Source: Magnetospirillum sp. SS-4 (GTDB lineage: Bacteria; Pseudomonadota; Alphaproteobacteria; Rhodospirillales; Magnetospirillaceae). From it: a stretch of DNA of 64,000 nucleotides. The notes beneath the pieces were generated by a model. It worked only from the letters and a program-made list of their open reading frames with translations. It ran no database searches and was not told the DNA's origin. A program made the position numbers and the translations under genes. The first letter of the stretch is position 1. Every line of letters begins with the position of its first letter. Shown in pieces: positions 1 through 64,000 of the stretch. The DNA lies in the NCBI RefSeq assembly GCF_902729425.1, contig NZ_CACVCH010000055.1, positions 1 through 64,000 of the forward strand, written 5' to 3'.

Positions 1-69
1 CCGGTCGGAACAGGGCGTCCTGTCGCTCTTCCGGTAATCCGATAGCCGGTTGACCGGACCATGACCATG

Positions 70-98
70 GGGCGGAAGGTGCCTGGCACCTTCCGCCC
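70..98. terminator. Hairpin terminator at the end of the toxin-antitoxin pair
   Basis: A perfect 13-base inverted repeat (70-82 and 86-98, core GGCGGAAGGTGC) encloses a 3-base loop. It starts 15 bases beyond the stop of the toxin gene, which is read on the minus strand, so it probably ends that operon. On the plus strand it is followed by a mildly T-rich stretch, so it could also stop transcription entering from the left edge. Positions 1-69 show no gene that I can support. Confidence 0.6.
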
Positions 99-113
99 TG
101 TTGTCGTCTGGGG

Positions 114-368
114 CTACAGCAATCGCAGGATCACCACGTCCGCGCCATCGTGGCCACGGTAGACCAGCCGCCAGGGCAGGCCGGGCAGTGGCAATTCGCG
201 GATGCCGTCCCCGTGGCCGGCGCGGCCGCGCTCGGGATACTCGGCCAGGCAATCCGCCGAGTCGCAGATCAGCCGTCCCACCCGCGCCGCCGCTTCATCC
301 GTCAGGCCGGCGCGAATGGCGCGAAGGTCGTCCAGGGCCGGGTCCGACCATGTCAGGCGCGGCGCCAT
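114..368 (-). CDS. ParE/RelE-family toxin of a type II toxin-antitoxin pair
   Basis: This 84-residue protein begins with the family pattern of a tryptophan followed by a helix carrying DLRAI (WSDPALDDLRAI). It ends with the strand pattern PWRLVYR...VVILRLL typical of RelE/ParE folds. Such toxins either cut mRNA on the ribosome (RelE) or poison gyrase (ParE); the sequence alone does not say which. The start codon follows directly after the stop codon of the antitoxin gene (TGA-ATG, no gap), so the two are translationally coupled. The length is slightly short of the usual 90-100 residues but the C-terminal strand is intact, so it may be active. Confidence 0.8.
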   Translation of the reverse strand: MAPRLTWSDPALDDLRAIRAGLTDEAAARVGRLICDSADCLAEYPERGRAGHGDGIRELPLPGLPWRLVYRGHDGADVVILRLL

Positions 369-653
369 TCAGCAGCTCCGCGGCCGCTTGCGTTCCGTTT
401 CGCTCCCCCAACTCAGCAGCCAGCGGCGGATGTCGTCGTGGTGGACCGCCAGGCCGGGGGCGGCGCCGTCCTCGCCGTCCCGCGTGGCGGCGACCACCGC
501 CTCGATGGCGGCGCGGGCGCGATCCTCGTGATCGAGAAAGGTGCGCAGGGCATAGTCGAGGGCGCCGGCGGCGTCGAATCCCTCGGCTTTGGCAAAGGCT
601 TCCAGGCGGCGGGCAAGGTCGTCATCGAGAACGAGGGATATGGTCTTGGGCAT
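369..653 (-). CDS. Ribbon-helix-helix (CopG-like) antitoxin
   Basis: The 94-residue protein opens with a ribbon-helix-helix pattern (PKTISLVLDDDLARRLEAFA). In this family that region binds DNA as a dimer, while the C-terminal half (here containing HHDDIRRWLLSWG) binds and neutralises the toxin. A good ribosome site, AAGGAG, lies 5 bases before the ATG. Gene order, antitoxin first and toxin immediately after, is the usual one and predicts autorepression by the complex. The Cys-Pro-Arg-rich last residues look unconserved. Confidence 0.8.
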   Translation of the reverse strand: MPKTISLVLDDDLARRLEAFAKAEGFDAAGALDYALRTFLDHEDRARAAIEAVVAATRDGEDGAAPGLAVHHDDIRRWLLSWGSETERKRPRSC

Positions 654-786
654 GGGGGCTCCTTCACGCGCGGGAATGGTAGGCGATTTCGGCCAGGGAT
701 GCCAGCATGCCTCCTCTCGGCGCTCTTGCCGCCGGGGCGTGGTGTTTGTAAGGTCGATCAGTCAGGCATCTGGGGGAATCGTGATC

Positions 787-1392
787 ATGCGCGGCTTGGC
801 GCTGTCTGTCTGTTTCGGGGCGGCCCTGCTGGCGGCTTCCTCCGGTGTTCTGGCCGCCGATTCCGTTCCCACCCGCATAGAGGCGGGGCGGGCCGCCCAC
901 GCCAGGGGCGATCTGGCCCGCGCCGCCGCCGAACTGGAGGCGGCGCTCGCCGAACTGCACGCCCGTCTCGGCAGGCTTCTGGCCGAGTTCATGCCGTCGG
1001 CGCCGCCGGGATGGCAGGCCGAGGCGGCGGAAACCATGCCGCTGTCCGGTTCGGGCGGGGGGCTAGCGGTGACGCGGGCCTATTCGATGGCGGACGGTTC
1101 GCTGAACGCCTCGCTGATCATCGACAGCCCGGCGGTGGCGGCGGCGGCCGGGCAATTCGCCGCCGGCCCGTCGTCCTCTCCCAACGCCAAGCGGATCAGG
1201 CTCGGCAACGAGGACGCCCTGCTGCGCTGGGATGCGGCCAACCAGGCCGGCGAGATCACCATCGTGCTGGGCAGCCGGGCGGTTCTTCAGATCGACGGCG
1301 ACGGCCTCGCCACGGGCGAGCTTCTGGTGGAGGCGGCCCGCGGCTGGAACGTGCCGGCAATCCGCAAGATACTGGGGCTGGGGGCTACGTGA
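787..1392 (+). CDS. Exported protein of unknown function
   Basis: The start at 787 is chosen because GGGGGA lies 9 bases upstream and the protein then opens with a clear signal peptide (MRGLALSVCFGAALLAASSGVLA, cleavage near residue 23). Mature residues 25-60 are an alanine-rich amphipathic helix that could form a coiled coil. The rest (about 70-201) is predicted mixed strand and helix with no motif I recognise. It is 201 residues long, has no cysteine in the mature part and no lipobox, and is probably periplasmic. Its last 8 bases overlap the end of the convergent gene at 1385-2167. Confidence 0.75.
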   Translation: MRGLALSVCFGAALLAASSGVLAADSVPTRIEAGRAAHARGDLARAAAELEAALAELHARLGRLLAEFMPSAPPGWQAEAAETMPLSGSGGGLAVTRAYSMADGSLNASLIIDSPAVAAAAGQFAAGPSSSPNAKRIRLGNEDALLRWDAANQAGEITIVLGSRAVLQIDGDGLATGELLVEAARGWNVPAIRKILGLGAT

Positions 1393-2167
1393 TCTCGAAG
1401 CGGGCCAGGGTTTCGGCCAGATCGTCGCCGAATTTCGAGCCCTTGCGGACCAGCGCCGCCCTGGGCGGCATGCCGCGCAGCTTGGGGTTGCCCCATTCGT
1501 AGCTGGTGAACAGCGCGAACGGAATCTGCTGGGTGCTGGAAATGGCGGCCAGGGCGTTGCCCAGGTCGATGCCGGTCATCGGCCCCAGTTCCATCGAGGC
1601 CATCACCATGTCGGGACGGGTGCGCACCACGGTCTCGATGGCCACGAAGGGATCGCGGATGATGGAGGTGCGATAGCCGCAGGCGGCCAGTTCCCGCTCG
1701 ACGATATGCGACATGGCCTTTTCCGGCAGAACCAGCAGAATCTCGACGTTCTTCTTCTCGATCTTGCCGAAATCGATGTCGGCGGTCCGCTTGGCCGGCA
1801 GGGCGCGCACCACGGCGGGGGCGTCGGCTTCGGATATCTGCTCGCCGTCGGCCAGCTTCTCGATCTTGTCGATGAACACCTGGACCTCGTCGATCTCGGA
1901 GACGCCGAGCGATTTCAGTTCGCCGACATATTCGTCGAGACGGTGGGTCACCAGCTTGATCATCGGCAGGTTCAGGCCCTGGGCATGGCTGCGCAGGTTG
2001 CTGGCCTCGCGCTTCAGGGTCTGGAGGCCTTCGGTCTCGGGAATGCTTCGCGAGCGGAGATTGCCCAGCAGAACCTGCAAGTGGCTGGCGGTGTCGCGAA
2101 GTTCCTCGATGAACTCGTTGATGACCCTCAGTTCGTTCTCATTGTCGGCGGCATCGAAAGCGGACAT
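1385..2167 (-). CDS. Two-domain signalling protein with a degenerate receiver domain
   Basis: Residues 1-120 are all-helical and resemble a histidine phosphotransfer bundle, but the position where the active histidine is expected (in LKREASNLRSHAQGL) appears to be serine. Residues 140-260 have a receiver-like pattern: a hydrophobic strand VEILLVLP, a second strand ending MVMASMELGPMTG and a conserved lysine region ALVRKGS. The usual phospho-accepting Asp (LLDxxMP) aligns with Ser, and the acidic pair after strand 1 is missing. It is therefore more likely a protein-protein interaction module than a phosphorelay member. A GGGGGA ribosome site precedes the ATG. Function is unknown. Confidence 0.7.
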   Translation of the reverse strand: MSAFDAADNENELRVINEFIEELRDTASHLQVLLGNLRSRSIPETEGLQTLKREASNLRSHAQGLNLPMIKLVTHRLDEYVGELKSLGVSEIDEVQVFIDKIEKLADGEQISEADAPAVVRALPAKRTADIDFGKIEKKNVEILLVLPEKAMSHIVERELAACGYRTSIIRDPFVAIETVVRTRPDMVMASMELGPMTGIDLGNALAAISSTQQIPFALFTSYEWGNPKLRGMPPRAALVRKGSKFGDDLAETLARFEIT

Positions 2168-2182
2168 GAATTCCCCCGGAAC

Positions 2183-2204
2183 GTATCTCGTTTTTCAGAG
2201 ATAC
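2183..2204. promoter_or_regulatory. Inverted repeat upstream of the pseudo-receiver gene
   Basis: GTATCTC and GAGATAC form a perfect 7-base inverted repeat around an 8-base spacer. It lies between the end of the NsrR-like gene and the ATG of the pseudo-receiver gene, both read on the minus strand. It could be an operator or a weak hairpin; there is no T-run to make it a convincing terminator. Confidence 0.35.
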
Positions 2205-2240
2205 ACCGATTCCAATCGTGGCGGAACCAGGATCAAGGTT

Positions 2241-2669
2241 TTACTCGGCGGCGCGGCGTTCGGTCTCCAGCATGTCCGCCAGGGTATAGCGGTTCAGCTC
2301 GGCGAAGAACGCCCGCAATCCCGACGTGAGGGCATCGCGGGCGATGCAATGCCCGCTCAGCCGGCATTCGTCGTTGTCGGCGCAGCGCATGCAGCGGACC
2401 AGGGTGAAGTCCTCCTCGGTCTCGCGGATGAATTCCCCGAGGTGGATGTCGTCGGGCTGGCGCAGCAGGCGGACGCCGCCGTACTTGCCGCGAACGGTTT
2501 CCAGATAGCCGGCCTTGCCTAACTGGTGAACCACCTTGGTCAGGTGGTTCTTGGAAATGCCGTAGCATTCGGCGATTTCGGTGATGGTGACCAGTTCGCC
2601 GTTGCGCAGCCCGACATGGACCATGACTCGAAGCGCGTAGTCGGTGTGCAGTGTGAGGCGCATGGCCAT
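2241..2669 (-). CDS. nsrR: Rrf2-family iron-sulfur repressor, NsrR-like
   Basis: The 142-residue protein has an N-terminal winged helix ([18 protein letters not shown], then [19 protein letters not shown]) and a wing with GKYGGVRLL, the standard Rrf2 layout. Three cysteines spaced C-x5-C-x5-C (residues about 95-107, [13 protein letters not shown]) would ligate a [2Fe-2S] or [4Fe-4S] cluster. The preceding LVRC resembles NsrR more than IscR. NsrR proteins sense nitric oxide and derepress detoxification genes such as hmp, but no NO-detoxification gene is adjacent, so targets must lie elsewhere. Two near-start ATGs (2669 and 2663) are both possible. IscR or RirA-like roles cannot be fully excluded. 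Confidence 0.85.
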
Positions 2670-2837
2670 TCGGTTCCATTATGCGAAATCAGAAGGTGCA
2701 TGCTGGCGGATTGTTTGATCTTGGTCAAGTGTAACTCGTCGGGCGACGCGATTCGCGTGATCGTCGGCGCTTCCCCGAGGCGGGGTCGGGCGAGTACCAT
2801 GCGAAGTGGACGGGGAAAGCTCGGGTGGGGGGCGAGG

Positions 2838-5783
2838 ATGGCGTCGGCGCGATTGGTACGGATGTTCAGGTCGCTGCCCATCGCCTGGCGGATTCCCCTG
2901 GTGGTGGCGGTCAACGTATCGGTGGCGCTGGCGGTGGGGCTGCTCGGCTGGCACGCCGCCGCCGTGGTCAACGCCGACCTGGACGAATTGCGCACGGTGC
3001 AGCTGCGCACCAGCGCCCTGGGCGAGATCGACATCCGCGCCAGCCGTCTCCAGGGACAGATCCGTCAATATCTGGCCAATCCCACCGACGACCTGCTGAA
3101 GGAGGCCATGCGCCGTTCCGAGGAGCTGTTCGTGGCCATGGGCGACGCCACCGCCCACGAACGCCCCTTGTCCGAGGACGCCGCCGCCATGCACGAGGCG
3201 GCGCGGCGCTTCGTCGCCGGCTTCCAGACGCTGAAGGCGCTCAACGCCGACATTTCCCGGCTGTACGAAGGGCAGGTGCTGCAAAGCACCAGCGAGATGT
3301 CGGGGCTTTACGCCATTCTCAACTCGACCGCCCGAACCCGCAGCGGCGACGTCCTGGCCCCGGCCCTGGTCAAGTCGCACGAGAATTTCGTTGAAACGTT
3401 GATAGCTATCAATGTGTTCTACTTCAACGGCGATCCGTCCCAGGCCGCCGCCGCCCATGCCAGTCTCGACAAGATGGCCGAGACCACGCCGGTCCTGGCC
3501 AAGCTGGCCGGCAACGACCTTCAGCGCGACGCCCTGGGCGTCCTGGAACAGCGGGCCAGGGCGCTGGCCCGCGCCATCGATTCCATCGCGCGCGGTTTCG
3601 AGGAGCGCGCCCGCATCCTCAACGACGAGGTCGACGCCAATCAGGCGGCCATGTCGGCCGCCATCGACCGGCTGACCGGCCGTGGCCGCGAGCGCGAGGA
3701 GGAACTGCAACAGCGCTCGCACGCCCAGCTTGTCCAACTGGCGGCGCTGGGCGCGATGGTGGCGGTGATCCTGCTGGTGGTGGGGGCCTGGATCAGCTGG
3801 GTGATCGGCCAGTCGATCCGGGGGCCGCTGCTGGGTCTGCGCCGGGCCATGGAGGCCGGAGCCGGCGGCGACTGGTCGCTGGAGGTGGAGGACCGCGACC
3901 TTCACGACGAACTGGCGGCCATGGCGCGCACCGTCGAGGTGTTCAAGCGCAACGCTGTCGAGAAGCTGCGCCTGGAGGACGAACGGGCCGAGGCCGAGCG
4001 GCGGGCCGGCGAGGCCAAGAGCCGGACGCTTCAGGATCTGTTGTCCCAGATGGAGGCGCACGAGCATCCGCTGACCTTTGCCCAGCCGGTGGCCGCCCAG
4101 CCCGAGACCGAAGCGGCGGAAATCGCGGCGGTGTTCAACCGGGTGCTGGCCAAGTTCCATGAAGCCACCGGCGAGCGCGATGCCGCCATCCAGGCGCTGA
4201 CCAGCGCCAAGGAGGCGGCGGAGGCCGCCAACCTGGCCAAGTCGTCGTTCCTGGCCGCCATGAGTCACGAGATCAGGACGCCGATGAACGGCGTGGTCGG
4301 CATGCTGGAACTGCTGAATCACACCAGCCTCGACGCGGAACAGCGCGACCTGATCGCCACCATCCGCGAATCCGGCCTCGCCTTGCTGCGCATCATCGAC
4401 GACGTGCTGGACTTTTCCAAGATCGAGGCCGGACGGCTGGACATGGAGCGGGTGCCGGTCTCCATCGGGCCGCTGATCGACGGCGTCGTCGGCGCGGTGT
4501 CGTCCAATGCCGCCGCCAAGGGGGTGGAACTGGCCGCGTTCGTCGATCCCGGCTTGCCGGGGCAGGTGATGACCGATCCGACCCGGTTGCGCCAGATCCT
4601 GTTCAACCTGGCCGGCAACGCCGTCAAGTTCACCCTGCGCGGCCGGGTCGCCATCCATGTCCAGGGGCTGGGGCGCGCCGGGGACGGCCGCGTCCGCATG
4701 CATGTGCGCATCGTCGATACCGGCATCGGCATCGATCCGGCCATGCGCGACCGGCTGTTCCAGCCCTTCACCCAGGCGGAAAGCTCGACGACCCGGCGTT
4801 TCGGCGGAACCGGGCTGGGACTGTCCATCACCCGCCGGCTGGTGGATCTGATGGAGGGAGAGGCCGGTTTCGACAGCATTCCCGGCGTCGGTTCCACCTT
4901 CTGGTTCACCCTGGCGCTGGACGGCGTCGCGGCCGAGTCCGCCGGGACGCCGGAACCCGACTTCATGGGGCGTCGCGTGCTGGTGGTCGATCCCGACCCG
5001 GACGAGCGGACCCTCATCGCCCAGGTGACCGAGCAGGCGGGTGCCGCCGTGGTGCGGGTGCCCGGCGCCCGCGAGGCCATGGCCGCCACCTCGCGCGCCT
5101 CCACCACCCAGGCGCCGTTCGACGTGGCGCTGCTGTCATCCTCGGCGGTGACGGTGGAGCAACTGGAGCCGTTGGCGGCCACCCCGCTGGTCTTCATCGG
5201 TGCCGGGGGGCAGGAGACGCGGTTCGGGCTGGAACGCATGCCCAACTGTCTCGGCTTCCTGGGGCGGCCGCTGACCAGACATCAGATCCTGGCCGCCGCC
5301 GCCACCCGGGCCGCCGGACCGGTTTCCGGTCCCCCCTGCCGGCCGGCCGTTCCGATGCCGGAGGTGGTGGAGTTGGCCGCCCGCGCATTGCTGAACTGTC
5401 CGCCGATCCTGGTGGCCGAGGATCATCCGGTCAATCAGCAGGTCATTCAACGCCAGTTGCGGCTGCTGGGCTACGATGTGGAGCTGCGCGGCGACGGCCG
5501 GGCCGCCCTGGAAGCCTGGCGGCAGCGCGACTTCGCCGCCATCATCACCGATTGCCACATGCCGCGCATGGACGGATTTCAGCTGACCGCCGCCATCCGG
5601 GCCGAGGAAGCCGGCGGCGGCCGTCACATTCCCATCATCGCCCTGACCGCCAACGCCATGGCCGGCGAGGCCGAGCGCTGCATCGGGGCCGGGATGGATT
5701 TCTATCTCGCCAAGCCGGTGGAGATGGGGCGCCTGAAGGATGCCCTCGACCGGCTGTTGACGGCGCATTCCTCCATTTCATGA
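2838..5783 (+). CDS. Hybrid sensor histidine kinase with two receiver domains
   Basis: The ATG at 2838 follows a purine-rich ribosome site (GGGGGGCGAGG), giving 981 residues. Layout: a first membrane segment (about 19-38), a large extracytoplasmic helical sensor region (about 40-310), a second membrane segment (about 320-342), HAMP, a coiled coil, a HisKA dimerisation helix with [10 protein letters not shown] (His about 477), and an HATPase with [17 protein letters not shown] and GGTGLGLSI. Two receivers follow. The first is degenerate (Ser where Asp is expected, Arg for the conserved Lys). The second is canonical (AEDHPVNQQ, phospho-Asp about 905 in [10 protein letters not shown], then KP). 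No Hpt domain is present, so a separate phosphotransferase is expected. The signal is unknown. It is divergent from nsrR. Confidence 0.92.
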
Positions 5784-5851
5784 TATCGTCTTGCCGTCTG
5801 GAAAGACTTCTGTGTCCTTGACTATGACATTCGTAGGACTCCCCAGGAGTC

Positions 5852-5884
5852 ATCGACGGATACATGTTGTCAATATTCGTCGAT
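5852..5884. promoter_or_regulatory. Inverted repeat in the gap before the unknown gene at 5938
   Basis: ATCGACG (5852-5858) and CGTCGAT (5878-5884) are perfect 7-base inverted arms separated by 19 AT-richer bases. A separate short hairpin, GACTCC-CCA-GGAGTC, sits just before it at 5837-5851. The 154-base gap otherwise holds no gene. The larger repeat is placed like an operator for the gene at 5938; the small hairpin could end the kinase transcript but lacks a T-run. Confidence 0.35.
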
Positions 5885-5937
5885 TGCATATTCAGACGTG
5901 ACAGGGCCATCCTGCTGTAAATTTCGGATAAGCAGGC

Positions 5938-6963
5938 ATGCCCCGCGACGATGCCGCCGCCAGACGAGCGAATGTGAGACGGACCGATCACCCGCCGGGT
6001 GGAACCGATGCCGTGCGATCCATCAATGAAACCCTGAAGGGGCCGGTGGCGGCCATCTTCCGTTCGCTGGTTCCGGCCTTCGCTCCCCTTGGCGGCGACG
6101 AATTCTACGAGACGGTCCTGGACAGTTCGGAGATGCTGCACGGCTGCATCCTGATCTTTCGCCGTCATCAGGACGCCTTCCGCACGGTGCTGGTGGACGA
6201 ACGCGGCCGGCCGGTGAACGACGATTTCGTCCGGCTGCGCTGCGGCCGCTCGGTTCACGACGTCATCGCCATGGTGGTTCGCACCCACGCCAAGCGCCAT
6301 TTTCGCGCCACCCTGGGGGGCAACCCCAACGACCCCACCAGCAAGGCGGGGCGGCTGTACCAGGCCATGAGCGAATACCTGATTCATGACTGGCAGGTGC
6401 CGCTGGTGCCCCATTACGCGCCGCTGCCGGTTCACAAGGTGCTGGAGATGGGGCCGCGCCTGCTGGACGTGCGCGAGGCCGAGTTGCTTGACGCCATCGC
6501 GGTGGCGGCCGGCCCTCCGCCCGCCCCCCGCCTGCCGGACATGGGGGAACCGCCGCGCTTCGAGGTGGTTCCCCCGGGGGGCGGTCCCGGCCGGAGCGGG
6601 TTTTCCGGCACGCCGCAGGAGGAATTCTGGTGGGGCGCCCTCGACGACAAGGCCGCCGTCGCGGTCATCGGCAGTCGCGGCAACCACGAGATGCGTGAAC
6701 TGGTGGCGACCCTGGCCGGTGTTAACGAGGCGGTTCGTTCGGAACTGTTCGCCGGGCTGTCGCTGTCGACGGTGCAGGCGGCGGTCTGTCTGGTTTCGGC
6801 CCACAAGACCCTGGGGCGGGCGGCCTTCGCCGCCACCTTCGGCGTTCCCGGCAAGCCGGCCGTGGTCGAGACCATCGCCGGCCGCCTGCGCAAGCGCAAT
6901 GTGGGGTCGCAGACCGAACTGCGCGCCCTGGCCGGCCTGACCGAGGGCGCGGTCCGGGGCTGA
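5938..6963 (+). CDS. Protein of unknown function
   Basis: A 341-residue soluble protein that I do not recognise. Residues 25-190 look like a compact mixed domain with notable charged stretches (FRRHQDAF, VDERGRPVNDDF, RTHAKRHFRATL). A Pro/Gly-rich linker spans about 190-230, and residues 235-340 form a second, mainly helical part ending in a predicted helix-turn-helix-like stretch (GRLRKRNVGSQTEL). There is no signal peptide or membrane segment. An earlier or later start is possible because no strong ribosome site is seen before 5938; ATG 6009 downstream would remove an Arg-rich N-terminus. It has no obvious operon partner. Confidence 0.7.
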   Translation: MPRDDAAARRANVRRTDHPPGGTDAVRSINETLKGPVAAIFRSLVPAFAPLGGDEFYETVLDSSEMLHGCILIFRRHQDAFRTVLVDERGRPVNDDFVRLRCGRSVHDVIAMVVRTHAKRHFRATLGGNPNDPTSKAGRLYQAMSEYLIHDWQVPLVPHYAPLPVHKVLEMGPRLLDVREAELLDAIAVAAGPPPAPRLPDMGEPPRFEVVPPGGGPGRSGFSGTPQEEFWWGALDDKAAVAVIGSRGNHEMRELVATLAGVNEAVRSELFAGLSLSTVQAAVCLVSAHKTLGRAAFAATFGVPGKPAVVETIAGRLRKRNVGSQTELRALAGLTEGAVRG

Positions 6964-7104
6964 GCCGGCCCCGTCCGGCGCCGGCTTGACCAACCTCTCA
7001 TTGCTTCACGGGCGCGGGCATGGCAAAACATGCCGCGACCGGCAAGGCGCGCATGTCCGGCGGCGCCAGTGGCCGGCAAAGACAAAGCTCGAAGGAGTTC
7101 CAGA

Positions 7105-7977
7105 ATGGCACGTCGCGTTCGCAAGGCCGTGTTTCCCGTCGGCGGCATGGGCACCCGTTTCCTGCCCGCCACCAAGGCGATGCCCAAGGAAATGCTGCCG
7201 GTGGTCGACAAGCCGTTGATCCAGTACGCCGTGGAAGAGGCCGCCGCCGCCGGTTGCGAGCACTTCATCTTCGTCACCGGCCGCGGCAAGAACGCGCTGG
7301 AAGACCATTTCGACAACAATCCCGAACTGGTCCGCACCCTGAAGGATCGCGGCAAGTTCGATCTGGTCGAGGCGGTGACCTCGTGGATGCCCAAGTCGGG
7401 CCAGATCTCCTACACCCGCCAGAGCGAGCCGCTGGGCCTGGGCCATGCGGTATGGTGCGCCCGCGACCTGGTGGCGGACGAGCCCTTCGCGGTGCTGCTG
7501 CCCGACGATCTGATCCTGGCCAAGACCGCCTGCCTGAAGCAGATGGCCGCCGTCCACACCGAGGTGGGCGGCCATGTGGTCGCCGTCGCCGACGTTCCGC
7601 GCGAACACACAAAGCGCTACGGCATCCTGGATGTGGAATTCGACAACGGCCGCCTCGCCAAGGCCAAGGGTCTGGTGGAAAAGCCCGAACCCGAGGTGGC
7701 GCCGTCGACCCTGTCCATCATCGGCCGCTATATCCTGCATCCGGCGGTGTTCGAGGTGCTGGACAAGAAGGAAAAGGGCGCCGGCGGCGAGATTCAACTG
7801 ACCGACGCCATCAGCCAGACCATCGGCATGGTGCCGTTCCACGGTCTGCGGTTCGATGGATCGCGCTTCGACTGCGGTGACAAGGTCGGTTGGCTGGAGG
7901 CCAATCTGGCCTTCGCCCTGGCCCGCGAGGACACCGCCGAGGCGGCCCGCGACCTGATCCGCCGTTTCCAGGCCTGA
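7105..7977 (+). CDS. galU: UTP-glucose-1-phosphate uridylyltransferase
   Basis: GalU makes UDP-glucose from UTP and glucose-1-phosphate in the cytoplasm. The 290-residue protein has the nucleotidyltransferase signature (GGMGTRFLPATKAMPKEMLP, about residues 12-31) and the GalU-specific stretches VDKPLIQYAVEEA and KPEPEVAPS. The ATG at 7105 is fixed by AAGGAG 7 bases upstream; the open frame extends further but without a ribosome site. It is followed 36 bases on by ugd, which uses its product, and then by the pse-type cluster. Length is normal for the family. Confidence 0.95.
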   Translation: MARRVRKAVFPVGGMGTRFLPATKAMPKEMLPVVDKPLIQYAVEEAAAAGCEHFIFVTGRGKNALEDHFDNNPELVRTLKDRGKFDLVEAVTSWMPKSGQISYTRQSEPLGLGHAVWCARDLVADEPFAVLLPDDLILAKTACLKQMAAVHTEVGGHVVAVADVPREHTKRYGILDVEFDNGRLAKAKGLVEKPEPEVAPSTLSIIGRYILHPAVFEVLDKKEKGAGGEIQLTDAISQTIGMVPFHGLRFDGSRFDCGDKVGWLEANLAFALAREDTAEAARDLIRRFQA

Positions 7978-8013
7978 CGACAAAGCGTGACTGACTGTTA
8001 AGGACTGAGCGCC

Positions 8014-9330
8014 ATGCGCATTGCCATGATCGGCACCGGCTATGTGGGTCTGGTGTCGGGGACCTGCTTCTCGGAATTCGGCATCCATGTGACCTGCGTC
8101 GACAAGGATGCCGCCAAGATCGAGAAGCTGGGCGAGAACGTCATGCCCATCTACGAACCGGGCCTGGACGAGATGGTCGCCGCCAATGTCGAGGCCGGAC
8201 GGCTGACCTTCACCACCGAGCTGGCCCCCGCCGTCAAGGCGGCCGACGCGGTCTTCATCGCCGTCGGCACGCCGTCGCGCCGGGGCGACGGCCATGCCGA
8301 CCTCAGCTACGTCTACGCCGCCGCCGAGGAAATCGCCGACGCCATGGACGGCTATACCGTGGTGGTGACCAAGTCGACCGTTCCGGTCGGCACCGGCGAC
8401 GAGGTCGAGCGCATCATCCGGGCGCGCCGTCCCGACGCCGATTTCGACGTGGTGTCCAATCCGGAATTCCTGCGCGAAGGCTCGGCCATCAACGACTTCA
8501 TGCGCCCCGACCGGGTGGTGATCGGCACCGAATCCGAACGCGCCCGCAAGGTGATGAAGCAGCTGTACCGGGTGCTGTTCCTGATCGAGACGCCGATCGT
8601 GTTCACCTCGCGCCGGACCTCGGAACTGATCAAGTATGCCGGCAACACCTTCCTGGCCACCAAGATCACCTTCATCAACGAGATCGCCGATTTGTGCGAG
8701 AAGGTCGGCGCCGACGTCCACGACGTCGCCAAGGGGATCGGGCTGGACGGCCGCATCGGCAGGAAGTTCCTGCATCCCGGCCCCGGTTACGGTGGATCGT
8801 GCTTTCCCAAGGACACCCTGGCGCTGGTCCGGACCGCGCGGGACTACGACGCCCCCTTGCGCATCGTCGAAACCGTGGTCGCCGTCAACGACCAGCGCAA
8901 GACGCAGATGGCGGAACGGGTGGTGGCGGCCTGCGGCGGTTCGGCCAAGGGCAAGACCGTCGCCGTGCTGGGCCTGACCTTCAAGCCCAACACCGACGAC
9001 ATGCGCGATTCGCCCGCCATCGACATCGTCACCGCCCTGATCGAGGCCGGGGCCGCGGTCAAGGCCTTCGACCCCGAGGGCATGCACGAGGCCGCCAAGC
9101 TGCTGCCCCGGGCGGTGACCTATTGCGGCGACGCCTACGCCACCATGCCCGGCGCCGATTGTCTGGTGATCATCACCGAGTGGAACGAGTTCCGCGCCCT
9201 TGATCTCGATCGGGTCAAGTCGCTGCTGAAGGCTCCGGCGGTGGTCGACCTCCGCAACGTCTACGCGCCCGACGAAATGGCCGAACTGGGATTCGCCTAC
9301 ACCTCCATCGGCAGGCCCGCCGCCCGCTGA
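8014..9330 (+). CDS. ugd: UDP-glucose 6-dehydrogenase
   Basis: Ugd oxidises UDP-glucose twice with NAD to give UDP-glucuronate, a precursor of acidic polysaccharides and lipid decorations. The 438-residue protein has the Rossmann motif GTGYVGLVSG (7-16), the catalytic cysteine at about 263 in GYGGSCFPKD, and the C-terminal UDP-binding part with LTFKPNTDDMRDSP. An AAGGAC ribosome site lies before the ATG. It follows galU directly and probably shares its transcript. Confidence 0.95.
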   Translation: MRIAMIGTGYVGLVSGTCFSEFGIHVTCVDKDAAKIEKLGENVMPIYEPGLDEMVAANVEAGRLTFTTELAPAVKAADAVFIAVGTPSRRGDGHADLSYVYAAAEEIADAMDGYTVVVTKSTVPVGTGDEVERIIRARRPDADFDVVSNPEFLREGSAINDFMRPDRVVIGTESERARKVMKQLYRVLFLIETPIVFTSRRTSELIKYAGNTFLATKITFINEIADLCEKVGADVHDVAKGIGLDGRIGRKFLHPGPGYGGSCFPKDTLALVRTARDYDAPLRIVETVVAVNDQRKTQMAERVVAACGGSAKGKTVAVLGLTFKPNTDDMRDSPAIDIVTALIEAGAAVKAFDPEGMHEAAKLLPRAVTYCGDAYATMPGADCLVIITEWNEFRALDLDRVKSLLKAPAVVDLRNVYAPDEMAELGFAYTSIGRPAAR

Positions 9331-9409
9331 CCCGCCCATCGGCAGCGATATCTTAACCATTTGGCGGCAGGGTGATTCCGGTGGTCTCAAATCCGAAGGA
9401 ACCCCTGCC

Positions 9410-10447
9410 GTGACCCTTCTGAACTCCTTTCAAGCCGACGATATCCGCGACAGGCTGGCGGGAAAGTCCGTCCTGGTCACCGGCGGGACCGGGTCGTTCG
9501 GAAAGCAATTCGTCCGGACCGTGCTGGGGCTCGACTGCGTCAAGCGCCTGATCGTTCTTTCCCGCGACGAGCAGAAGCATTTCGACATGATGCGGGAGTT
9601 CGACGACCGCAAATATCCCGCCATCCGCTATTTCCTGGGCGACGTCCGCGACCTGGAAAGGTTGCAAATGGCGTTCCGCAACGTCGACATCGTCGTCCAC
9701 GCCGCCGCCCAGAAGCACGTCCCCCTGGCCGAGTACAACCCCACCGAATGCCTGCGCACCAATGTGTGGGGCGCCGAGAACGTGGTGCGCGCCGCCCTGG
9801 ACAACGGGGTCGAGACGGTGATGGCGTTGTCCACCGACAAGGCGGTCAACCCGGTCAACCTCTACGGCGCCTCCAAGCTGGCGGCCGAGAAGGTGTTCAT
9901 CGCCGCCAACAATCTCAGCGGCCAGGGTCAGACCCGCTTTGGCGCGGTGCGCTACGGCAACGTGGTCGGCTCGCGCGGGTCGGTGGTGCCGTTCTTCCGC
10001 AATCTGATCAGGCAGAACGCCGATGCCCTGCCCATCACCGACGACCGCATGACCCGCTTTTGGATCACGTTGCAGCAGGGGGTGAACTTCGTGCTGTCGT
10101 CCATGTGCATGATGAAGGGCGGCGAGATCTTCATTCCCAAGATTCCCAGCATGAAGATGACCGACCTGGCCCATGCCATGGCGCCCGACATGCCCATCAA
10201 GATCGTCGGCATCCGCCCCGGCGAGAAGCTGCACGAGGTCATGGTCAACGAGGAGGAGGCCCGCACCACCCGCGAACTGGCCGACCGCTACGTGATCCAT
10301 CCCATGCTGTCCTACTGGGCCGGCGGCGACCAGCCGGAGGGCGAGCCGGTGCCCGAGGATTTCCGCTATGCCAGCAACACCAACACCTGGTGGCTGCCCG
10401 AGCCGGAACTGCTGGGCATGATCAGCCGCCTCGACATGGATCTATGA
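9410..10447 (+). CDS. pseB: UDP-N-acetylglucosamine 4,6-dehydratase (inverting), PseB-like
   Basis: PseB opens the pseudaminic acid route by converting UDP-GlcNAc to the 4-keto-6-deoxy-altrose form. The 345-residue extended SDR has the cofactor loop TGGTGSFGKQFV, the STDKAVNP stretch and the YxxxK catalytic pair (YGASK), in the arrangement seen in PseB/FlaA1-type dehydratases. The start is GTG at 9410, set by AAGGA 9 bases before; there is no nearer ATG. Its stop overlaps the pseC start (ATGA). The next three genes are also ATGA-linked, so this begins a four-gene operon. Confidence 0.88.
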   Translation: MTLLNSFQADDIRDRLAGKSVLVTGGTGSFGKQFVRTVLGLDCVKRLIVLSRDEQKHFDMMREFDDRKYPAIRYFLGDVRDLERLQMAFRNVDIVVHAAAQKHVPLAEYNPTECLRTNVWGAENVVRAALDNGVETVMALSTDKAVNPVNLYGASKLAAEKVFIAANNLSGQGQTRFGAVRYGNVVGSRGSVVPFFRNLIRQNADALPITDDRMTRFWITLQQGVNFVLSSMCMMKGGEIFIPKIPSMKMTDLAHAMAPDMPIKIVGIRPGEKLHEVMVNEEEARTTRELADRYVIHPMLSYWAGGDQPEGEPVPEDFRYASNTNTWWLPEPELLGMISRLDMDL

Positions 10448-11625
10448 CCCGTCCGCTGCCCTATGGCCGTCAGGTCATCGAGGACGACGACATCGCCGCC
10501 GTGGTGGCGGTGCTGAAATCCGATATTCTGACCGGCGGCCCGGCGGTTTCCGGATTCGAGGCCGCCCTGGCCGGGATTGCCGCCGCTCCCCATGCGGTGG
10601 CCTGCAATTCGGGCACCGCCGGCCTGCATCTCGCCGCCCTGGCGCTGGACCTGGGGCCGGGCGACGCGGTGATCGTGCCCAGCGTCACCTTCGTCGCCAC
10701 CGCCAACGCGGCCCGCTATGTGGGGGCCGAAGCGGTGTTCGCCGACGTCGATCCCGCCACCGGCCTGATGGGGCCGGATCATCTGGACGAGGCGCTGACC
10801 CGCTGCGGCGGCTTGCGGCCCAAGGCGGTGTTTCCGGTTCATCTCAACGGCCAGTGCGCCGACATGCCGGGCCTCGGGGCGCTCGCCCGCCGCCATGGCC
10901 TCGCGGTGGTGGAGGATGCCTGCCACGCCCTCGGCAGCCTGCAATCCGACGACCGCCCCACCGGCGCCTGCGCTCATTCCGACATGGCGGTGTTCTCGTT
11001 CCACCCGGTCAAGACGGTCGCCATGGGGGAAGGCGGCGCCGTCACCACCCGTGATGCCCGGCTCGATGCCCGGCTGCGGCTGTTCCGCAGCCACGGCATC
11101 ACCCGCGAGCCCGCCGAATTCCTTCAGCCGGACGAGGCCTTCGACGGCGAGGGCCGGCCCAATCCCTGGTATTACGAGATGGCGCGGCCCGGCTTCAATT
11201 ACCGCGCCTGTGACATCGTCTGCGCGCTCGGCACCAGCCAGTTGGCCAAGCTGGACCGCTTCAGGACCCGCCGCGCCGAACTGATGGCCCTTTACGAGCG
11301 TCTGCTGCCGCCCGCCGCCCGCCCCATCGGCCGCGTGAGCGGCGGCCGTCCGTCCTGGCACATCATGGTGGTCCACATCGACTTCGAGGCCCACGGCACC
11401 AGCCGGGCGGCGGTGATGCGCGCCCTGGCCGGCCAGGGCGTCTCCACCCAGGTGCATTACCTGCCGGTCCACCGCCAGCCCTATTACCGCGGGCGCTTCC
11501 CCGGCCTGACGCTGCCCGGCGCCGACGAGTATTACCGCCGCTGCCTGACCCTGCCGCTGTTCGTCGGCATGGATGACGGCGATGTCGTCCGTGTGGCCGA
11601 AGCCCTGGCTCGGCTGCTGTCATGA
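10444..11625 (+). CDS. pseC: PseC-like sugar aminotransferase (DegT/DnrJ/EryC1 family)
   Basis: PseC uses PLP and glutamate to aminate C4 of the PseB product. The 393-residue protein carries the family landmarks NSGTAGLHLAAL, VVEDACHALGS (PLP-contacting Asp about 158) and SFHPVKTVAMGEGG with the Schiff-base lysine at about 190. Position next to pseB supports the PseC assignment over other DegT enzymes. The ATG overlaps the pseB stop by 4 bases and the pseC stop overlaps the next start in the same way. Confidence 0.88.
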   Translation: MTRPLPYGRQVIEDDDIAAVVAVLKSDILTGGPAVSGFEAALAGIAAAPHAVACNSGTAGLHLAALALDLGPGDAVIVPSVTFVATANAARYVGAEAVFADVDPATGLMGPDHLDEALTRCGGLRPKAVFPVHLNGQCADMPGLGALARRHGLAVVEDACHALGSLQSDDRPTGACAHSDMAVFSFHPVKTVAMGEGGAVTTRDARLDARLRLFRSHGITREPAEFLQPDEAFDGEGRPNPWYYEMARPGFNYRACDIVCALGTSQLAKLDRFRTRRAELMALYERLLPPAARPIGRVSGGRPSWHIMVVHIDFEAHGTSRAAVMRALAGQGVSTQVHYLPVHRQPYYRGRFPGLTLPGADEYYRRCLTLPLFVGMDDGDVVRVAEALARLLS

Positions 11626-12575
11626 TCGCCGTTCTTGGCCTGGGCAGCATCGGCCTGCGCCATGCCCGCAACGCCCTGGCCCTGGGCGAGGCGGTGATCG
11701 GCTGCGATCCCTCGCCCGAGCGCCGCGCCCTGCTGGAAGCCGAGGGAGGAACCGCCACCGGTTCGCGGGATGCCGCCCTGGACGCCGCCTCGGCCTGCGT
11801 CGTCGCCACGCCGTCGGACCGGCACGAGGACGACCTTGCCGCCGCCATCGATTCCGGCCGCCACGCTTTGGTGGAAAAGCCCATCGGCCACCGCGTCGGC
11901 CGCCTGCCGGAGCTGCTGGACCAGGCCGAAGCCGCCGGTCTGGTGGTCGCCGCCGCCCTCAATCTGCGCCTGCATCCCTGCGTCCGCCTCGCCAAGGCGA
12001 TCCTGGCGGAAGGCGGGCTGGGCAGGCCGCTGTGGGGCCGCTTCCTCGCCGCCCTCTATCTGCCCGACTGGCGGCCCGGCCAGGACTGGACCCAGGGCTA
12101 CGCCAACGATCCCCGCACCGGCGGCGCCATCTTCGACTACATCCACGAATTCGATCTGGCCGCCCATCTGCTGGGGTCGTTCACCCCGGCCGCCTGCGTC
12201 GCCCGCAACTCGGGCACCCTGGGGCTGGCCTCCGAGGACATGGCCGACGCGGTGCTGCTCCATCCTGACGGCGTCAGCTCCAGCGTCCATGTGGATTACG
12301 TGACGCGGCCGCGCATGCGCGGCTTCTACATCGCCGGAACCGAGGGCCACATCCATGTGGACCTGGACCGCCGCCATATCCGCCGGATCGATTCCGCCGG
12401 CCTGGTCCTGCTGGACCAGAGCCTGGACGGCGGCTATGGCGACGACTACATCACCGAGATGGCCGCCTTCCTCGCCAGCCTCAAGGGCGCGCCGCCGGTC
12501 TGCGGCGGCCGCGAGGCCCTGGCGGTGCTGGAGGGCGTCATCAAGGCCCGCTCTCTTGCCGGATTGCCGTCATGA
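11622..12575 (+). CDS. Gfo/Idh/MocA-family oxidoreductase
   Basis: The 317-residue protein has an N-terminal nucleotide-binding fold (IAVLGLGSIGLRHARNAL), the family motif EKPIGHR at about residue 86-92 where the lysine helps catalysis, and a C-terminal alpha/beta sheet domain with GGAIFDYIHEFD. These enzymes oxidise or reduce sugars, often nucleotide sugars, with NAD(P). The standard pseudaminic acid pathway has no such step, so its presence inside a pse-type operon points to an altered sugar. Substrate cannot be read from the sequence. It is ATGA-linked on both sides. Confidence 0.85.
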   Translation: MIAVLGLGSIGLRHARNALALGEAVIGCDPSPERRALLEAEGGTATGSRDAALDAASACVVATPSDRHEDDLAAAIDSGRHALVEKPIGHRVGRLPELLDQAEAAGLVVAAALNLRLHPCVRLAKAILAEGGLGRPLWGRFLAALYLPDWRPGQDWTQGYANDPRTGGAIFDYIHEFDLAAHLLGSFTPAACVARNSGTLGLASEDMADAVLLHPDGVSSSVHVDYVTRPRMRGFYIAGTEGHIHVDLDRRHIRRIDSAGLVLLDQSLDGGYGDDYITEMAAFLASLKGAPPVCGGREALAVLEGVIKARSLAGLPS

Positions 12576-14608
12576 CCGCCATCGCCATCATTCAGGCCCG
12601 CCTGTCGTCCACCCGCCTGCCCGGCAAGGTGCTGCTGCCGCTTGGGGGGCGTCCGGTGCTGGAGTGGGTGGCGCGGGCGGCCCAGGCCATTCCCGGCATT
12701 CATAAGGTGGTGGTGGCCACCAGCGTCGGGGCCGACGACGATGCCGTCGCCGCCTGGGCCGAGGGCTTCGGACTCGCCTGCCACCGCGGCCCGCTCGACG
12801 ACGTGCTGGAGCGCTTCGCCCAGGCGGCGCGGGCCGAGAACGCCGACATCATCATGCGTCTGACCGCCGATTGCCCGCTGCTGGACCCGCAGGTGTGCGG
12901 CGAGGTGCTGGCACTGCTGAAGCGCACCGGATCGAGCTATGCCAGCAATGCCACGCCGCCATCCTGGCCCGACGGCCTGGATTGCGAGGCCTTCACCCGC
13001 ACCGCCCTGGACGAGGCCGCCGCCGAGGCAACCCGGTCCAGCGACCGCGAGCACGTCACCGTCTTCATCCGCGACCGCCGCCACCGTTTCCCCCAGGCCA
13101 GCCTGGTCTGTCCGCTGCCCGGCCTCTCCGCCGAGCGCTGGACCCTGGACGAGCCGGCCGATCTCGACTTCCTCGAAGCGGTGGCGGAGCATCTCCCGGA
13201 ACGTCCCTCCTACCTGGACGTGCTGGGCGTGCTGGACGCGCGCCCCGAACTGCGCGCCATCAACGCCCGCATCACGCGCAACGAGGGTTTCGTCAAATCG
13301 CTGCGCCGGGAGAGCCTGCCGCCGTGGAACGGCGCCGCCACCAGCACGGCGCTGCTGAAGCGGGCCGAGGCGGTGATCCCGCTGGGCAGCCAGACCTTCT
13401 CGAAAAGTCGCATCCAGTATCCCGAGGATTCGCCCATGTTCCTGACCCACGGCCTGAACGGCCGGGTGTGGGACGTGGACGGCAATTGCTATGTGGACAT
13501 GGTGTGCGGCCTGCTGCCGGTGGTGCTGGGCTATCAGGATTCCGACGTGGATGCCGCCATCCGGGGGCAACTGTCCAACGGTATCTCGTTCAGCCTCGCC
13601 ACCTTGCTGGAGACCCAACTGGCCGAGCGGCTGGTGGAGCTGATCCCCTGCGCCGAGATGGTGCGGTTCGGCAAGAACGGCACCGACGCCACCAGCGCCG
13701 CCATCCGCCTCGCCCGCGCCCATACCGGCCGCGACCGCGTCGCCGCCTGCGGCTATCACGGCTGGCAGGACTGGTATATCGGCGCCACCACCCGCAACAA
13801 GGGGGTGCCCGCCGCCACCCAGACCCTGACCCATCTGCTGCCCTACAACGATCTCGACGCCGCCCGCGCCCTGTTCAAGGCCCATCCCGGCGAGTTCGCC
13901 GCCCTGATCATGGAGCCCATGAACGCGGTCGATCCGGCGCCGGGCTATCTGGAGGCGCTGAAGGAACTGGTTCATGCCGAGGGCGCCCTGCTGGTGTTCG
14001 ACGAGGTCATCACCGGCTTCCGCTATCACCTGGGCGGGGCGCAGAGCCTGTTCGGCGTTACCCCCGACCTCGCCTCGTTCGGCAAGTCCATGGGCAACGG
14101 CATGCCGATCTCGGCGGTGATGGGCAAGGCTGGCATCATGCGCGAGATGGAGAACGTGTTCATTTCCGGCACGTTCGGCGGCGAGGCGCTCTCGCTGGCC
14201 GCCTCCATCGCCGTCATCGACAAGATGAAGCGGGAACCGGTGATCCAGACGCTGTGGTCCACCGGCCAGATCCTGGCCGACGAGGTGGCGAAACTGGCCG
14301 CCGGTCACGGGCTTGCCGACATCTTCTCGCTGGTGGGCAAGGCGCCGTGGAAGATCCTGGCGGTGCAGGACCACCCCACCGCCCGCAAGGAGGCCATCAA
14401 GACCCTGTTCGCCCGCGAGATGCTGCGGGCCGGCGTGCTGTTCCTGGCCAGCCACAACGTCTGCTATTCCCACGATTCCGAGGATATCAACCGGGTGCTG
14501 GCCGCCTGGGACCGGGCGCTGGCCAAGGTGGCCGCGGAACTGGCGACGGGAAGGCTGGAGGAGCGGCTGCCCTGTCCGGTGGTGATGCCGGTGTTCAAGG
14601 TGCGGTAA
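12572..14608 (+). CDS. Fusion of an SpsF-like cytidylyltransferase and a class III aminotransferase (GSAM-like)
   Basis: Residues 1-235 are a CMP-sugar synthetase of the SpsF/NeuA type, with QARLSSTRLPGKVL at 8-21, RLTADCPLLDP at 96-106 and DREHVT at about 158. Residues about 260-678 are a PLP aminotransferase of the glutamate-1-semialdehyde aminomutase group: GNDV-type start region, FDEVITGFR (Asp about 477) and the Schiff-base lysine about 505 in SFGKSMGNG. Both halves keep their key residues, so both may be active. The pair presumably aminates and activates a sugar made by the three upstream enzymes; that role is inferred from position. It ends the operon and overlaps the convergent helicase gene by 14 bases. 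Confidence 0.88.
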   Translation: MTAIAIIQARLSSTRLPGKVLLPLGGRPVLEWVARAAQAIPGIHKVVVATSVGADDDAVAAWAEGFGLACHRGPLDDVLERFAQAARAENADIIMRLTADCPLLDPQVCGEVLALLKRTGSSYASNATPPSWPDGLDCEAFTRTALDEAAAEATRSSDREHVTVFIRDRRHRFPQASLVCPLPGLSAERWTLDEPADLDFLEAVAEHLPERPSYLDVLGVLDARPELRAINARITRNEGFVKSLRRESLPPWNGAATSTALLKRAEAVIPLGSQTFSKSRIQYPEDSPMFLTHGLNGRVWDVDGNCYVDMVCGLLPVVLGYQDSDVDAAIRGQLSNGISFSLATLLETQLAERLVELIPCAEMVRFGKNGTDATSAAIRLARAHTGRDRVAACGYHGWQDWYIGATTRNKGVPAATQTLTHLLPYNDLDAARALFKAHPGEFAALIMEPMNAVDPAPGYLEALKELVHAEGALLVFDEVITGFRYHLGGAQSLFGVTPDLASFGKSMGNGMPISAVMGKAGIMREMENVFISGTFGGEALSLAASIAVIDKMKREPVIQTLWSTGQILADEVAKLAAGHGLADIFSLVGKAPWKILAVQDHPTARKEAIKTLFAREMLRAGVLFLASHNVCYSHDSEDINRVLAAWDRALAKVAAELATGRLEERLPCPVVMPVFKVR

Positions 14609-17345
14609 GGAACTCCGCCGTCTGCCGCACCGCCTCGGCGAGGCCGACCTTTATCGGCGTCACGCCGTCGGGAAACGCTCCGAACAGCCGCGACGGCATC
14701 ATGGGGTCCAGCAGCACGAACACGCCGTGATCATTGGCGCGGCGCACCAGCCGGCCGAACGCCTGCTTCAGGCGCAGCCGGGTGATCATGTCGTCGTAGC
14801 CCCGGCCGCCGAACCGGCCGCGCCGGGCCTTGTGCAGGATGTCGGGGCGCGGCCACGGCACCCGGTCGAACACGATCAGGCGCAGGCTTCGCCCCGGCAC
14901 GTCGACGCCGTCGCGGACCGCGTCGGTGCCCAGCAGGCAGGATTCCTCCTCGGCGCGGAAGATGTCCACCAGGGTGGCGGTGTCCATGTTGTCCACATGC
15001 TGGGCCAGCAGGGGGATGCCGGCATCCTCCAGCGGGCCGCCGATGCGCCGGTGGACCGCCTTCAATCGCGAGATGGCGGTGAACAGCCCCAGCCCGCCGC
15101 CGCCGGCCGCCAGGAACAGCTCGCGATAGGCCGCCGCCACCTGATCCATGTCGTCCTTGCGCACATCGGTGACGATCAGCACCCTGGTCTGGGCCGGATA
15201 GTCGAACGGCGAGGCCAGGGCGGCGCGCAGCGCGGGATTGGGCAGGTGAACGCCGCCGGTGCGGCGCTCGGCGGCGTGCCAGTCGGCCTCGGTGTCGCCG
15301 GAACCGTCGCGCAGCGTCGCCGAGGTGATGACGATGCCGTGGGCCGGCTCCACCACCGCCTTGGCGAAGGGAATGGTGGGGTCGATCCAGTGGCGGTGCA
15401 TGCCGACGTCGAGGTCGCGGCCGTCGATGCGCTCCACCGACAGCCAGTCGATGTAATCAAGGGCGGCGGCTCCGTCGGACAGGCTGTCCAGCATGGCCTT
15501 CCAGCCGGCCAGCGGCAGCAGGGCGCGGCGCTCGATGGAACGGCAGATACCCTCGATGCGCGACCGGGTCGAGGAATCCAGTTCGGCGGCCTCGTCGTCC
15601 AGCAATCCGGCCAGGGATTTTTGCAGCACCTGCAACGGCGCCCCCAGCCGTCCCAGCGCGTTGGCGAGGTCGTGGGCCGCCTCGGCCAGTCCCTCTCCCG
15701 GCGGCCGGGTCTCGGTCTCCAGGCTGTAGGGCGAATCCGAGCCGCCCTGGGCGCGGGCATAGACCTGCCGGCGCATCAGGGCCAGCACGGTCTCGGCCGG
15801 GCCGTGGGGGGCGCCGTCGGCGAGGCGTTGCAGCCAGCCCGGCCCCGGCAGGGCGCGGGCCGCCTGGATCACCTGATCCAGCGCCGCCACCGCCGCCTCG
15901 GACTGCCCCACCAGATCCTCGGCGCGGCGCGACAGGCCGCGGGCCCGCGATTTCGAGGCGGCATCGCCCTCCGGCCCCAGGATCCAGCGGCGCATCTCGG
16001 CCGCCTCCATACCGGTGAGATGGGCGGAAAACGCCGAATCGGCGGCGTCGAACACATGATGGCCCTCGTCGAACACCAGCCGGGTCGGCATGGTGCCGTC
16101 GTCCAGCCCGCCCAGCGCCGCCTGCACCATCACCAGGGCATGGTTGGCGACCACGATGTCGGCGCGGCGCGCCCGGCGCACGGCGCGCTCGATGAAGCAT
16201 TTGCGGTAGTGGACGCAGGCGGAGAAGATGCACTCGCCCCGCCGGTCGGCCACTCCCATGGTGCGGGCGCGGCCCAGCAGGTCCACCAGCCAGCCGGGGA
16301 AGTCGCCGCCCACCATGTCGCCGTCGCGGGTCGCCGCCAGCCAGCGGGCCATGAGGCCGACGGCGTGGGAATCGTGGGCGCGGCCGCGCGTCACCTGCTC
16401 CTCGAAATTCAGCAGGCAGGCGTAATTTTCGCGGCCCTTGCGGATCACCACCTTGCGCATCTTGTCGTGGATTTGCGGGAACAGCCGGTCCAGCTCGCCG
16501 TCCAGTTGGCGTTGCAGGTTGCGGGTGTGGGTGGAAATCCAGACCGGGGCCGCGTTCTTTTCAGCCCAGACGCTGGCGGGGGCGATATAGCCCAGGGTCT
16601 TGCCGGTGCCGGTGCCTGCCTCGGCCAGAACCACATGGGGCTCGCCCTCGGTCTCGCGGGGCAGGAACGCGCGGCTGACCGCCGAGGCGTAATCGGCTTG
16701 GCTGGGACGCTGCTCGGCCTTGCCGCCCAGCATGGCGGCTAGGCGGGCGCGGGCCTCGGCCGGATCGACCGGAATGCTGCCGGCCGGCGGCTCGGGGGCG
16801 TATTCGGTCCATTCGGGCAGGCGGTCCCACACCCTGGCGGCGGCGGCCCCCTTGCCGGCGTCGCCCTGGATACCCAATGCCGCCAGCACCGCGTTGCCCC
16901 AACCCCAGCCGCCCCTGGCCATCATCCAGGCGATGCCCCTGGTGTCGGCCGCCCGCGCCGGCATGTCGGCGGCGTGCCGGCGGGCCAGTTCCTCCAGCAG
17001 CACGCGGGTCGCGGTCAGCAGCGCTTCGGCCTCGTCCTCCGGGTCGGCGGGACGCGGCAGCCCCAGCGCCTCGGCCACCCCGCGCGGAGTGGGCAGGCAA
17101 AAGCGGGCTGGCCGCACGAAGGCGAACAGCTCCAGCAGGTCCAGCCGCAGGAAATCGTCCAGCCCCAGCCGGGCCGCCAGGGCCGGGCCGTGGCAGACCA
17201 GCGGCGATTCGTTCCTGGCATGGCGGGCCGCCTGGGCCAGGGTCAGGCGCTTGAACTCGCCATCGGTCCCCAGCGCCACGGCGCCCCTGACGCCGGCAAC
17301 CAGGACCGGGGCGTGGGGAACCAATATGCGGGGGGCATCGGACAT
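14595..17345 (-). CDS. DinG/XPD-type ATP-dependent DNA helicase with Fe-S cysteines
   Basis: A 916-residue superfamily 2 helicase. Walker A is AEAGTGTGKT (241-250) and the Walker B/DEAH-like box is DEGH (426-429). Four cysteines at about 310, 372, 377 and 383 sit between them, as in the iron-sulfur domain of DinG and XPD. C-terminal motifs include LVIVTD and the QAFGRLVRR motif VI. Residues 1-125 resemble a DnaQ-type exonuclease fold but lack recognisable DEDD acids, so that part is probably inactive (inference). The ATG at 17345 is chosen as the first residue of the conserved region. Family members unwind D-loops, R-loops or forked DNA with 5'-3' polarity. Not coupled to neighbours. Confidence 0.9.
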   Translation of the reverse strand: MSDAPRILVPHAPVLVAGVRGAVALGTDGEFKRLTLAQAARHARNESPLVCHGPALAARLGLDDFLRLDLLELFAFVRPARFCLPTPRGVAEALGLPRPADPEDEAEALLTATRVLLEELARRHAADMPARAADTRGIAWMMARGGWGWGNAVLAALGIQGDAGKGAAAARVWDRLPEWTEYAPEPPAGSIPVDPAEARARLAAMLGGKAEQRPSQADYASAVSRAFLPRETEGEPHVVLAEAGTGTGKTLGYIAPASVWAEKNAAPVWISTHTRNLQRQLDGELDRLFPQIHDKMRKVVIRKGRENYACLLNFEEQVTRGRAHDSHAVGLMARWLAATRDGDMVGGDFPGWLVDLLGRARTMGVADRRGECIFSACVHYRKCFIERAVRRARRADIVVANHALVMVQAALGGLDDGTMPTRLVFDEGHHVFDAADSAFSAHLTGMEAAEMRRWILGPEGDAASKSRARGLSRRAEDLVGQSEAAVAALDQVIQAARALPGPGWLQRLADGAPHGPAETVLALMRRQVYARAQGGSDSPYSLETETRPPGEGLAEAAHDLANALGRLGAPLQVLQKSLAGLLDDEAAELDSSTRSRIEGICRSIERRALLPLAGWKAMLDSLSDGAAALDYIDWLSVERIDGRDLDVGMHRHWIDPTIPFAKAVVEPAHGIVITSATLRDGSGDTEADWHAAERRTGGVHLPNPALRAALASPFDYPAQTRVLIVTDVRKDDMDQVAAAYRELFLAAGGGGLGLFTAISRLKAVHRRIGGPLEDAGIPLLAQHVDNMDTATLVDIFRAEEESCLLGTDAVRDGVDVPGRSLRLIVFDRVPWPRPDILHKARRGRFGGRGYDDMITRLRLKQAFGRLVRRANDHGVFVLLDPMMPSRLFGAFPDGVTPIKVGLAEAVRQTAEFLTAP

Positions 17346-17419
17346 GGCCGGCACAGTACAGAGAGAACGGAGAGTGCACAAGTCACCGCCGCGCGACCGG
17401 TGGGGCGGCGATGGAATCG

Positions 17420-17437
17420 AATTGCCACGAGGCAATT
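17420..17437. promoter_or_regulatory. Palindromic operator candidate before the LivJ-like gene
   Basis: AATTGCC-ACGA-GGCAATT is a perfect 7-base inverted repeat, in the 182-base gap between the divergent helicase and binding-protein genes. A possible -10 element, TACAAT (17467-17472), lies about 30 bases downstream, so a bound protein would sit at or just upstream of the -35 region. No regulator is encoded next to it. Confidence 0.45.
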
Positions 17438-17527
17438 GAGGTCTTCGCTTTTACGCAATTCGGTACTACAATGCGGACATACAAGAGTCCAAAAGCGACC
17501 GTTCTTCTCAACACGTGGAGGTGTTCA

Positions 17528-18679
17528 ATGAATTGGAAGCATGCAGCGGGAATCTGTCTGTCGGTCATGATGAGCGTCACTGCCGCCAACGCGGCCGAGC
17601 CGCCGATCAAGATCGGAGCGTTCCTGTCGGTGACCGGCCAGATGTCGCCCATGGGCGATCCTCAGAAGCGGACCTTCGACTTCATGGTCGAAAAGATCAA
17701 TGCCCAGGGTGGCGTGCTGGGCCGCAAGATCGAAATGATCGTGTATGACGACGCTTCGGAGCCGGAAAAGGCGACCACCTTCGTCAAGCGCCTGATCGAG
17801 AACGACAAGGTGGATCTGATCATCGGCGGGTCGGGCACTCCCACCAGCATGTCCGTCCTTCAGTTGATGGAACGGGCCGAGATGCCTTACATGTCGCTGG
17901 GCGGCGGCACCGCCATCGGCGATCCGGTCCGCAAGTGGACCTTCAAGTTTCCGCAATCCGACCGTCTGGCCGCCGAGAAGGTGCTGACCGACCTGAAGAA
18001 GCGTGGCCTGACCAAGATCGCCCTGCTGTCCGAGAACGTCGGCTTCGGCAAGTCCGGCCATGACCAGACCGTCAAGCTGGCCCCCAAGTTCGGCATCGAG
18101 ATCCTGATCGACGAGGTCTATTCGCCCAAGGATCCCGACGTCACCCCGCAGCTGACCAAGATTCGCGGCACTGCCGGCGTGCAGGCGCTGTTCATCTTCG
18201 GCACCGGCACCGGCCCCGCCGTCGCCACCAAGAACATCAAGCAGATGGGCCTCAACCTGCCGCTGTACCAGTCGCACGGCGTCGCCTCGAAGGAATTCCT
18301 GCGTCTGGTTGGTCCCGCCGCCGACGGCACCCGCCTGCCGGCTGGCGCCCAGGCGGTGGCCGATCAGCTGCCCGCCAACGATCGCCAGAAGAAGATCGTG
18401 ATGGACTTCAAGAAGGAATACGAGGAGCGCAACAAGCCGCTGGAGGTCAGCCCGCTGCCCGGTCACGGCCTCGACGCCCTGCTGATGGCGGTCGACGCCT
18501 TCAAGCGGGCCGGCACCACCGACAAGGCCAAGGTCCGCGACGCCATCGAGCAGACCAAGGACTTCGTCGCCACCACCGGCATCTACAACTACTCGCCCAC
18601 CGACCACATGGGCCTCGGCCTCGAGTCGTTCAAGATGGTCGAGATCAAGAACGGCGACTGGGTCCTGCTCGCCGACTGA
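17528..18679 (+). CDS. LivJ-type ABC transporter substrate-binding protein
   Basis: The 383-residue periplasmic protein has a signal peptide (residues 1-22, ending ANA) and the type I binding-protein opening IKIGAFLSVTGQMSPMG, followed by LIIGGSGTPTS and other hinge-domain patterns. Family members bind branched-chain amino acids, amides or aromatic acids. The start at 17528 is fixed by GGAGG 6-7 bases before it. No LivHMGF permease or ATPase genes are nearby, so its transporter must be encoded elsewhere. The CoA-ligase-like enzyme downstream hints at an aromatic or organic acid ligand (inference). A terminator follows the gene. Confidence 0.9.
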   Translation: MNWKHAAGICLSVMMSVTAANAAEPPIKIGAFLSVTGQMSPMGDPQKRTFDFMVEKINAQGGVLGRKIEMIVYDDASEPEKATTFVKRLIENDKVDLIIGGSGTPTSMSVLQLMERAEMPYMSLGGGTAIGDPVRKWTFKFPQSDRLAAEKVLTDLKKRGLTKIALLSENVGFGKSGHDQTVKLAPKFGIEILIDEVYSPKDPDVTPQLTKIRGTAGVQALFIFGTGTGPAVATKNIKQMGLNLPLYQSHGVASKEFLRLVGPAADGTRLPAGAQAVADQLPANDRQKKIVMDFKKEYEERNKPLEVSPLPGHGLDALLMAVDAFKRAGTTDKAKVRDAIEQTKDFVATTGIYNYSPTDHMGLGLESFKMVEIKNGDWVLLAD

Positions 18680-18695
18680 GTATGCGTCATGACGG

Positions 18696-18727
18696 CGGCG
18701 AGCCCTGGCCTGGGGCTCGCCGTTTTC
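18696..18727 (+). terminator. Rho-independent terminator after the binding-protein gene
   Basis: CGGCGAGCCC (18696-18705) pairs with GGGCTCGCCG (18713-18722), a 10-base stem with a 7-base loop, followed by TTTT. It lies 17 bases after the stop codon and would reduce transcription into the CoA-ligase gene, making the binding protein the more abundant product. Confidence 0.8.
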
Positions 18728-18744
18728 ATTCCAAGGATAAGATC

Positions 18745-20244
18745 ATGAACGGTGCCGACGAAATCCTGGGGCCGAGCCTTGCCGCCGGCCGGGGGGACGT
18801 GCTTGCCCTGATCTGCGGCGAGCGCAGCCTGACCTATTCCGACCTCGACCGCCTGGCCTGCCGTTTCGGCAACGCCATGCTGGCCGCCGGGGTGGCGCGC
18901 CAGCAGCCGGTCCTGCTGCTGCTGGACGACGGTCCCGAACTGGTGGCCGCCTATCTGGGCGCCATGAAGGCAGGGTTGGTGCCGGTGGCGCTCAACACCC
19001 GCATGGCGGCCAAGGATCTGGCCCATGCCTGCGCCGACAGCGGCGCCGCGCTGCTGCTGGTCGAGGACGATCTGGCCGAACTGGCGCGCGAGGCCGAGGC
19101 CATCGGCCGCGCCGTGCCGCGCCGGGTCGCCACCGGCGAACTGGACGCCTTCCTGGCCGGCGCTTCCGACCGGCTGGTCTCGGCCGACATGGCCCCCGAG
19201 GACATGGCGTTGTGGATGTACACGTCGGGCACCACCGGCCAGCCCAAGGGCGCCGTGCATGTCCATGCCTCGATTCCGCTGGGCGAACGCCATGTGCGGG
19301 AGAATCTGGGCCTTGAGCCCGGTGACCGCATCTTTTCGACCTCCAAGCTGTTCTTCGCCTATCCGCTGGGCCATTGCCTGATCGGGGCGCTTCGAGTCGG
19401 CGCCACCCTGGTGCTGCATCGCGGCTGGCCCGATTCCGCCGCCGCCGCCCAGGTCATCGGCCGTACCCGGCCGAAAGTGGTGCTGTCGGTGCCCGCCCTC
19501 TATCGCCTGATGCTCAAGGACGGAATCGCCTCCAGCGAGGCGTTCCGGGGCGTGCGCACCTGGGTCTCGGCCGGCGAGAACCTGCCGGCCGAACTGTGCC
19601 GCCGCTGGATGGACGAAACCGGCGGCATCATGCTGGAAGGCATCGGCGCCACCGAATCGCTGTTCCTGTTCATCGCCAGCACGCCCCGGGCCATGAAGCC
19701 CGGCGCCTGCGGCCGGCCGCTGCCCTGGGCCGAGGCCGAGCTGCGCAACCCGGCCGGCGAGGTCATCGACGCCGCCGATACTCCCGGCGATCTGTGGATA
19801 CGCATGGATTCGCTGTTCCGGCGCTATCACAACCGCCCCGACGTGACCCAGCGGGTGCTGCGGGACGGCTGGTGGAAGACCGGCGACGTCTTCGCCCGGG
19901 ACGCCGAGGGCTGGTGGACGCCCCAGGGCCGCTCCGACGACATGATCAAGGTGTCGGGGCAGTGGGTCAGCCCCGCCGAGGTGGAGGAAGCCGCCCTGAT
20001 GGTTCCCGGCGTCGCCGACGCGGTGGCGGTCGGCATTCCCAACGAGGACGGCCTGATCCGTCTGGTGCTTTACGCCGTCGCCGAGGTGGGCGAGCACGAG
20101 CCGGTTCTGGAAACCCGCATCGTCGAGACGCTGCGTTCCAAGCTGGCGATCTTCAAATGCCCCCGCACCGTCCGTTTCCTCGACACCATCCCCCGCACCG
20201 CCACCGGCAAGGTGCAGCGCTTCAAGCTGCGGGAAGCCGGCTGA
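18745..20244 (+). CDS. Benzoate-CoA-ligase-like acyl-CoA synthetase
   Basis: A 499-residue AMP-forming synthetase that would activate a carboxylic acid with ATP and CoA. Visible motifs are the P-loop-like YTSGTTGQPKGAVHVH (about 172-187), the SAGENLPAELC stretch typical of the benzoate-CoA ligase group, WKTGDVF, and the C-terminal lysine in PRTATGKVQRFKLRE. The substrate cannot be fixed; benzoate, hydroxybenzoate or another aromatic acid is a reasonable guess. The start follows AAGGA by 7 bases. The next gene starts at the last base of its stop codon, so the two are coupled. Confidence 0.85.
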   Translation: MNGADEILGPSLAAGRGDVLALICGERSLTYSDLDRLACRFGNAMLAAGVARQQPVLLLLDDGPELVAAYLGAMKAGLVPVALNTRMAAKDLAHACADSGAALLLVEDDLAELAREAEAIGRAVPRRVATGELDAFLAGASDRLVSADMAPEDMALWMYTSGTTGQPKGAVHVHASIPLGERHVRENLGLEPGDRIFSTSKLFFAYPLGHCLIGALRVGATLVLHRGWPDSAAAAQVIGRTRPKVVLSVPALYRLMLKDGIASSEAFRGVRTWVSAGENLPAELCRRWMDETGGIMLEGIGATESLFLFIASTPRAMKPGACGRPLPWAEAELRNPAGEVIDAADTPGDLWIRMDSLFRRYHNRPDVTQRVLRDGWWKTGDVFARDAEGWWTPQGRSDDMIKVSGQWVSPAEVEEAALMVPGVADAVAVGIPNEDGLIRLVLYAVAEVGEHEPVLETRIVETLRSKLAIFKCPRTVRFLDTIPRTATGKVQRFKLREAG

Positions 20245-21194
20245 TGCGGGCTGTCATCGTCGAGTCGTTCGGCGGTGCCGAGGTCATGCGGTGGGGCGAG
20301 ATCGAAACGCCGGTTCCCAGCCCCGGCGAAGTGCTGATCCGGATTCGCGCCGCCGCCGTCAATCCGGTGGACTGGAAGATCAGGGAAGGCAACCTGGCCC
20401 GGCTGTTTCCCTGCAAGTTCCCGCTGATTCCCGGATGGGACGCCGCCGGCGTCATCGCCGCCCTGGGCGAGGGGGTCACCGGCTTTTCCATCGGCGACCG
20501 GGTATGGTCGTTCTGCCGTAAGCCCGACATCCAGTGGGGCACCTACGCCGAATACGTCGTCATGACCGCCGATGCGGTGGCGATGATGCCGGCCAGCCTG
20601 GATTTCGCCCAGGCCTCGGCCATTCCGCTGGCCGGCCTCACCGCTTGGCAATCCCTGTTCGACGTGGCCGACATCCGCCCCGGCCAGGTGGTGCTGATCC
20701 ATGCGGGCGCTGGCGGTGTCGGCTCGCTGGCGGTGCCGCTGGCCAAATGGGCCGGCGCCACCGTCGTCAGCACCGCCAGGGCCGAGAATCACGATTATGT
20801 CCGCCGGCTCGGGGCCGATCACGTCATCGACTACACCACCCGGGATTTTGTCGCGGCCACGCGGGATCTGTTCCCCGAGGGCGTCGACTTCGCCTATGGC
20901 ACCGTCGGCGGCGAAGTGCTGGCCCGCAGCTATCAGGTCGTGAAGCCGGGCGGCATTCTGGTCTCCATCACCGACAAGACCGACCGGGACGAGGCCGAAC
21001 GGCTGGGAATCCGCGTCAAGTACCTGTTCGTCAAGCCCAACGGCCAGCAATTGCGCCGGTTGGCGGCGCTGCTGGATGACGGCACGCTGCTGCCCCCCCT
21101 GGTCGAGGAGATGAGGCTGGATCAGGCCGCCGAGGCGCTGGGGCGCAACCGCCGCGGCCATGGCCGCGGCAAGATCGTGCTGATGGTTGATTAG
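20244..21194 (+). CDS. Zinc-independent quinone oxidoreductase-like (MDR superfamily) enzyme
   Basis: The 316-residue protein has the GroES-like N-terminal half (AAAVNPVDWKIREG, IPGWDAAGVI) and the NAD(P)-binding half with AGAGGVGSLAVPLAKW (about 151-166). The cysteines that bind catalytic zinc in alcohol dehydrogenases are absent, as in the QOR group, so it likely reduces quinones or enones with NADPH. It overlaps the upstream ligase gene by one base (TGATG), which implies joint expression. It abuts, stop to stop, the convergent LuxR-type gene. Confidence 0.87.
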   Translation: MRAVIVESFGGAEVMRWGEIETPVPSPGEVLIRIRAAAVNPVDWKIREGNLARLFPCKFPLIPGWDAAGVIAALGEGVTGFSIGDRVWSFCRKPDIQWGTYAEYVVMTADAVAMMPASLDFAQASAIPLAGLTAWQSLFDVADIRPGQVVLIHAGAGGVGSLAVPLAKWAGATVVSTARAENHDYVRRLGADHVIDYTTRDFVAATRDLFPEGVDFAYGTVGGEVLARSYQVVKPGGILVSITDKTDRDEAERLGIRVKYLFVKPNGQQLRRLAALLDDGTLLPPLVEEMRLDQAAEALGRNRRGHGRGKIVLMVD

Positions 21195-21824
21195 TTAGCG
21201 GGATTCCCGCCCCTTCAGATAGAAGGCCACCGCCTGGGCGCGGTTGCCGACCCCCAGCTTGTCGTACAGGTTCTTCAGGTGGAACTTGACGGTGTTCAGC
21301 GAAATGTCGAGCTGGCTGGCCATCTGCTGGTTGGTCAGGCCGCCGGCCAGGGCCGCCAGCAATTCCCGCTCGCGCGGGGTCAGGCCGGCCAAGGGATCGC
21401 TGGCCAGGCTGGAGACGTCGATGAACGGAAACACCATGCGGCCGGACGCGACCGCGATGATGGTGTCGAGCAATTGTTCGGGCGGCTCGCGCTTCGAGCA
21501 GAAGCCGGCGGCGCCCAGGGTCATGGCCTGACGGGGAACGTCCGGGTTGGGGCTGCCGGTATAGACGATCAGCCGGGGGGCGTCGACGCGGCCGCGCAGC
21601 GATTGCAGCACGCCGCGCCCGTCGATATTGGGCATTTCCCAGCCGATGATGCCCACGTCGAAGGGGACCGAATCGGCGGTTTCAAGAAAGCGCTCGCCAT
21701 CGTTGACCACGGTGGCGACCTTGAAGCGGTCGTCGCAGTCGAACAGTTTGACCAGACTGCTTTGCAGCAGCGGATTCTTCTCGGCGATGACGATGACGAT
21801 CTGTCTGTTCTGCTGGACGGGCAT
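21195..21824 (-). CDS. LuxR-type (NarL/FixJ) regulator with an atypical receiver domain
   Basis: Residues 10-125 have a receiver-domain pattern and residues 145-205 a LuxR DNA-binding helix-turn-helix (LTPRERELLAALAGGLTNQQMA, then NTVKFHLKNLYDKL). The phospho-accepting Asp is missing: the usual LLDxEMPxxDG reads IIGWEMPNIDG, with Gly in its place. The acidic pair after strand 1 reads AEKN. The domain therefore probably is not phosphorylated and may respond to a ligand or partner. No kinase is adjacent. It is divergent from the chemoreceptor gene at 22148 and could regulate it. Confidence 0.88.
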   Translation of the reverse strand: MPVQQNRQIVIVIAEKNPLLQSSLVKLFDCDDRFKVATVVNDGERFLETADSVPFDVGIIGWEMPNIDGRGVLQSLRGRVDAPRLIVYTGSPNPDVPRQAMTLGAAGFCSKREPPEQLLDTIIAVASGRMVFPFIDVSSLASDPLAGLTPRERELLAALAGGLTNQQMASQLDISLNTVKFHLKNLYDKLGVGNRAQAVAFYLKGRESR

Positions 21825-22147
21825 TGATTTATTGATCCCTTGTCAGGGCCGAAAGACCCCGCCTCCCCCGAGGCGGTATTCTTACCGTTTACCGGAGAAT
21901 AAGCAAACCCTGAAAGAGGGTCTTTCCCACACTTTTCCCACACCGGCGAACGGGGGGAAAGCCATCTTGCCACACGGGGGCGGTTTCGGGCCGGCGGCAT
22001 GGCCGTGGAAGGACGGACCGCCGGAATCCGCCGGTTTGCAAATGTTTCCGGGCTGGGGCTTGAAACCCGGTCATAAGCGGAGCATATTCTAAAAGTCATA
22101 TCTGAAACATACGACATTCGCCTATATTTTTTCGGGGTAAAACGACA
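21825..22147. other. Intergenic region between a divergent regulator and a chemoreceptor
   Basis: This 323-base gap contains no convincing gene. Three small perfect hairpins lie within it: GCCTC-CCCC-GAGGC (21861-21874), CGGTA-TTCT-TACCG (21874-21887) and ACCCT-GAAAG-AGGGT (21907-21921). The last 70 bases are AT-rich and should hold the promoter of the chemoreceptor. The first two hairpins lie in the probable leader of the LuxR-type gene when read on the minus strand. Confidence 0.5.
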
Positions 22148-23845
22148 ATGCGTGACAACGGACCGGTTACCGATCGCGAAGTGGAACTGAAGGACGGCGA
22201 TCTGCTGGTGTCGAGGACCGATGCCGGCGGCCGCATCACCTTCGTCAACAAGGCGTTCATCGACATCAGCGGCTTTACCGAGGCGGAATTGCTGGGCTCG
22301 CCCCATAATCTGGTCCGTCACCCGCACATGCCCAAGGAAGCCTTCGCCGATCTGTGGGCCACCATCAAGACGGGGCGGCCGTGGGAGGGCTTCGTCAAGA
22401 ACCGGACCAAGACCGGCGATTCCTATTGGGTGCGCGCCAATGTCACGCCCTTCATGGAGGATGGCCGGATCGCCGGCTACATCTCCATCCGCTCCAAGCC
22501 GACGCGGGCGCAGATCAGCGCCGCCGAGGCGGCCTACCAGACCATCCGCACCGGCGCCGACAAGGGCCTTGGCATCAGGGACGGTCAGGTGGTGTCCGAC
22601 AGCCTGTCGTTCCGGCTGTCGCGCTATGCCGGCAGCGTCAAGGGCAGGCTGACCGGCATGGTTGCTGCCATGATCGCGCTGCTGGGAATAATGGAAGTCC
22701 TCAATCTGCTCGACCTGGATTCAGACAGCCGCTCCGGCATCAGTCTCGTGATATTCGCCTTGGGAATCGTTCTGGCTCTCGGACTCCGGCAGGTGGTCAT
22801 CGGCACCATCATCCGCCCTCTCGTCGACATGGAAGGGCATTTCGACGCCATCGCCCGCGGCGATTTCGCCCACGAAATTCCGTTCGAGCCGGTGGCGGAG
22901 TTTCAGCGGATCAGTGCCCTGCTGCGCGCCATGAAGGCCAAGCTGGGCTATAACCTGCTGGAAAAGGCCGAACTGGACCGCCAGTCGGAGGAGCGGCGGC
23001 GCGCCGAGCTCAACCGCGTCGCCCAGTCGCTGGAGGACCGGGTCAAGGGGGTGGTCGACCTGATCGACGTCTCGTCCGGCTCGCTGCTGGGCAATGCCCA
23101 GACCCTGTCGCACAATGCCCAGGAAACCATGACCCAGGCGGGCAACGTCACCGCCATGACCTCGCAGGTGACCTCGAACGTCCAGGCGGTGTCGGCCGCC
23201 ACCCACGAGCTGTCGTCGTCGGTGACCGAGATCTCGCGGCAGGTCTCGCACGCCGCCGACATCTCCCGCGACGCGGTGCGTCAGGCCGGCGAGACCGACC
23301 GCATGGTCCGCAGTCTGGCCGAGGCCGCCCAGAAGATCGGCGAGGTGGTCAAGCTGATCAACGACATCGCCGCCCAGACCAACCTGCTGGCGCTGAACGC
23401 CACCATCGAGGCGGCCCGCGCCGGCGAGGCCGGCAAGGGCTTCGCCGTGGTCGCCAACGAGGTCAAGCATCTGGCCAATCAGACCGCCAAGGCCACCGAG
23501 GAGATCGGAACCCAGATCGCCGCCATCCAGAGCGAGACCCAATCGGCGGTCGAGGCGATCAGCTCCATTTCGGGAACCATCGAGAACATCAACGAGCTGT
23601 CCTCGGCCATCGCCGCCGCGGTCGAGGAACAAGGCGCCGCCACCAGCGAAATCGCCCGTTCGGTCGAGCAGGCGGCGCACGGCACGTCGCAGGCGGCCGA
23701 GAACGTGGCGGTGGTTTCCGGCGCCGCCGAGGAAACCAAGCTGATGTCCGATCAGGTGTTCGGCGCCGCCGACGGCCTGAAGGGCGCTTCCAACCAGTTG
23801 GCCAGGGAAGTGGCGGGCTTCATCCGCGAAATCCGCAACGCCTGA
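22148..23845 (+). CDS. Aer-like PAS chemoreceptor (methyl-accepting chemotaxis protein)
   Basis: The 565-residue protein opens with a cytoplasmic PAS domain (about 15-120) very like that of Aer, with [21 protein letters not shown] and [20 protein letters not shown]; in Aer this domain binds FAD and senses redox state. Two closely spaced membrane segments follow (about 170-188 and 197-218), then a HAMP-like region, then a signalling domain with the conserved tip near 406-427 ([21 protein letters not shown]). There is no periplasmic sensor domain, so it should report internal energy state to CheA/CheW. Its PAS closely resembles that of the receptor at 57216-60176. No che genes are adjacent. Confidence 0.92.
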
Positions 23846-23859
23846 GTCCGCGCGGGCCT

Positions 23860-23896
23860 CCTCCCCTTCTCCCGAATGGGAGACGGGGAGGGTTTT
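23860..23896 (+). terminator. Rho-independent terminator after the chemoreceptor gene
   Basis: CCTCCCC (23860-23866) pairs with GGGGAGG (23885-23891), and an inner CTCCC/GGGAG stem closes a GAAT loop; the right arm is followed by GTTTT. It begins 14 bases after the stop codon and also separates the gene from the convergent one ending at 23903. Confidence 0.8.
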
Positions 23897-23902
23897 GCGT
23901 GA

Positions 23903-24412
23903 TCAGGCCAGCAGGCTGTCGATTTCCACCTGCGCCATGGCGCGGTCCGATCCGTGGATGATGGCGTTGGCACAGTCCATCAGGGCCTGGGCGGCGCGGC
24001 TGATGGCCTTGACGTGCTCGGCGACGAGGCCGGGGTCGGAGCCGGCGACGATCTCCTCCTCCAGCTTGGCGACCCCGCCCAGAATCAGCGTGTTCAACTG
24101 GTTCAGGGTCTCCTCGAACGGGCGGCGGTACTTGCCGGGCACCCGGTCGTAGGCCTCGATGGCCAATTGCTTGTCCTTGAAGCTGGAATCGGCGAAATGC
24201 TCGGTATAGCTCTTGGGCGCCCACATCTTGCATTCCTCGATCATGTCCGGCATGTCCGGAATCATGTCGAGCAGCATGACGATTTCATTGAAATGGTTAA
24301 GGTAATCGGTCGCGAGCAAGGTCTGGGCGCTGATATTGGTGCCGTCGACCCTGGCTGCGAATTCCTCGAAGGCAACGCGCTCTTCCGGCGGAATGTCCGA
24401 ATCCGTCACCAT
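23903..24412 (-). CDS. Helical protein of unknown function
   Basis: A soluble, acidic, mostly helical protein of about 169 residues without signal peptide or recognised motif. Conserved-looking stretches are TNISAQTLLATDYLNHFNEI, methionine- and proline-rich LDMIPDMPDM, and RAAQALMDCANAIIHG near the end. The start is uncertain. AGGAGG lies only 1 base before ATG 24412 and 4 bases before GTG 24409, while an upstream in-frame ATG at 24445 has only AAGG touching it. The gene lies between a chemoreceptor and rlmH, and gives no clear functional hint. Confidence 0.7.
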   Translation of the reverse strand: MVTDSDIPPEERVAFEEFAARVDGTNISAQTLLATDYLNHFNEIVMLLDMIPDMPDMIEECKMWAPKSYTEHFADSSFKDKQLAIEAYDRVPGKYRRPFEETLNQLNTLILGGVAKLEEEIVAGSDPGLVAEHVKAISRAAQALMDCANAIIHGSDRAMAQVEIDSLLA

Positions 24413-24499
24413 TCCTCCTGATCCCCTGTGATCCCCACGAGTCATCCTTGCGCCATGAAGAGGAAGAATTCAAGAGGGCACAAAACCATTATCGCCCGA

Positions 24500-24958
24500 T
24501 CAAACCCGATGATAGGGATGTCCGGCCAGGATGGCCTGGGCCCGCCACAACTGTTCCGCCAGCAGGGCGCGGACCAGCATATGCGGCCAGGTCATGCGCC
24601 CCAGCGACAGCAGCAGGTCGGCGCGGTCGCGGACCGCCTGGCCGTGGCCGTCGGCGCCGCCGACCAGGAAGGCCAGATCAGTGATGCCGTTATCGCGCCA
24701 TCTTCCGATTCTGCCGGCGAAGTCGGGCGATGTCATGTCGCGCCCGCGTTCGTCCAGCGCCACCACCACCGCGCCGTCGGGCACGCAGGCCAGCAGCAGG
24801 TCGGCTTCCCGCGCCTTCATCTGCGGCGAGGCCAGGGGGCGCTTTTCCTCCACCTCGCGCAGCACCGGCGGCGGCGACAGGCGGCGAATGTACTGGTGGT
24901 AGAGGTCGAGTTCCGGGCCCGCCCTGGCCTTGCCGACCGCGGCGAGGGTGATGCGCAT
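24500..24958 (-). CDS. rlmH: 23S rRNA pseudouridine-1915 N3-methyltransferase
   Basis: RlmH methylates pseudouridine 1915 in helix 69 of 23S rRNA of assembled ribosomes using SAM. The 152-residue protein has the SPOUT-family layout with KARAGPELDLYHQYIRRL near the start, VVALDERGRDMTS in the middle, the SAM-binding knot loop FLVGGADGHG, and the C-terminal RALLAEQLWRA...GHPYH pattern. Its ATG overlaps the rsfS stop by one base (TGATG), the usual rsfS-rlmH order. Confidence 0.95.
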   Translation of the reverse strand: MRITLAAVGKARAGPELDLYHQYIRRLSPPPVLREVEEKRPLASPQMKAREADLLLACVPDGAVVVALDERGRDMTSPDFAGRIGRWRDNGITDLAFLVGGADGHGQAVRDRADLLLSLGRMTWPHMLVRALLAEQLWRAQAILAGHPYHRV

Positions 24959-25356
24959 CACCCCCCCTGCATGGCCCTGGCGCGGATGGCGGCGGCCGAG
25001 GCGGCGTCGGCCTTGGCCTCCATCACGTTCCACATCTTCTCCAGATTGTAGAAGGCGCGGACCTCGGGGCGGAACAGGTGGACGATGATGTCGCCGGCGT
25101 CGACCAGGACCCAGTCGCATTGCGGCTCGCCCTCGGTCTGGACGTGCTGGCCGGCGGATTTGAGGGCGCGGGACACATGATCGGCCATGGCGCCGACCTG
25201 ACGCTGCGACTTGCCGGTGGCGATCACCATGTGATCGGCGATGGAGGTGCGGCCCTTGAGGTCGATGACGACGATGTCTTCGGCCTTGTGGTCCTCCAGG
25301 GTGGCGACGACCAGGTCGACCAGGGTCTGGGCGGATGGAATGGCGGGAGAGGAAAT
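24958..25356 (-). CDS. rsfS: Ribosomal silencing factor RsfS, with a non-standard start codon
   Basis: RsfS binds ribosomal protein L14 and blocks subunit joining when nutrients are scarce. The conserved domain (EDHKAEDIVVIDLKGRTSIA, then MVIATGKSQRQVGAMADHV and DWVLVDAGDIIVHLF) clearly begins upstream of the first in-frame ATG at 25230. Between that ATG and the in-frame TAG at 25366-25368 there is no ATG, GTG or TTG. AGGAG overlaps that TAG, and an ATT codon (25354-25356) lies 6 bases after it and an ATC 3 bases after it. I take ATT as the likely start by analogy with infC, giving about 132 residues. Starting at 25230 would remove a large part of the conserved fold. Confidence 0.85.
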   Translation of the reverse strand: MSSPAIPSAQTLVDLVVATLEDHKAEDIVVIDLKGRTSIADHMVIATGKSQRQVGAMADHVSRALKSAGQHVQTEGEPQCDWVLVDAGDIIVHLFRPEVRAFYNLEKMWNVMEAKADAASAAAIRARAMQGG

Positions 25357-25365
25357 GATGAACTC

Positions 25366-26031
25366 CTATGGCTGGCTTTGGCCGCGAATGGCGGTGGACG
25401 AGGCGGGGTGAAGACGAATGCGGAGAAACGTCCAGGCCGGCGGAGTCCGTCCGGCCAGGGCGCGGGCCCGGCCGTCGCCGACGCGGCTTGCGGCGAAACG
25501 CCGCGCCGCCTTGGCGGCCAGGGCCCGTGCAGAATAGGGACCGCGCGCCAGAATCGCAACCGGAACGGTGGCGAGGATGCGGGGCCAGCGCGCCCAGCGC
25601 GCCATCTGGACCAGATTGTCCGCCCCCATCAGCCAGACGAAGCGGGTGCGGGAAAAACGAATCCGCAGCCGCGCCACCGTGTCGGCGGTATAGCGGGTGC
25701 CCAGGCGGGTCTCGATGGCGGTGGCGCGAAGGCGGGGGTTGCCCGCCGCCACGTCCCGGGCCGAGGCCAGCCGCCGGGCCAGCGGCGCCATGCCGGCCAC
25801 CGGCTTCAGCGGGTTCTGCGGGCTGACCAGCAGCCAGACCTCGTCCAGCCCCAGCAGCTTCAGGCTAAGTTCGGCGATGTGGCGATGGCCGCCATGGGCG
25901 GGGTTGAATGAACCGCCCAGCAATCCGACCCGCACCCGGCGGCGGTCTCCCCAGGGATTGGGAGGGGGGGAAATGCCGACCGCCTTGCGTTTGCCCGACA
26001 CGTAATCACCGGTTTGCTGATGTCGGCCCAT
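25366..26031 (-). CDS. nadD: Nicotinate-nucleotide adenylyltransferase
   Basis: NadD joins nicotinate mononucleotide and ATP to make deamido-NAD in NAD synthesis. The nucleotidyltransferase signature GLLGGSFNPAHGGH sits at about residues 36-49, followed by VWLLVSPQNPLK, WLMGADNLVQM and the late FLRIRLHPASSTAIR, equivalent to the SSTxIR motif. About 30 residues precede the conserved part and no good ribosome site marks the start; a GTG closer to the fold is possible. Its TAG stop is in the same frame as rsfS, 9 bases before the proposed ATT start. nadD-rsfS-rlmH is a common order in this class. Confidence 0.92.
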   Translation of the reverse strand: MGRHQQTGDYVSGKRKAVGISPPPNPWGDRRRVRVGLLGGSFNPAHGGHRHIAELSLKLLGLDEVWLLVSPQNPLKPVAGMAPLARRLASARDVAAGNPRLRATAIETRLGTRYTADTVARLRIRFSRTRFVWLMGADNLVQMARWARWPRILATVPVAILARGPYSARALAAKAARRFAASRVGDGRARALAGRTPPAWTFLRIRLHPASSTAIRGQSQP

Positions 26032-26109
26032 TTTACGCCAGCCGCCGCATCGCGGCCATGCCGAATTCCCACGACAGCTTGCGCCCCATCACCGTAGTTT
26101 GCTATCCGG

Positions 26110-27300
26110 ATGCTGGAACCCGGATACTGGATCGGAATGAACCGGATGACTGAAGTTGGTCTGACGCCTCATCAGGTCTTCCAGCAGGCGCTCGCCCATC
26201 AGAATGCCGGCGAGCTTGATCGGGCCGAGCATCTTTACGGCTTCCTACTCGAATGCTTTCCCGATAATCCGGACGTCAATCACAATATGGGAATGATTCA
26301 AGCCCTGAAGGGTCGTCCGGCCCGGGCGCTGCCCTATCTGAAGCTCGCTGTCGCCGCCGGGCCGGATAACGTCGAATATGGCCTGAGCCTGGCGGGCGTC
26401 CTCATTCAGATGGGCTACATGGACGACGCCCTGGAAATGGCGCGGGGGATGCAGGCGGCCATTGGCGGCGATTCCCGCCTGCTGGACCTCATCCGCCGGA
26501 ATGAATCCAGGCCGTGGTTTCCCGTCCTTCAGGGAGTCCACGCTCCCGAGCGGCAGGCTTACATGAGCGCCCTGGTCCACATGCAACGGCGCGGACAGGG
26601 GCCGATCCGCATTCTGGAGGTCGGCAGCTTCATGGGCGCGTCGCTGATGACCTGGGCCACCGCGGTCGAGCGCCTGACCGACCGTCCCGCCGAAATCTGC
26701 TGCATCGACCCCTGGGACGGGGGGGATCTCGGCCAATACGATTACGGCGGCAGCATCGGCCAATACCTGGAGGACGGGACCGCCCATCGGGTGTTTCGCA
26801 ATACTCTCAAATTCATTCCGGACCGGGTGGTGGTGACCGAAATGCGGGGGCAAAGCCAAGAGATGCTGCCGACCCTGGCGGGACGGCGTTTCGACCTGAT
26901 CTATCTGGACGGCTGCCACCTTCACCCCGAGGTGCTTTGCGATCTTCAGGCCTGCGACGGAGTGCTGGCCGAGGGCGGGGTCATCTGCGGCGACGATCTG
27001 GAACTGCAATTGCACCAAGTGGACGGAGCGCTCGCCCTGGCCAACGCCCGCAAGGATTCGGTCGGGTGCCCTGGCGGCGATGGGATATTCCATCCCGGCG
27101 TCACCCTTGGCGTCGGCCGGTTCTTCGGACCGGTCAGCGTCTATCGCGGTTTCTGGGCCATGCGCAAGGCGGCGGGGGGATATGAACAGGTCTCCATGGC
27201 CGGCGCGGTGGGGATGATTCCGTATCACTGGCCAGAGGAATTCCACGACATGGTTCGGCGCAATATCGGTGCCGACGGCCTGTTGGCCGGATTATTGTGA
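26110..27300 (+). CDS. TPR protein with a class I methyltransferase-like domain
   Basis: About 396 residues. Residues 15-135 contain TPR-like helical pairs (ALAHQNAGELDRAEHLYGFLL, VNHNMGMIQALKGRPARALPYL). From about 165 there is a Rossmann SAM-binding pattern: IRILEVGSFMGASLMTWA, then ICCIDPWDGG and RFDLIYLDGCHLHPEV, as in class I methyltransferases with a YLDGxH motif. The substrate is unknown. The start could be 26110, 26137 or 26146. Its stop touches the GTG at 27297 and the dTDP-sugar gene that follows, so it heads the glycan operon. Confidence 0.8.
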   Translation: MLEPGYWIGMNRMTEVGLTPHQVFQQALAHQNAGELDRAEHLYGFLLECFPDNPDVNHNMGMIQALKGRPARALPYLKLAVAAGPDNVEYGLSLAGVLIQMGYMDDALEMARGMQAAIGGDSRLLDLIRRNESRPWFPVLQGVHAPERQAYMSALVHMQRRGQGPIRILEVGSFMGASLMTWATAVERLTDRPAEICCIDPWDGGDLGQYDYGGSIGQYLEDGTAHRVFRNTLKFIPDRVVVTEMRGQSQEMLPTLAGRRFDLIYLDGCHLHPEVLCDLQACDGVLAEGGVICGDDLELQLHQVDGALALANARKDSVGCPGGDGIFHPGVTLGVGRFFGPVSVYRGFWAMRKAAGGYEQVSMAGAVGMIPYHWPEEFHDMVRRNIGADGLLAGLL

Positions 27301-27314
27301 ATGGTGAACTATCC

Positions 27315-27875
27315 ATGGCGGTATCCATGAATGTCGTGACCACCCCGCTTTCCGGCCTGCTGGTGCTGGAACCCCGCAGCTTCGGCGATTCCCGTGGCCA
27401 TTTCTACGAAAGCTGGAGCGATCGCCGCTATCGCGACGCCGGTATCGCCGAGACCTTCGTGCAAGACAATGTCTCGGTATCCAGCGGCGCGGTGATCCGC
27501 GGCTTTCACTTCCAGATCCGCCACCCCCAGGGCCAGCTGGTCTGGCTGACCGAGGGACGCATCCTCGACGTCTGCGTCGACATCAGGCCCGATTCCCCCA
27601 CCTTCGGCCGCTGGGAGAGTTTCGAACTGGCGGCGATGCCGGTTCGCCAGATCTACATGCCGCCCGGCTTCGCCCACGGCTTCGCCCTGCTGAGCGAGCG
27701 GGCCACCGTCCATTACAAATGCACCGATTACTACCACGCCGACGACGAGGGCGGCATCGTCTGGAACGACCCCACCCTGGCGGTGCCGTGGCCGATCGCG
27801 TCCCCCACCGTCTCGGCCCGCGACGCCGCCTTTCCCACCTTCGCCGAGGTGGCCCGGCGACTGGGGCGGGCATGA
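27315..27875 (+). CDS. rfbC: dTDP-4-dehydrorhamnose 3,5-epimerase (RmlC) or related dTDP-sugar epimerase
   Basis: RmlC epimerises C3 and C5 of dTDP-4-keto-6-deoxyglucose. The cupin-type protein (186 residues from ATG 27315) shows the catalytic histidine at about 65 in VIRGFHFQ, QGQLVWLTEGRILDVCVDIR-like core strands, YMPPGFAHGF, and HYKCTDYY with the catalytic tyrosine. An upstream GTG at 27297 overlapping the previous stop is an alternative start. rmlA is 3 kb downstream in the same operon, but no RmlB dehydratase is in the window, so the end sugar need not be rhamnose. Confidence 0.88.
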   Translation: MAVSMNVVTTPLSGLLVLEPRSFGDSRGHFYESWSDRRYRDAGIAETFVQDNVSVSSGAVIRGFHFQIRHPQGQLVWLTEGRILDVCVDIRPDSPTFGRWESFELAAMPVRQIYMPPGFAHGFALLSERATVHYKCTDYYHADDEGGIVWNDPTLAVPWPIASPTVSARDAAFPTFAEVARRLGRA

Positions 27876-28867
27876 CCTCGCCCGCCGTGGCCGCCGCCGA
27901 CTATGCCGGCAGAAACGTGCTGGTCACCGGCGCCAGCGGTTTCGTCGGTGGCAGCATCGTCCGCCACCTGCTGGGCACCGGCTGCCGCATCCGCCGCCAT
28001 GCCCGCCGGTCGCTGGCGCCGCTGGATTGCTGGTCCCTGGGCGATTCCAGCGATGATCCCATGGCCCAGGCCACCTGGGACGAGGCGCTGGACGGCATCG
28101 ACGTGGTGTTTCACTGCGCCGCCCAGACCAGCGTCTATCAGGCGGCGGCCGACCCGGTCGGCGACCTGGAGGCCAATGTGGCCCTTTCCCTGCGTCTGCT
28201 GGAGGCCGCCCGCCGGCAGCCGCGGCCGGTGACGGTGATCATGGCCAGCACCGCCACGGTGTTCGGGCTGCCGGAATCCCTGCCGGTGCGGCATGGCGAC
28301 CGTCCGGCGCCGGTCACCGCCTACGACGCCGGCAAGCTGGCGGCGGAAGGCTATCTGGCGCTGTACGCCCGGCTGGGACAGATCAGCGGCGGCGCCCTGC
28401 GGCTGGCCAACGTCTACGGCCCCGGCCCGTCGTCGTCGACGGCCGATCGCGGCGTCCTCAACAAGGTGGTCCAGAAGGCGCTGGCCGGTGGTCCGGTGAC
28501 GGTGTTCGACGACGGCCGCTGGGTGCGGGATTACGTGTTCATCGATGACGTGGTCGCCGCCTTCCTGCTGGCGGGCAGTCATGGCGAGGCGCTGGCCGGC
28601 CAGGCCTGCCTGGTGTGTTCCGGCGCCGGAACCACCGTCGCCGAGGCTTTCCGTCTGGCGGTCGAGGTGGTGGCCGAACGGACCGGCCGACCGCCGGCGG
28701 CGGTGGAGAGCGTTGCCTCGCCGGCCGGGCTGTCGGCCATCGAGTTCCGTGATTTCGTCGGCACCTGGGATGCGCTGGCGGCCGCCACCGGCTGGCGGCC
28801 GCTCACCGGTCTGCGCGCCGGGATCGGAAAGACCGTCGACGACGCCCTGACCCGGACGGTTCGATGA
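27872..28867 (+). CDS. NAD-dependent epimerase/dehydratase (extended SDR)
   Basis: The 331-residue protein has the cofactor loop VTGASGFVGGSIVRHLL (about 18-34), the HCAAQTSVY region, an MASTATVFG stretch carrying the catalytic Ser/Thr and the YxxxK pair (AYDAGKLAAE). It fits nucleotide-sugar 4-reductases or epimerases such as RmlD, GalE or GDP-sugar enzymes; the motifs do not decide which. Sitting between rmlC and rmlA, it may perform the final reduction of a dTDP-sugar (inference). ATGA overlaps link it to both neighbours. Confidence 0.85.
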   Translation: MTSPAVAAADYAGRNVLVTGASGFVGGSIVRHLLGTGCRIRRHARRSLAPLDCWSLGDSSDDPMAQATWDEALDGIDVVFHCAAQTSVYQAAADPVGDLEANVALSLRLLEAARRQPRPVTVIMASTATVFGLPESLPVRHGDRPAPVTAYDAGKLAAEGYLALYARLGQISGGALRLANVYGPGPSSSTADRGVLNKVVQKALAGGPVTVFDDGRWVRDYVFIDDVVAAFLLAGSHGEALAGQACLVCSGAGTTVAEAFRLAVEVVAERTGRPPAAVESVASPAGLSAIEFRDFVGTWDALAAATGWRPLTGLRAGIGKTVDDALTRTVR

Positions 28868-30924
28868 CCGAAAGGCTGCGGCTATTGCTGGCGACGGCCC
28901 TGGAGGCCCACCAGCGGGGGGATGCGGCCGGGGCGCTGGAGGCGGGGCGGCAACTGGCGGCGCTGATGCCGGCCGAGGCGTTTCCCCTTCATTTCCAGGG
29001 GGAGGTGCTGGCCGGTCTCGGGCGGTTGCCGGAGGCGCTGGAGGCTTTCGCCCGCGCTGCCGAACTGGCCCCGGCCGAGCCGTCGCACCGGCGCGCCCTG
29101 GCGCTGGTGGCGATGAGCGCCGGCCACCCCGGCCTCGCCGCCCGGCACCTGGGAGCCCTGGCGGCGCCCGAACCCGCGGACATGGCCAATCTGGCCGATG
29201 CCCTGGCCGCCGCCGGTGATGCCGAGTCGGCGGTGGCGGCCTATGGGCGCCTGCTGGAGCTTCGGCCCGATTCCGTCGATGTGCTGGTGGCCCTGTCCGG
29301 TCAGCTGATCGCCCTCGGTCGCCATGCCGAGGCGGTGGCGGCGCTGGACCGCGCCCTGATCCTGGCCCCCGACGATCCCGACGCCCTTACCAACCTGGCC
29401 CTGGTCCGGCTGGCCGGGGACGAGCCGGAGCGGGCCGAGGTCCTGGCCCGCCGCGCCGCTGGCCGCCCCGATCCCGGCCTTGCCGCCCTATTGGCGCTGG
29501 CCAGCGCGCTTCAGCGCCAGGGGCGCGGCATCGAGGCGCTGGAGGTGGCGGAGACGGCGGCCGGACGGGTGGGGCGGGACGAACCAAATGCCGCGGCGGC
29601 GCTGGCTTCCAGTCTTGCCGCCCTTGGGCGCGCCGACGAGGCGGCGGGTCTGCTGCGCCGGTCGCTGGCGGCCCATCCGGCGGCGAGCGACCGTCTGGTC
29701 GAGCGGCTGCTGTTCGTGCTGCCTCACCTGGAAGATGCCGTTCCCGCCGATCTGCTGGCGCTGACCGGCCTTCTGGACACGCCGGCGCCGACGCCGGCGA
29801 CGGTGGCGGCCGAGACCCGGTGGCGGGAGGGCGAGCGGCTGCGCATCGGCTATCTGTCGCCGGATTTTCGCGGTCATGCCCTGGCCTATTTTCTCGCTCC
29901 GCTGCTGGAGGGGCACGACCGCCGCCGGGTCGAGGTGGTGTGCTATTGCGAAACCCGCGTCGAGGACGCCTGGACCGAGCGATTCCGGCGCCAGGCCGAT
30001 GTCTGGCGGGTCAGCCTGGGGCGGTCGGACCGGGAACTGGCCGAGCGTATCCGCGCCGATGGCGTTCATGTCCTGATCGATTGCGCCGGACGCACCGCCG
30101 GCAACCGGCTGGGGGTGATGAAATGGCGGTCGGCGCCGGTGCAGGGAAGCATGCTGCTGGGGGGCGGCATGACCACCGGCCTTGCCGGCCTCGACTTCAT
30201 CCTGACCGATTGCCGCCTGTCGCCGCCGGGCGGCGAGGATGGATTCGCCGAGCCGCTGTTGCGCCTGCCCCACGCGGTGGCGCCGTTCGCCCCCGACCCC
30301 GCCTGGCCGGAGGTCTTTCCCATGCCGGACCGGCCGGTGTTCGGGTGCCTGGCCAATCCGGCCCGGCTGAATGACGGCCTGCTGGCCTGCTGGCGGCGGA
30401 TTTTGGATTCCTGCCCCGGCTGGTCGCTGCTGCTCGCCCATCCCGCCTATGCCGGCGCCGGGATGGCGGCATACTGGCGCGGCCGGCTGGATGCGGCGGG
30501 TCTGGCCGGGCGCGCCGAGCTGCGTCCGCTGGGACCGAACTGGGCCATGGACGTGTATGGCGAGGTGGCGATCATTCTTGACACCTTCCCGGTGTCCGGT
30601 GCTACTACCTCGCTCATCGGCCTGTGGATGGGGGTTCCCGTGGTATCCCGCCACGGTTCCGCGCCGTGGCAGCGCTTCGGTCTCGCCATTCTGTCTGATA
30701 TCGGCCTCGGCGACCTGTCGGCGGCCGGGGCGGACGGCTACGTGGACGCGGCCCGCCGGCTGGCGGAAGACCGCGACCGTCTGGCCGTTCTGCGGGCGGG
30801 CCTGAGGGAACGGTTGCGCCGCTCGCCGCTGTGCGACACGGCGGCGCGGGCACGCGACGTCGAAGACGCCCTGCTCGGCCTCATGCGTCGGCGCGGCACC
30901 AGGGGGGAGGAAGGACGAGCATGA
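28864..30924 (+). CDS. TPR protein with a C-terminal O-GlcNAc-transferase-like (GT41) domain
   Basis: The 686-residue protein has an alanine-rich TPR superhelix (about 10-290) and a GT41/SPINDLY-type catalytic region (about 320-670). Histidines equivalent to those of OGT are seen in IGYLSPDFRGH (about 338) and ADGVHVLID (about 402). The usual FNNxxKI motif, whose lysine binds the nucleotide sugar, reads LANPARL with arginine at about 501. The late DVYGEVAIILDTFPVSGATTS stretch is typical. Family members glycosylate Ser/Thr of proteins; here a flagellin or surface protein is a reasonable but unproven target. It is ATGA-linked to the epimerase and to rmlA. Confidence 0.87.
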   Translation: MTERLRLLLATALEAHQRGDAAGALEAGRQLAALMPAEAFPLHFQGEVLAGLGRLPEALEAFARAAELAPAEPSHRRALALVAMSAGHPGLAARHLGALAAPEPADMANLADALAAAGDAESAVAAYGRLLELRPDSVDVLVALSGQLIALGRHAEAVAALDRALILAPDDPDALTNLALVRLAGDEPERAEVLARRAAGRPDPGLAALLALASALQRQGRGIEALEVAETAAGRVGRDEPNAAAALASSLAALGRADEAAGLLRRSLAAHPAASDRLVERLLFVLPHLEDAVPADLLALTGLLDTPAPTPATVAAETRWREGERLRIGYLSPDFRGHALAYFLAPLLEGHDRRRVEVVCYCETRVEDAWTERFRRQADVWRVSLGRSDRELAERIRADGVHVLIDCAGRTAGNRLGVMKWRSAPVQGSMLLGGGMTTGLAGLDFILTDCRLSPPGGEDGFAEPLLRLPHAVAPFAPDPAWPEVFPMPDRPVFGCLANPARLNDGLLACWRRILDSCPGWSLLLAHPAYAGAGMAAYWRGRLDAAGLAGRAELRPLGPNWAMDVYGEVAIILDTFPVSGATTSLIGLWMGVPVVSRHGSAPWQRFGLAILSDIGLGDLSAAGADGYVDAARRLAEDRDRLAVLRAGLRERLRRSPLCDTAARARDVEDALLGLMRRRGTRGEEGRA

Positions 30925-31808
30925 AGGGAATCATCCTGGCGGGCGGCATGGGAACGCGGCTGGCGCCGGTGACGCTGGCGGTCAGCAAGCAGCTTCTGCC
31001 CGTCTACAACAAGCCGATGATCTATTATCCATTGTCGGTGCTGATGCTGGCCGGCATCCGCGAGATCGCCATCATCACCCGGCCCGACAATCAAGACAGC
31101 TTCGTCAACCTGCTGGGCGACGGCTCCGCCTGGGGCATCTCGATCACCTATATCAAGCAGGAACGCCCCGAGGGGTTGCCGCAGGCCTTCGTCCTGACGC
31201 GGGATTTCATCGGCGGCGACCGCTGTTCCCTGATCCTGGGCGACAACATATTCTTCGGCCACGGCCTGCCGGAACTGCTGGCCGAAGCCATGGCCCAGCA
31301 ATCGGGCGCCACCATCTTCACCTATGTCACCCGGACGCCGGAGGCCTATGGCGTGCTGGTGCGCGACGGCCGGGGCGATCCGGCCGACGTGGTGGAAAAG
31401 CCGAAGGTTCCGGTTTCCAACGAGGCGGTGACCGGCCTTTACTTCTTCGGTCCCGAGGTGTCGGACATGGCCGCCGCCCTCAAGCCGTCGGTCCGGGGCG
31501 AGACCGAGATCACCGACCTGATCCGCGCCTATATCGGCCGGGGCGATCTGGTGGCGCAGCAGATGGGGCGCGGCTATGCCTGGTTTGATTCCGGCACCCA
31601 CGAATCGCTGCTGCAATCCTCGATCTTCGTCCAGGCCATCGAGGAGCGCCAGGGGCTGACGGTGGCCTGCCCGGAAGAGATCGCCTACCGCAAGGGCTTC
31701 ATCGACCTGGATGGATTGCGGCGCTGCGCCGACGGGCTCGGCAATGGCAGCTATGGCCTGTACGTCCAGGGGCTGTGCCGGGCGTTCGGCTCGGGCGCGG
31801 GGGAGTGA
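30921..31808 (+). CDS. rfbA: Glucose-1-phosphate thymidylyltransferase
   Basis: RmlA/RfbA makes dTDP-glucose from dTTP and glucose-1-phosphate. The 295-residue protein opens with ILAGGMGTRLAPVTLAVSKQ and continues with KPMIYYPLSVLMLAGI, GDNIFFGHGL, VVEKPKVPVSNEAVTGLYFF and WFDSGTHESL, all diagnostic of the family. A GGAAGGA ribosome site lies within the end of the previous gene, and the ATG overlaps its stop. It feeds the dTDP-sugar enzymes encoded just upstream. The C-terminal tail after about residue 288 is not typical. Confidence 0.93.
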   Translation: MKGIILAGGMGTRLAPVTLAVSKQLLPVYNKPMIYYPLSVLMLAGIREIAIITRPDNQDSFVNLLGDGSAWGISITYIKQERPEGLPQAFVLTRDFIGGDRCSLILGDNIFFGHGLPELLAEAMAQQSGATIFTYVTRTPEAYGVLVRDGRGDPADVVEKPKVPVSNEAVTGLYFFGPEVSDMAAALKPSVRGETEITDLIRAYIGRGDLVAQQMGRGYAWFDSGTHESLLQSSIFVQAIEERQGLTVACPEEIAYRKGFIDLDGLRRCADGLGNGSYGLYVQGLCRAFGSGAGE

Positions 31809-31815
31809 GGCGGAC

Positions 31816-33021
31816 ATGAACGGTTCCTCCGTCGCCGACCTGATCCGCCAGGGTGTCGCCGCCCATAACCGGGGCGACCTCGGCATCGCCGAGACCCTGT
31901 ACCGCTCCGCCCTGGAGCAGGACCCCAATTCCGCCGACGCCATGCACCTGCTGGGCCTCATCGCCCACGCCACCGGCCATCTGGAGGAAGCCGCCGACCT
32001 GATCCGGGCCGCCATCTCGGTCAATCCGGCCGTCGCCGCATATCACAGCAATCTCGGCAACATCCATCTCAGCCGCAAGCAGCCCGCCGCCGCCGAGCGC
32101 TGTCTTCAGCAATCCCTGGCGCTGGACCCGGATTTCGCCGCCGCCTACAACAATCTCGGGCTGACCTATTCGGCCCAGGGACGGTTTTCCGAGGCCGCCG
32201 ACAGCTTCCGCCGGGCGGCGGCGCTTCAGCCCGGCCTGGGCGAGGCATTCAGCAATCTGGCCAACGCCTTGAAGGATCAGGGATTGCTGGCCGAGGCCGA
32301 GGAGGCTGCGCGGGCCGCCATCTCTGGGCAGCCCGGCGACCCGGACCACAAGGCCCGCCTCGCCCGCATCGTCGAGATGCAGGGGCGTCACGCCGAGGCC
32401 GCCGCCCTGGCCGAGGCCGCCCTGGCCGAGACGCCGAATTCCGCCGCCCTGCTGCTGGCCCACGGCATCGCCATGCTGGGTCTGGGGCGTCCGGTCCGGG
32501 CCACCCAGGACTTCCAGCGGGCCATGACCATGCCGACCCAGATGGTGGAGGCCCCGGACTACCTGCGCGAGGCCATCTCGCGCCAGCCCGGCGACGATGA
32601 GCATTTCGCGCGGTTGCGCTCGGCCCACGAATCCGGCCGGATCAGGATCGAGATCGATACCGAGAAGCTGAGGGATTCCCACGCTCCCTTCCGGGTGGAA
32701 TTCTACGATACCCGCGCTTTCATCCTGGTGTTCGGCTGCTGGGTCGGCGCGTTCGCCTTCCTGCCGCTCTGGCCGGCCCTGGCGACGGCGGGGACGGTCA
32801 GCCTCGGCCACTGGCTGTTCGGCCGCGGTTACGTGCGGCGTCTGATGCATGCCTATGCCCTGGACAAGGTGGTCGGCAGTTCGCGGGTGTGGGATCAGGT
32901 CTGGCAGGTCGGCGCCATCTCGTTGCGCGATACCGTCGACGGCGGCGTGGTCGATTCGCCAAAGGGCAACTGGCGGCTTCTGGTCGAGGATATATCGGTC
33001 GGGAACCGGGTGCCGGCCTGA
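31816..33021 (+). CDS. TPR-repeat protein with a C-terminal membrane segment
   Basis: The 401-residue protein contains at least five to six tandem TPR-like repeats (about 5-240), for example YHSNLGNIHLSRKQPAAAERC and AYNNLGLTYSAQGRFSEAAD. One strongly hydrophobic stretch, long enough for one or two passes, lies at about 302-336 (FILVFGCWVGAFAFLPLWPA), and about 65 soluble residues end the protein. There is no signal peptide. GTGAGG before the ATG sets the start at 31816, 7 bases after the rfbA stop. It likely serves as a scaffold at the inner membrane for glycan or lipid A assembly; this is inference from position between rfbA and msbA. Confidence 0.85.
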   Translation: MNGSSVADLIRQGVAAHNRGDLGIAETLYRSALEQDPNSADAMHLLGLIAHATGHLEEAADLIRAAISVNPAVAAYHSNLGNIHLSRKQPAAAERCLQQSLALDPDFAAAYNNLGLTYSAQGRFSEAADSFRRAAALQPGLGEAFSNLANALKDQGLLAEAEEAARAAISGQPGDPDHKARLARIVEMQGRHAEAAALAEAALAETPNSAALLLAHGIAMLGLGRPVRATQDFQRAMTMPTQMVEAPDYLREAISRQPGDDEHFARLRSAHESGRIRIEIDTEKLRDSHAPFRVEFYDTRAFILVFGCWVGAFAFLPLWPALATAGTVSLGHWLFGRGYVRRLMHAYALDKVVGSSRVWDQVWQVGAISLRDTVDGGVVDSPKGNWRLLVEDISVGNRVPA

Positions 33022-33107
33022 TATCCGGCAATCCGGGAAAAACCCCGCCATTGGAAGGGGGCTCGCCGCATGCTATGGTCCGGCCGCTATCGCCAGCCGC
33101 CACGGTC

Positions 33108-34901
33108 ATGCCCTTGAGCAAGCAAAAGATTTCCTTCGATCATTCCACCATGGTCCTGGTCCGCCGTCTTGTCCGCGAGGGGATGCGCCCCTATCTGGGC
33201 AAGGTGGTGCTGGCCGTCGTCTGTATGGTGGTGGGCGCGGCGGCCAATGCCGGCTACGCCCTGCTGATGGACCCGGTGGTCAACAAGATATTCACCGAGC
33301 GCCAGCCGGAATTCCTGCTGCCGCTGGGGCTGGCGGTTCTGGGAACCTTCGCGCTGAAATCCGCCTGCAATTACGGCGAGGCGGTGCTGCTGTCCAAGGT
33401 CGGCCTCAGGGTGATCGCCGACATGCAGTCCCGACTGTTCGCCCATCTGATGCGGCTCGACGTCGCCTTCTTTCACAGCAATTCCACCGGCCGCATCCTG
33501 TCGCGGATGACCAACGACATCTCGCAGATGCGCTTCGCCGTGTCGGACGCCCTGACCGGGGCCGGCAAGGACGCCTCGTCGCTGGTGTTCCTGGTGGGCG
33601 CCATGTTCTATCAGGACTGGCGGCTGTCGCTGTGGACCTTCTTCGTGTTTCCGCTGGCCATCCTGCCCATCGCCAAGCTGGGGCGGCGCATGCGCAAGGT
33701 CACCGACAACACCCAGGAACATCTGGGCCAACTCACCACCTATCTGGAACAGGCGATCCAGGGCATCCGGGTGGTCAAGGCCTACGGCATGGAGAATTAC
33801 GAGAAGGCCAAGGTCGGCTCGCTGGTCGAGACCCTTCAGGACCTCACCTACAAGGCCGCCCGCGTGCGCGCCGCCTCGTCGCCCATCATGGAATTGCTGG
33901 GCGGCGTCGCCATCACCGTGGTGATCTTGTACGGCGGTTCGCGCGTCATCGGCGGCGAGACCACGCCGGGCGCCTTCTTCTCGTTCATCACCGCCCTGAT
34001 GCTGGCCTACCGGCCGCTGAAGTCGCTGGCCTCGCTCAACACCAATCTTCAGGCCGGCCTGGCGGCGGCGGCGCGCACCTTCGCGGTGCTGGACGCGCCG
34101 CCGGTGATCCAGGACCGTTCCGGAGCCGCCGACCTGGTGGTGCTGGAGGGCAATGTCCGCCTGGAAGGGGTGTTCTTCACCTATGACGGCAGCCGTTCGG
34201 TGCTGGACGGCATCGACCTCGCCGTGCCCGGCGGCAAGACGGTGGCCCTGGTCGGGGCGTCGGGGGCCGGCAAGTCCACGGTGCTGAACCTGCTGCCGCG
34301 CTTCTACGACGTCACCGACGGCCATGTCCTGATCGACGGCCAGGACGTGCGCGACGTCTCGATGGCGTCGCTGCGTTCCAAGATCGCCCTGGTCAGCCAG
34401 GAGATCACCCTGTTCGACGACACCATCCGTGCCAACATCGCCTATGGCCGTTTCGGCGCCAGCGACGAGGAGATCGAGACGGCGGCCCGTTTGGCGGCGG
34501 CGCACGACTTCATCGTCAGCCTGCCCGAGGGCTACGCCACCGTGGTGGGCGAACGCGGCCTCAACCTGTCGGGCGGCCAGCGCCAGCGCCTGGCCATCGC
34601 GCGGGCCATGCTGAAGAACGCCCCCATCTTGCTGCTGGACGAGGCCACCAGCGCGCTGGACACCGAATCCGAACGCCAGGTTCAGGTCGCGCTGGATCAC
34701 CTGATGAAGGGGCGCACCACCATCGTCATCGCTCACCGCCTGTCCACCGTGGTCAACGCCGACCTGATCCATGTGCTCGATCGTGGCCGGGTGATCGAAT
34801 CCGGCGACCATGCCACCCTGATCGCCCAGGATGGAATCTATGCCCGCCTCTACGCCATGCAGTTCGCCGACGAGCCCGTCGCCGCCGCATCCGGTCCGTA
34901 G
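33108..34901 (+). CDS. msbA: MsbA-type lipid A/lipid-linked exporter (ABC transporter, fused membrane and ATPase domains)
   Basis: A 597-residue half-transporter. Residues about 25-310 hold six membrane segments, including a conserved GRILSRMTNDISQM loop; residues 340-590 hold the ATPase with Walker A GASGAGKST, Q-loop SQEITLFDD, signature LSGGQRQR, Walker B ILLLDEATSALD and the H-loop IAHRLST. MsbA flips lipid A core across the inner membrane. Position directly before the DUF374 gene, waaA, lpxK and an lpxL homologue supports that role over a drug exporter. The start at 33108 has no strong ribosome site; ATG 33075 or 33150 are alternatives. Confidence 0.9.
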   Translation: MPLSKQKISFDHSTMVLVRRLVREGMRPYLGKVVLAVVCMVVGAAANAGYALLMDPVVNKIFTERQPEFLLPLGLAVLGTFALKSACNYGEAVLLSKVGLRVIADMQSRLFAHLMRLDVAFFHSNSTGRILSRMTNDISQMRFAVSDALTGAGKDASSLVFLVGAMFYQDWRLSLWTFFVFPLAILPIAKLGRRMRKVTDNTQEHLGQLTTYLEQAIQGIRVVKAYGMENYEKAKVGSLVETLQDLTYKAARVRAASSPIMELLGGVAITVVILYGGSRVIGGETTPGAFFSFITALMLAYRPLKSLASLNTNLQAGLAAAARTFAVLDAPPVIQDRSGAADLVVLEGNVRLEGVFFTYDGSRSVLDGIDLAVPGGKTVALVGASGAGKSTVLNLLPRFYDVTDGHVLIDGQDVRDVSMASLRSKIALVSQEITLFDDTIRANIAYGRFGASDEEIETAARLAAAHDFIVSLPEGYATVVGERGLNLSGGQRQRLAIARAMLKNAPILLLDEATSALDTESERQVQVALDHLMKGRTTIVIAHRLSTVVNADLIHVLDRGRVIESGDHATLIAQDGIYARLYAMQFADEPVAAASGP

Positions 34902-34910
34902 GGGGCGGCC

Positions 34911-35630
34911 ATGGGGCTGGCCAAGCGCATCGGCAAGAGCGAGAGGCTGCGGGGCCTGCTGTGCTGGCTGGGTTCGCTCTACATCCGGCTGGTCCACGCC
35001 ACCGGCTGGTGGCGAGTGGTCAACGGCGGCCATGCCGAGAGGCTTTGGAACGAGGGCAAGCCCTTCATCCTGGCGTTCTGGCACGGCCGCATCCTGATGA
35101 TGCCCCATAGCTGGCGCCGTTCGGTGCCCATCCACATGCTGATCAGCCAGCATCGCGACGGCCAGCTGATCGCCCGCACCGTCGCCCATTTCGGCATCGC
35201 CACGGTGGCGGGGTCCACCACCCGGGGCGGCAGCGCCGCGCTGCGCGCCATGCTGAAATTCCTTAAATCGGGGGAATGCGTCGGCATCACCCCGGACGGT
35301 CCCAAGGGGCCGCGCATGCGAGCCTCAAGCGGCGTCGTCAACGTCGCCCGGCTGGCGGGCGTGCCGATCCTGCCCGCCAGCTTCTCGGCCCGGCGGCGGA
35401 AGCTGCTGGGCAGTTGGGACCGTTTCGCGGTGGCGCTGCCGTTCTCGGCCGGCATCTTCGTATGGGGCGATCCGGTCGAGGTGCCGCGTGACGCTTCCGA
35501 TGGGGACCTGGAGCGGCTGCGCCTGGAGGTGGAGGCCCGCCTCAACGCCATAACAACCGAGGCCGACCGCCTGATGGGGGTGGAAACGCCCGAGCCGGCG
35601 CCCGCGCCGATTCCGGGGGACGAGGCATGA
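34911..35630 (+). CDS. DUF374 family lysophospholipid acyltransferase-like protein
   Basis: The 239-residue protein belongs to the DUF374 group related to LpxL-type acyltransferases. Landmarks are FILAFWHGRILMMP (about 52-65), ISQHRDGQLIARTV (about 78-91), STTRGGSAALRAM and GITPDGPKGPRMRAS (about 125-139). In alphaproteobacteria this gene regularly lies beside waaA and lpxK and is presumed to act on lipid A or core precursors, although its exact reaction is not settled. It begins 9 bases after msbA and overlaps waaA (ATGA). Confidence 0.85.
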   Translation: MGLAKRIGKSERLRGLLCWLGSLYIRLVHATGWWRVVNGGHAERLWNEGKPFILAFWHGRILMMPHSWRRSVPIHMLISQHRDGQLIARTVAHFGIATVAGSTTRGGSAALRAMLKFLKSGECVGITPDGPKGPRMRASSGVVNVARLAGVPILPASFSARRRKLLGSWDRFAVALPFSAGIFVWGDPVEVPRDASDGDLERLRLEVEARLNAITTEADRLMGVETPEPAPAPIPGDEA

Positions 35631-36907
35631 TCCACCGCCTCTATCGTGGACTGACCACCCTGGGCGGGCCGCTGATCAGCCTTTATCTCGACCGTCGCCG
35701 CCGGCGTGGGAAGGAGGACGCCCAGCGCTTTCCCGAACGCCTGGGGCGGGCGGGACGGCCGCGCCCGGCCGGTCCGCTGGTGTGGATACACGCCGCCTCG
35801 GTGGGGGAATCGCTGTCCATGCTGCCGCTGGTGGAACGGCTGTGCGCCCGCCGGCTGTCGGTGCTGCTGACCACCGGCACCGTCACCTCGGCCCGGATGA
35901 TGGCCGAGCGCCTGCCCGAGGGGGCGATGCATCAATACGTGCCGGTGGACCGCATGGCCTATGTGCGCGGCTTTCTCGACCACTGGCGGCCCGATCTGGC
36001 GCTGTGGGCGGAATCCGAGTTCTGGCCGAACCTGCTGGCCGAAAGCCGCCGGCGCGGCATTCCCCAGGTGCTGGTGCAGGGCCGCGTCTCGGCCCGGTCC
36101 TTCGCCGGCTGGAAGCGGGTTCCGGGCTTCATCCGCAAGCTGCTGTCGGGATTCGATCTCTGCCTCGCCCAGACCGAGGAGGATGCCCGCCGGCTGAGGG
36201 TGCTGGGGGGCCGCGACGTGCGCTGTCTCGGCAATCTCAAATACGCGGCGCCGCCGCTGCCCGCCGACCGGGACGAACTGGCGCGGCTGGAACGGGCGGT
36301 TTCCGGCCGGACAATCTGGCTGGCCGCCAGCACCCATCCCGGCGAGGAAGGCATCGTCGCCGAGGCTCACATCGCCCAGGCGGAGCGCTTTCCCGGCCTG
36401 CTCACCATCATCGTGCCGCGCCACCCGAACCGAGGTCCCGACATCGCCCGCGAATTGCTGGCGCTGGGACTGTCGGCGGCCTTGCGCTCGACCGGAGAGC
36501 TGCCCCATGCCGGCAGCCACGTCTACGTGGCCGACACCATGGGTGAACTGGGCCTGTTCTACCGGCTGGCCGACATCGTCTTCATGGGCAAGAGCCTGAC
36601 GGTGGGCGGCGGTCAGAATCCGTTCGAGCCGGCCCGCATCGGCGCCGCCGTGCTGTTCGGTCCGGCCATGGACAATTTCCCCGACATGGCCCCGCGCATG
36701 ATCGGGGCCGGCGCCGCCCTGATGGTGGCCGACGGCGCCGCCCTGGCCGCGACGCTGGGTCGGCTGCTGGCCGACGAGGCGCTGGCCGCCCGGATGAAGC
36801 GGGCCGCCCTGGCGTGGTCGGCGGCCGAGGCCGGCGTGCTCGACGCGGTCGAGGCGGCCCTGTCGCCGACCCTGGACCGGCTGGGGGAGGCTCATGCGCG
36901 CCCCTGA
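35627..36907 (+). CDS. waaA: 3-deoxy-D-manno-octulosonic acid (Kdo) transferase
   Basis: WaaA (KdtA) attaches Kdo from CMP-Kdo to lipid IVA at the inner membrane. The 426-residue GT30 protein has the N-terminal anchor and basic stretch, PLVWIHAASVGESLSMLPLV (with the catalytic glutamate about 61), LTTGTVTSARM, ALWAESEFWPNLL, WLAASTHPGEE and the late GGQNPFEPARIGAAVLFGP motif that binds CMP-Kdo. Length is normal. It overlaps the DUF374 gene by 4 bases and lpxK by 14 bases, consistent with one operon. Confidence 0.95.
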   Translation: MIHRLYRGLTTLGGPLISLYLDRRRRRGKEDAQRFPERLGRAGRPRPAGPLVWIHAASVGESLSMLPLVERLCARRLSVLLTTGTVTSARMMAERLPEGAMHQYVPVDRMAYVRGFLDHWRPDLALWAESEFWPNLLAESRRRGIPQVLVQGRVSARSFAGWKRVPGFIRKLLSGFDLCLAQTEEDARRLRVLGGRDVRCLGNLKYAAPPLPADRDELARLERAVSGRTIWLAASTHPGEEGIVAEAHIAQAERFPGLLTIIVPRHPNRGPDIARELLALGLSAALRSTGELPHAGSHVYVADTMGELGLFYRLADIVFMGKSLTVGGGQNPFEPARIGAAVLFGPAMDNFPDMAPRMIGAGAALMVADGAALAATLGRLLADEALAARMKRAALAWSAAEAGVLDAVEAALSPTLDRLGEAHARP

Positions 36908-37871
36908 CTTCTGGCATGGCGATACCCCGCTGTCGCGGCTGCTGGCGCCGCTGGGCTCGGTCTATGCCTGGATGGTGGCGCGCCGGCTCGACCGGGCCGA
37001 TGAATACCGCCCGGCGGTGCCGGTGATCTGCGTCGGCAACATCGTCGCCGGCGGCGCCGGCAAGACGCCGGTGGTCATCGCCCTGGCCCGGCTGCTGCTG
37101 GCGGTGGGACGCCAGCCGCATCTGCTGACCCGTGGCCATGGCGGCACCGAAATCGGGCCGCGGGCGGTGGACCTGGACCGTCACGACCATGTCCGGGTGG
37201 GGGACGAGCCGCTGCTGCTGGCCGAGACCGCGCCGACCTGGGTCGCCCGCTGGCGGCCCGACGGCGCGGTGGCGGCGGTGTCCATGGGGGCCGACATCAT
37301 CGTCATGGACGACGGCTTCCAGAACGGCTCCATCGCCAGGGACCTGTCGCTGGTGGTGGTGGACGGCCCCTATGGCTTCGGCAATGGCCGGGTCATTCCC
37401 GCCGGCCCCTGCCGCGAACCGGTGGAGACCGGTCTGGCACGGGCCGACGCCATGGTGATCGTCGGCGCGGACAAGACCGGCGCCGCCGCCCGGGCCGAGG
37501 CGGCCGGGGTGCCGGTGCTGCGCGCCCGGCTGGTGCCGGGACCGGAAGCCGCCGGGCTGATGGGCCGCAAGGTGGTGGCCTTCGCCGGTATCGGCCGGCC
37601 GGGAAAGTTCTTCGAAACCCTGAAATCCTGCGGAGCCCACCTGGCGGCAGCCCGGAGCTTTCCCGACCACCATCCCTATTCCCGCGCCGAGATCGAGGCG
37701 CTGCTGGCCGAGGCCGATGCCATCGGGGCCGTGCCTGTCACCACCGCCAAGGACCGGGTCCGCCTGCCGGCCGATCTGCGCCAGCGGGTCTCGGTCCTGA
37801 CGGTGTCGCTGGACTGGGAGGCCTTGGGCTTGCTATCAGCTCTGCTCGACCGGATCGGAGTGAGGGCATGA
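36894..37871 (+). CDS. lpxK: Tetraacyldisaccharide 4'-kinase
   Basis: LpxK phosphorylates the 4' position of the lipid A disaccharide. The 325-residue protein has the P-loop IVAGGAGKTPVVIAL (about 49-63), RGHGG, the DDGFQN motif that carries the catalytic base, and VTTAKDRVRLP near the end. The N-terminus contains the family's short membrane-associating region. It overlaps waaA by 14 bases and the following acyltransferase by 4. Confidence 0.95.
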   Translation: MRAPDFWHGDTPLSRLLAPLGSVYAWMVARRLDRADEYRPAVPVICVGNIVAGGAGKTPVVIALARLLLAVGRQPHLLTRGHGGTEIGPRAVDLDRHDHVRVGDEPLLLAETAPTWVARWRPDGAVAAVSMGADIIVMDDGFQNGSIARDLSLVVVDGPYGFGNGRVIPAGPCREPVETGLARADAMVIVGADKTGAAARAEAAGVPVLRARLVPGPEAAGLMGRKVVAFAGIGRPGKFFETLKSCGAHLAAARSFPDHHPYSRAEIEALLAEADAIGAVPVTTAKDRVRLPADLRQRVSVLTVSLDWEALGLLSALLDRIGVRA

Positions 37872-38728
37872 AGCGTTTCCGTCAGCGCCTGGAGGCCATG
37901 GCCGCCCGCGCCATCTGGGCGGTTTTCGGCCTACTGCCGCTGGACGTGGCCTCGGCCCTGGGCGGCTGGCTGGCCCGCATGGTCGGGCCGCGGCTTGGCG
38001 TCAACCGCATCGCCCGCCGCAACCTCGCCCGCGCCCTCCCCGACAAGGGCGAGGCGGAGATCGCCGCCATCCTGCGGGGCATGTGGGACAATCTGGGCCG
38101 GGTGGCCGGGGAATTCCCCCATCTGGAGGAAATCGCCGCCACGCGGGTCGAACTGATCGGCGGCGAGTACATCGACCTGCTGCGCGACGACGGCAAGGCC
38201 GGCATCTTCATTTCCGGCCATGTCGGCAATTGGGAACTGGGTGGGGCGGTGGCGGCGGTACGCGGCCTGAACCTGCATCTGGTCTATCGCGCCGCCAACA
38301 ATCCGTGGATCGAGGACCTTTACCGCAAGGGGCGCAAGAGCGCCGCGGTGGCGCTGATCCAGAAGGGTTCGGAAGGGGCGCGCCAGGCGCTGCTGGCCCT
38401 GAAGAAGGGCAACCATCTCGGCATGCTGGTCGACCAGAAGATGAATGACGGGGTGCCGATCCCGTTCTTTGGCCGCGACGCCATGACCGCCCCGGCCGTG
38501 GCCCAGTTCGCCACCCGCTTCAAATGCCCGCTGGTGCCGGCCAGGGTGGAGCGGCTGAAGGGCGCCAATTTCCGCGTCACCGTCTATCCGCCCATGGAAT
38601 TCCCCCATACCGAAGACGGCCACGACGACAACCGGCTGCTGCTGACCCGCATCAACGAATTGCTGGAATCCTGGATTCGCGAGCACCCCGACCAGTGGCT
38701 GTGGGTGCATCGGCGCTGGCCGGAATGA
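37868..38728 (+). CDS. LpxL/HtrB-family lipid A acyltransferase
   Basis: The 286-residue inner-membrane protein adds secondary acyl chains to Kdo-lipid A. The catalytic H(x4)E motif is HVGNWE (His 118, Glu 123). A hydrophobic N-terminal region (about 12-38) anchors it, and QKGSEGARQALLALKKGNHLGMLVDQKMN carries the other conserved residues. Whether it transfers laurate, myristate or another chain is not visible. It is ATGA-linked to lpxK upstream and to the methyltransferase gene downstream. Confidence 0.92.
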   Translation: MKRFRQRLEAMAARAIWAVFGLLPLDVASALGGWLARMVGPRLGVNRIARRNLARALPDKGEAEIAAILRGMWDNLGRVAGEFPHLEEIAATRVELIGGEYIDLLRDDGKAGIFISGHVGNWELGGAVAAVRGLNLHLVYRAANNPWIEDLYRKGRKSAAVALIQKGSEGARQALLALKKGNHLGMLVDQKMNDGVPIPFFGRDAMTAPAVAQFATRFKCPLVPARVERLKGANFRVTVYPPMEFPHTEDGHDDNRLLLTRINELLESWIREHPDQWLWVHRRWPE

Positions 38729-39624
38729 GCGGCCTTACCGCCTATCTCGCCGCCGAGGGGTTCGAGGCCGACCTGCGCGCCGAACTGGGGTCTCTGGCCG
38801 GTGAATATGGCCGGCTGCTGCTGGCCGATGGGCCTTTCCGCCCGGCCGCCTGGGCGCAGAATGTCTGGCTCGATCCGGTCCGGCTGGAGGTCGCCTCCAT
38901 CGGCGAGGCGGCCAGGGCGCTGAAAGCCATGCAGCGCAACTGGTGGCCCTACCAATTCCATCTGCACCGCCGCACCGCCCTGTTGGTGGACAAGCTGCCC
39001 AAGGTTTCGGCCCGGCCGCTGGTGTTCGGCCAGCCGGCCCCCACGGCGCCGCTTGGTTCGTTCGCATGGCTGGACGAGCACACCCTGTTGGCCGCGCCCA
39101 CCTGTTCCAGCCCGTTTCCCAATGGCGAGGCCGCCTTCGTCGAGGATCGCGAGGCGCCGCCCAACCGCGCCTATCTGAAGCTGTGGGAAGCCCTGACCCT
39201 GGCCGGGCGGATGCCGGAACCGGGCCAGACCTGCCTCGACCTCGGCGCCAGTCCTGGCGGCTGGACCTGGGTGCTGGCCGGGACTGGCGCCCGGGTGATC
39301 AGCGTCGACAAGGCCCCCTTGGCACCGGCCATCGCCGCCCTGCCCAACGTGGAGTGCCGCCAGGGCAGCGCCTTCGGCCTGGAGCCGGCCGAAATCGGGC
39401 CGGTGGACTGGCTGTGCTCGGACGTGATCTGCTACCCTGAGCGGCTGTGGCGGCTGGTGGAGCGCTGGCGGCAATCGGGACTGGCGCGCAATTTCATCTG
39501 CACCCTGAAGTTCCAGGGCGACACCGATCACGCCACGGCGCGGCTGTTCGCCTCGGTGCCGGGTTCGCGCCTGCTGCACCTTGCCCACAACAAGCACGAA
39601 CTGACCTGGATGCTGCTGGGGTAA
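38725..39624 (+). CDS. RlmM-like SAM-dependent methyltransferase
   Basis: The 299-residue protein has an FtsJ-type SAM-binding fold in its second half: TCLDLGASPGGWTWVLAGTG (about 171-190), VISVDKAPLAP, VDWLCSDVICYPERL and FICTLKFQG, matching the KDKE arrangement of 2'-O-ribose methyltransferases. The N-terminal 140 residues resemble the RlmM substrate-binding region. RlmM modifies C2498 of 23S rRNA, so an RNA target is likely. It is the last gene of the lipid A operon, coupled by an ATGA overlap although functionally unrelated. Confidence 0.82.
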   Translation: MSGLTAYLAAEGFEADLRAELGSLAGEYGRLLLADGPFRPAAWAQNVWLDPVRLEVASIGEAARALKAMQRNWWPYQFHLHRRTALLVDKLPKVSARPLVFGQPAPTAPLGSFAWLDEHTLLAAPTCSSPFPNGEAAFVEDREAPPNRAYLKLWEALTLAGRMPEPGQTCLDLGASPGGWTWVLAGTGARVISVDKAPLAPAIAALPNVECRQGSAFGLEPAEIGPVDWLCSDVICYPERLWRLVERWRQSGLARNFICTLKFQGDTDHATARLFASVPGSRLLHLAHNKHELTWMLLG

Positions 39625-39639
39625 TGCCCGCCCCGGACG

Positions 39640-40053
39640 TCAGAACAGATAGTTCATGACGCTGCCCGGCTTGACCGAAGCGGGCGAGGTGACGCGCAGG
39701 TTTTCCTCGTAGCTGCCGATGCCGCGCATGACGTCGGTGAGGAATAGCCGGGGCGTCTCGGATTCCCGCTCGGTCAGCGCGTCGAGGCTGAAGCCTCCGC
39801 TTCGCGCCAGCAACGGCGTGAAGCCCTGGCGCTGTTCGCGCTGCTGGCGGCGGCCGTCGGGGTTGAGGGGAGTGTTTTCCTGCCGGAAATGCAGGATGCT
39901 CTCTTCATTGACGCCGATATGCTGGGCGAAATCGATCTTCTCGACATTGGCGCGGGTCGCCGACGCGACATTGCGGCCGCCGGCGCCGACATACGATGCC
40001 GCCGCTACCGCCGATGCCGCCGCCGATCCGATTTTTTGCGCGCTCAATGCCAT
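39640..40053 (-). CDS. Small protein of unknown function
   Basis: A 137-residue protein from ATG 40053 (a GTG at 40077 is the upstream alternative). The first 30 residues are Ala/Ser-rich and hydrophobic but lack a clear signal peptide. The middle (about 45-95) is polar with Gln/Arg-rich NPDGRRQQREQRQG, and the end is LFLTDVMRGIGSYEENLRV. The pattern of small polar residues suggests an appendage-like or structural protein, but nothing is recognised. It ends 15 bases from the convergent RlmM-like gene. Confidence 0.6.
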   Translation of the reverse strand: MALSAQKIGSAAASAVAAASYVGAGGRNVASATRANVEKIDFAQHIGVNEESILHFRQENTPLNPDGRRQQREQRQGFTPLLARSGGFSLDALTERESETPRLFLTDVMRGIGSYEENLRVTSPASVKPGSVMNYLF

Positions 40054-40157
40054 TGTCGTAGCCCAGACAGGGTCCACCTACACTAATCCACCCATTAATG
40101 TAGGGCGGTTAAGGGGAAATTTAAAGAAAATTCGGGCCGATGCGGTCGGCGGGGGCG

Positions 40158-40964
40158 TCAGAACCCCTGATCGGTCAGCCAGGCCAGGGTCTTGTCGGCG
40201 GCCGGCCGCCACCATGCGGCGTCGAGCATCAATCCGTGGGGGGCGTCGGCCATGATCTCCAGGTCGGCGCCGAAATAGGCGGCGGTCTCGAACAGGGCGA
40301 AACCGGGGACCAGCACGTCGCGGTCGCCGCCCAGCACCAGGATCGGCGGCCGGTTGGACGGGTGGGGCAGGCGCGGCCGGGCGGGGTTGATCAGTTCGAC
40401 GCAGATGGCGTGGGATTCCTGCTGGAAGCGGGGCATCAGGTGGGCGACCGCCTCGGCGGGGGTGGCGTCGGAGAACAGGGCGCGGCGGATCACCTCGCTC
40501 TTGACCGCCGAGGGGCCGATGCTTTGCAAGATGCCCAGCTGCATGTAGACATCGGGCGAGAACAGCGACAGATGCAGGGCCGACGACGCCAGCCCCGAGG
40601 GCGGCACGCTGGACAGCAGCACCGCCGCCCCGACTCCCGCCGCGGGGCCGGCGGCGAGGCAGTGTTGCACCACCAGCCCGCCCAGGGAATGGCCGATCAG
40701 GATGCAGTTGCCGTCCACATGATCCATGGCGGCATGGACGTCGGCCACGTAATCGTCGAGGGTGGCGCTGTTGAAGCGCCCCTCGCTGTCGCCGTGGCCG
40801 CGCAGCGACACGGCAAGGCTGGGAAAGCCCGCCTCGGCGAAAAAAGGCATGAAGTGCTCGGCCCACACCCAGGCGCCGCAATAGGAGCCGTGGACGAACA
40901 GGATGGTCGGGCGCGTGGCCGGCGTCGGAGCGGACGGGCGGCAGGACAGGAGTTCCAGGTTCAA
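40158..40964 (-). CDS. Alpha/beta-fold hydrolase
   Basis: The 268-residue protein has a complete catalytic set: oxyanion region FVHGSYCGAWVW (about 23-34), nucleophile elbow GHSLGG with Ser 93, acidic residue at 214 or 216 in LGGDRDVLVP, and His 243 in APHGLML. It resembles lysophospholipase- or esterase-type family members; the substrate is unknown. The start is a TTG at 40964, only 2 bases after the stop of the upstream gene and without its own ribosome site, so translation probably depends on coupling. Confidence 0.85.
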   Translation of the reverse strand: MNLELLSCRPSAPTPATRPTILFVHGSYCGAWVWAEHFMPFFAEAGFPSLAVSLRGHGDSEGRFNSATLDDYVADVHAAMDHVDGNCILIGHSLGGLVVQHCLAAGPAAGVGAAVLLSSVPPSGLASSALHLSLFSPDVYMQLGILQSIGPSAVKSEVIRRALFSDATPAEAVAHLMPRFQQESHAICVELINPARPRLPHPSNRPPILVLGGDRDVLVPGFALFETAAYFGADLEIMADAPHGLMLDAAWWRPAADKTLAWLTDQGF

Positions 40965-40966
40965 AT

Positions 40967-41290
40967 CTAAAGACCGATCTTCTTTTTCAGCCGGGCCAGC
41001 AGGCCGGGCGGGGGCGGCGGCTTCTTCGGGACCGGCTTGCGCTTGGGGGCGGCGCCGGGCGCGGCGAGCCTGGGGGCCGGCTTGCAGTTGGGGTTGGTGT
41101 AGGAATAGAACATCTTGAACTCGCCGCTGGCGGCGACCTTGTAATAGGCGATTTTCTTGATGGTGTGATCGCCCTGGCAGCGGCGCTTGGCGTCCTCCTC
41201 GGCGCTTTCGCGATCCTCGATCTCGGAATAGACCAGCTTACCCTGCTTGAGCTCCTGTCCGTCCTTGCAGATGTAGATTTCGGTGCTCAT
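40967..41290 (-). CDS. Small lysine- and proline-rich protein of unknown function
   Basis: A 107-residue protein. Residues 1-70 look like a compact fold of short strands (TEIYICKDGQELKQGKLVY, KKIAYYKVAASGEFKMFY) with three cysteines at 8, 38 and 69. Residues 75-107 are a Lys/Pro/Ala-rich tail ending in LLARLKKKIGL, which could be an amphipathic membrane-contacting helix. No signal peptide is present. It is read with the alpha/beta hydrolase that follows 2 bases later. Confidence 0.7.
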   Translation of the reverse strand: MSTEIYICKDGQELKQGKLVYSEIEDRESAEEDAKRRCQGDHTIKKIAYYKVAASGEFKMFYSYTNPNCKPAPRLAAPGAAPKRKPVPKKPPPPPGLLARLKKKIGL

Positions 41291-41363
41291 GGTTCAGGAA
41301 TCCCGTTGCCGGACCGATCATAGCGGCGGGCGGCCCCCTGCCGCAACCATCGCCGACGCAGCG

Positions 41364-43196
41364 TCACAATCCGTAGAGTCTCGGCAGCAGCCATGACAGG
41401 CCCAGCCACATCATCACGGTCAACGGTCCGCCCACCCGCACGAAATCGCCGAAGCTGTATCCGCCGGCGTTCATCACCAGAAGGTTGGTCTTGTAGGCCA
41501 TGGGGGTGGCGTAGCTCATGTTGGCGCCGAACAGGACGGCAAGCACGAACGGCTCGGCGGGAAGGTTCATCTGCGTGGCGATTCCCATCGCCACCGGGGT
41601 GCCGATGACGGCGGCGGCGTTGTTGGAAACGATATTGGTCAGGATCGCCATCACCAGCATAAGCCCGCTCAGCGCCACGCCTGGCGAGCCCCCGGCGGCG
41701 GCGGCGACGAAAAGACGCGCCAGGTAATCCGCTCCCCCGGTTTTGACCAGCGCGGTGCCCAGCGCCAGGCTGGCGACCACGATCATGATCACGGAAACGC
41801 TGAGGGCGCGGGTGCCGTCCCGCCAGCTGATGCAGCGGGTGAGAAGCATCGCCAGGACACCGCAGACGGCGCCGATGGCGATGGGAAGGACGCCGGTGGC
41901 GGCCGCCAGCACCACCCCGACCATGATGGCGATGGCCACGGGGGCCTTCCGGGTGCGCGGCAGATCGGCCGTCGCGTCCAGGACCAGGAAATCCCCGGCC
42001 TTCTTCATGGCCGATATCTGGTCGCTCGGCCCCTGGACCAGCAAGACGTCGCCGATGCCCAGCCGTATGTCGCTGATCCCTTCGCGGAACGTCCGGACGG
42101 TCGAGCCGGCCCGGTGCAGCGCCAGGGTGACCAGTTTGTAGATGTCGGCGAACCTGGCCCGGGACAGGGTCGAACCGTCCAGGGGACAGCCTTGCGTCAC
42201 CACGATTTCGGCGATCTGCTGGTCCTCGGCGCTAAGCGGGTGGTCGTCATCGACGGGATGGTTGCCGGTATAGAGCCTGGCGCCGATGGCTTCCTCGAAT
42301 TCCTTCAGGTTCTGAGGCGTGTCCCGAACCTCGAGCCGGTCGCCGCCCCTGAGCACGGCATCGGGCAGCGGCGCCATGGACAGTCCGGACGGCCGGCGGA
42401 ATTCGATGATCCGGAGATGGCCTCCCGTCTTGGCGATCACCTCCGACAACGTCTTGCCGTCGGCGTATCCTCCCGCTTCGACCCGCAGGTCGCCGGAAAA
42501 GAGCCGGGGCGAGGTATCGGCCAGCGGAGCCTGGCGGCGGGGCAGCAACAGGGGTGCGGCCAGCCAGAGATAGATCACCGCCAGACCGCCGATCAGGGCC
42601 GCCGGAAGGAAGAAGTCGAAAACCGCCAGCCGTCGCAATCCCATGTCGGCGGCGATCGAGACGACGAGAAGGTTGGTCGATGTGCCGATGGTGGTTGTCA
42701 TGCCCCCGACCAGGGTGGCGAAGCCCATGGGCATCAAGATGCCGGACGCCGCGTTTCCGGTGCGCAGCGAGATGCTTATCAGTATGGGCATCAGCAGCAC
42801 GACGACCGGCACATTGTTGACGAAGGCGCTGAGCGAGGCGCCGACCAGAAGGGTGAGCAGAAGTGAAAGCTTCGGACTGAACGACCACAGACGGGAAAGC
42901 GACCGGCCGATGGGCTCCAGCGCGCCGGTGCGGACGATGCCCTGCCCCGCCACCATCAGGGCGCAGACCGAGATCAGGGCCTCGTGCCCAAAGCCGTGCA
43001 GGAAATCGACGGCGTGGATGGCCGTTCCGTCCCTGCCGACATAGGGGAACAGCTCGAACCCCATCACCAGGAGGGCGAGAATCGCGAGGCTGGAGGTTTC
43101 CAGCGGGATTCGCTTCCGCGTGAACAGGACCAGGGCCACCAGCACCAGGACCATGACCGCGATGCCGTGAGGGTCGGGTGGGGATGGAATCGGCAA
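41364..43196 (-). CDS. SLC13/DASS-type permease with two TrkA-C domains
   Basis: The 610-residue membrane protein has two hydrophobic halves (about 10-210 and 385-608), each with a conserved re-entrant region (SAFVNNVPVVVLLMPI and LTNIVSNNAAAVIGTPVA) as in divalent-anion/sodium symporters. Two TrkA-C (RCK-C) domains lie between them, at about 215-300 and 305-375. Relatives carry sulfate, phosphate-like oxyanions or dicarboxylates; the ion here is not determinable. The start is a TTG at 43196 with GAGGA 8 bases upstream; the first ATG is too far inside. Confidence 0.87.
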   Translation of the reverse strand: MPIPSPPDPHGIAVMVLVLVALVLFTRKRIPLETSSLAILALLVMGFELFPYVGRDGTAIHAVDFLHGFGHEALISVCALMVAGQGIVRTGALEPIGRSLSRLWSFSPKLSLLLTLLVGASLSAFVNNVPVVVLLMPILISISLRTGNAASGILMPMGFATLVGGMTTTIGTSTNLLVVSIAADMGLRRLAVFDFFLPAALIGGLAVIYLWLAAPLLLPRRQAPLADTSPRLFSGDLRVEAGGYADGKTLSEVIAKTGGHLRIIEFRRPSGLSMAPLPDAVLRGGDRLEVRDTPQNLKEFEEAIGARLYTGNHPVDDDHPLSAEDQQIAEIVVTQGCPLDGSTLSRARFADIYKLVTLALHRAGSTVRTFREGISDIRLGIGDVLLVQGPSDQISAMKKAGDFLVLDATADLPRTRKAPVAIAIMVGVVLAAATGVLPIAIGAVCGVLAMLLTRCISWRDGTRALSVSVIMIVVASLALGTALVKTGGADYLARLFVAAAAGGSPGVALSGLMLVMAILTNIVSNNAAAVIGTPVAMGIATQMNLPAEPFVLAVLFGANMSYATPMAYKTNLLVMNAGGYSFGDFVRVGGPLTVMMWLGLSWLLPRLYGL

Positions 43197-43358
43197 TCGG
43201 CGGGTCCTCGGCGAACAGGATTGCGTCGGGCTGTCCAGTTATCGCCCGCGGAATCCTCGAAGGCAATGGTCCGGTGGCCGAAGCGGGTGATTTGCTTAAC
43301 ACACTTGTGCTATATCTCGTGTGACCCGACGCAACCGGGCCGAACATGGCGAGGCGAC

Positions 43359-43643
43359 ATGGCCAGCGACGACGCGATCAATGCAGCCCTGGGGTTGGGC
43401 GACAACCGGGAAGCGGTCTACGACGTTTCGGTGGAGGTGTCCGCCGTGCTGGGGACCGCCAATCTGCCCATCGCCCAGTTGCTGAAGCTGGGACGTGGCG
43501 CGGTGGTGGAACTGGACCGCCGGGTCAACGACCCGGTCGATCTCTACGTCAACCGCAAGCGGGTCTGCCGTGCCGAGGTGGTGGTGGTCGAGGACCATCT
43601 GGCCGTGACCATCACCGAAGTGCTCAAGCGCGCCGCCGACTGA
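43359..43643 (+). CDS. fliN: Flagellar motor switch protein FliN
   Basis: FliN is part of the C-ring that receives CheY-P and sets rotation direction. The 94-residue protein is nearly all SpoA/surface-presentation domain: VYDVSVEVSAVLGTANLPIAQLLKLGRGAVVELD, then DPVDLYVNRKRVCRAEVVVVEDHLAVTIT. It lacks the N-terminal extension of the Escherichia protein. GGCGAGG precedes the ATG by 5 bases. No other flagellar gene is adjacent, so this is an isolated copy rather than part of a fliLMN operon. Confidence 0.88.
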   Translation: MASDDAINAALGLGDNREAVYDVSVEVSAVLGTANLPIAQLLKLGRGAVVELDRRVNDPVDLYVNRKRVCRAEVVVVEDHLAVTITEVLKRAAD

Positions 43644-43681
43644 TCAATTCAAGCCGTGGCTCCGTCACCGGGGGGAAAGCC

Positions 43682-44197
43682 TTGTCCGTGTCCTGTCGCG
43701 TTCTCGCCTGCCTTTGCGCCGTTCTGATCCCCGCCGCCGTCCAGGCCGATTGCGCCAGTCCCGAACAGGTCAAGGCGGCTCAATTGCGTCAGATGCACTA
43801 TCAGCTTCAGGTCGCCGCCCTCAATTGCCGGGGCGACTATCCCGACATGCCCGGCAAATGGCAGGCCTATGTCCAGCGTCATGGCGCCGCCCTGGGCGCC
43901 AACGCGCGGACCATGCAGGGTTACTTCAAGTCGGCCACCGCCTTCGACCGCCACAACACCCGCATCACCAACCGTGAATCGGTGCGGGTGCACGACCACC
44001 CCGATTACTGCGGCATGAGCGACGCGGTCTTCGACAAGGTGGTGACCCTGGGGGCGCAGCAGCTCGCCGCCTATGCCGGCGAACTGGTCGGCCGGCCCAC
44101 CGACATTCCCGCCTGCCCGACCCGGACCGCCATGACCGGCGAAAAGAAGGGCGAGAACAAGAAGACGGCCGAAACGAAAAAACCGGCTTCCCCGTAG
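43682..44197 (+). CDS. Exported protein of unknown function
   Basis: The 171-residue protein has a signal peptide (about 1-21, VLACLCAVLIPAAVQA, cleavage before DCAS). The mature part has cysteines near the start, at CRGDYPDMPGKW, at DYCGM and near the end (PACPT), likely in disulfides. It ends in a Lys/Glu-rich tail (GEKKGENKKTAETKK). The start is TTG 43682, 6 bases after GGGGGA; GTG 43688 is the alternative. It lies 38 bases after fliN and may share its transcript, but a motility role is only suggested by that. Confidence 0.75.
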   Translation: MSVSCRVLACLCAVLIPAAVQADCASPEQVKAAQLRQMHYQLQVAALNCRGDYPDMPGKWQAYVQRHGAALGANARTMQGYFKSATAFDRHNTRITNRESVRVHDHPDYCGMSDAVFDKVVTLGAQQLAAYAGELVGRPTDIPACPTRTAMTGEKKGENKKTAETKKPASP

Positions 44198-44210
44198 GGC
44201 CGCCGGTTTT
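44179..44210. terminator. Bidirectional terminator between convergent genes
   Basis: AAAACCGGC (44179-44187) pairs with GCCGGTTTT (44202-44210), a 9-base stem with a 14-base loop that includes the upstream gene's stop codon. The arms supply A- and T-rich ends in both directions, so it can serve the exported protein gene (plus) and hpnJ (minus). Confidence 0.7.
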
Positions 44211-44231
44211 CCGGGGAGTCCGGGCCGCGGA

Positions 44232-45662
44232 TCAGCAGGCCCGGGCGGCGTCGCGGGTACGCAGGAACTGGAAGAACTCGACACCTTCGCGCAGCCGTCG
44301 CTTCATCATGTCCCAGTCCTGGATCATCTCCAGCAGGATCTCGCCGATCTTGGCCGGGCGGAAGTAGAACGCCTTGTAGAAATCGGCCACCGCCGCGAAA
44401 ATCTCGTCGGAGCTGAGATCTGGATAGCTCAGCGCCGCCACCTGCCAGCCGTCGTTCATCACCAGGGTTTCGTCGCGCTTGAACCAGCCGTTGGCGATGG
44501 CCTGCTCGTAAAGCTCGGTACCGGGATAGGGCGCCGCCATGGACACCTGGAGGGTGCGGGGATTGACCTCCTTGGCGAAGGCCAGGGTCTGCTTGATGGT
44601 TTCCCGGGTCTCGCCGGGCAGGCCGAGGACGAAGGTGCCGTGGACGATGATGCCCAGTTCGTGGCAGTCCTTGGCGAACTTGCGCACGATGTCGAGGCGC
44701 AGGCCCTTGCGGATGTTGTTGAGGATTTCCTGCACGCCGGATTCGTAGCCGACCAGCAGCACCCTGAGGCCGTTGGCCTTCAGCACCTCCAGCGTCTTGC
44801 GCGGAATATTGGCCTTGGCGTTGCACGACCACGGCACCCCCAGGTGGCCGATGCCGCGGGCGATCTCCTCCACCCGGTCCAGGTCGTCGGTGAAGGTGTC
44901 ATCGTCGAAGAAGAATTCCTTGACCTCGGGGAACAGGGCGCGGGCCTGCTTGACCTCCTCGATCACGTTGGCGGCGCTGCGGGCGCGGTAGACCCGGCCG
45001 CCAATGGTCTGCGGCCACAGGCAGAAGCTGCACTTCGACTTGCAGCCGCGCCCGGTGTAGAACGACATGTAGGGATGCTTGATATAGCCGATGAAGTAGT
45101 CGTTGACGTCAAGGTCGCGGCGATAGACCGGGCCGGGATAGGGCAGGGCGTCCATGTCGTGGATCAGCTCGCGGTCCTTGGTGTGGACCACTGCGCCGTC
45201 GGGACCGACGAAGGACAGGCCATCGACCTCGGCCAGGGGCTTGCCCTCGGCCACTTCCAAGATGGTGTAGTCGAACTCGTGGCGGGCGACGAAGTCGATG
45301 GCGGACGAGGCCTTGACCGATTCCTCCGGCACCGTCGCCACATGGGCGCCGACCATGCCGACCATGATGGCGGGATTGGCCCGCTTGAAGGCCTCGGCCA
45401 CCTTGACCTCGGAGGCGTAGGTGGCGGCGCTGGCGTACATCACCACCAGTTCGTAATCCCGGGCGAGCGCCAGGACGTCGTCGAGGGTCTTGCCGCTGGC
45501 CGGGGCGTCCACCAGCTTGGAGCCGGGCACCAGCGCCGCCAGTTGTCCCAGCCAGGTCGGGTACCAGTTGGACTTGACCTCGCGCTTCGCCTGATAGCGG
45601 GCGCCGGCGCCACCGTCGAAACCATCGAAGGAGGGCGGGTTGAGGAACAGCGTCTTCTTCAT
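44232..45662 (-). CDS. hpnJ: Hopanoid biosynthesis radical SAM protein HpnJ
   Basis: HpnJ contracts the GlcNAc-derived ring of a hopanoid intermediate to give the cyclitol ether head group. The 476-residue protein has an N-terminal B12-binding-like fold (LFLNPPSFDGF, MVGMVGAHVATVP) and a radical SAM domain with the cluster cysteines in GRGCKSKCSFCLWP (CxxxCxxC), EFFFDDDTFT and VLLVGYESG. The start at 45662 overlaps the hpnI stop (ATGA). The upstream open frame is ignored because the conserved protein begins at MKKTLFLNPP. Confidence 0.92.
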   Translation of the reverse strand: MKKTLFLNPPSFDGFDGGAGARYQAKREVKSNWYPTWLGQLAALVPGSKLVDAPASGKTLDDVLALARDYELVVMYASAATYASEVKVAEAFKRANPAIMVGMVGAHVATVPEESVKASSAIDFVARHEFDYTILEVAEGKPLAEVDGLSFVGPDGAVVHTKDRELIHDMDALPYPGPVYRRDLDVNDYFIGYIKHPYMSFYTGRGCKSKCSFCLWPQTIGGRVYRARSAANVIEEVKQARALFPEVKEFFFDDDTFTDDLDRVEEIARGIGHLGVPWSCNAKANIPRKTLEVLKANGLRVLLVGYESGVQEILNNIRKGLRLDIVRKFAKDCHELGIIVHGTFVLGLPGETRETIKQTLAFAKEVNPRTLQVSMAAPYPGTELYEQAIANGWFKRDETLVMNDGWQVAALSYPDLSSDEIFAAVADFYKAFYFRPAKIGEILLEMIQDWDMMKRRLREGVEFFQFLRTRDAARAC

Positions 45663-46816
45663 GGGGTGGACCCTTCGGCAAGAACAAGAGTGCCGTCGCG
45701 CTGGACGACGAAGCGGCGGCCACGCCATATCACAGTCCGGCCGCACGATGCGACAACATAGACGATGAGGGACAGAATTTCACGGAGAGCAAGCAGGCCG
45801 ACGCCGGCGGCGGGCAAGTTCAGCGCCCGTTCCTGCGAGCGGACCGCCCACAGGCGGACGAGACCGGCGAGACCGAGGACGGCCAGGGACGGCGTCCACG
45901 CTCCTCCCGCCAGGGCGGCCAGCAGGGCCAGCGCCACCGGCTGGGTGACGACCGAGGCCAGATAGGATGGCCGGTCCACCGCCGCGATAGTGCGGCCCCA
46001 GCGGATCTCGTGGGCCAGCAGCGCCTTGACGCCCGGTTCGTGCACCATGATGTCGACCGGCCGCGCCGCCAGTTGGATGGCCAGCCCCTGTCGGCGCACC
46101 ATGTCGCCCAGCACCCAGTCGTCGGCCAGCACGTCGGCGAGGCGCGGCAGCCCCCCGGCCCGCTCCAGCACGTCGCGCCGGACCGCCATGGTGGCGCCGA
46201 AGCAGCCGTCCTTGCGGCCGATGGCGCGGGCCAGCACCGCCGAGGGCAGGAAGCCATGATTGATGCCCAGCGCCCCCAGGCGGCTCCAGACGTCGTCTTG
46301 CGGCCGGCCGATGTAAAGGCAGGTCACCACGCCGACGCCGGGATCGTCGAAACCCGCCGCCACCTGATCGAGATAATCGCGCCCGACCCGGATGTCGCTG
46401 TCGGCGATGACGACCAGGTCGTGGCGGACATGCGGCCACATGTTGAGCAGATTGCCGACCTTGAGATTGCGGCCGTGAGCCCGGGACTCCACGACCACGT
46501 CGATGGCGGCCCGGTCGCGGGGCAGGGCGGCGACCTCGGCCAGGGCCGGGTCGGCCGGGTCGGCCACTCCGAATACCAGCTGAAAGTCGGGGTAGTCCTG
46601 GTCGAGGCAGGAGGCGAGATTGGCGGCCATGCCCGGCTCGGCCCCGCACAGCGGCTTCATGACGCTGACGGCGGGGCGGCGGGCGGCGGGCCGGACCGGC
46701 CGCGCCATGAAGCGGCGGGTCAGATGCGTGGCCGCGATCTGGTAGAGACAGCCGGCCAGGGCGGCGGCCATCAGCAGCAGCGAGACCGCCTCGCCGAGTC
46801 CGATATCGCCGGTCAC
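45659..46816 (-). CDS. hpnI: Hopanoid biosynthesis glycosyltransferase HpnI
   Basis: HpnI adds N-acetylglucosamine to bacteriohopanetetrol. The 385-residue membrane protein resembles ceramide glucosyltransferases (GT21/GT2). It has an N-terminal membrane segment (about 10-30), VSVMKPLCGAEP, the nucleotide-binding and metal motifs VIADSDIRV, the acidic ADDWVLGD followed by RWGRTI in place of Q/RxxRW, and C-terminal hydrophobic segments (about 285-350). ATGA overlaps join it to hpnM before and hpnJ after. Confidence 0.92.
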   Translation of the reverse strand: MTGDIGLGEAVSLLLMAAALAGCLYQIAATHLTRRFMARPVRPAARRPAVSVMKPLCGAEPGMAANLASCLDQDYPDFQLVFGVADPADPALAEVAALPRDRAAIDVVVESRAHGRNLKVGNLLNMWPHVRHDLVVIADSDIRVGRDYLDQVAAGFDDPGVGVVTCLYIGRPQDDVWSRLGALGINHGFLPSAVLARAIGRKDGCFGATMAVRRDVLERAGGLPRLADVLADDWVLGDMVRRQGLAIQLAARPVDIMVHEPGVKALLAHEIRWGRTIAAVDRPSYLASVVTQPVALALLAALAGGAWTPSLAVLGLAGLVRLWAVRSQERALNLPAAGVGLLALREILSLIVYVVASCGRTVIWRGRRFVVQRDGTLVLAEGSTP

Positions 46817-47430
46817 TTGCGGCCGAGGCTTGCCGTCTGCTTGTCGATGGCGCTCATCAAGCCGGCCAGTCCATCGTTGCGCAGGATCGACGAGAATTCC
46901 GAGCGGCGGACCGCTACCTGGCTGACGGTGCCTTCATAGAGCACGTCGATCACCTTCCATTTGCCGTCGACCTCCCGCATGACGTAGTCGATGGCGGTGC
47001 GCTGGCCGGAACGCGGCACGATCCAGCTGCCGACGATCACCGTGCCGCCGGTGGACGGACGGGTTTCGCCCATCTCGAACGTCTCGCCGTTCCAGGTGGT
47101 GAACTGCGAGGCGTAGGTCGCCACCGAGAAGGCGGTGTAGGCCTCGATCAGCCGGGCGGATTCCTCGGGCGTCAGCTTGGCGGCGGCGGCGGCTCCCAGG
47201 GTGTTGTTGGTCATGCCCTTCATGTCGTAGACGTCGATGATGGCGGGGCGCAGCTTCTCGACCCGTCCCTTGAAGCCCAGCCGGGTTCCGGTCTTCATGA
47301 CGTCGAGCAGGCGGTCGTTGAACTGTCGGATCGCCGATTCGGCCCCGGCTGCCTGGACAGGGGCAGGCAGTCCAAGACACGCGGCGAACAGGATCAGGAC
47401 GGCGATAAGACGCAGGCGCATGCGGGACAC
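46813..47430 (-). CDS. hpnM: Hopanoid biosynthesis-associated protein HpnM (MlaC/Ttg2D family)
   Basis: The 205-residue protein has a signal peptide (about 1-27, ending VQA) and the MlaC-type lipid-carrier fold: MKTGTRLGFKGRVEKLRPAI, LTPEESARLIEAYTAFSVATYASQF, and VDGKWKVIDVLYEGTVSQVAVRRSEF. MlaC proteins ferry lipids across the periplasm; HpnM is placed with hopanoid genes and may carry hopanoids. A perfect TATAAT on the minus strand lies about 13 bases before the ATG with GGAG just after it, so either a very short leader or a promoter further upstream is used. Confidence 0.9.
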   Translation of the reverse strand: MSRMRLRLIAVLILFAACLGLPAPVQAAGAESAIRQFNDRLLDVMKTGTRLGFKGRVEKLRPAIIDVYDMKGMTNNTLGAAAAAKLTPEESARLIEAYTAFSVATYASQFTTWNGETFEMGETRPSTGGTVIVGSWIVPRSGQRTAIDYVMREVDGKWKVIDVLYEGTVSQVAVRRSEFSSILRNDGLAGLMSAIDKQTASLGRK

Positions 47431-47500
47431 TCCATTATATCCCGACCTGCCTTAGCATATTCCGCCCCCGGAGCGCCATGGCTCCATTTCCCGGCGCGCG

Positions 47501-48625
47501 TCACTCGGACGGCATGAGGTGGATGCCCTCGGCCCGCAGGGTCAAGGTGACCTCGGTCCCGGGTTCCAGATGGTTGCGCTGCGCCACATGGACCAGCACC
47601 GGCACGGTGATGCACGCTCCGGACGGGCCGATGGCGACGGTCATGCGGACGGTCTCGCCCAGCGGCAGCAGGTCGGTCACAACCCCCTGGACCGGGTTTT
47701 CGGCATCGCCCCGGGTGGGGCGGTCGCGGCGGTGCAGCAGGACGTGGGAGGCGGGAATGCACCACGCCACCTTGGCCAGGGGTTCGAAATCCGGCCGCAG
47801 CCGGGTGGTGAAGGTCCGCCCCTGCCAGCCGAGATAGGTCTTGGTCTGATCATGTCCCAGCACGACGCCGTCGAAGATGTTGCGCACGTCCACCAGCCGG
47901 GCGACGCCGACGCTGTCCGGACGGGCCTTGACCGCCGTCGGGGTTCCGGTCTGGAGGGTCCGTCCGTGGCGCAGGATGCTCAGCGTGTCGGCCAGGGTCG
48001 AGGCTTCCTCCAGGTCGTGGGTGACCAGCAGGGTCGGGATGCTGAGATCGCGGCGCAGTTCGGCCAGTTCGACATAGAGCTTCTGGCGGGTGACGCGGTC
48101 CACCGCCGAGAACGGTTCGTCCAGCAGCAGGACCTTGGGGTCGCGGGCCAGGGCGCGGGCGACGGCCACGCGCTGCTGCTGCCCGCCCGACAGGGCGGCG
48201 GGCGAGCGGGATTCCAGCCCGTCGAGGTGAAGCCTGGCCAGCAGATCCATGGCCCTGGCCCGCCGGTCGGCCCGCGCCACATGGCCCATGGCGGCCATGA
48301 CGTTGTCCAGGGCCGTCATGTGCGGAAACAGGGCGTAGCTCTGGAACACCAGACCGACGGAACGCTGTTGCGGCGACAGCCGGACGCCGTTCCCGGTATC
48401 CAGCCAGACGGCCCCGTCGCAGACCACCAGCCCGTCCCCGGGCCGGTACAGTCCCGCCACCGAACGCAGCACGGTGGATTTGCCGCTGCCCGAGGGACCG
48501 ACCAGGGCCAGCACCTCTCCGGGGCGGCAGGACAAGGCCACGTCCAGCGGAATCGGCGCGGTCTGGCGCAGCCGCACCGTCAGGCCGGGATCAGCGGATG
48601 GCGCGGGCACGGTTGGACAGGGCAT
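47501..48625 (-). CDS. modC: Molybdate ABC transporter ATP-binding protein
   Basis: ModC powers molybdate (or tungstate) import. The 374-residue protein has Walker A GPSGSGKST (about 43-51), Q-loop VFQSYALFP, signature LSGGQQQR, Walker B VLLLDEPFSAVD and H-loop VTHDLEEA. The C-terminal part (about 310-372) matches a TOBE/Mop oxyanion-binding domain (VQGVVTDLLPLGETVRMTVAIG). It overlaps modB by 35 bases; a start about 15 codons further in is possible and would remove the overlap. Confidence 0.92.
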   Translation of the reverse strand: MPCPTVPAPSADPGLTVRLRQTAPIPLDVALSCRPGEVLALVGPSGSGKSTVLRSVAGLYRPGDGLVVCDGAVWLDTGNGVRLSPQQRSVGLVFQSYALFPHMTALDNVMAAMGHVARADRRARAMDLLARLHLDGLESRSPAALSGGQQQRVAVARALARDPKVLLLDEPFSAVDRVTRQKLYVELAELRRDLSIPTLLVTHDLEEASTLADTLSILRHGRTLQTGTPTAVKARPDSVGVARLVDVRNIFDGVVLGHDQTKTYLGWQGRTFTTRLRPDFEPLAKVAWCIPASHVLLHRRDRPTRGDAENPVQGVVTDLLPLGETVRMTVAIGPSGACITVPVLVHVAQRNHLEPGTEVTLTLRAEGIHLMPSE

Positions 48626-49256
48626 AGCTGAGGCCGATGGTCAGGAGGGAGAACAGCAGCAGGAAGGCGGACATGGCTCCGGCGGCCTCGTCGTCGAACG
48701 CCTGCACGCGGTCGTAGATGGCGATGGCGATGGTCTTGGTTTCGCCGGGGATGCTGCCGCCCACCATCAGCACCACCCCGAATTCGCCCAGGGTATGGGC
48801 GAAGCTGAGGACCATGGCGGTCAGGATGCCCGGCCACGCCAGGGGAAGCTCTACCCGCAGCAAGGTCCGCCACGGCGACATGCCGCAGCAGGCGGCGGCT
48901 TCCCGCACCTCGCGCGGGATGGCCTCGAAGGCGCGCTGCATGGGCTGGATGGCGAAGGGCAGGTTGACCAGCACCGACGCCACCACCAGGCCGGTGAAGG
49001 TGAAGACCAGCCCGTGGCCGGCGACCGACTCGAACCATTGGCCGATGGGCGAGCGCCCGCCCATGGACACCAGCAGGTAATAGCCCAGCACGGTCGGCGG
49101 CAGCACCAGCGGCAGGGCCAGCAGCGATTCCACCAGTCCCTTGCCCCGGAACGAGCGCCACGCCAGCCAGCGCCCGACCACGATCCCAACCGGCAGCAGG
49201 ATGGCGATGGTCCAGGCGCCGAGCGACAGCGACAGCCACAGCGCCGTCCAGTCCAT
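48591..49256 (-). CDS. modB: Molybdate ABC transporter permease
   Basis: The 221-residue inner-membrane protein has about five hydrophobic segments and the ABC permease EAA loop (EVREAAACCGMSPWRTLLRVELPLAWPGI, about residues 137-165), followed by FAHTLGEFGVVLMVGG typical of ModB. It pairs with ModC and receives molybdate from ModA. It starts 3 bases after the modA stop. Confidence 0.94.
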   Translation of the reverse strand: MDWTALWLSLSLGAWTIAILLPVGIVVGRWLAWRSFRGKGLVESLLALPLVLPPTVLGYYLLVSMGGRSPIGQWFESVAGHGLVFTFTGLVVASVLVNLPFAIQPMQRAFEAIPREVREAAACCGMSPWRTLLRVELPLAWPGILTAMVLSFAHTLGEFGVVLMVGGSIPGETKTIAIAIYDRVQAFDDEAAGAMSAFLLLFSLLTIGLSYALSNRARAIR

Positions 49257-49259
49257 GGC

Positions 49260-50060
49260 CTACATCTCCCCCGGCAGGACGAAGCCGTATTTCCTGAACA
49301 CGGCGCGGGCGGCGGCGCTGTTCACATAGGCGTAGAACGCCCGGGCGGTGTCGCCCGCCTTCCTGGTCAACACCATGCGCTGGCGCAGCGGATCGTGCCA
49401 TTCGGCGGGGATCAGGGCGTATTGCCCCAACGCCGACACCTTGGGCGACAGGGCCAGGGAATAGGCGATGATGCCGCCCGCCGTCGAGCCGGTGGTGGCG
49501 AACTGGGCGGCTTGGGAAACGTTCTCGCCCAGCACCAGCTTGTCCGCGATCCTGTCCCACAATCCGGCAGTTTTCATCGCGTCGCGGGCGGCGCGGCCGT
49601 AGGGGGCGTGTTCCGGATTGGCGATGGCGAACTTCCTGACCGTGCCCGCATCCAGGGCGGCGGCCAGATCCTTGAGCGAGCCGTCCGCCTTCAGCGGCGA
49701 ATTCGGGGGCACGATGATGACGATGCGGCCCACCGCGTACAGCGCGCCCTCGTCCACGGTCAGGCCGCCCCGGGCGAGGTCGAGGACATAGCCCTCGTCC
49801 GCCGACAGATACATCTCGAACGGACCGCCTTCCTTGATCTGGCGATGGAAGTTGCCTGACGAGCCGAAGGACAGCTTCACCGCCTTGCCGGTGTCCCTGG
49901 TGAACTGGCCGGCCACCTCGGTCAGGGCGAATTGCAGGTCCGAGGCGGCGGCAACGGCGGGAATGTCCCGCGCCGCCGCCGGCGCGGCGATGCAAAGGCC
50001 AAGGAGCGGCAGCGTTGCCAAGGCGCCGCGCACTCTTCTGATCAATCGCGAAAAACCCAT
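49260..50060 (-). CDS. modA: Molybdate ABC transporter substrate-binding protein
   Basis: The 266-residue periplasmic protein has a signal peptide (about 1-29, ending PAAA) and the ModA pattern AAASDLQFALTEVAGQF, LSFGSSGNFHRQIKEGGPFEMYLSAD, and LVLGENVSQAAQFATTGSTAGGI, where serines and backbone amides bind the oxyanion. The start at ATG 50060 is chosen because AGGAGG lies 6 bases before it; the ATG at 50066 touches the ribosome site. Confidence 0.93.
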   Translation of the reverse strand: MGFSRLIRRVRGALATLPLLGLCIAAPAAARDIPAVAAASDLQFALTEVAGQFTRDTGKAVKLSFGSSGNFHRQIKEGGPFEMYLSADEGYVLDLARGGLTVDEGALYAVGRIVIIVPPNSPLKADGSLKDLAAALDAGTVRKFAIANPEHAPYGRAARDAMKTAGLWDRIADKLVLGENVSQAAQFATTGSTAGGIIAYSLALSPKVSALGQYALIPAEWHDPLRQRMVLTRKAGDTARAFYAYVNSAAARAVFRKYGFVLPGEM

Positions 50061-50091
50061 GTCCATCCTCCTGACCGTCATAGTCGTTCAG

Positions 50092-50106
50092 GCATAACCC
50101 TTATGC
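50092..50106. promoter_or_regulatory. Palindrome upstream of modA, candidate ModE operator
   Basis: GCATAA-CCC-TTATGC is a perfect 6-base inverted repeat 31 bases before the modA ATG, in the gap after modE. Position fits an operator for molybdate-dependent repression of modABC. It is not the Escherichia ModE box (TATAT-N-ATATA type), so the assignment to ModE is inference. Confidence 0.45.
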
Positions 50107-50114
50107 TTATAGCG

Positions 50115-50159
50115 TCATGCATGGAGGATTACAACGGGCGTTATTCATGGTCATGCATG
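50115..50159. repeat. Direct repeat of TCATGCATG in the modE-modA gap
   Basis: TCATGCATG occurs at 50115-50123 and again at 50151-50159, start to start 36 bases. Each copy contains the 8-base palindrome CATGCATG. Near-integral helical spacing would put both on the same DNA face, as for paired binding sites upstream of modA. Confidence 0.4.
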
Positions 50160-50169
50160 ACGGTGGCGG

Positions 50170-50595
50170 TCAGTCGTCGCCGCGGGAAGATCGTGGTTTC
50201 CCGGTGCAGGTTGTCGTTGTCACCGGCGGTTCCGGGTTGTCGGCGACCAGCGCCTCCAGCCGTCGCAACGGTTCGGCCACCGCCGTCTCGGCCAGGTTCT
50301 GGACCTCGCGGTAGAGGCTCACCACCTCCCGTCCCAGATCGGTCAGGCGGGTTCCGCCGCCGGCGGCGCCTCCCGACACGGTTCCGACCACCGGCAGGCG
50401 GAAGGCGCGGTTCATCTCGTCGATCAGCATCCAGGCGCGGCGATACGACATGCCCTGGTCCTTGGCGGCGGCGGTAATGGAACCGCAGCGCTCAACCGCT
50501 TCAAGCAGGCTGGCCTTGCCCGGGCCAAGCGCGGCGAACGAGCAGAGCTTGACCCGAAGTTTAAGGTGACGGCTGGAGCTGCTGGGCGAGTCCAT
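50170..50595 (-). CDS. modE: ModE-type molybdate-responsive regulator, DNA-binding domain only
   Basis: The 141-residue protein is the winged-helix half of ModE: ALGPGKASLLEAVERCGSITAAAKDQGMSYRRAWMLIDEMN (about 22-62), then GGAAGGGTRLTDLGREVVSLY. The C-terminal Mop/TOBE molybdate-binding domains of full ModE (about 260 residues) are absent, so molybdate sensing must come from another protein or not occur. It lies directly upstream of modABC on the same strand, which supports the assignment. Confidence 0.88.
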   Translation of the reverse strand: MDSPSSSSRHLKLRVKLCSFAALGPGKASLLEAVERCGSITAAAKDQGMSYRRAWMLIDEMNRAFRLPVVGTVSGGAAGGGTRLTDLGREVVSLYREVQNLAETAVAEPLRRLEALVADNPEPPVTTTTCTGKPRSSRGDD

Positions 50596-50659
50596 GGCGT
50601 TTCCATGTGGCTTTGGTGTGCAACCATCGTGGAGGCCGGATTCCGGTCTCCGGTCGGCG

Positions 50660-51652
50660 TCATTCCTCCTCGAACGCCTCGAACGGCGGACCGGCCTCGG
50701 ATTCGGAGAATCCGAAAAAGGCGAAGCTGGCCTTGATGTGGGGCGGCAGCGGCGCCGTCACCTCCAGCATCTCGCGGCGGCGGGGATGGGGCAGGCGCAG
50801 GGCGCGGGCGTGCAGGTGCAGCTTGCGCGATACGCCGGTGCCCTCGATCAGGGCGTCCTTGCCGCCATACTTGCCGTCGCCCAGGATGGGGGTGCCCAGC
50901 AGGACGCAATGGGCGCGAAGCTGGTGAGTGCGGCCGGTGCGCGGTTCCATCTCCAGCCAGGCGGCGCGCTTCAGGGCGTTGTCCACCACCCGGTAATAGG
51001 TGACGGCATGCTTGCCGTCGTCCTTGTCCACCGCGACCTTTTCGTTGCCCTTGCCGCCCAGCTTGGACAGCGGCGCATCGATGCGGCCCTGGCGGTGCTG
51101 CGGCAGTCCCGCCACCAGCGCCCAATAGCATTTGCGGGCGGACCGGCTCTTGAAGCTGGCGGCCAGCTTGGCGGTGGCCGCGGCCGTGCGTCCCAGCAGC
51201 AGCACTCCGGAGGTGTCCTTGTCCAGCCGGTGCACCAGCCGCGGCCGCTCGCCTCCGAAACGCAGCACGTCCAGCATGGCGTCCAGGTGATTGTCGGCCA
51301 TGCCGGTGCCGCCCTGCACCGCCAGACCGGCGGGCTTGTTCAGCACGATGACGTCGTCGTCCATGTAGAGCACCGCATCGGTCAGCATGCGGGCGGTCTT
51401 GTCGTCCACGGCCATCGGCTTGGGCTGGACCGGCGGCGGCGGGTCCCTGGGCGGCGGCGGCACCCGGACCGACTGCCCCGGTTCCAGCCGCTGATTGGAC
51501 TTGGCCCGCTTGCCGTCGACGCGGACATTGCCGGCGCGCAGCCACTTTTCCAGCAATCCATGGGCGATGGCAGGAAAGTGCCGCCTGAACCAACGGTCCA
51601 GGCGGATATCGGCTTCGTCGTCGGTGACGGTGAGAATCTGGATTTCGCTCAT
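50660..51652 (-). CDS. rluC: 23S rRNA pseudouridine synthase, RluC/RluD family
   Basis: The 330-residue protein has an N-terminal S4 RNA-binding domain (IRLDRWFRRHFPAIAHGLLEKWLRAGNVRVDGK, about 16-48), a Pro-rich linker (about 65-80) and the RluA-type catalytic domain with the active aspartate in RLVHRLDKDTSG (about 138-149), then RTGRTHQLRAHC. The architecture fits RluC or RluD; RluC (U955, U2504, U2580) is the usual call in this class but the target is not proven. Confidence 0.85.
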   Translation of the reverse strand: MSEIQILTVTDDEADIRLDRWFRRHFPAIAHGLLEKWLRAGNVRVDGKRAKSNQRLEPGQSVRVPPPPRDPPPPVQPKPMAVDDKTARMLTDAVLYMDDDVIVLNKPAGLAVQGGTGMADNHLDAMLDVLRFGGERPRLVHRLDKDTSGVLLLGRTAAATAKLAASFKSRSARKCYWALVAGLPQHRQGRIDAPLSKLGGKGNEKVAVDKDDGKHAVTYYRVVDNALKRAAWLEMEPRTGRTHQLRAHCVLLGTPILGDGKYGGKDALIEGTGVSRKLHLHARALRLPHPRRREMLEVTAPLPPHIKASFAFFGFSESEAGPPFEAFEEE

Positions 51653-51718
51653 GCAGGCGAAGCTACAGACCCGGCGGCCCGGTGCAAACCATAATCTTCG
51701 CCGGCCGCTCCAGGCGTC

Positions 51719-52369
51719 CTATGCCTGCTCCGCCCACGAGCCGGCGTCGAAACGCTTGGGCTCCGCCGTCCTGGCGGGGGCGGGCGCGGCCATGGCGGGC
51801 GCCGCCGGCTTTTCGGCGACAGGCTCGACCAGGGCGGCGGCGGGAGTCTCGGGGGCGGCCGCCGTCGCGGCGGCCTCGCCGCTCAGGGCGGCGGGAACCG
51901 GCTTGGGCCGGTATTCATTGGGATTGTAGATGAAGCCCTGGGTCTTGTAGACGCGGTCGCCGAACGAGGCGGCGGGGGGGTACCAAACGCGCACCTGGCT
52001 CCAGTCGTTCTTGGGAGAGACGTCGATCATCGGCACCGCCTCGACGATTTTGCCCCGGCCGGACGTGCGCAGCGGCGCCCAATTGGCGTGGTCGATCAGG
52101 ACCTTGCGGCTGTTGATCAGCTTGCGCACCACGGCGACATGGCCGTAGACCATGCGTCCCTGGCGGTTGAACACCAGCACCGCCCCATCCCTGGGGGCGC
52201 GGCCGCGGTCGTAAACCCCGTGGGCGGCTTCCCACCACTTCCAGGCATCGCCCCTAAGGTCGAGGCCGGTAACTTCGCGGGCGTAGGCCACGCACTGCAT
52301 GGCGGCTTTCGCATCGAACGGCAAGATCAGGGCGGCGGCCGCCACGAGCAACAAGTACGCAATCCGCAC
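51719..52369 (-). CDS. CHAP-domain cell-wall hydrolase-like exported protein
   Basis: The 216-residue protein has a signal peptide (about 1-22, ending DAKA). A CHAP (NlpC/P60-related) domain follows, with the catalytic cysteine near 26 in MQCVAYAREVTG, WKWWEAAHGVYDRGRAPRDGAVLVF, and the catalytic histidine near 77 in YGHVAVV followed by HANW. The last 60 residues are Ala/Pro-rich and probably disordered. CHAP enzymes cut peptidoglycan peptides or amides. The catalytic cysteine lies very close to the cleavage site, as in other short CHAP proteins. Confidence 0.83.
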   Translation of the reverse strand: MRIAYLLLVAAAALILPFDAKAAMQCVAYAREVTGLDLRGDAWKWWEAAHGVYDRGRAPRDGAVLVFNRQGRMVYGHVAVVRKLINSRKVLIDHANWAPLRTSGRGKIVEAVPMIDVSPKNDWSQVRVWYPPAASFGDRVYKTQGFIYNPNEYRPKPVPAALSGEAAATAAAPETPAAALVEPVAEKPAAPAMAAPAPARTAEPKRFDAGSWAEQA

Positions 52370-52559
52370 CGGTCTCTCCCCTCCGGTTATTGGTTATCTT
52401 GATATTGTCCATCCGAAAAGGTGATGGCAACAATTTTCATCATTTTCCATGCATTTCCTGTCGGATCCTGCCATCCAGGATGCGGCGCCGGCGCCGGCGG
52501 GTCTTTCGGACGGCCCGGCGGTTGGCTATGATCGGCCGGTGCAGCCGGAGAACGATGCT

Positions 52560-53525
52560 TTGAGAAAAGAACTGGTTTTTGTCGTGGCGGCCTGGTGTTT
52601 CGTCCTGACGTCGGTTGTTCCGGTCCGGGCGGCCGAGAGGAACACGGTGCTGATCGCCGGCGGCGAGGTCACCGGCTATTACCTGCCGGTGGCCGGGGCG
52701 CTGTGCCGGGTCATCAACAAGGAACGCCCCAGGGGAATGACCTGCGCCGTGGTGCCGTCGTCGGGTTCCGCCGCCAATCTGGCCATGCTGCGCGCCGGCG
52801 AGGTCGATCTGGCCCTGGTCCAGTCCAAGGCCGCCCAGCAGGCGGCGGCGGGCGAGGAGGGCTTCCGCGAGGCAGGCCCCATGACCGGCCTGCGCGCCGC
52901 CATGGCGCTTCACGGCGAGGTCGCGGTGGTGGTGACCCGTCCGGGATCGGGGATCGAGCACCTGGGCGACATCAAGGGCAAGCGGGTCAATCTGGGCTCT
53001 CCCGGCTCGTTCCAGCGCGCCATGGCCGAAACGGTGATCGATGCCTCGGGCCTGTCCCAGGGCGACTTGTCCGTGCTGGTGGAACTGGATCTCGACGAGC
53101 AGGTGGTGGAACTGTGCCGGGGCAACATCGATGCGGCGGTATTCACCGGCATCCATCCCATGGACGAGGTCCAGGCCGCCATCGACGAATGCGGGGCCAC
53201 CTTGGTGTCCATCCGCAGCAAGTCCATGGATGCGTTCCTGAGGAAGGTGCCGTCGGTGTCGCGCTTCGTCGTCAAGGGCGGCACCTATGACGGCCAGAAG
53301 GAGGATATCGCCGCCATCGGCTTCAAGACCCTGCTGGTCAGCGACCGCCTCGCCTCCGACGACGTGGCCGGAGTGATCCGGGCGGTATGGGGAAACTTCA
53401 CGGCCTTCACCCGCCTGCATCCGGTGCTGCGGGGGCTGTCCAAGGGCGAGGCCACCCGCGACGGCATCCCGATCCCCATGAACGAGGGGGCCGCCCGCGT
53501 CCACGGCGAAGGCGGAGGCAAGTAG
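52560..53525 (+). CDS. TAXI-family TRAP transporter solute-binding protein
   Basis: From TTG 52560 (CCGGAG 10 bases before) the 321-residue protein begins with a clean signal peptide (FVVAAWCFVLTSVVPVRAA); the ATG at 52449 would put 37 unlikely residues ahead of it. The mature part has the TAXI pattern IAGGEVTGYYLPVAGALCRVIN, SSGSAANLAMLRAGEVDLALVQS and INLGSPGS-like RVNLGSPGSFQRA. Family members bind glutamate or other carboxylates for TRAP permeases. No permease gene is adjacent, so it is an orphan. Confidence 0.85.
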   Translation: MRKELVFVVAAWCFVLTSVVPVRAAERNTVLIAGGEVTGYYLPVAGALCRVINKERPRGMTCAVVPSSGSAANLAMLRAGEVDLALVQSKAAQQAAAGEEGFREAGPMTGLRAAMALHGEVAVVVTRPGSGIEHLGDIKGKRVNLGSPGSFQRAMAETVIDASGLSQGDLSVLVELDLDEQVVELCRGNIDAAVFTGIHPMDEVQAAIDECGATLVSIRSKSMDAFLRKVPSVSRFVVKGGTYDGQKEDIAAIGFKTLLVSDRLASDDVAGVIRAVWGNFTAFTRLHPVLRGLSKGEATRDGIPIPMNEGAARVHGEGGGK

Positions 53526-53527
53526 CC

Positions 53528-54160
53528 ATGGACCGGCTGGCCGCCGGACGGCGGATGCGCGACCTGCGTCTTGCCATGGCCGGGGCCGGCGAAAGCCCCG
53601 CGTCGCTGCTGCTGGGGCGGGGGGCGGCGGTGCCCCACCGCCATTATCCCGATGGCGACGTCTATGATTTCACCAGCCATGCGCAGTTCTACTGCCATAT
53701 CCACCGCCACGGCGAATTCGGCCATATCCACCTGTTCCAGCGGCCCAGGGGCATGCCGGCGGGCCTGACGCCGCTGGTGCTGTCCGACGAGGCCAACGCG
53801 CCCTGTCATCTGGTGGCGGTCGGATTCGGTTCCGGCGGCGATCTGGTCGAGCTGTTCACCACCAATCGCTGGGTGACTGGCGAGGCCTGGTACGACGCCG
53901 CGGCGGTCAAGGCGATGCTGCGCCGGTTCCGCATCGCGGCCAAGGATGGTCTGGCGCCGGTGGCGGCGTGGCTGGAGGCGGCGGTGGCCTTCTACCTCCC
54001 GGTGATCGAGACGCTGGTGGACGAGCGCGACGCCGCAATCGCCGAGTGGAGCCGCCGCCATCCCCGGACCGATCCCCTGAGCGACGCCGCCCTGGAGATC
54101 ACCTCCCGCCGCGCCGTCGATCCGGCCGCCGATCTGGCGGCCCTGGAAGCCGGGGCCTGA
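53528..54160 (+). CDS. Histidine-rich protein of unknown function
   Basis: The 210-residue soluble protein has a strikingly His-rich N-terminal half: PHRHYPDGDVYDFTSHAQFY then CHIHRHGEFGHIHLF (about 36-70), followed by HLVAVGFGSGGDLVELFTTNRWVTGEAWYDA (about 97-127). The spacing of histidines suggests metal binding. The C-terminal third is helical. It belongs to a conserved group of unknown function; no reaction can be stated. It starts 2 bases after the TAXI gene's stop and is likely co-transcribed. Confidence 0.75.
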   Translation: MDRLAAGRRMRDLRLAMAGAGESPASLLLGRGAAVPHRHYPDGDVYDFTSHAQFYCHIHRHGEFGHIHLFQRPRGMPAGLTPLVLSDEANAPCHLVAVGFGSGGDLVELFTTNRWVTGEAWYDAAAVKAMLRRFRIAAKDGLAPVAAWLEAAVAFYLPVIETLVDERDAAIAEWSRRHPRTDPLSDAALEITSRRAVDPAADLAALEAGA

Positions 54161-54168
54161 AACGACAA

Positions 54169-54197
54169 CGCCGCCCTCCTCGGCCGAGGGGGCGGCG
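54169..54197. terminator. Strong hairpin between convergent genes
   Basis: CGCCGCCC (54169-54176) pairs with GGGCGGCG (54190-54197). The enclosed CCTCGGCCGAGG is itself a 12-base palindrome, so nearly the whole 29 bases can pair. It lies 8 bases after the His-rich gene and 26 bases before the end of the convergent cytochrome gene. No T-run follows. Confidence 0.55.
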
Positions 54198-54222
54198 CAT
54201 CGACCGGTCAACCGGAACAGAC

Positions 54223-54579
54223 CTACTTCAGGGTCTTCAGGTAGGCGATCACGGCGGCGACATCGTCGGGCTTCTTCAGGCCGGCGAAGACCATCTTGTT
54301 GCCGGGAATGGTGCCCTTGGGGTCGGCCAGGTACTTGGCCAGCTGGGCCTCGTCCCAGGCCGGGGCGGCCTTCATGGCGTCGGAGTACTTGAAGCCCTCG
54401 ACGGTGCCGGCCTTGCGGCCGACCACACCGGCCAGATTGGGGCCGACGCCGTTCTTGCCGACGACGTGACAGGCCTTGCACTGATTGTAGGCGGCCGGGG
54501 CCTGCTGGGCGGAAGCGGTGAACGGAACGGCGATGAGGGCGGCTCCGAGGACCAGACCCAGCTTCAGGGTGTTGAGCAT
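54223..54579 (-). CDS. Class I c-type cytochrome (cytochrome c2/c550-like)
   Basis: The 118-residue periplasmic electron carrier has a signal peptide (1-24, TASA then QQ), the heme-binding CKACH (34-38) and the axial methionine at 96 in IPGNKMVFAG, with the ending DDVAAVIAYLKTLK typical of small mitochondrial-type cytochromes. It likely shuttles electrons between the bc1 complex and a terminal oxidase or reductase. GGAG lies 8 bases before the ATG. It is divergent from hrpB. Confidence 0.93.
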   Translation of the reverse strand: MLNTLKLGLVLGAALIAVPFTASAQQAPAAYNQCKACHVVGKNGVGPNLAGVVGRKAGTVEGFKYSDAMKAAPAWDEAQLAKYLADPKGTIPGNKMVFAGLKKPDDVAAVIAYLKTLK

Positions 54580-54700
54580 CAGGAATCTCCAGTTGCGCGG
54601 GGGATGGAAAGTTGGCGCGATGGGTCTCTTATCACTCAGGATTGTGTCGATTTCAAGGGGGTGTGGCATGATCGGGGTGGAAGGGTATAAGGAAGGCGCC

Positions 54701-57211
54701 ATGCCGTCTCTTCCCATCGATTCCGTCCTGCCCGAGATACGGGCCGCCCTGGCGGCCTCGTCCTCCCTGGTTCTCCAGGCGCCGCCCGGGGCCGGAAAGA
54801 CCACGCGGGTGCCGCTGGCCCTGCTGGATGCCGGCTGGCTGGCGGGCGGGCGAATCCTGATGCTGGAACCCCGCCGCATCGCGGCGCGCGCCGCCGCGTC
54901 GCGCATGGCCGCCACCCTGGGCGAAGCGCCGGGGGGCACGGTGGGATGGCGCATCCGCCTCGATTCCCGCGTCGGCCCCGATACCCGGATCGAGGTGGTG
55001 ACCGAGGGTATCCTGACCCGGATGCTTCAGGACGATCCCTCGTTGCCCGGCATCGGGCTGGTGATCTTCGACGAATTCCACGAACGCTCGCTGCATGCCG
55101 ATCTCGGCCTCGCCCTGGCGCTGGAGGCGCAGCAGGGACTGCGCGGCGATCTCAGGCTGATGGTCATGTCGGCCACCCTGGACGGCGAGCCGGTGGCGCG
55201 GCTGCTGGGCGGCGCGCCGGTGGTGACCAGCCTGGGGCGCGCCTTTCCGGTGGACACCCGCTTCCTGGCCCGGCCCGAACCCCGGCGCTTCACCGACGAT
55301 GTGGCGGCGGCGGTGATCCGCGCCCTCGGCGACCATGCCGGCGACGTGCTGGTCTTCCTGCCCGGCGCCGGTGAGATCAGGCGGGTGGAATCCCTGCTGG
55401 CCGATCATCCCGCCACCGCCGGCGTGGTGCTGGCGCCGCTTTACGGCGATCTGTCGCAGGAGGCCCAGGACCGGGCCATCCGCCCCTCGCCCGATGGCGG
55501 CCGCAAGGTGGTGCTGGCCACCGCCATCGCCGAGACCTCGCTGACCATCGAGGGCGTCAGGGTGGTGGTGGATGGCGGCCAGATGCGGGTGGCCCGCTTC
55601 GATCCCGGCTCGGGCATGACCCGGCTGGTCACCCTGCCGGCGTCACGGGCCGCCGCCGATCAGCGGCGCGGCCGCGCCGGCCGTCTGGGGCCGGGAACAT
55701 GCTACCGGCTGTGGTCCGAGGCCGAGGACCGCGCCCTGGCGCCGTGGACGCCTCCCGAGATCGCCGAGGCCGATCTGGCGCCGCTGGCCCTCGATCTCGC
55801 CCAATGGGGCGTCGCCGATGCCGCCGCCCTGGCCTGGCTGGACCCGCCGCCCGCCGCCCATCTGGCACAGGCTCGCCAATTGCTGTCCAGGCTGGGCGCG
55901 CTGGACGGCGAAAACCGCATCACCCCCCATGGCCACGCCATGGCGCGGCTGCCCATGCATCCCCGGCTGGCCCACATGATCCTTGCGGCCAAGGCCATCG
56001 GCCTGGGCGGCCTCGCCTGCGATCTGGCCGCCCTGCTGGAGGAGCGCGACATCCTGCGGGCCGGCCGCGGCAGCCGCGATGCCGACATCCGGCTGCGGTT
56101 GCAGGCATTGCGAACCGGCGAGGGCTTCGACCCCCGCCACGGTCTGGCGCTTGACCGCGCCGCCCTGGCGCGGGCCCGCCAATCGGCCAGGGACTGGCGC
56201 CGCCGTCTGGGCCTGAAATCCGGCGAGCAGCAGGGGAGCGCGACCGAGGCCGGGCCGCTGCTGGCCTTCGCCTATCCCGACCGCATCGCCCGCCGCCGGC
56301 CGGGAGGCGAGCCGCGTTACGCCACGACCGGCGGCCGGGGCGCGGTCTTCGCCCATCACGAACCCCTGGCGGCGGAAGACTGGCTGGCGTTGGCGGAACT
56401 GGACGGCGACCGCCGCGAGGCCCGCGTCTTCATGGCGGCGCCGCTGACCCTGGCCGATATCGAGACCCATTTCGCGGACCGGATCGAAACGGTGGAAATC
56501 TGCGAGTGGGACCCCCGCGACGAGGCGGTGGCGGCCCGCCGGCAACGGCGGCTGGGGGAGCTGACGCTGGAGGACCGGCCGCTGACGCGGCCCGATCCGG
56601 ACGTGCTGGCCGCCGCCATGACGGCCGGAATTCGCGCCATGGGGCTGGCCTGCCTGCCGTGGACGCCCGACCTGGAGAGGCTGCGGCGGCGGGTGGACTT
56701 CGTCCGTGGTCTCGATCCCGAGGGCGGCTGGCCCGACATGTCGGATGCCGCGTTGGGCGAAACGCTGGAGGAGTGGCTGACGCCCCATCTGGCGGGAATC
56801 ACCCGGCGGCCCCATCTGGTCCGGCTGGATCTGGCGTCGGCCGTGCAGGGATTGCTGGGCTGGGACCAGCGCCGCCGGCTGGACGAGATGGCGCCGACCC
56901 ATGTCGAGGTGCCGTCGGGATCGCGCGTTCCCGTCGACTATTCCGGCGACAGTCCGGTGCTGGCGGTGCGGTTGCAGGAGATGTTCGGCTGCGCCGACAC
57001 GCCTCGCGTCGGCCAGGGGCGGGTGGCGCTGCTGCTGCACCTGCTGTCGCCGGCGCGCCGGCCGGTGCAGGTCACCCGCGATCTCGCCAGCTTCTGGGCA
57101 AGCGCCTACCGGCAGGTCAAGGCCGACCTCAAGGGGCAGTACCCCAAGCACTGGTGGCCCGACGATCCCATGCAGGCCGAGCCGACCGCCCGAGCCAAGC
57201 CAAGGAAGTGA
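54701..57211 (+). CDS. hrpB: ATP-dependent helicase HrpB
   Basis: An 836-residue DEAH/RHA-type helicase: Walker A APPGAGKTT (27-35), DEFHERS (124-130), SATLDGEPVARLLGG, motif VI QRRGRAGRLGPGTCYRLW, then the HA2 and HrpB-specific C-terminal regions ending HWWPDDPMQAEPT. HrpB is widespread in proteobacteria; its natural RNA substrate is not well defined. The start at 54701 follows GGAAGG; ATG 54668 is an in-frame alternative. Confidence 0.93.
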   Translation: MPSLPIDSVLPEIRAALAASSSLVLQAPPGAGKTTRVPLALLDAGWLAGGRILMLEPRRIAARAAASRMAATLGEAPGGTVGWRIRLDSRVGPDTRIEVVTEGILTRMLQDDPSLPGIGLVIFDEFHERSLHADLGLALALEAQQGLRGDLRLMVMSATLDGEPVARLLGGAPVVTSLGRAFPVDTRFLARPEPRRFTDDVAAAVIRALGDHAGDVLVFLPGAGEIRRVESLLADHPATAGVVLAPLYGDLSQEAQDRAIRPSPDGGRKVVLATAIAETSLTIEGVRVVVDGGQMRVARFDPGSGMTRLVTLPASRAAADQRRGRAGRLGPGTCYRLWSEAEDRALAPWTPPEIAEADLAPLALDLAQWGVADAAALAWLDPPPAAHLAQARQLLSRLGALDGENRITPHGHAMARLPMHPRLAHMILAAKAIGLGGLACDLAALLEERDILRAGRGSRDADIRLRLQALRTGEGFDPRHGLALDRAALARARQSARDWRRRLGLKSGEQQGSATEAGPLLAFAYPDRIARRRPGGEPRYATTGGRGAVFAHHEPLAAEDWLALAELDGDRREARVFMAAPLTLADIETHFADRIETVEICEWDPRDEAVAARRQRRLGELTLEDRPLTRPDPDVLAAAMTAGIRAMGLACLPWTPDLERLRRRVDFVRGLDPEGGWPDMSDAALGETLEEWLTPHLAGITRRPHLVRLDLASAVQGLLGWDQRRRLDEMAPTHVEVPSGSRVPVDYSGDSPVLAVRLQEMFGCADTPRVGQGRVALLLHLLSPARRPVQVTRDLASFWASAYRQVKADLKGQYPKHWWPDDPMQAEPTARAKPRK

Positions 57212-57215
57212 CGGC

Positions 57216-60176
57216 CTACAGCCTGACCGCCAGGCGGACCGCCCCCCAGTGACGTCCCGCCACCGTTACCGGCGAATCGATTTCCTTCAGCAGGACGAAG
57301 GTGCCGCCGCCCATGTCGCGGGCATAGGTCTGCGCCAGATATGGCTGGGTATTGCGGGCCGCCAGGATGCCGGTGCGGTCGTCAAAGATGCGCCGGTTGC
57401 GGCAGTGGGCGGCGTTCCAGACCGGATCACCCGGGCGTTGCGGTTCGGAATAGGCCTTGTTGTGGGTGGCGATGTAGCCGTTGCGGTCGGTGGCGCAGCA
57501 CAGCACCACGCTCGGGTCGGCGGCCAGTTCCGGATCGATGATGGACGGCAGCAACTGGTCGGTCAGGCGGGCGTGCTTGGCCAGGACCTGCAACGGATCG
57601 GTGTCGGGGATGGGGGTGTAGTCGGTGTCGAACAGCTCGGCCGCGGTGATGCGGTTGTCGCGGATGGCGGCCTCGAAGGCCTCGGCCACCCTGGCGGCGA
57701 CGCGTCGGGCGGTCTCGATATGCGGCAGGTCGCGGGCCTTGGCCTGTTCTATGGCGGCCAGCAGGGCCTGTTTCTGCTCCTTGTCCACCTTGAGGAACTG
57801 GCACTGGATGCCCAGCGCGCTTCCCAGGACGGCCTTGGTCTCGATAGTGCCGATGCCGGGGAAGGTGATGGTGCCGACGGCGCCTTCCAGCTTGGGGGCG
57901 TTGCCCACCACCAGCAGGGCGCCCATGGTCGAGATGTCGCCGGTCTGGCCGGTGAAGGTCTGCCCCTCGAACGAGGCGGAGAACCCGATGGCGACCGGAA
58001 TGCGTTCCACCGCCCGCCGGTTGCCGCTGTAGGACGTGCGCAAGATGACGTTGAGCCGGCGTTGCAGCGAACCGATGTCGTGGCTGACCAGGAAGGACAG
58101 CTCGCTGACCTTGCGGGCGGTGGCGCCGGTGAGGTCGGCGCCGCGCAGCACGGCGGCGGCGGTGTCGGCGACGCTGCGGGTGTGGTCGGCGGCCTGGACC
58201 GCGCTTTCCATGATTTCGGCGGTGGCGGCGCGCTGTTCGTCGGTGGCGGCGGCCACCTGCGAGGCGATGGCGTCGATGTCGCGGATGGTTTCGGCCACCG
58301 CCTCGACGGTGGCGACCGCTTCGCGGGTGGTGCGGCCGATTTCCAGTGCCTGGGCGTTGACCCGGCCGATGGCGTCCTCGGTCTGGCTGGCCAGCCCCTT
58401 GACCTCGCCGGCCACCACGGCGAAGCCCTTGCCGGTCTCGCCGGCGCGTGCGGCCTCGATGGTGGCGTTCAGCGCCAGCATGCGGGTCTGGCCGGCGATG
58501 GCCTGGATCAGCGAGACGACGTCGGCGATGCGGGCGGTGGCCTCGGTCAGGCTGCCGACGCTGGCGCTGGCGGCGTCGACCTTGCGCCGCGCCGCTTCAC
58601 TGTGTTCCGAACTGCGCTGGATGCGGGCCGAGATTTCCCGCGACGACGCCTCCAGTTCCTCGGTGGCGCCGGCGACGGTCTGGACATTGCCGCTGGTGGT
58701 CTCGATGGCCTGGGTCATGGAGGCGGCCATGGCCCGCTGCTCCTCGGCGGTTTCCAGCAGCCGCTGGGCGCCTTCCTTCAGGCGTTCGCCCTGGGTGGAG
58801 ATTTCGGCGACGGTGGTGTCGACCTCGCCTTCCAGCAAGACGGTGAGGTTGAGCATCTCGTGCTTGAGGTGGGCCTCGGCCTTGCGGCGGTTTTCCTCGC
58901 GCTCCACGTCGGCATAGGCCAGCTTGGCCTTCATGGCGCGCAACTGGCCGTTGGAGCGCTTGAACTCCTCGACACTCTCGCCGGGTATCTCGTAGGCGAA
59001 GTCGCCGCCGGCAATGGCGCTGAAATGCTGTTCCTGGCGCTCCAGCGGCCGGCGCAGATAGCGGACCAGCAGGACGGCCAGCACGATGGAGACGAGGACG
59101 GCAAGGCCAAGGATGCCGAGACCGAGCCGCATGTGGTCGGCGAAGTCCTGCCGGGCCTCGGCGAAGGCCTCGCTGGCCAGCCGCAATTGCAGCACCAGCA
59201 GATCCTTCTCGACCTCGTGGGCCTGGTCGAACAGCGCCACCAGCGTGGTGGCGGAATGGCGGCGCAATCCCTCCTGGTCGCCGGCTTCGGCCAGGGCGAT
59301 CGCGGCCTCCAGCCCCTGGGTCACGAAATCCCCCCGGCGGGCCTCGAAATCCTCGGCCATGTCCTTCTCGTCGCCGCTCAAGGGGGCTCCGCGATAGCTT
59401 TGCCACACCGCCGAGATATGATCGCGGTTCATGTGGATGCGCCCGACCCGTCTGGCGAGCGAGGCCTGGTCGCCGGCGGCGAGGTCGACCTGAAGCATCT
59501 GGGCGTGCAGCAGGTTTTCCCGCATGCGGTCGACGATGTCGGCCATCTGGCCGGCGGGGACGGTGCGGCGTTCGTAGACATCGCGCAACGCCTCGTTGGA
59601 ATCGCCCATTCCGTCCAGGACCGTCCAGAATCCCATGGCGGTCATGACCACCAGGACGGCGACGATGGCGGCCAGCCGGCCGCTGATGCTGCCGAAGGCG
59701 CGTTCCAGCCGCGCCGCCGGGGTGGTGCGGATGACCTGGCCTTCCTCGATCCTGACGTTCCTGAGGCTGCCGTCGCGGAGGCGGCGGTACAGGTTCTCGG
59801 CGGCGTCGACCTGCGCCCTGGTGGGGGCCGAGCGGATCGAGATGTAGCCGGTGATCCGGCCGTCCACCAGTTCCGGGGTGGCGTTGGCGCGGACCCAGTA
59901 ATGGTCGCCGCTTTTGGCCCGGTTCTTGACGATGCCTTCCCATGGCTTGCCAGCCTTGATGGTGGCCCACAAATCGGCGAAGGCCGCCGGCGGCATGTCC
60001 GGATGACGGACCAGATTGTGCGGGGCCCCCATCAGTTCGGTCTCGGAATAGCCGCTGATCTCGACGAAGGCCTGGTTGACGAAAGTGATCCGGCCGGCCA
60101 GATCGGTCTTGGAGACCAGGATAGTTCCCTCCGGAAGCTCGATTTCCCGGTTGGTGATCGGTTCGTTGACGCGCAT
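57216..60176 (-). CDS. Aer-like PAS chemoreceptor with C-terminal PilZ and Cache-like domains
   Basis: The 986-residue protein has a PAS domain (about 15-120, with [14 protein letters not shown] and [20 protein letters not shown]), membrane segment 168-187, a four-helix periplasmic region (about 190-348), a second membrane segment 351-372, HAMP, and an MCP signalling domain with its tip near 560-580 ([20 protein letters not shown]). Beyond this lies a PilZ domain (about 718-800) with the c-di-GMP motifs RRAVER and DISTMG, and a C-terminal Cache-like domain (about 820-986) with [16 protein letters not shown] and GDPVWN. The start at 60176 is chosen by alignment with the receptor at 22148. It should merge redox, c-di-GMP and a further cytoplasmic signal; that integration is inferred. 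Confidence 0.92.
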
Positions 60177-60419
60177 GGATTCGCTGCTGCCTTGATGGAT
60201 GGCCCCGTCCGCCCCGGCGGACACGCCGAAAAAGCCGTAATCACATATACGAAGGTTGTAAACGAAGTTAGCGTATTGCTGAAACATATGGTTAATGAAG
60301 CCGGGGGAAAACCAAGACATATCGGAACGTTATGATCGATATAGTAATTATATTTTTCCAATGATGGCTGGAATGGGGCATGGTGAGGCAAGCCAGCAAT
60401 CCAGCCAGGAGCCGCCATC
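60177..60419. promoter_or_regulatory. Divergent promoter region of the chemoreceptor and gcdH
   Basis: A 243-base AT-rich gap without a gene. It contains the small palindrome ATATA-GTAAT-TATAT (60339-60353) about 66 bases before the gcdH start. Promoters for both divergent genes should lie here, but I cannot assign -10 and -35 elements with confidence. Confidence 0.45.
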
Positions 60420-61598
60420 GTGCAGCAGATCAAGTGGGACGACCCCTTCCTCCTCGAAAACCAGCTCTCCGAAGACGAGAAGATGGTCCGCGACGCGGCT
60501 CACGCCTATTGTCAGGAGAAGCTTCAGCCCCGCGTCATGAAGGCGTTCCGCGACGAGACCTTCGATCGCGACATCATGACCGAGATGGGCGAGATGGGCC
60601 TGCTCGGCCCGACCATCCCCGAGGAATACGGCGGTCCCGGCGTCAACCATGTCGCCTACGGCCTGATCTCGCGCGAGGTCGAGCGGGTTGATTCCGGCTA
60701 TCGTTCGGCCATGAGCGTGCAGTCCTCGCTGGTCATGCATCCCATTTTCAGCTACGGCACCGAGGAGCAGAAGAAGAAGTATCTGCCCCGCCTCGCCACC
60801 GGCGAGATCGTCGGCTGCTTCGGCCTGACCGAGCCCGACGCCGGTTCCGATCCGGGCGGCATGCGCACCCGCGCCAAGAAGGTCGACGGCGGCTATGTGC
60901 TGACCGGCACCAAGATGTGGATCACCAACAGCCCCATCGCCGACATCGCCATCGTGTGGGCCAAGTCCGACGCCCATGACGGCAAGATCAAGGGCTTCAT
61001 CGTCGAGCGCGGCACCAAGGGTTTCAGCACCCCCAAGATCGAGGGCAAGCTCTCCTTGCGCGCCTCCATCACCGGCGAGATCGTGCTGGACGAGGCCTTC
61101 GTCCCCGACGATGCCCTGATGCCCAACGCCACCGGTCTGGGCGGCCCGTTCGGCTGCCTGAACAAGGCCCGCTACGGCATCGCCTGGGGCGTGATCGGCG
61201 CCGCCGAGTTCTGCTGGCATGCGTCGCGCCAGTACATGCTGGACCGCAAGCAGTTCGGCCGTCCGCTGGCCGCCAACCAGATCCCGCAGCTGAAGCTGGC
61301 CAACATGATGACCGAGATCACCCTCGGCCTTCAGGCCTGCGTCCGGGTCGGCCGGATGATGGACGACGGCACCTGGGCGCCGGAAGCCGTGTCGCTGATC
61401 AAGCGCAACAATTGCGGCAAGGCGCTGGACATCGCCCGCATGGCTCGCGACATGCACGGCGGCAACGGCATCTCCGAGGAATTCCATGTCATCCGCCACA
61501 TGGTCAACCTCGAGACGGTGAACACCTACGAAGGCGCTCACGACGTCCATGCGCTGATCCTGGGCCGGGCCATGACCGGCATCCAGGCCTTCTCGTAA
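60420..61598 (+). CDS. gcdH: Glutaryl-CoA dehydrogenase
   Basis: GcdH oxidises and decarboxylates glutaryl-CoA to crotonyl-CoA in lysine, tryptophan and aromatic breakdown, passing electrons to ETF. The 392-residue protein has the GcdH signature [17 protein letters not shown] with the substrate-binding arginine (about 95), FAD-binding [13 protein letters not shown] and WITNSPIAD, and the catalytic glutamate at about 371 in [17 protein letters not shown]. The start is GTG 60420 with AGGAG 8-9 bases before. It heads an operon with etfB and etfA, which supply its electron acceptor. Confidence 0.9.
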
Positions 61599-61662
61599 GG
61601 GATATCAAGGGACAAGGGCGCGTCACCGGAGTGGCGCGCCCCATATCAGGGAGAAACCGGCC

Positions 61663-62412
61663 ATGAAAATCCTGGTCGCGGTCAAGCGGGTGATTGACTA
61701 CAACGTCAAGATCCGGGTCAAGGCCGACAATTCCGGCGTCGAGACGCAGAACGTGAAGTTCAGCATGAACCCGTTCGACGAGATCGCGGTGGAAGAGGCG
61801 GTGCGGCTGAAGGAAGCGGGCAAGGCCGCCGAGATCGTGGTGGTGTCGGTTGGTCCGGCGGCGGCATCGGAGACCTTGCGCACCGCGCTGGCCATGGGGG
61901 CCGACCGCGGCATCCTGGTGCAATCCGACGACGAGGTGCAGCCGCTGGCGGTGGCCAAGCTGCTGAAGGCGCTGGTGGAGAGGGAAGCCCCCGGCCTGAT
62001 CATCCTGGGCAAGCAGGCGATCGACGACGATTCCAACCAGACCGGCCAGATGCTGGCGGCGCTGCTGGGCCGGCCGCAGGGCACGTTCGCCTCCAAGGTC
62101 GAGATCGGCGCCGACGCGGCGACGGTGACCCGCGAGGTCGATGGCGGCCTGGAGACGGTAAGCCTGAAGCTGCCGGCGGTGGTGACCACCGATTTGCGCC
62201 TGAACGAGCCGCGCTATGCCAGCCTGCCCAACATCATGAAGGCCAAGAAGAAGCCGATCGACACGCTTTCGCCCGCCGATCTGGGAATCGACGTGTCGGC
62301 CCGGCTGGTGACGCTGAAGGTGGAGGAACCGCCCAGGCGCAAGGCCGGCATCAAGGTGCCCGACGTGGCCACCCTGGTGGACAAGCTGCGGAACGAAGCC
62401 AAGGTGATTTAA
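61663..62412 (+). CDS. etfB: Electron transfer flavoprotein beta subunit
   Basis: The 249-residue protein begins [20 protein letters not shown] and has the ETF-beta signature [21 protein letters not shown] and the AMP-binding [20 protein letters not shown] stretch. With EtfA it carries electrons from acyl-CoA dehydrogenases to ETF-ubiquinone oxidoreductase. AGGGAGA lies before the ATG. It sits 64 bases after gcdH. Confidence 0.95.
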
Positions 62413-62455
62413 GGGTCAGTCGGCCCGAATCGAAACCGAGAAGGACATCCGAACC

Positions 62456-63394
62456 ATGACCATTCTGGTTCTGGCAGAACACGAGGGCGGCGCGCTCAAG
62501 GCCGCCACGCTCAACACCGTCGCCGCCGCTCAAAAGATTGGCGGCGACGTCCATGTGCTGGTGGCCGGTTCCGGCGTCGGCGCTGTGGTCGAGGCTTGCG
62601 CCGGAATCAGTGGCGTCGCCAAGGTGCTGGTGGCCGACGCCGCCCTCTACGCCCACCATCTGGCCGAGCCGCTGGCCGACCTGATCGTCGGCCTCGCCAC
62701 GGGCTATTCCCACATCTTGGCGCCCGCCACCACCACCGGCAAGAACGTGGCGCCGCGAATCGCCGCCCTGCTGGACGTGGCGCAGATTTCCGAGATCACC
62801 GCCGTGGTCGCGGCCGACACCTTCGTGCGGCCGATCTATGCCGGCAACGCGCTCGCCACCGTGCAGAGCAAGGACGCGGTCAAGGTGATCACGGTGCGCG
62901 CCACCGGCTTCGAGGCCGCGGGCGCCACCGGCGGTGCCGCCGCCGTCGAGGCTATCGCCGTCGGCAATGATGCCGGCCTGTCCGCCTTCGTCGGCCAGCA
63001 ATTGTCCAAGTCCGAGCGTCCCGAACTGACCAGCGCCCGCGTCATCGTCTCGGGCGGGCGCGGCATGCAGTCGGGCGACAACTTCCACCTGCTGGACGCG
63101 GTCGCCGACAAGCTGGGCGCCGCCGTCGGCGCCTCGCGCGCCGCCGTCGACGCCGGCTTCGTGCCCAACGACTTCCAGGTCGGCCAGACCGGCAAGATCG
63201 TCGCCCCCGACCTCTACATCGCCGTCGGCATCTCGGGCGCCATCCAGCATCTCGCCGGCATGAAGGATTCCAAGGTCATCGTCGCCATCAACAAGGACGA
63301 GGAGGCCCCCATCTTCCAGGTGGCCGATTACGGACTCGTCGCCGATCTGTTCAAGGTGATCCCTGAGTTTACCGCGGCCCTTCAGTCTCCCTGA
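62456..63394 (+). CDS. etfA: Electron transfer flavoprotein alpha subunit
   Basis: The 312-residue protein has the N-terminal ETF fold ([20 protein letters not shown]) and the C-terminal FAD-binding half with [48 protein letters not shown]-type core and [22 protein letters not shown]. It binds the FAD that receives electrons from GcdH and other dehydrogenases. It starts 43 bases after etfB, preceded by AAGGACA, and is followed by a strong terminator. Confidence 0.96.
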
Positions 63395-63406
63395 GGTCGC
63401 AACCTG

Positions 63407-63446
63407 ACGGGGGTGGCGCGGGCAACCGCGTCCACCCCCGTTTTTT
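63407..63446 (+). terminator. Strong rho-independent terminator of the gcdH-etfBA operon
   Basis: ACGGGGGTGG (63407-63416) pairs with CCACCCCCGT (63432-63441) and CGCGG pairs with CCGCG around a GCAA tetraloop, with a single bulged T. The right arm runs into TTTTTT. It lies 12 bases after the etfA stop. Confidence 0.9.
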
Positions 63447-63479
63447 ATGGTGGATCATCGATACAGGGGCCGCGCCGCC

Positions 63480-64000
63480 CTATTCCTCGCTTTCCAGCGA
63501 GGCGACGTAGCGCAGGCCGTCCAGGGCGGTGGCGAACCATTCCTCGCGGGTTTCGTCCTCGGCGTGAACCAGATAGGCCGGCCGGCGGAATTCCGGCGCT
63601 CCCGTCACCGGGGACAGCCGTCCCGCCGTCAGATAGCCGCGCACCGTCCGCATGGGGAAATAGCCGGTGCCGCCATAGGCCAGGATGTGTTGCAGCCCCA
63701 GCGCCCCCAGTCCCACCGACACCGCTGGGGTCTTCAGGTCGGAAAACGCCTGGCTGTGCGAGGTGCGGAATTCCGGCCCCCAATCCACCAGGACGTAATC
63801 GTCGTCCCAGTCCGACACCGAACGCCGGCGGGTGGAGACCATGACCAGGCGTTCCTCCAGCAGCTTCTCGATATGAAGGCCGGGGCGGCCGATGGGCGAG
63901 TACATCACGCCCACGTCCAGCAATCCTTCGACCAGTTGCCGCATCAGCCCGTCCGACTGCCCGACCTCGGCCTTCAGGGCCACGTCGGGCATGGCGGTGC
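63480..64000 (-). CDS. LysR-family regulator, C-terminal part (cut by the window edge)
   Basis: About 173 residues of the effector-binding domain are present; the frame stays open past position 64000 and the DNA-binding helix-turn-helix must lie outside. Visible features are VEGLLDVGVMYSPIG, HIEKLLEERLVMVSTRR, LGALGLQHILAYGGTGYFP and the C-terminal FATALDGLRYVASL, a typical type 2 periplasmic-binding fold as in LysR regulators. The ligand and targets cannot be told. It is convergent with the etf operon. Confidence 0.85.
   Translation of the reverse strand, partial: TAMPDVALKAEVGQSDGLMRQLVEGLLDVGVMYSPIGRPGLHIEKLLEERLVMVSTRRRSVSDWDDDYVLVDWGPEFRTSHSQAFSDLKTPAVSVGLGALGLQHILAYGGTGYFPMRTVRGYLTAGRLSPVTGAPEFRRPAYLVHAEDETREEWFATALDGLRYVASLESEE

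What the first reader, a model, noticed from the sequence alone, without database searches (positions are those of the whole stretch)
9410..14608. Pse-type operon without pseG/H/I but with an oxidoreductase and a fused cytidylyltransferase-aminotransferase
Four ATGA-linked genes encode PseB, PseC, a Gfo/Idh/MocA oxidoreductase and one polypeptide joining an SpsF-like CMP-sugar synthetase to a GSAM-like aminotransferase. In the known pseudaminic acid pathway PseH, PseG, PseI and PseF follow PseBC; none except a possible PseF counterpart is in the window. The combination predicts a different CMP-activated amino sugar or a shortened route.
Basis: partly seen in the sequence, partly recalled or inferred. 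Interest (0 to 1): 0.7.

Follow-up and report, generated by a model that had tools for sequence, protein, structure and literature searches.

The report
Likely amino-modified pseudaminic acid operon
Four linked genes make the first and last parts of a bacterial sialic-acid-like sugar, and the fused enzyme at the end, together with its oxidoreductase partner, most likely swaps one hydroxyl of that sugar for an amino group.

Summary
The four genes are real: pseB, pseC, a Gfo/Idh/MocA oxidoreductase and one 678-aa protein joining an SpsF-type cytidylyltransferase to a HemL-like class III aminotransferase, linked by ATGA overlaps. The fusion is full-length in at least 27 other genomes of a 297-genome order sample. 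The shortened route is not supported: the genome has a bona fide PseI in a flagellar cluster and a PseG fused to a PseH-like domain; four same-genus relatives carry all these genes in one locus. So this is a pseudaminic acid pathway plus an extra module. Among 61 PseI loci across the phylum, an oxidoreductase stands beside PseI in 5 of 6 loci with the aminotransferase and in 0 of 55 without; in the window's order it is mostly Gfo, elsewhere an unrelated aldo/keto reductase. The aminotransferase keeps its PLP lysine, lacks HemL substrate features, and has its best listed TM-score to FumI, which acts on a CH3-CH(NH2)- group. I infer oxidation then amination of C8, giving CMP-8-amino-8-deoxy-pseudaminic acid. 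A published 403-Da Aeromonas flagellin sugar and an 8-amino nonulosonate from Flexibacter (Tenacibaculum) maritimus fit. Position and chemistry are unproven. Phage contigs carry the same module.

The parts
9410..10447 (+). pseB, inverting UDP-GlcNAc 4,6-dehydratase (345 aa, GTG start)
   Evidence: TIGR03589 483.4 bits, cut-off 407.75
10444..11625 (+). pseC, C4 aminotransferase (393 aa), ATGA overlap with pseB
   Evidence: TIGR03588 469.5 bits, cut-off 423.5
11622..12575 (+). Gfo/Idh/MocA oxidoreductase (317 aa), ATGA overlap with pseC; proposed C8 dehydrogenase of the (CMP-)nonulosonate
   Evidence: PF22725 and PF01408; EKP motif (E85-K86-P87, codons 11874-11882) in 33 of 34 relatives; H175, E176 and D178 at least 90% conserved
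12572..14608 (+). fused SpsF-type cytidylyltransferase and HemL-like class III aminotransferase (678 aa), ATGA overlap with the oxidoreductase gene
12572..13291 (+). cytidylyltransferase domain (aa 1-240); proposed PseF counterpart
   Evidence: CTP_transf_3; QARxxSxRxPGK invariant in the 23 aligned fusions; only 25 bits to PseF TIGR03584 (cut-off 205.7)
13343..14605 (+). class III aminotransferase domain (aa 258-678); PLP lysine K505 at 14084-14086 (role by alignment to HemL)
   Evidence: K505 invariant in the 23 aligned fusions; HemL-type fold; best listed TM-score to FumI

Best explanation
The operon supplies the first two and the last steps of a modified pseudaminic acid (Pse) pathway whose middle steps are encoded elsewhere in the same genome. 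Shown by sequence: PseB and PseC here; PseG with a PseH-like domain, and PseI, on contig C69. Inferred: after PseI makes Pse5Ac7Ac, the Gfo/Idh/MocA enzyme oxidises a hydroxyl with NAD(P), the HemL-like domain of the fusion transaminates the ketone, and its SpsF-type domain attaches CMP (the order of amination and CMP transfer is unknown). On finished Pse5Ac7Ac only C4-OH and C8-OH are free hydroxyls besides the anomeric one; C8 is preferred because its ketone is an acyclic methyl ketone, the kind of group handled by FumI, the structurally closest characterised aminotransferase by listed TM-score. The product would be CMP-8-amino-8-deoxy-pseudaminic acid, probably for flagellin.
For: Pathway in the genome; PseI among flagellar genes; one contiguous locus in four same-genus relatives L047-L050. 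Coupling: of 61 PseI loci (phylum sample of 398, own excluded), an AKR or Gfo within the fetched stretch in 5 of 6 with the aminotransferase (the sixth contig starts inside that gene) and 0 of 55 without, Fisher p 1.0e-6; all five are AKR. Unrelated oxidoreductases in one slot: Gfo in 14 and AKR in 2 of 20 order loci, AKR in 10 of 19 phylum loci, between PseC and the cytidylyltransferase. Same set as separate genes in a NeuB/NeuC-type cluster, L108. Aminotransferase likely active but no HemL: lysine invariant in 23; HemL NSPVR stretch replaced; loop shorter; best listed TM-score FumI, TMt 0.91, rmsd 2.5, which turns CH3-CH(NH2)-CH(OH)-R into its 2-ketone (PMC2933618 passages). Precedent: EpaA (CTP + AKR) with EpaB changes C8 of Pse (PMC12053666 passages). 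Chemistry: A. hydrophila AH-1 flagellin sugar 403 Da, an odd nominal mass, so odd N, with three fragments one unit from those of Pse5Ac7Ac9Ac (PMC4691044; parity); an 8-amino pentadeoxynonulosonate in Flexibacter (Tenacibaculum) maritimus (PMC3210612 section 3.1).
Against: No enzyme assay or glycan analysis exists here; position C8 rests on analogy. The matched control shows coupling for AKR only; for Gfo the support is the conserved slot, without a matched control in the order. Four of the 55 loci counted as lacking the aminotransferase are in genomes that have it elsewhere (G736, G796, G836, G962). 4 of 20 order loci and 9 of 19 phylum loci show no Gfo or AKR at 60 bits, and 6 of the 19 no pse gene. 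In relatives G140, G164 and G176 the best match to the PseI part is only 37-43% identical. The text I read does not say which island AH-1 has; of 31 A. hydrophila strains in groups I and III, 29 are in subgroups with the aminotransferase (27 IA, 2 IB; 2 IIIC without it by name). AH-1's mass is low resolution, the intact-protein spacing was given as 404 Da, several fragments equal those of Pse5Ac7Ac9Ac, and the authors proposed a nitrogen-free formula. I could not reach a Tenacibaculum genome. PseA-like, HisH and HisF genes in some loci are another source of a third nitrogen.
Confidence: 0.55

Rival explanations
1. Amination is real but at another place: the oxidoreductase and aminotransferase build or modify an acyl substituent, or aminate C4, of a pseudaminic acid derivative.
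For: Class III aminotransferases also include beta-transaminases (PDB matches). Pse is known with unusual acyl groups, such as lactyl (PMC7281560 passages). The odd mass of AH-1 needs only one extra nitrogen somewhere.
Against: The aminotransferase is fused to the cytidylyltransferase, as expected for an enzyme acting late on the sugar; its best listed TM-score is to a methyl-ketone/amine enzyme; the one natural triamino nonulosonate I found bears the third amine at C8.
Confidence: 0.2
2. Conventional pseudaminic acid is made; the oxidoreductase and aminotransferase domain are accessory or serve another sugar or reaction, such as 8-epimerisation.
For: Pse genes are present in the genome; EpaA/EpaB show enzymes beside Pse doing 8-epimerisation; related aminotransferases also occur without pse genes nearby (6 of 19 loci); the genome has a second nonulosonate cluster.
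Against: Co-occurrence of oxidoreductase and aminotransferase (5 of 6 against 0 of 55), their shared slot and the invariant lysine. Epimerisation alone would not need an aminotransferase.
Confidence: 0.2
3. Shortened route without PseG, PseH and PseI.
For: None of these genes is in the window; phage contigs with the module showed no PseG (0 of 35 at E 1e-8), so a shortened or host-completed route may exist there.
Against: PseI and PseG over their cut-offs in the same genome; four relatives carry all in one locus.
Confidence: 0.03
4. The aminotransferase domain replaces PseC in C4 amination.
For: In four relatives of genus g4 (L051, L053-L055) pseB, Gfo and the fusion stand without pseC beside them.
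Against: The five g4 genomes G140, G083, G164, G249 and G176 have a PseC-like protein at 56-59% identity elsewhere, and G094 one at 68% on the contig of its fusion; the window has both.
Confidence: 0.02

Closest known systems
Pseudaminic acid pathway PseB-PseC-PseH-PseG-PseI-PseF (Campylobacter/Helicobacter type)
   Same: PseB, PseC, PseG and PseI pass family cut-offs in this genome; PseG joined to a PseH-like domain, as reported for A. caviae Sch3N (PMC7874193 passages)
   Different: The cytidylyltransferase is SpsF-type (25 bits to PseF, cut-off 205.7) and fused to a class III aminotransferase; an oxidoreductase is added; the genes are split between the window contig and another
Aeromonas group I flagellin glycosylation islands, subgroups IA-IE (PMC7874193, section 16 read in full, other passages)
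   Same: [quoted passage not shown] both absent in subgroups IF and IG
   Different: There the oxidoreductase is an aldo/keto reductase and the aminotransferase is described as its own gene; no function was assigned in the text I read; homology to the window domain was not tested
EpaA/EpaB, 8-epimerisation of Pse in Acinetobacter baumannii prophages (PMC12053666 passages)
   Same: CTP_transf_3 domain fused to a second enzyme; the pair changes C8 of Pse; carried by phages
   Different: Fused to an aldo/keto reductase, partner an SDR; product an 8-epimer, no amination
Kdo8N pathway KdnB/KdnA of Shewanella (KdnB as Kdo 8-oxidase: PMC5125639 passages; KdnA and the rest recalled)
   Same: Oxidoreductase plus aminotransferase convert a C8 hydroxyl of an ulosonate to an amine
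   Different: Kdo, not Pse; other enzyme families; terminal aldehyde, not methyl ketone
L. pneumophila Sg6/Sg12 O-antigen cluster (PMC3694923 passages, table rows)
   Same: PseG, a gene annotated glutamate-1-semialdehyde aminomutase, an acylneuraminate cytidylyltransferase, an aldo/keto reductase, DegT, CapD and NeuB together
   Different: Separate genes; function of the aminomutase-like gene not assigned in the passages I saw

Membership tests
Pseudaminic acid biosynthesis (whole pathway) | PseB, PseC, PseG and PseI over their NCBIfam cut-offs in the genome | tested here: met
   TIGR03589 483.4, TIGR03588 469.5; TIGR03590 273.2, TIGR03586 499.6
Pseudaminic acid biosynthesis (whole pathway) | PseH over its cut-off | tested here: not met
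   GNAT half of the PseG fusion 30.6 bits, another hit 56.4 bits on C56; cut-off 93.1. PseH function of the fused domain is inferred from its place
Pseudaminic acid biosynthesis (whole pathway) | PseF over its cut-off | tested here: not met
   All five CTP_transf_3 hits of the genome are below 205.7: 155.1 (C18 NeuA-like), 30.6, 25.0 (window), 25.0, 22.3. SpsF-type enzymes also stand in 10 of 55 PseI loci without the aminotransferase
Glutamate-1-semialdehyde aminomutase (HemL) | Over a HemL model cut-off | tested here: not met
   251.7 bits against 527.3 for TIGR00713; 404.9 against 486 for PRK06209
Glutamate-1-semialdehyde aminomutase (HemL) | N-terminal NSPVR stretch and full gating loop (their roles recalled) | tested here: not met
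   Stretch replaced and loop shorter in the alignments to solved HemL chains; lysine kept
Gfo/Idh/MocA oxidoreductase | Both Pfam domains, dinucleotide motif, EKP motif (catalytic role recalled) | tested here: met
   PF22725 and PF01408 over cut-off; GxGxxG and EKP in the window protein, EKP in 33 of 34 relatives
8-amino-nonulosonate biosynthesis | Amination at C8 of the nonulosonate | not testable with these tools
   Needs enzymology or glycan analysis
EpaA/EpaB 8-epimerase pair | CTP domain fused to AKR, plus an SDR partner | tested here: not met
   Window fusion has Aminotran_3, its operon partner is Gfo

The most novel reading that the evidence does not exclude
An oxidoreductase (Gfo or, by non-homologous replacement, an aldo/keto reductase) with an SpsF-type cytidylyltransferase and a HemL-like aminotransferase, often fused, is the general biosynthetic module for 8-amino-8-deoxy nonulosonic acids, shared by flagellar and other glycan loci across phyla, and carried by tailed phages as a cassette with PseB, PseC and PseI but no PseG.
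Probability: 0.45. Interest if true: 0.75.

Novelty: new variant of a known kind. Interest (0 to 1): 0.55.

Why it matters
If right, it names candidate genes for a sugar known chemically from one fish bacterium, offers an explanation for an odd-mass flagellin sugar that its authors left unsolved, and adds an amine, hence a positive charge or a further acylation point, to the outer end of a flagellin sugar. It also shows phages carrying much of a nonulosonic acid pathway. Family models name the key domain a heme-synthesis enzyme, which would mislead.

Tried and rejected
Rejected: shortened route (PseG and PseI found); aminotransferase replacing PseC (PseC-like proteins present in the relatives that lack it locally); heme synthesis (below HemL cut-offs; no second match to the fused query at E 1e-40 in the own genome, but only 3 of 16 candidates were scored; that alphaproteobacteria make aminolevulinate by ALAS is recalled).

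Led nowhere: reaching Tenacibaculum maritimum to test its O-antigen genes (0, 34 and 0 hits; no Tenacibaculum in the 34 titles). A Flavobacteriaceae sample (397 genomes, 2 candidates scored each) gave 2 strong hits: one fused, with PseB, PseC, AKR and PseI (L107), one unfused in a NeuB/NeuC-type cluster (L108). The paper on the T. maritimum O-antigen cluster (PMC9796276) is not held. Passages of PMC3765264 (S. oneidensis flagellin, another gene set), PMC7371886, PMC9290775, PMC9853564, PMC5561996 and PMC4052302 gave nothing decisive.

Not in print: searches of the held library listed no paper that I saw to assign a function to this fusion or to the class III aminotransferase in Pse loci; most listed papers I saw as listings only, and most subscription papers are not held.
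Full report
What is in the window. Four ORFs run on the + strand from 9410 to 14608 with ATGA overlaps at 10444, 11622 and 12572. They encode PseB, PseC, a Gfo/Idh/MocA oxidoreductase and a 678-aa protein with an N-terminal CTP_transf_3 domain and a C-terminal class III aminotransferase nearest to HemL models. Upstream stand galU (7030-7977) and a UDP-glucose dehydrogenase gene (8014-9330).

The fusion is real. A search of 297 genomes of the order found matches in 147 at E 1e-40, many to one domain only; in at least 27 genomes besides the own one the listed match spans nearly the whole fusion. Alignment A1 of the window protein and 22 of them shows invariant nucleotidyltransferase motif residues and an invariant PLP lysine, K505. 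AlphaFold2 gives a confident model (mean pLDDT 87.1, pTM 0.85).

The rest of the pathway is elsewhere. The genome (4.53 Mb, 130 contigs, completeness 100) has a PseI at C69:164 kb (TIGR03586 499.6 bits, cut-off 340.25). Beside it are FliX, FlgN, rod-binding and FlgK genes by Pfam. A 483-aa protein at C69:280 kb has PseG (273 bits, cut-off 154) and a PseH-like GNAT domain (30.6 bits, below the cut-off of 93.1). In four same-genus relatives PseI, PseG-PseH, PseB, PseC, Gfo and the fusion form one locus (L047-L050). None of the five CTP_transf_3 proteins of the genome passes the PseF cut-off of 205.7: the NeuA-like one on C18 reaches 155.1, the others, the window domain included, 22-31. The C18 enzyme lies in a second nonulosonate cluster with NeuC (431 bits, cut-off 236), a NeuB-family protein and a PtmE-like gene (my label). 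The window domain is the more likely PseF counterpart because of its operon.

What the extra genes are for. I fetched the neighbourhoods of 20 of the 27 full-length order matches: all 20 have pse or neuB genes nearby at 100 bits, and 16 an oxidoreductase at 60 bits (14 Gfo, 2 AKR). A sample of 398 genomes of the phylum gave 19 others with a strong match at E 1e-95; that search scored only two candidates a genome and missed at least two genomes (G720, G1027) seen later. Of the 19 loci, 13 have pse or neuB genes and 10 an AKR, none a Gfo; four (L146, L153, L155, L157) show PseB-PseC-AKR-CTP-aminotransferase-PseG, then PseI or a NeuB-family gene. Two unrelated oxidoreductase families thus fill one slot.

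A test with a control. From the same phylum sample I took all 61 PseI loci over the family cut-off besides the own (L158 came). The aminotransferase is in 6. An AKR or Gfo lies in the fetched stretch (up to about 9.5 kb each side, less at contig ends) in 5 of these 6, all AKR, and the sixth contig starts inside the aminotransferase gene; it is in 0 of the 55 others. Fisher p is 1.0e-6, with the same counts at thresholds of 40 to 80 bits. Limits: the loci are related, so the p value overstates independence; the count is by locus, and four of the 55 are in genomes with the aminotransferase elsewhere (G736, G796, G836, G962); there is no matched control for Gfo in the order. An SpsF-type cytidylyltransferase is in 5 of 6 against 10 of 55 (p 0.0026), so it is not exclusive to the module.

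Why an amination, and why C8. The aminotransferase keeps the PLP lysine but not HemL's NSPVR stretch, and its gating loop is shorter (the roles of these features are recalled). By E-value Foldseek ranks HemL chains first; among the 50 rows listed the best TM-scores by target length are to FumI (0.91, 0.90 and 0.89, rmsd 2.3-2.5 Angstrom), against 0.82-0.86 and 2.9-4.2 for the HemL chains. FumI moves the amino group at C2 of hydrolysed fumonisin B1, CH3-CH(NH2)-CH(OH)-R, to pyruvate, leaving the methyl ketone (PMC2933618 passages). C8-C9 of a 9-deoxy nonulosonate looks similar after oxidation. A like set stands, as separate genes with Gfo, in a Flavobacteriaceae cluster with NeuB (471 bits, cut-off 400), NeuC-like, dehydratase-like and aminotransferase-like genes, which I read as legionaminic-type (L108); if so, the target is common to both sugars. 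I recall that Gfo genes also occur in legionaminic clusters without such an aminotransferase, so Gfo there may have another role. EpaA, a CTP-AKR fusion, with EpaB changes C8 of pseudaminic acid (PMC12053666 passages).

Chemistry in print. [quoted passage not shown] both are absent in IF and IG (PMC7874193 section 16). The polar flagellin sugar of A. hydrophila AH-1 is 403 Da on peptides with an oxonium ion at m/z 404; three of its fragments are one unit off those of Pse5Ac7Ac9Ac and five others are shared (PMC4691044 sections 2.1, 2.2 and Discussion). Every closed-shell CHNO formula of nominal mass 403 that I enumerated has an odd number of nitrogens; hydroxyl to amine shifts mass by -0.984. 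The 376-Da linking sugar of A. piscicola AH-3 has even nominal mass; I take AH-3 to be group II from its fgi-1 gene. The AH-1 authors proposed C19H32O9, without nitrogen, and the intact-protein spacing was given as 404 Da, so the parity argument needs an accurate mass. An acetamidino group would also add a nitrogen. An 8-amino-3,5,7,8,9-pentadeoxynonulosonic acid is known from Flexibacter (now Tenacibaculum) maritimus (PMC3210612 section 3.1). I could not reach its genome.

Phages. A scan of viral contigs with A1 gave 35 loci: 18 with the fusion in one ORF by my test, 22 with Gfo and 8 others with AKR, 29 PseB, 16 PseC, 23 PseI or NeuB, 0 PseG at E 1e-8 (three weak hits of 27-32 bits at E 0.01). 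A terminase like those of L226, L239 and L240 is in 15 of 35; PHROGs name terminase in those three, and a portal in L226. Whether such phages lean on host PseG is unknown.

Judgement. Presence of a Pse pathway in this genome: about 0.95. That the module adds an amino group to the nonulosonate: about 0.65. That this is at C8: about 0.55. A new variant of a known kind.

Noticed in passing
15 viral-contig loci among L224-L240 and L251, for example L239:4764-13916: Tailed-phage contigs with a terminase gene and, in L239, a cassette of a PseH-like GNAT, Gfo, fused cytidylyltransferase-aminotransferase, PseI, PseB and PseC-like genes; no PseG found.
   Followed up: partly
own genome C18:64-71 kb (L012:8237-14855): A second nonulosonic acid cluster: NeuC (TIGR03568 431 bits), a NeuB-family protein, a PglD/NeuD-like acetyltransferase, a NeuA-like cytidylyltransferase and a PtmE-like CBS-nucleotidyltransferase (last three labels partly my reading).
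   Followed up: partly
L013:9962-11788 (own genome C69, directly after PseG-PseH) and L048:1163-3160: A protein with a Glyco_trans_1_2 domain, and a TPR plus Glyco_trans_1_2 protein beside PseI in a relative: candidates for the flagellin glycosyltransferase.
   Followed up: no
L056, L061, L062, L063: Fusion loci that also hold PseA-like amidotransferase, HisH and HisF genes, suggesting acetamidino and amino modifications in one locus; L061-L063 also carry a second, separate cytidylyltransferase.
   Followed up: no
L159, L160 and L162: Relatives of the aminotransferase domain (46-55% identity) in loci with no pse or neuB gene found at 100 bits, so the family may serve other pathways too.
   Followed up: no
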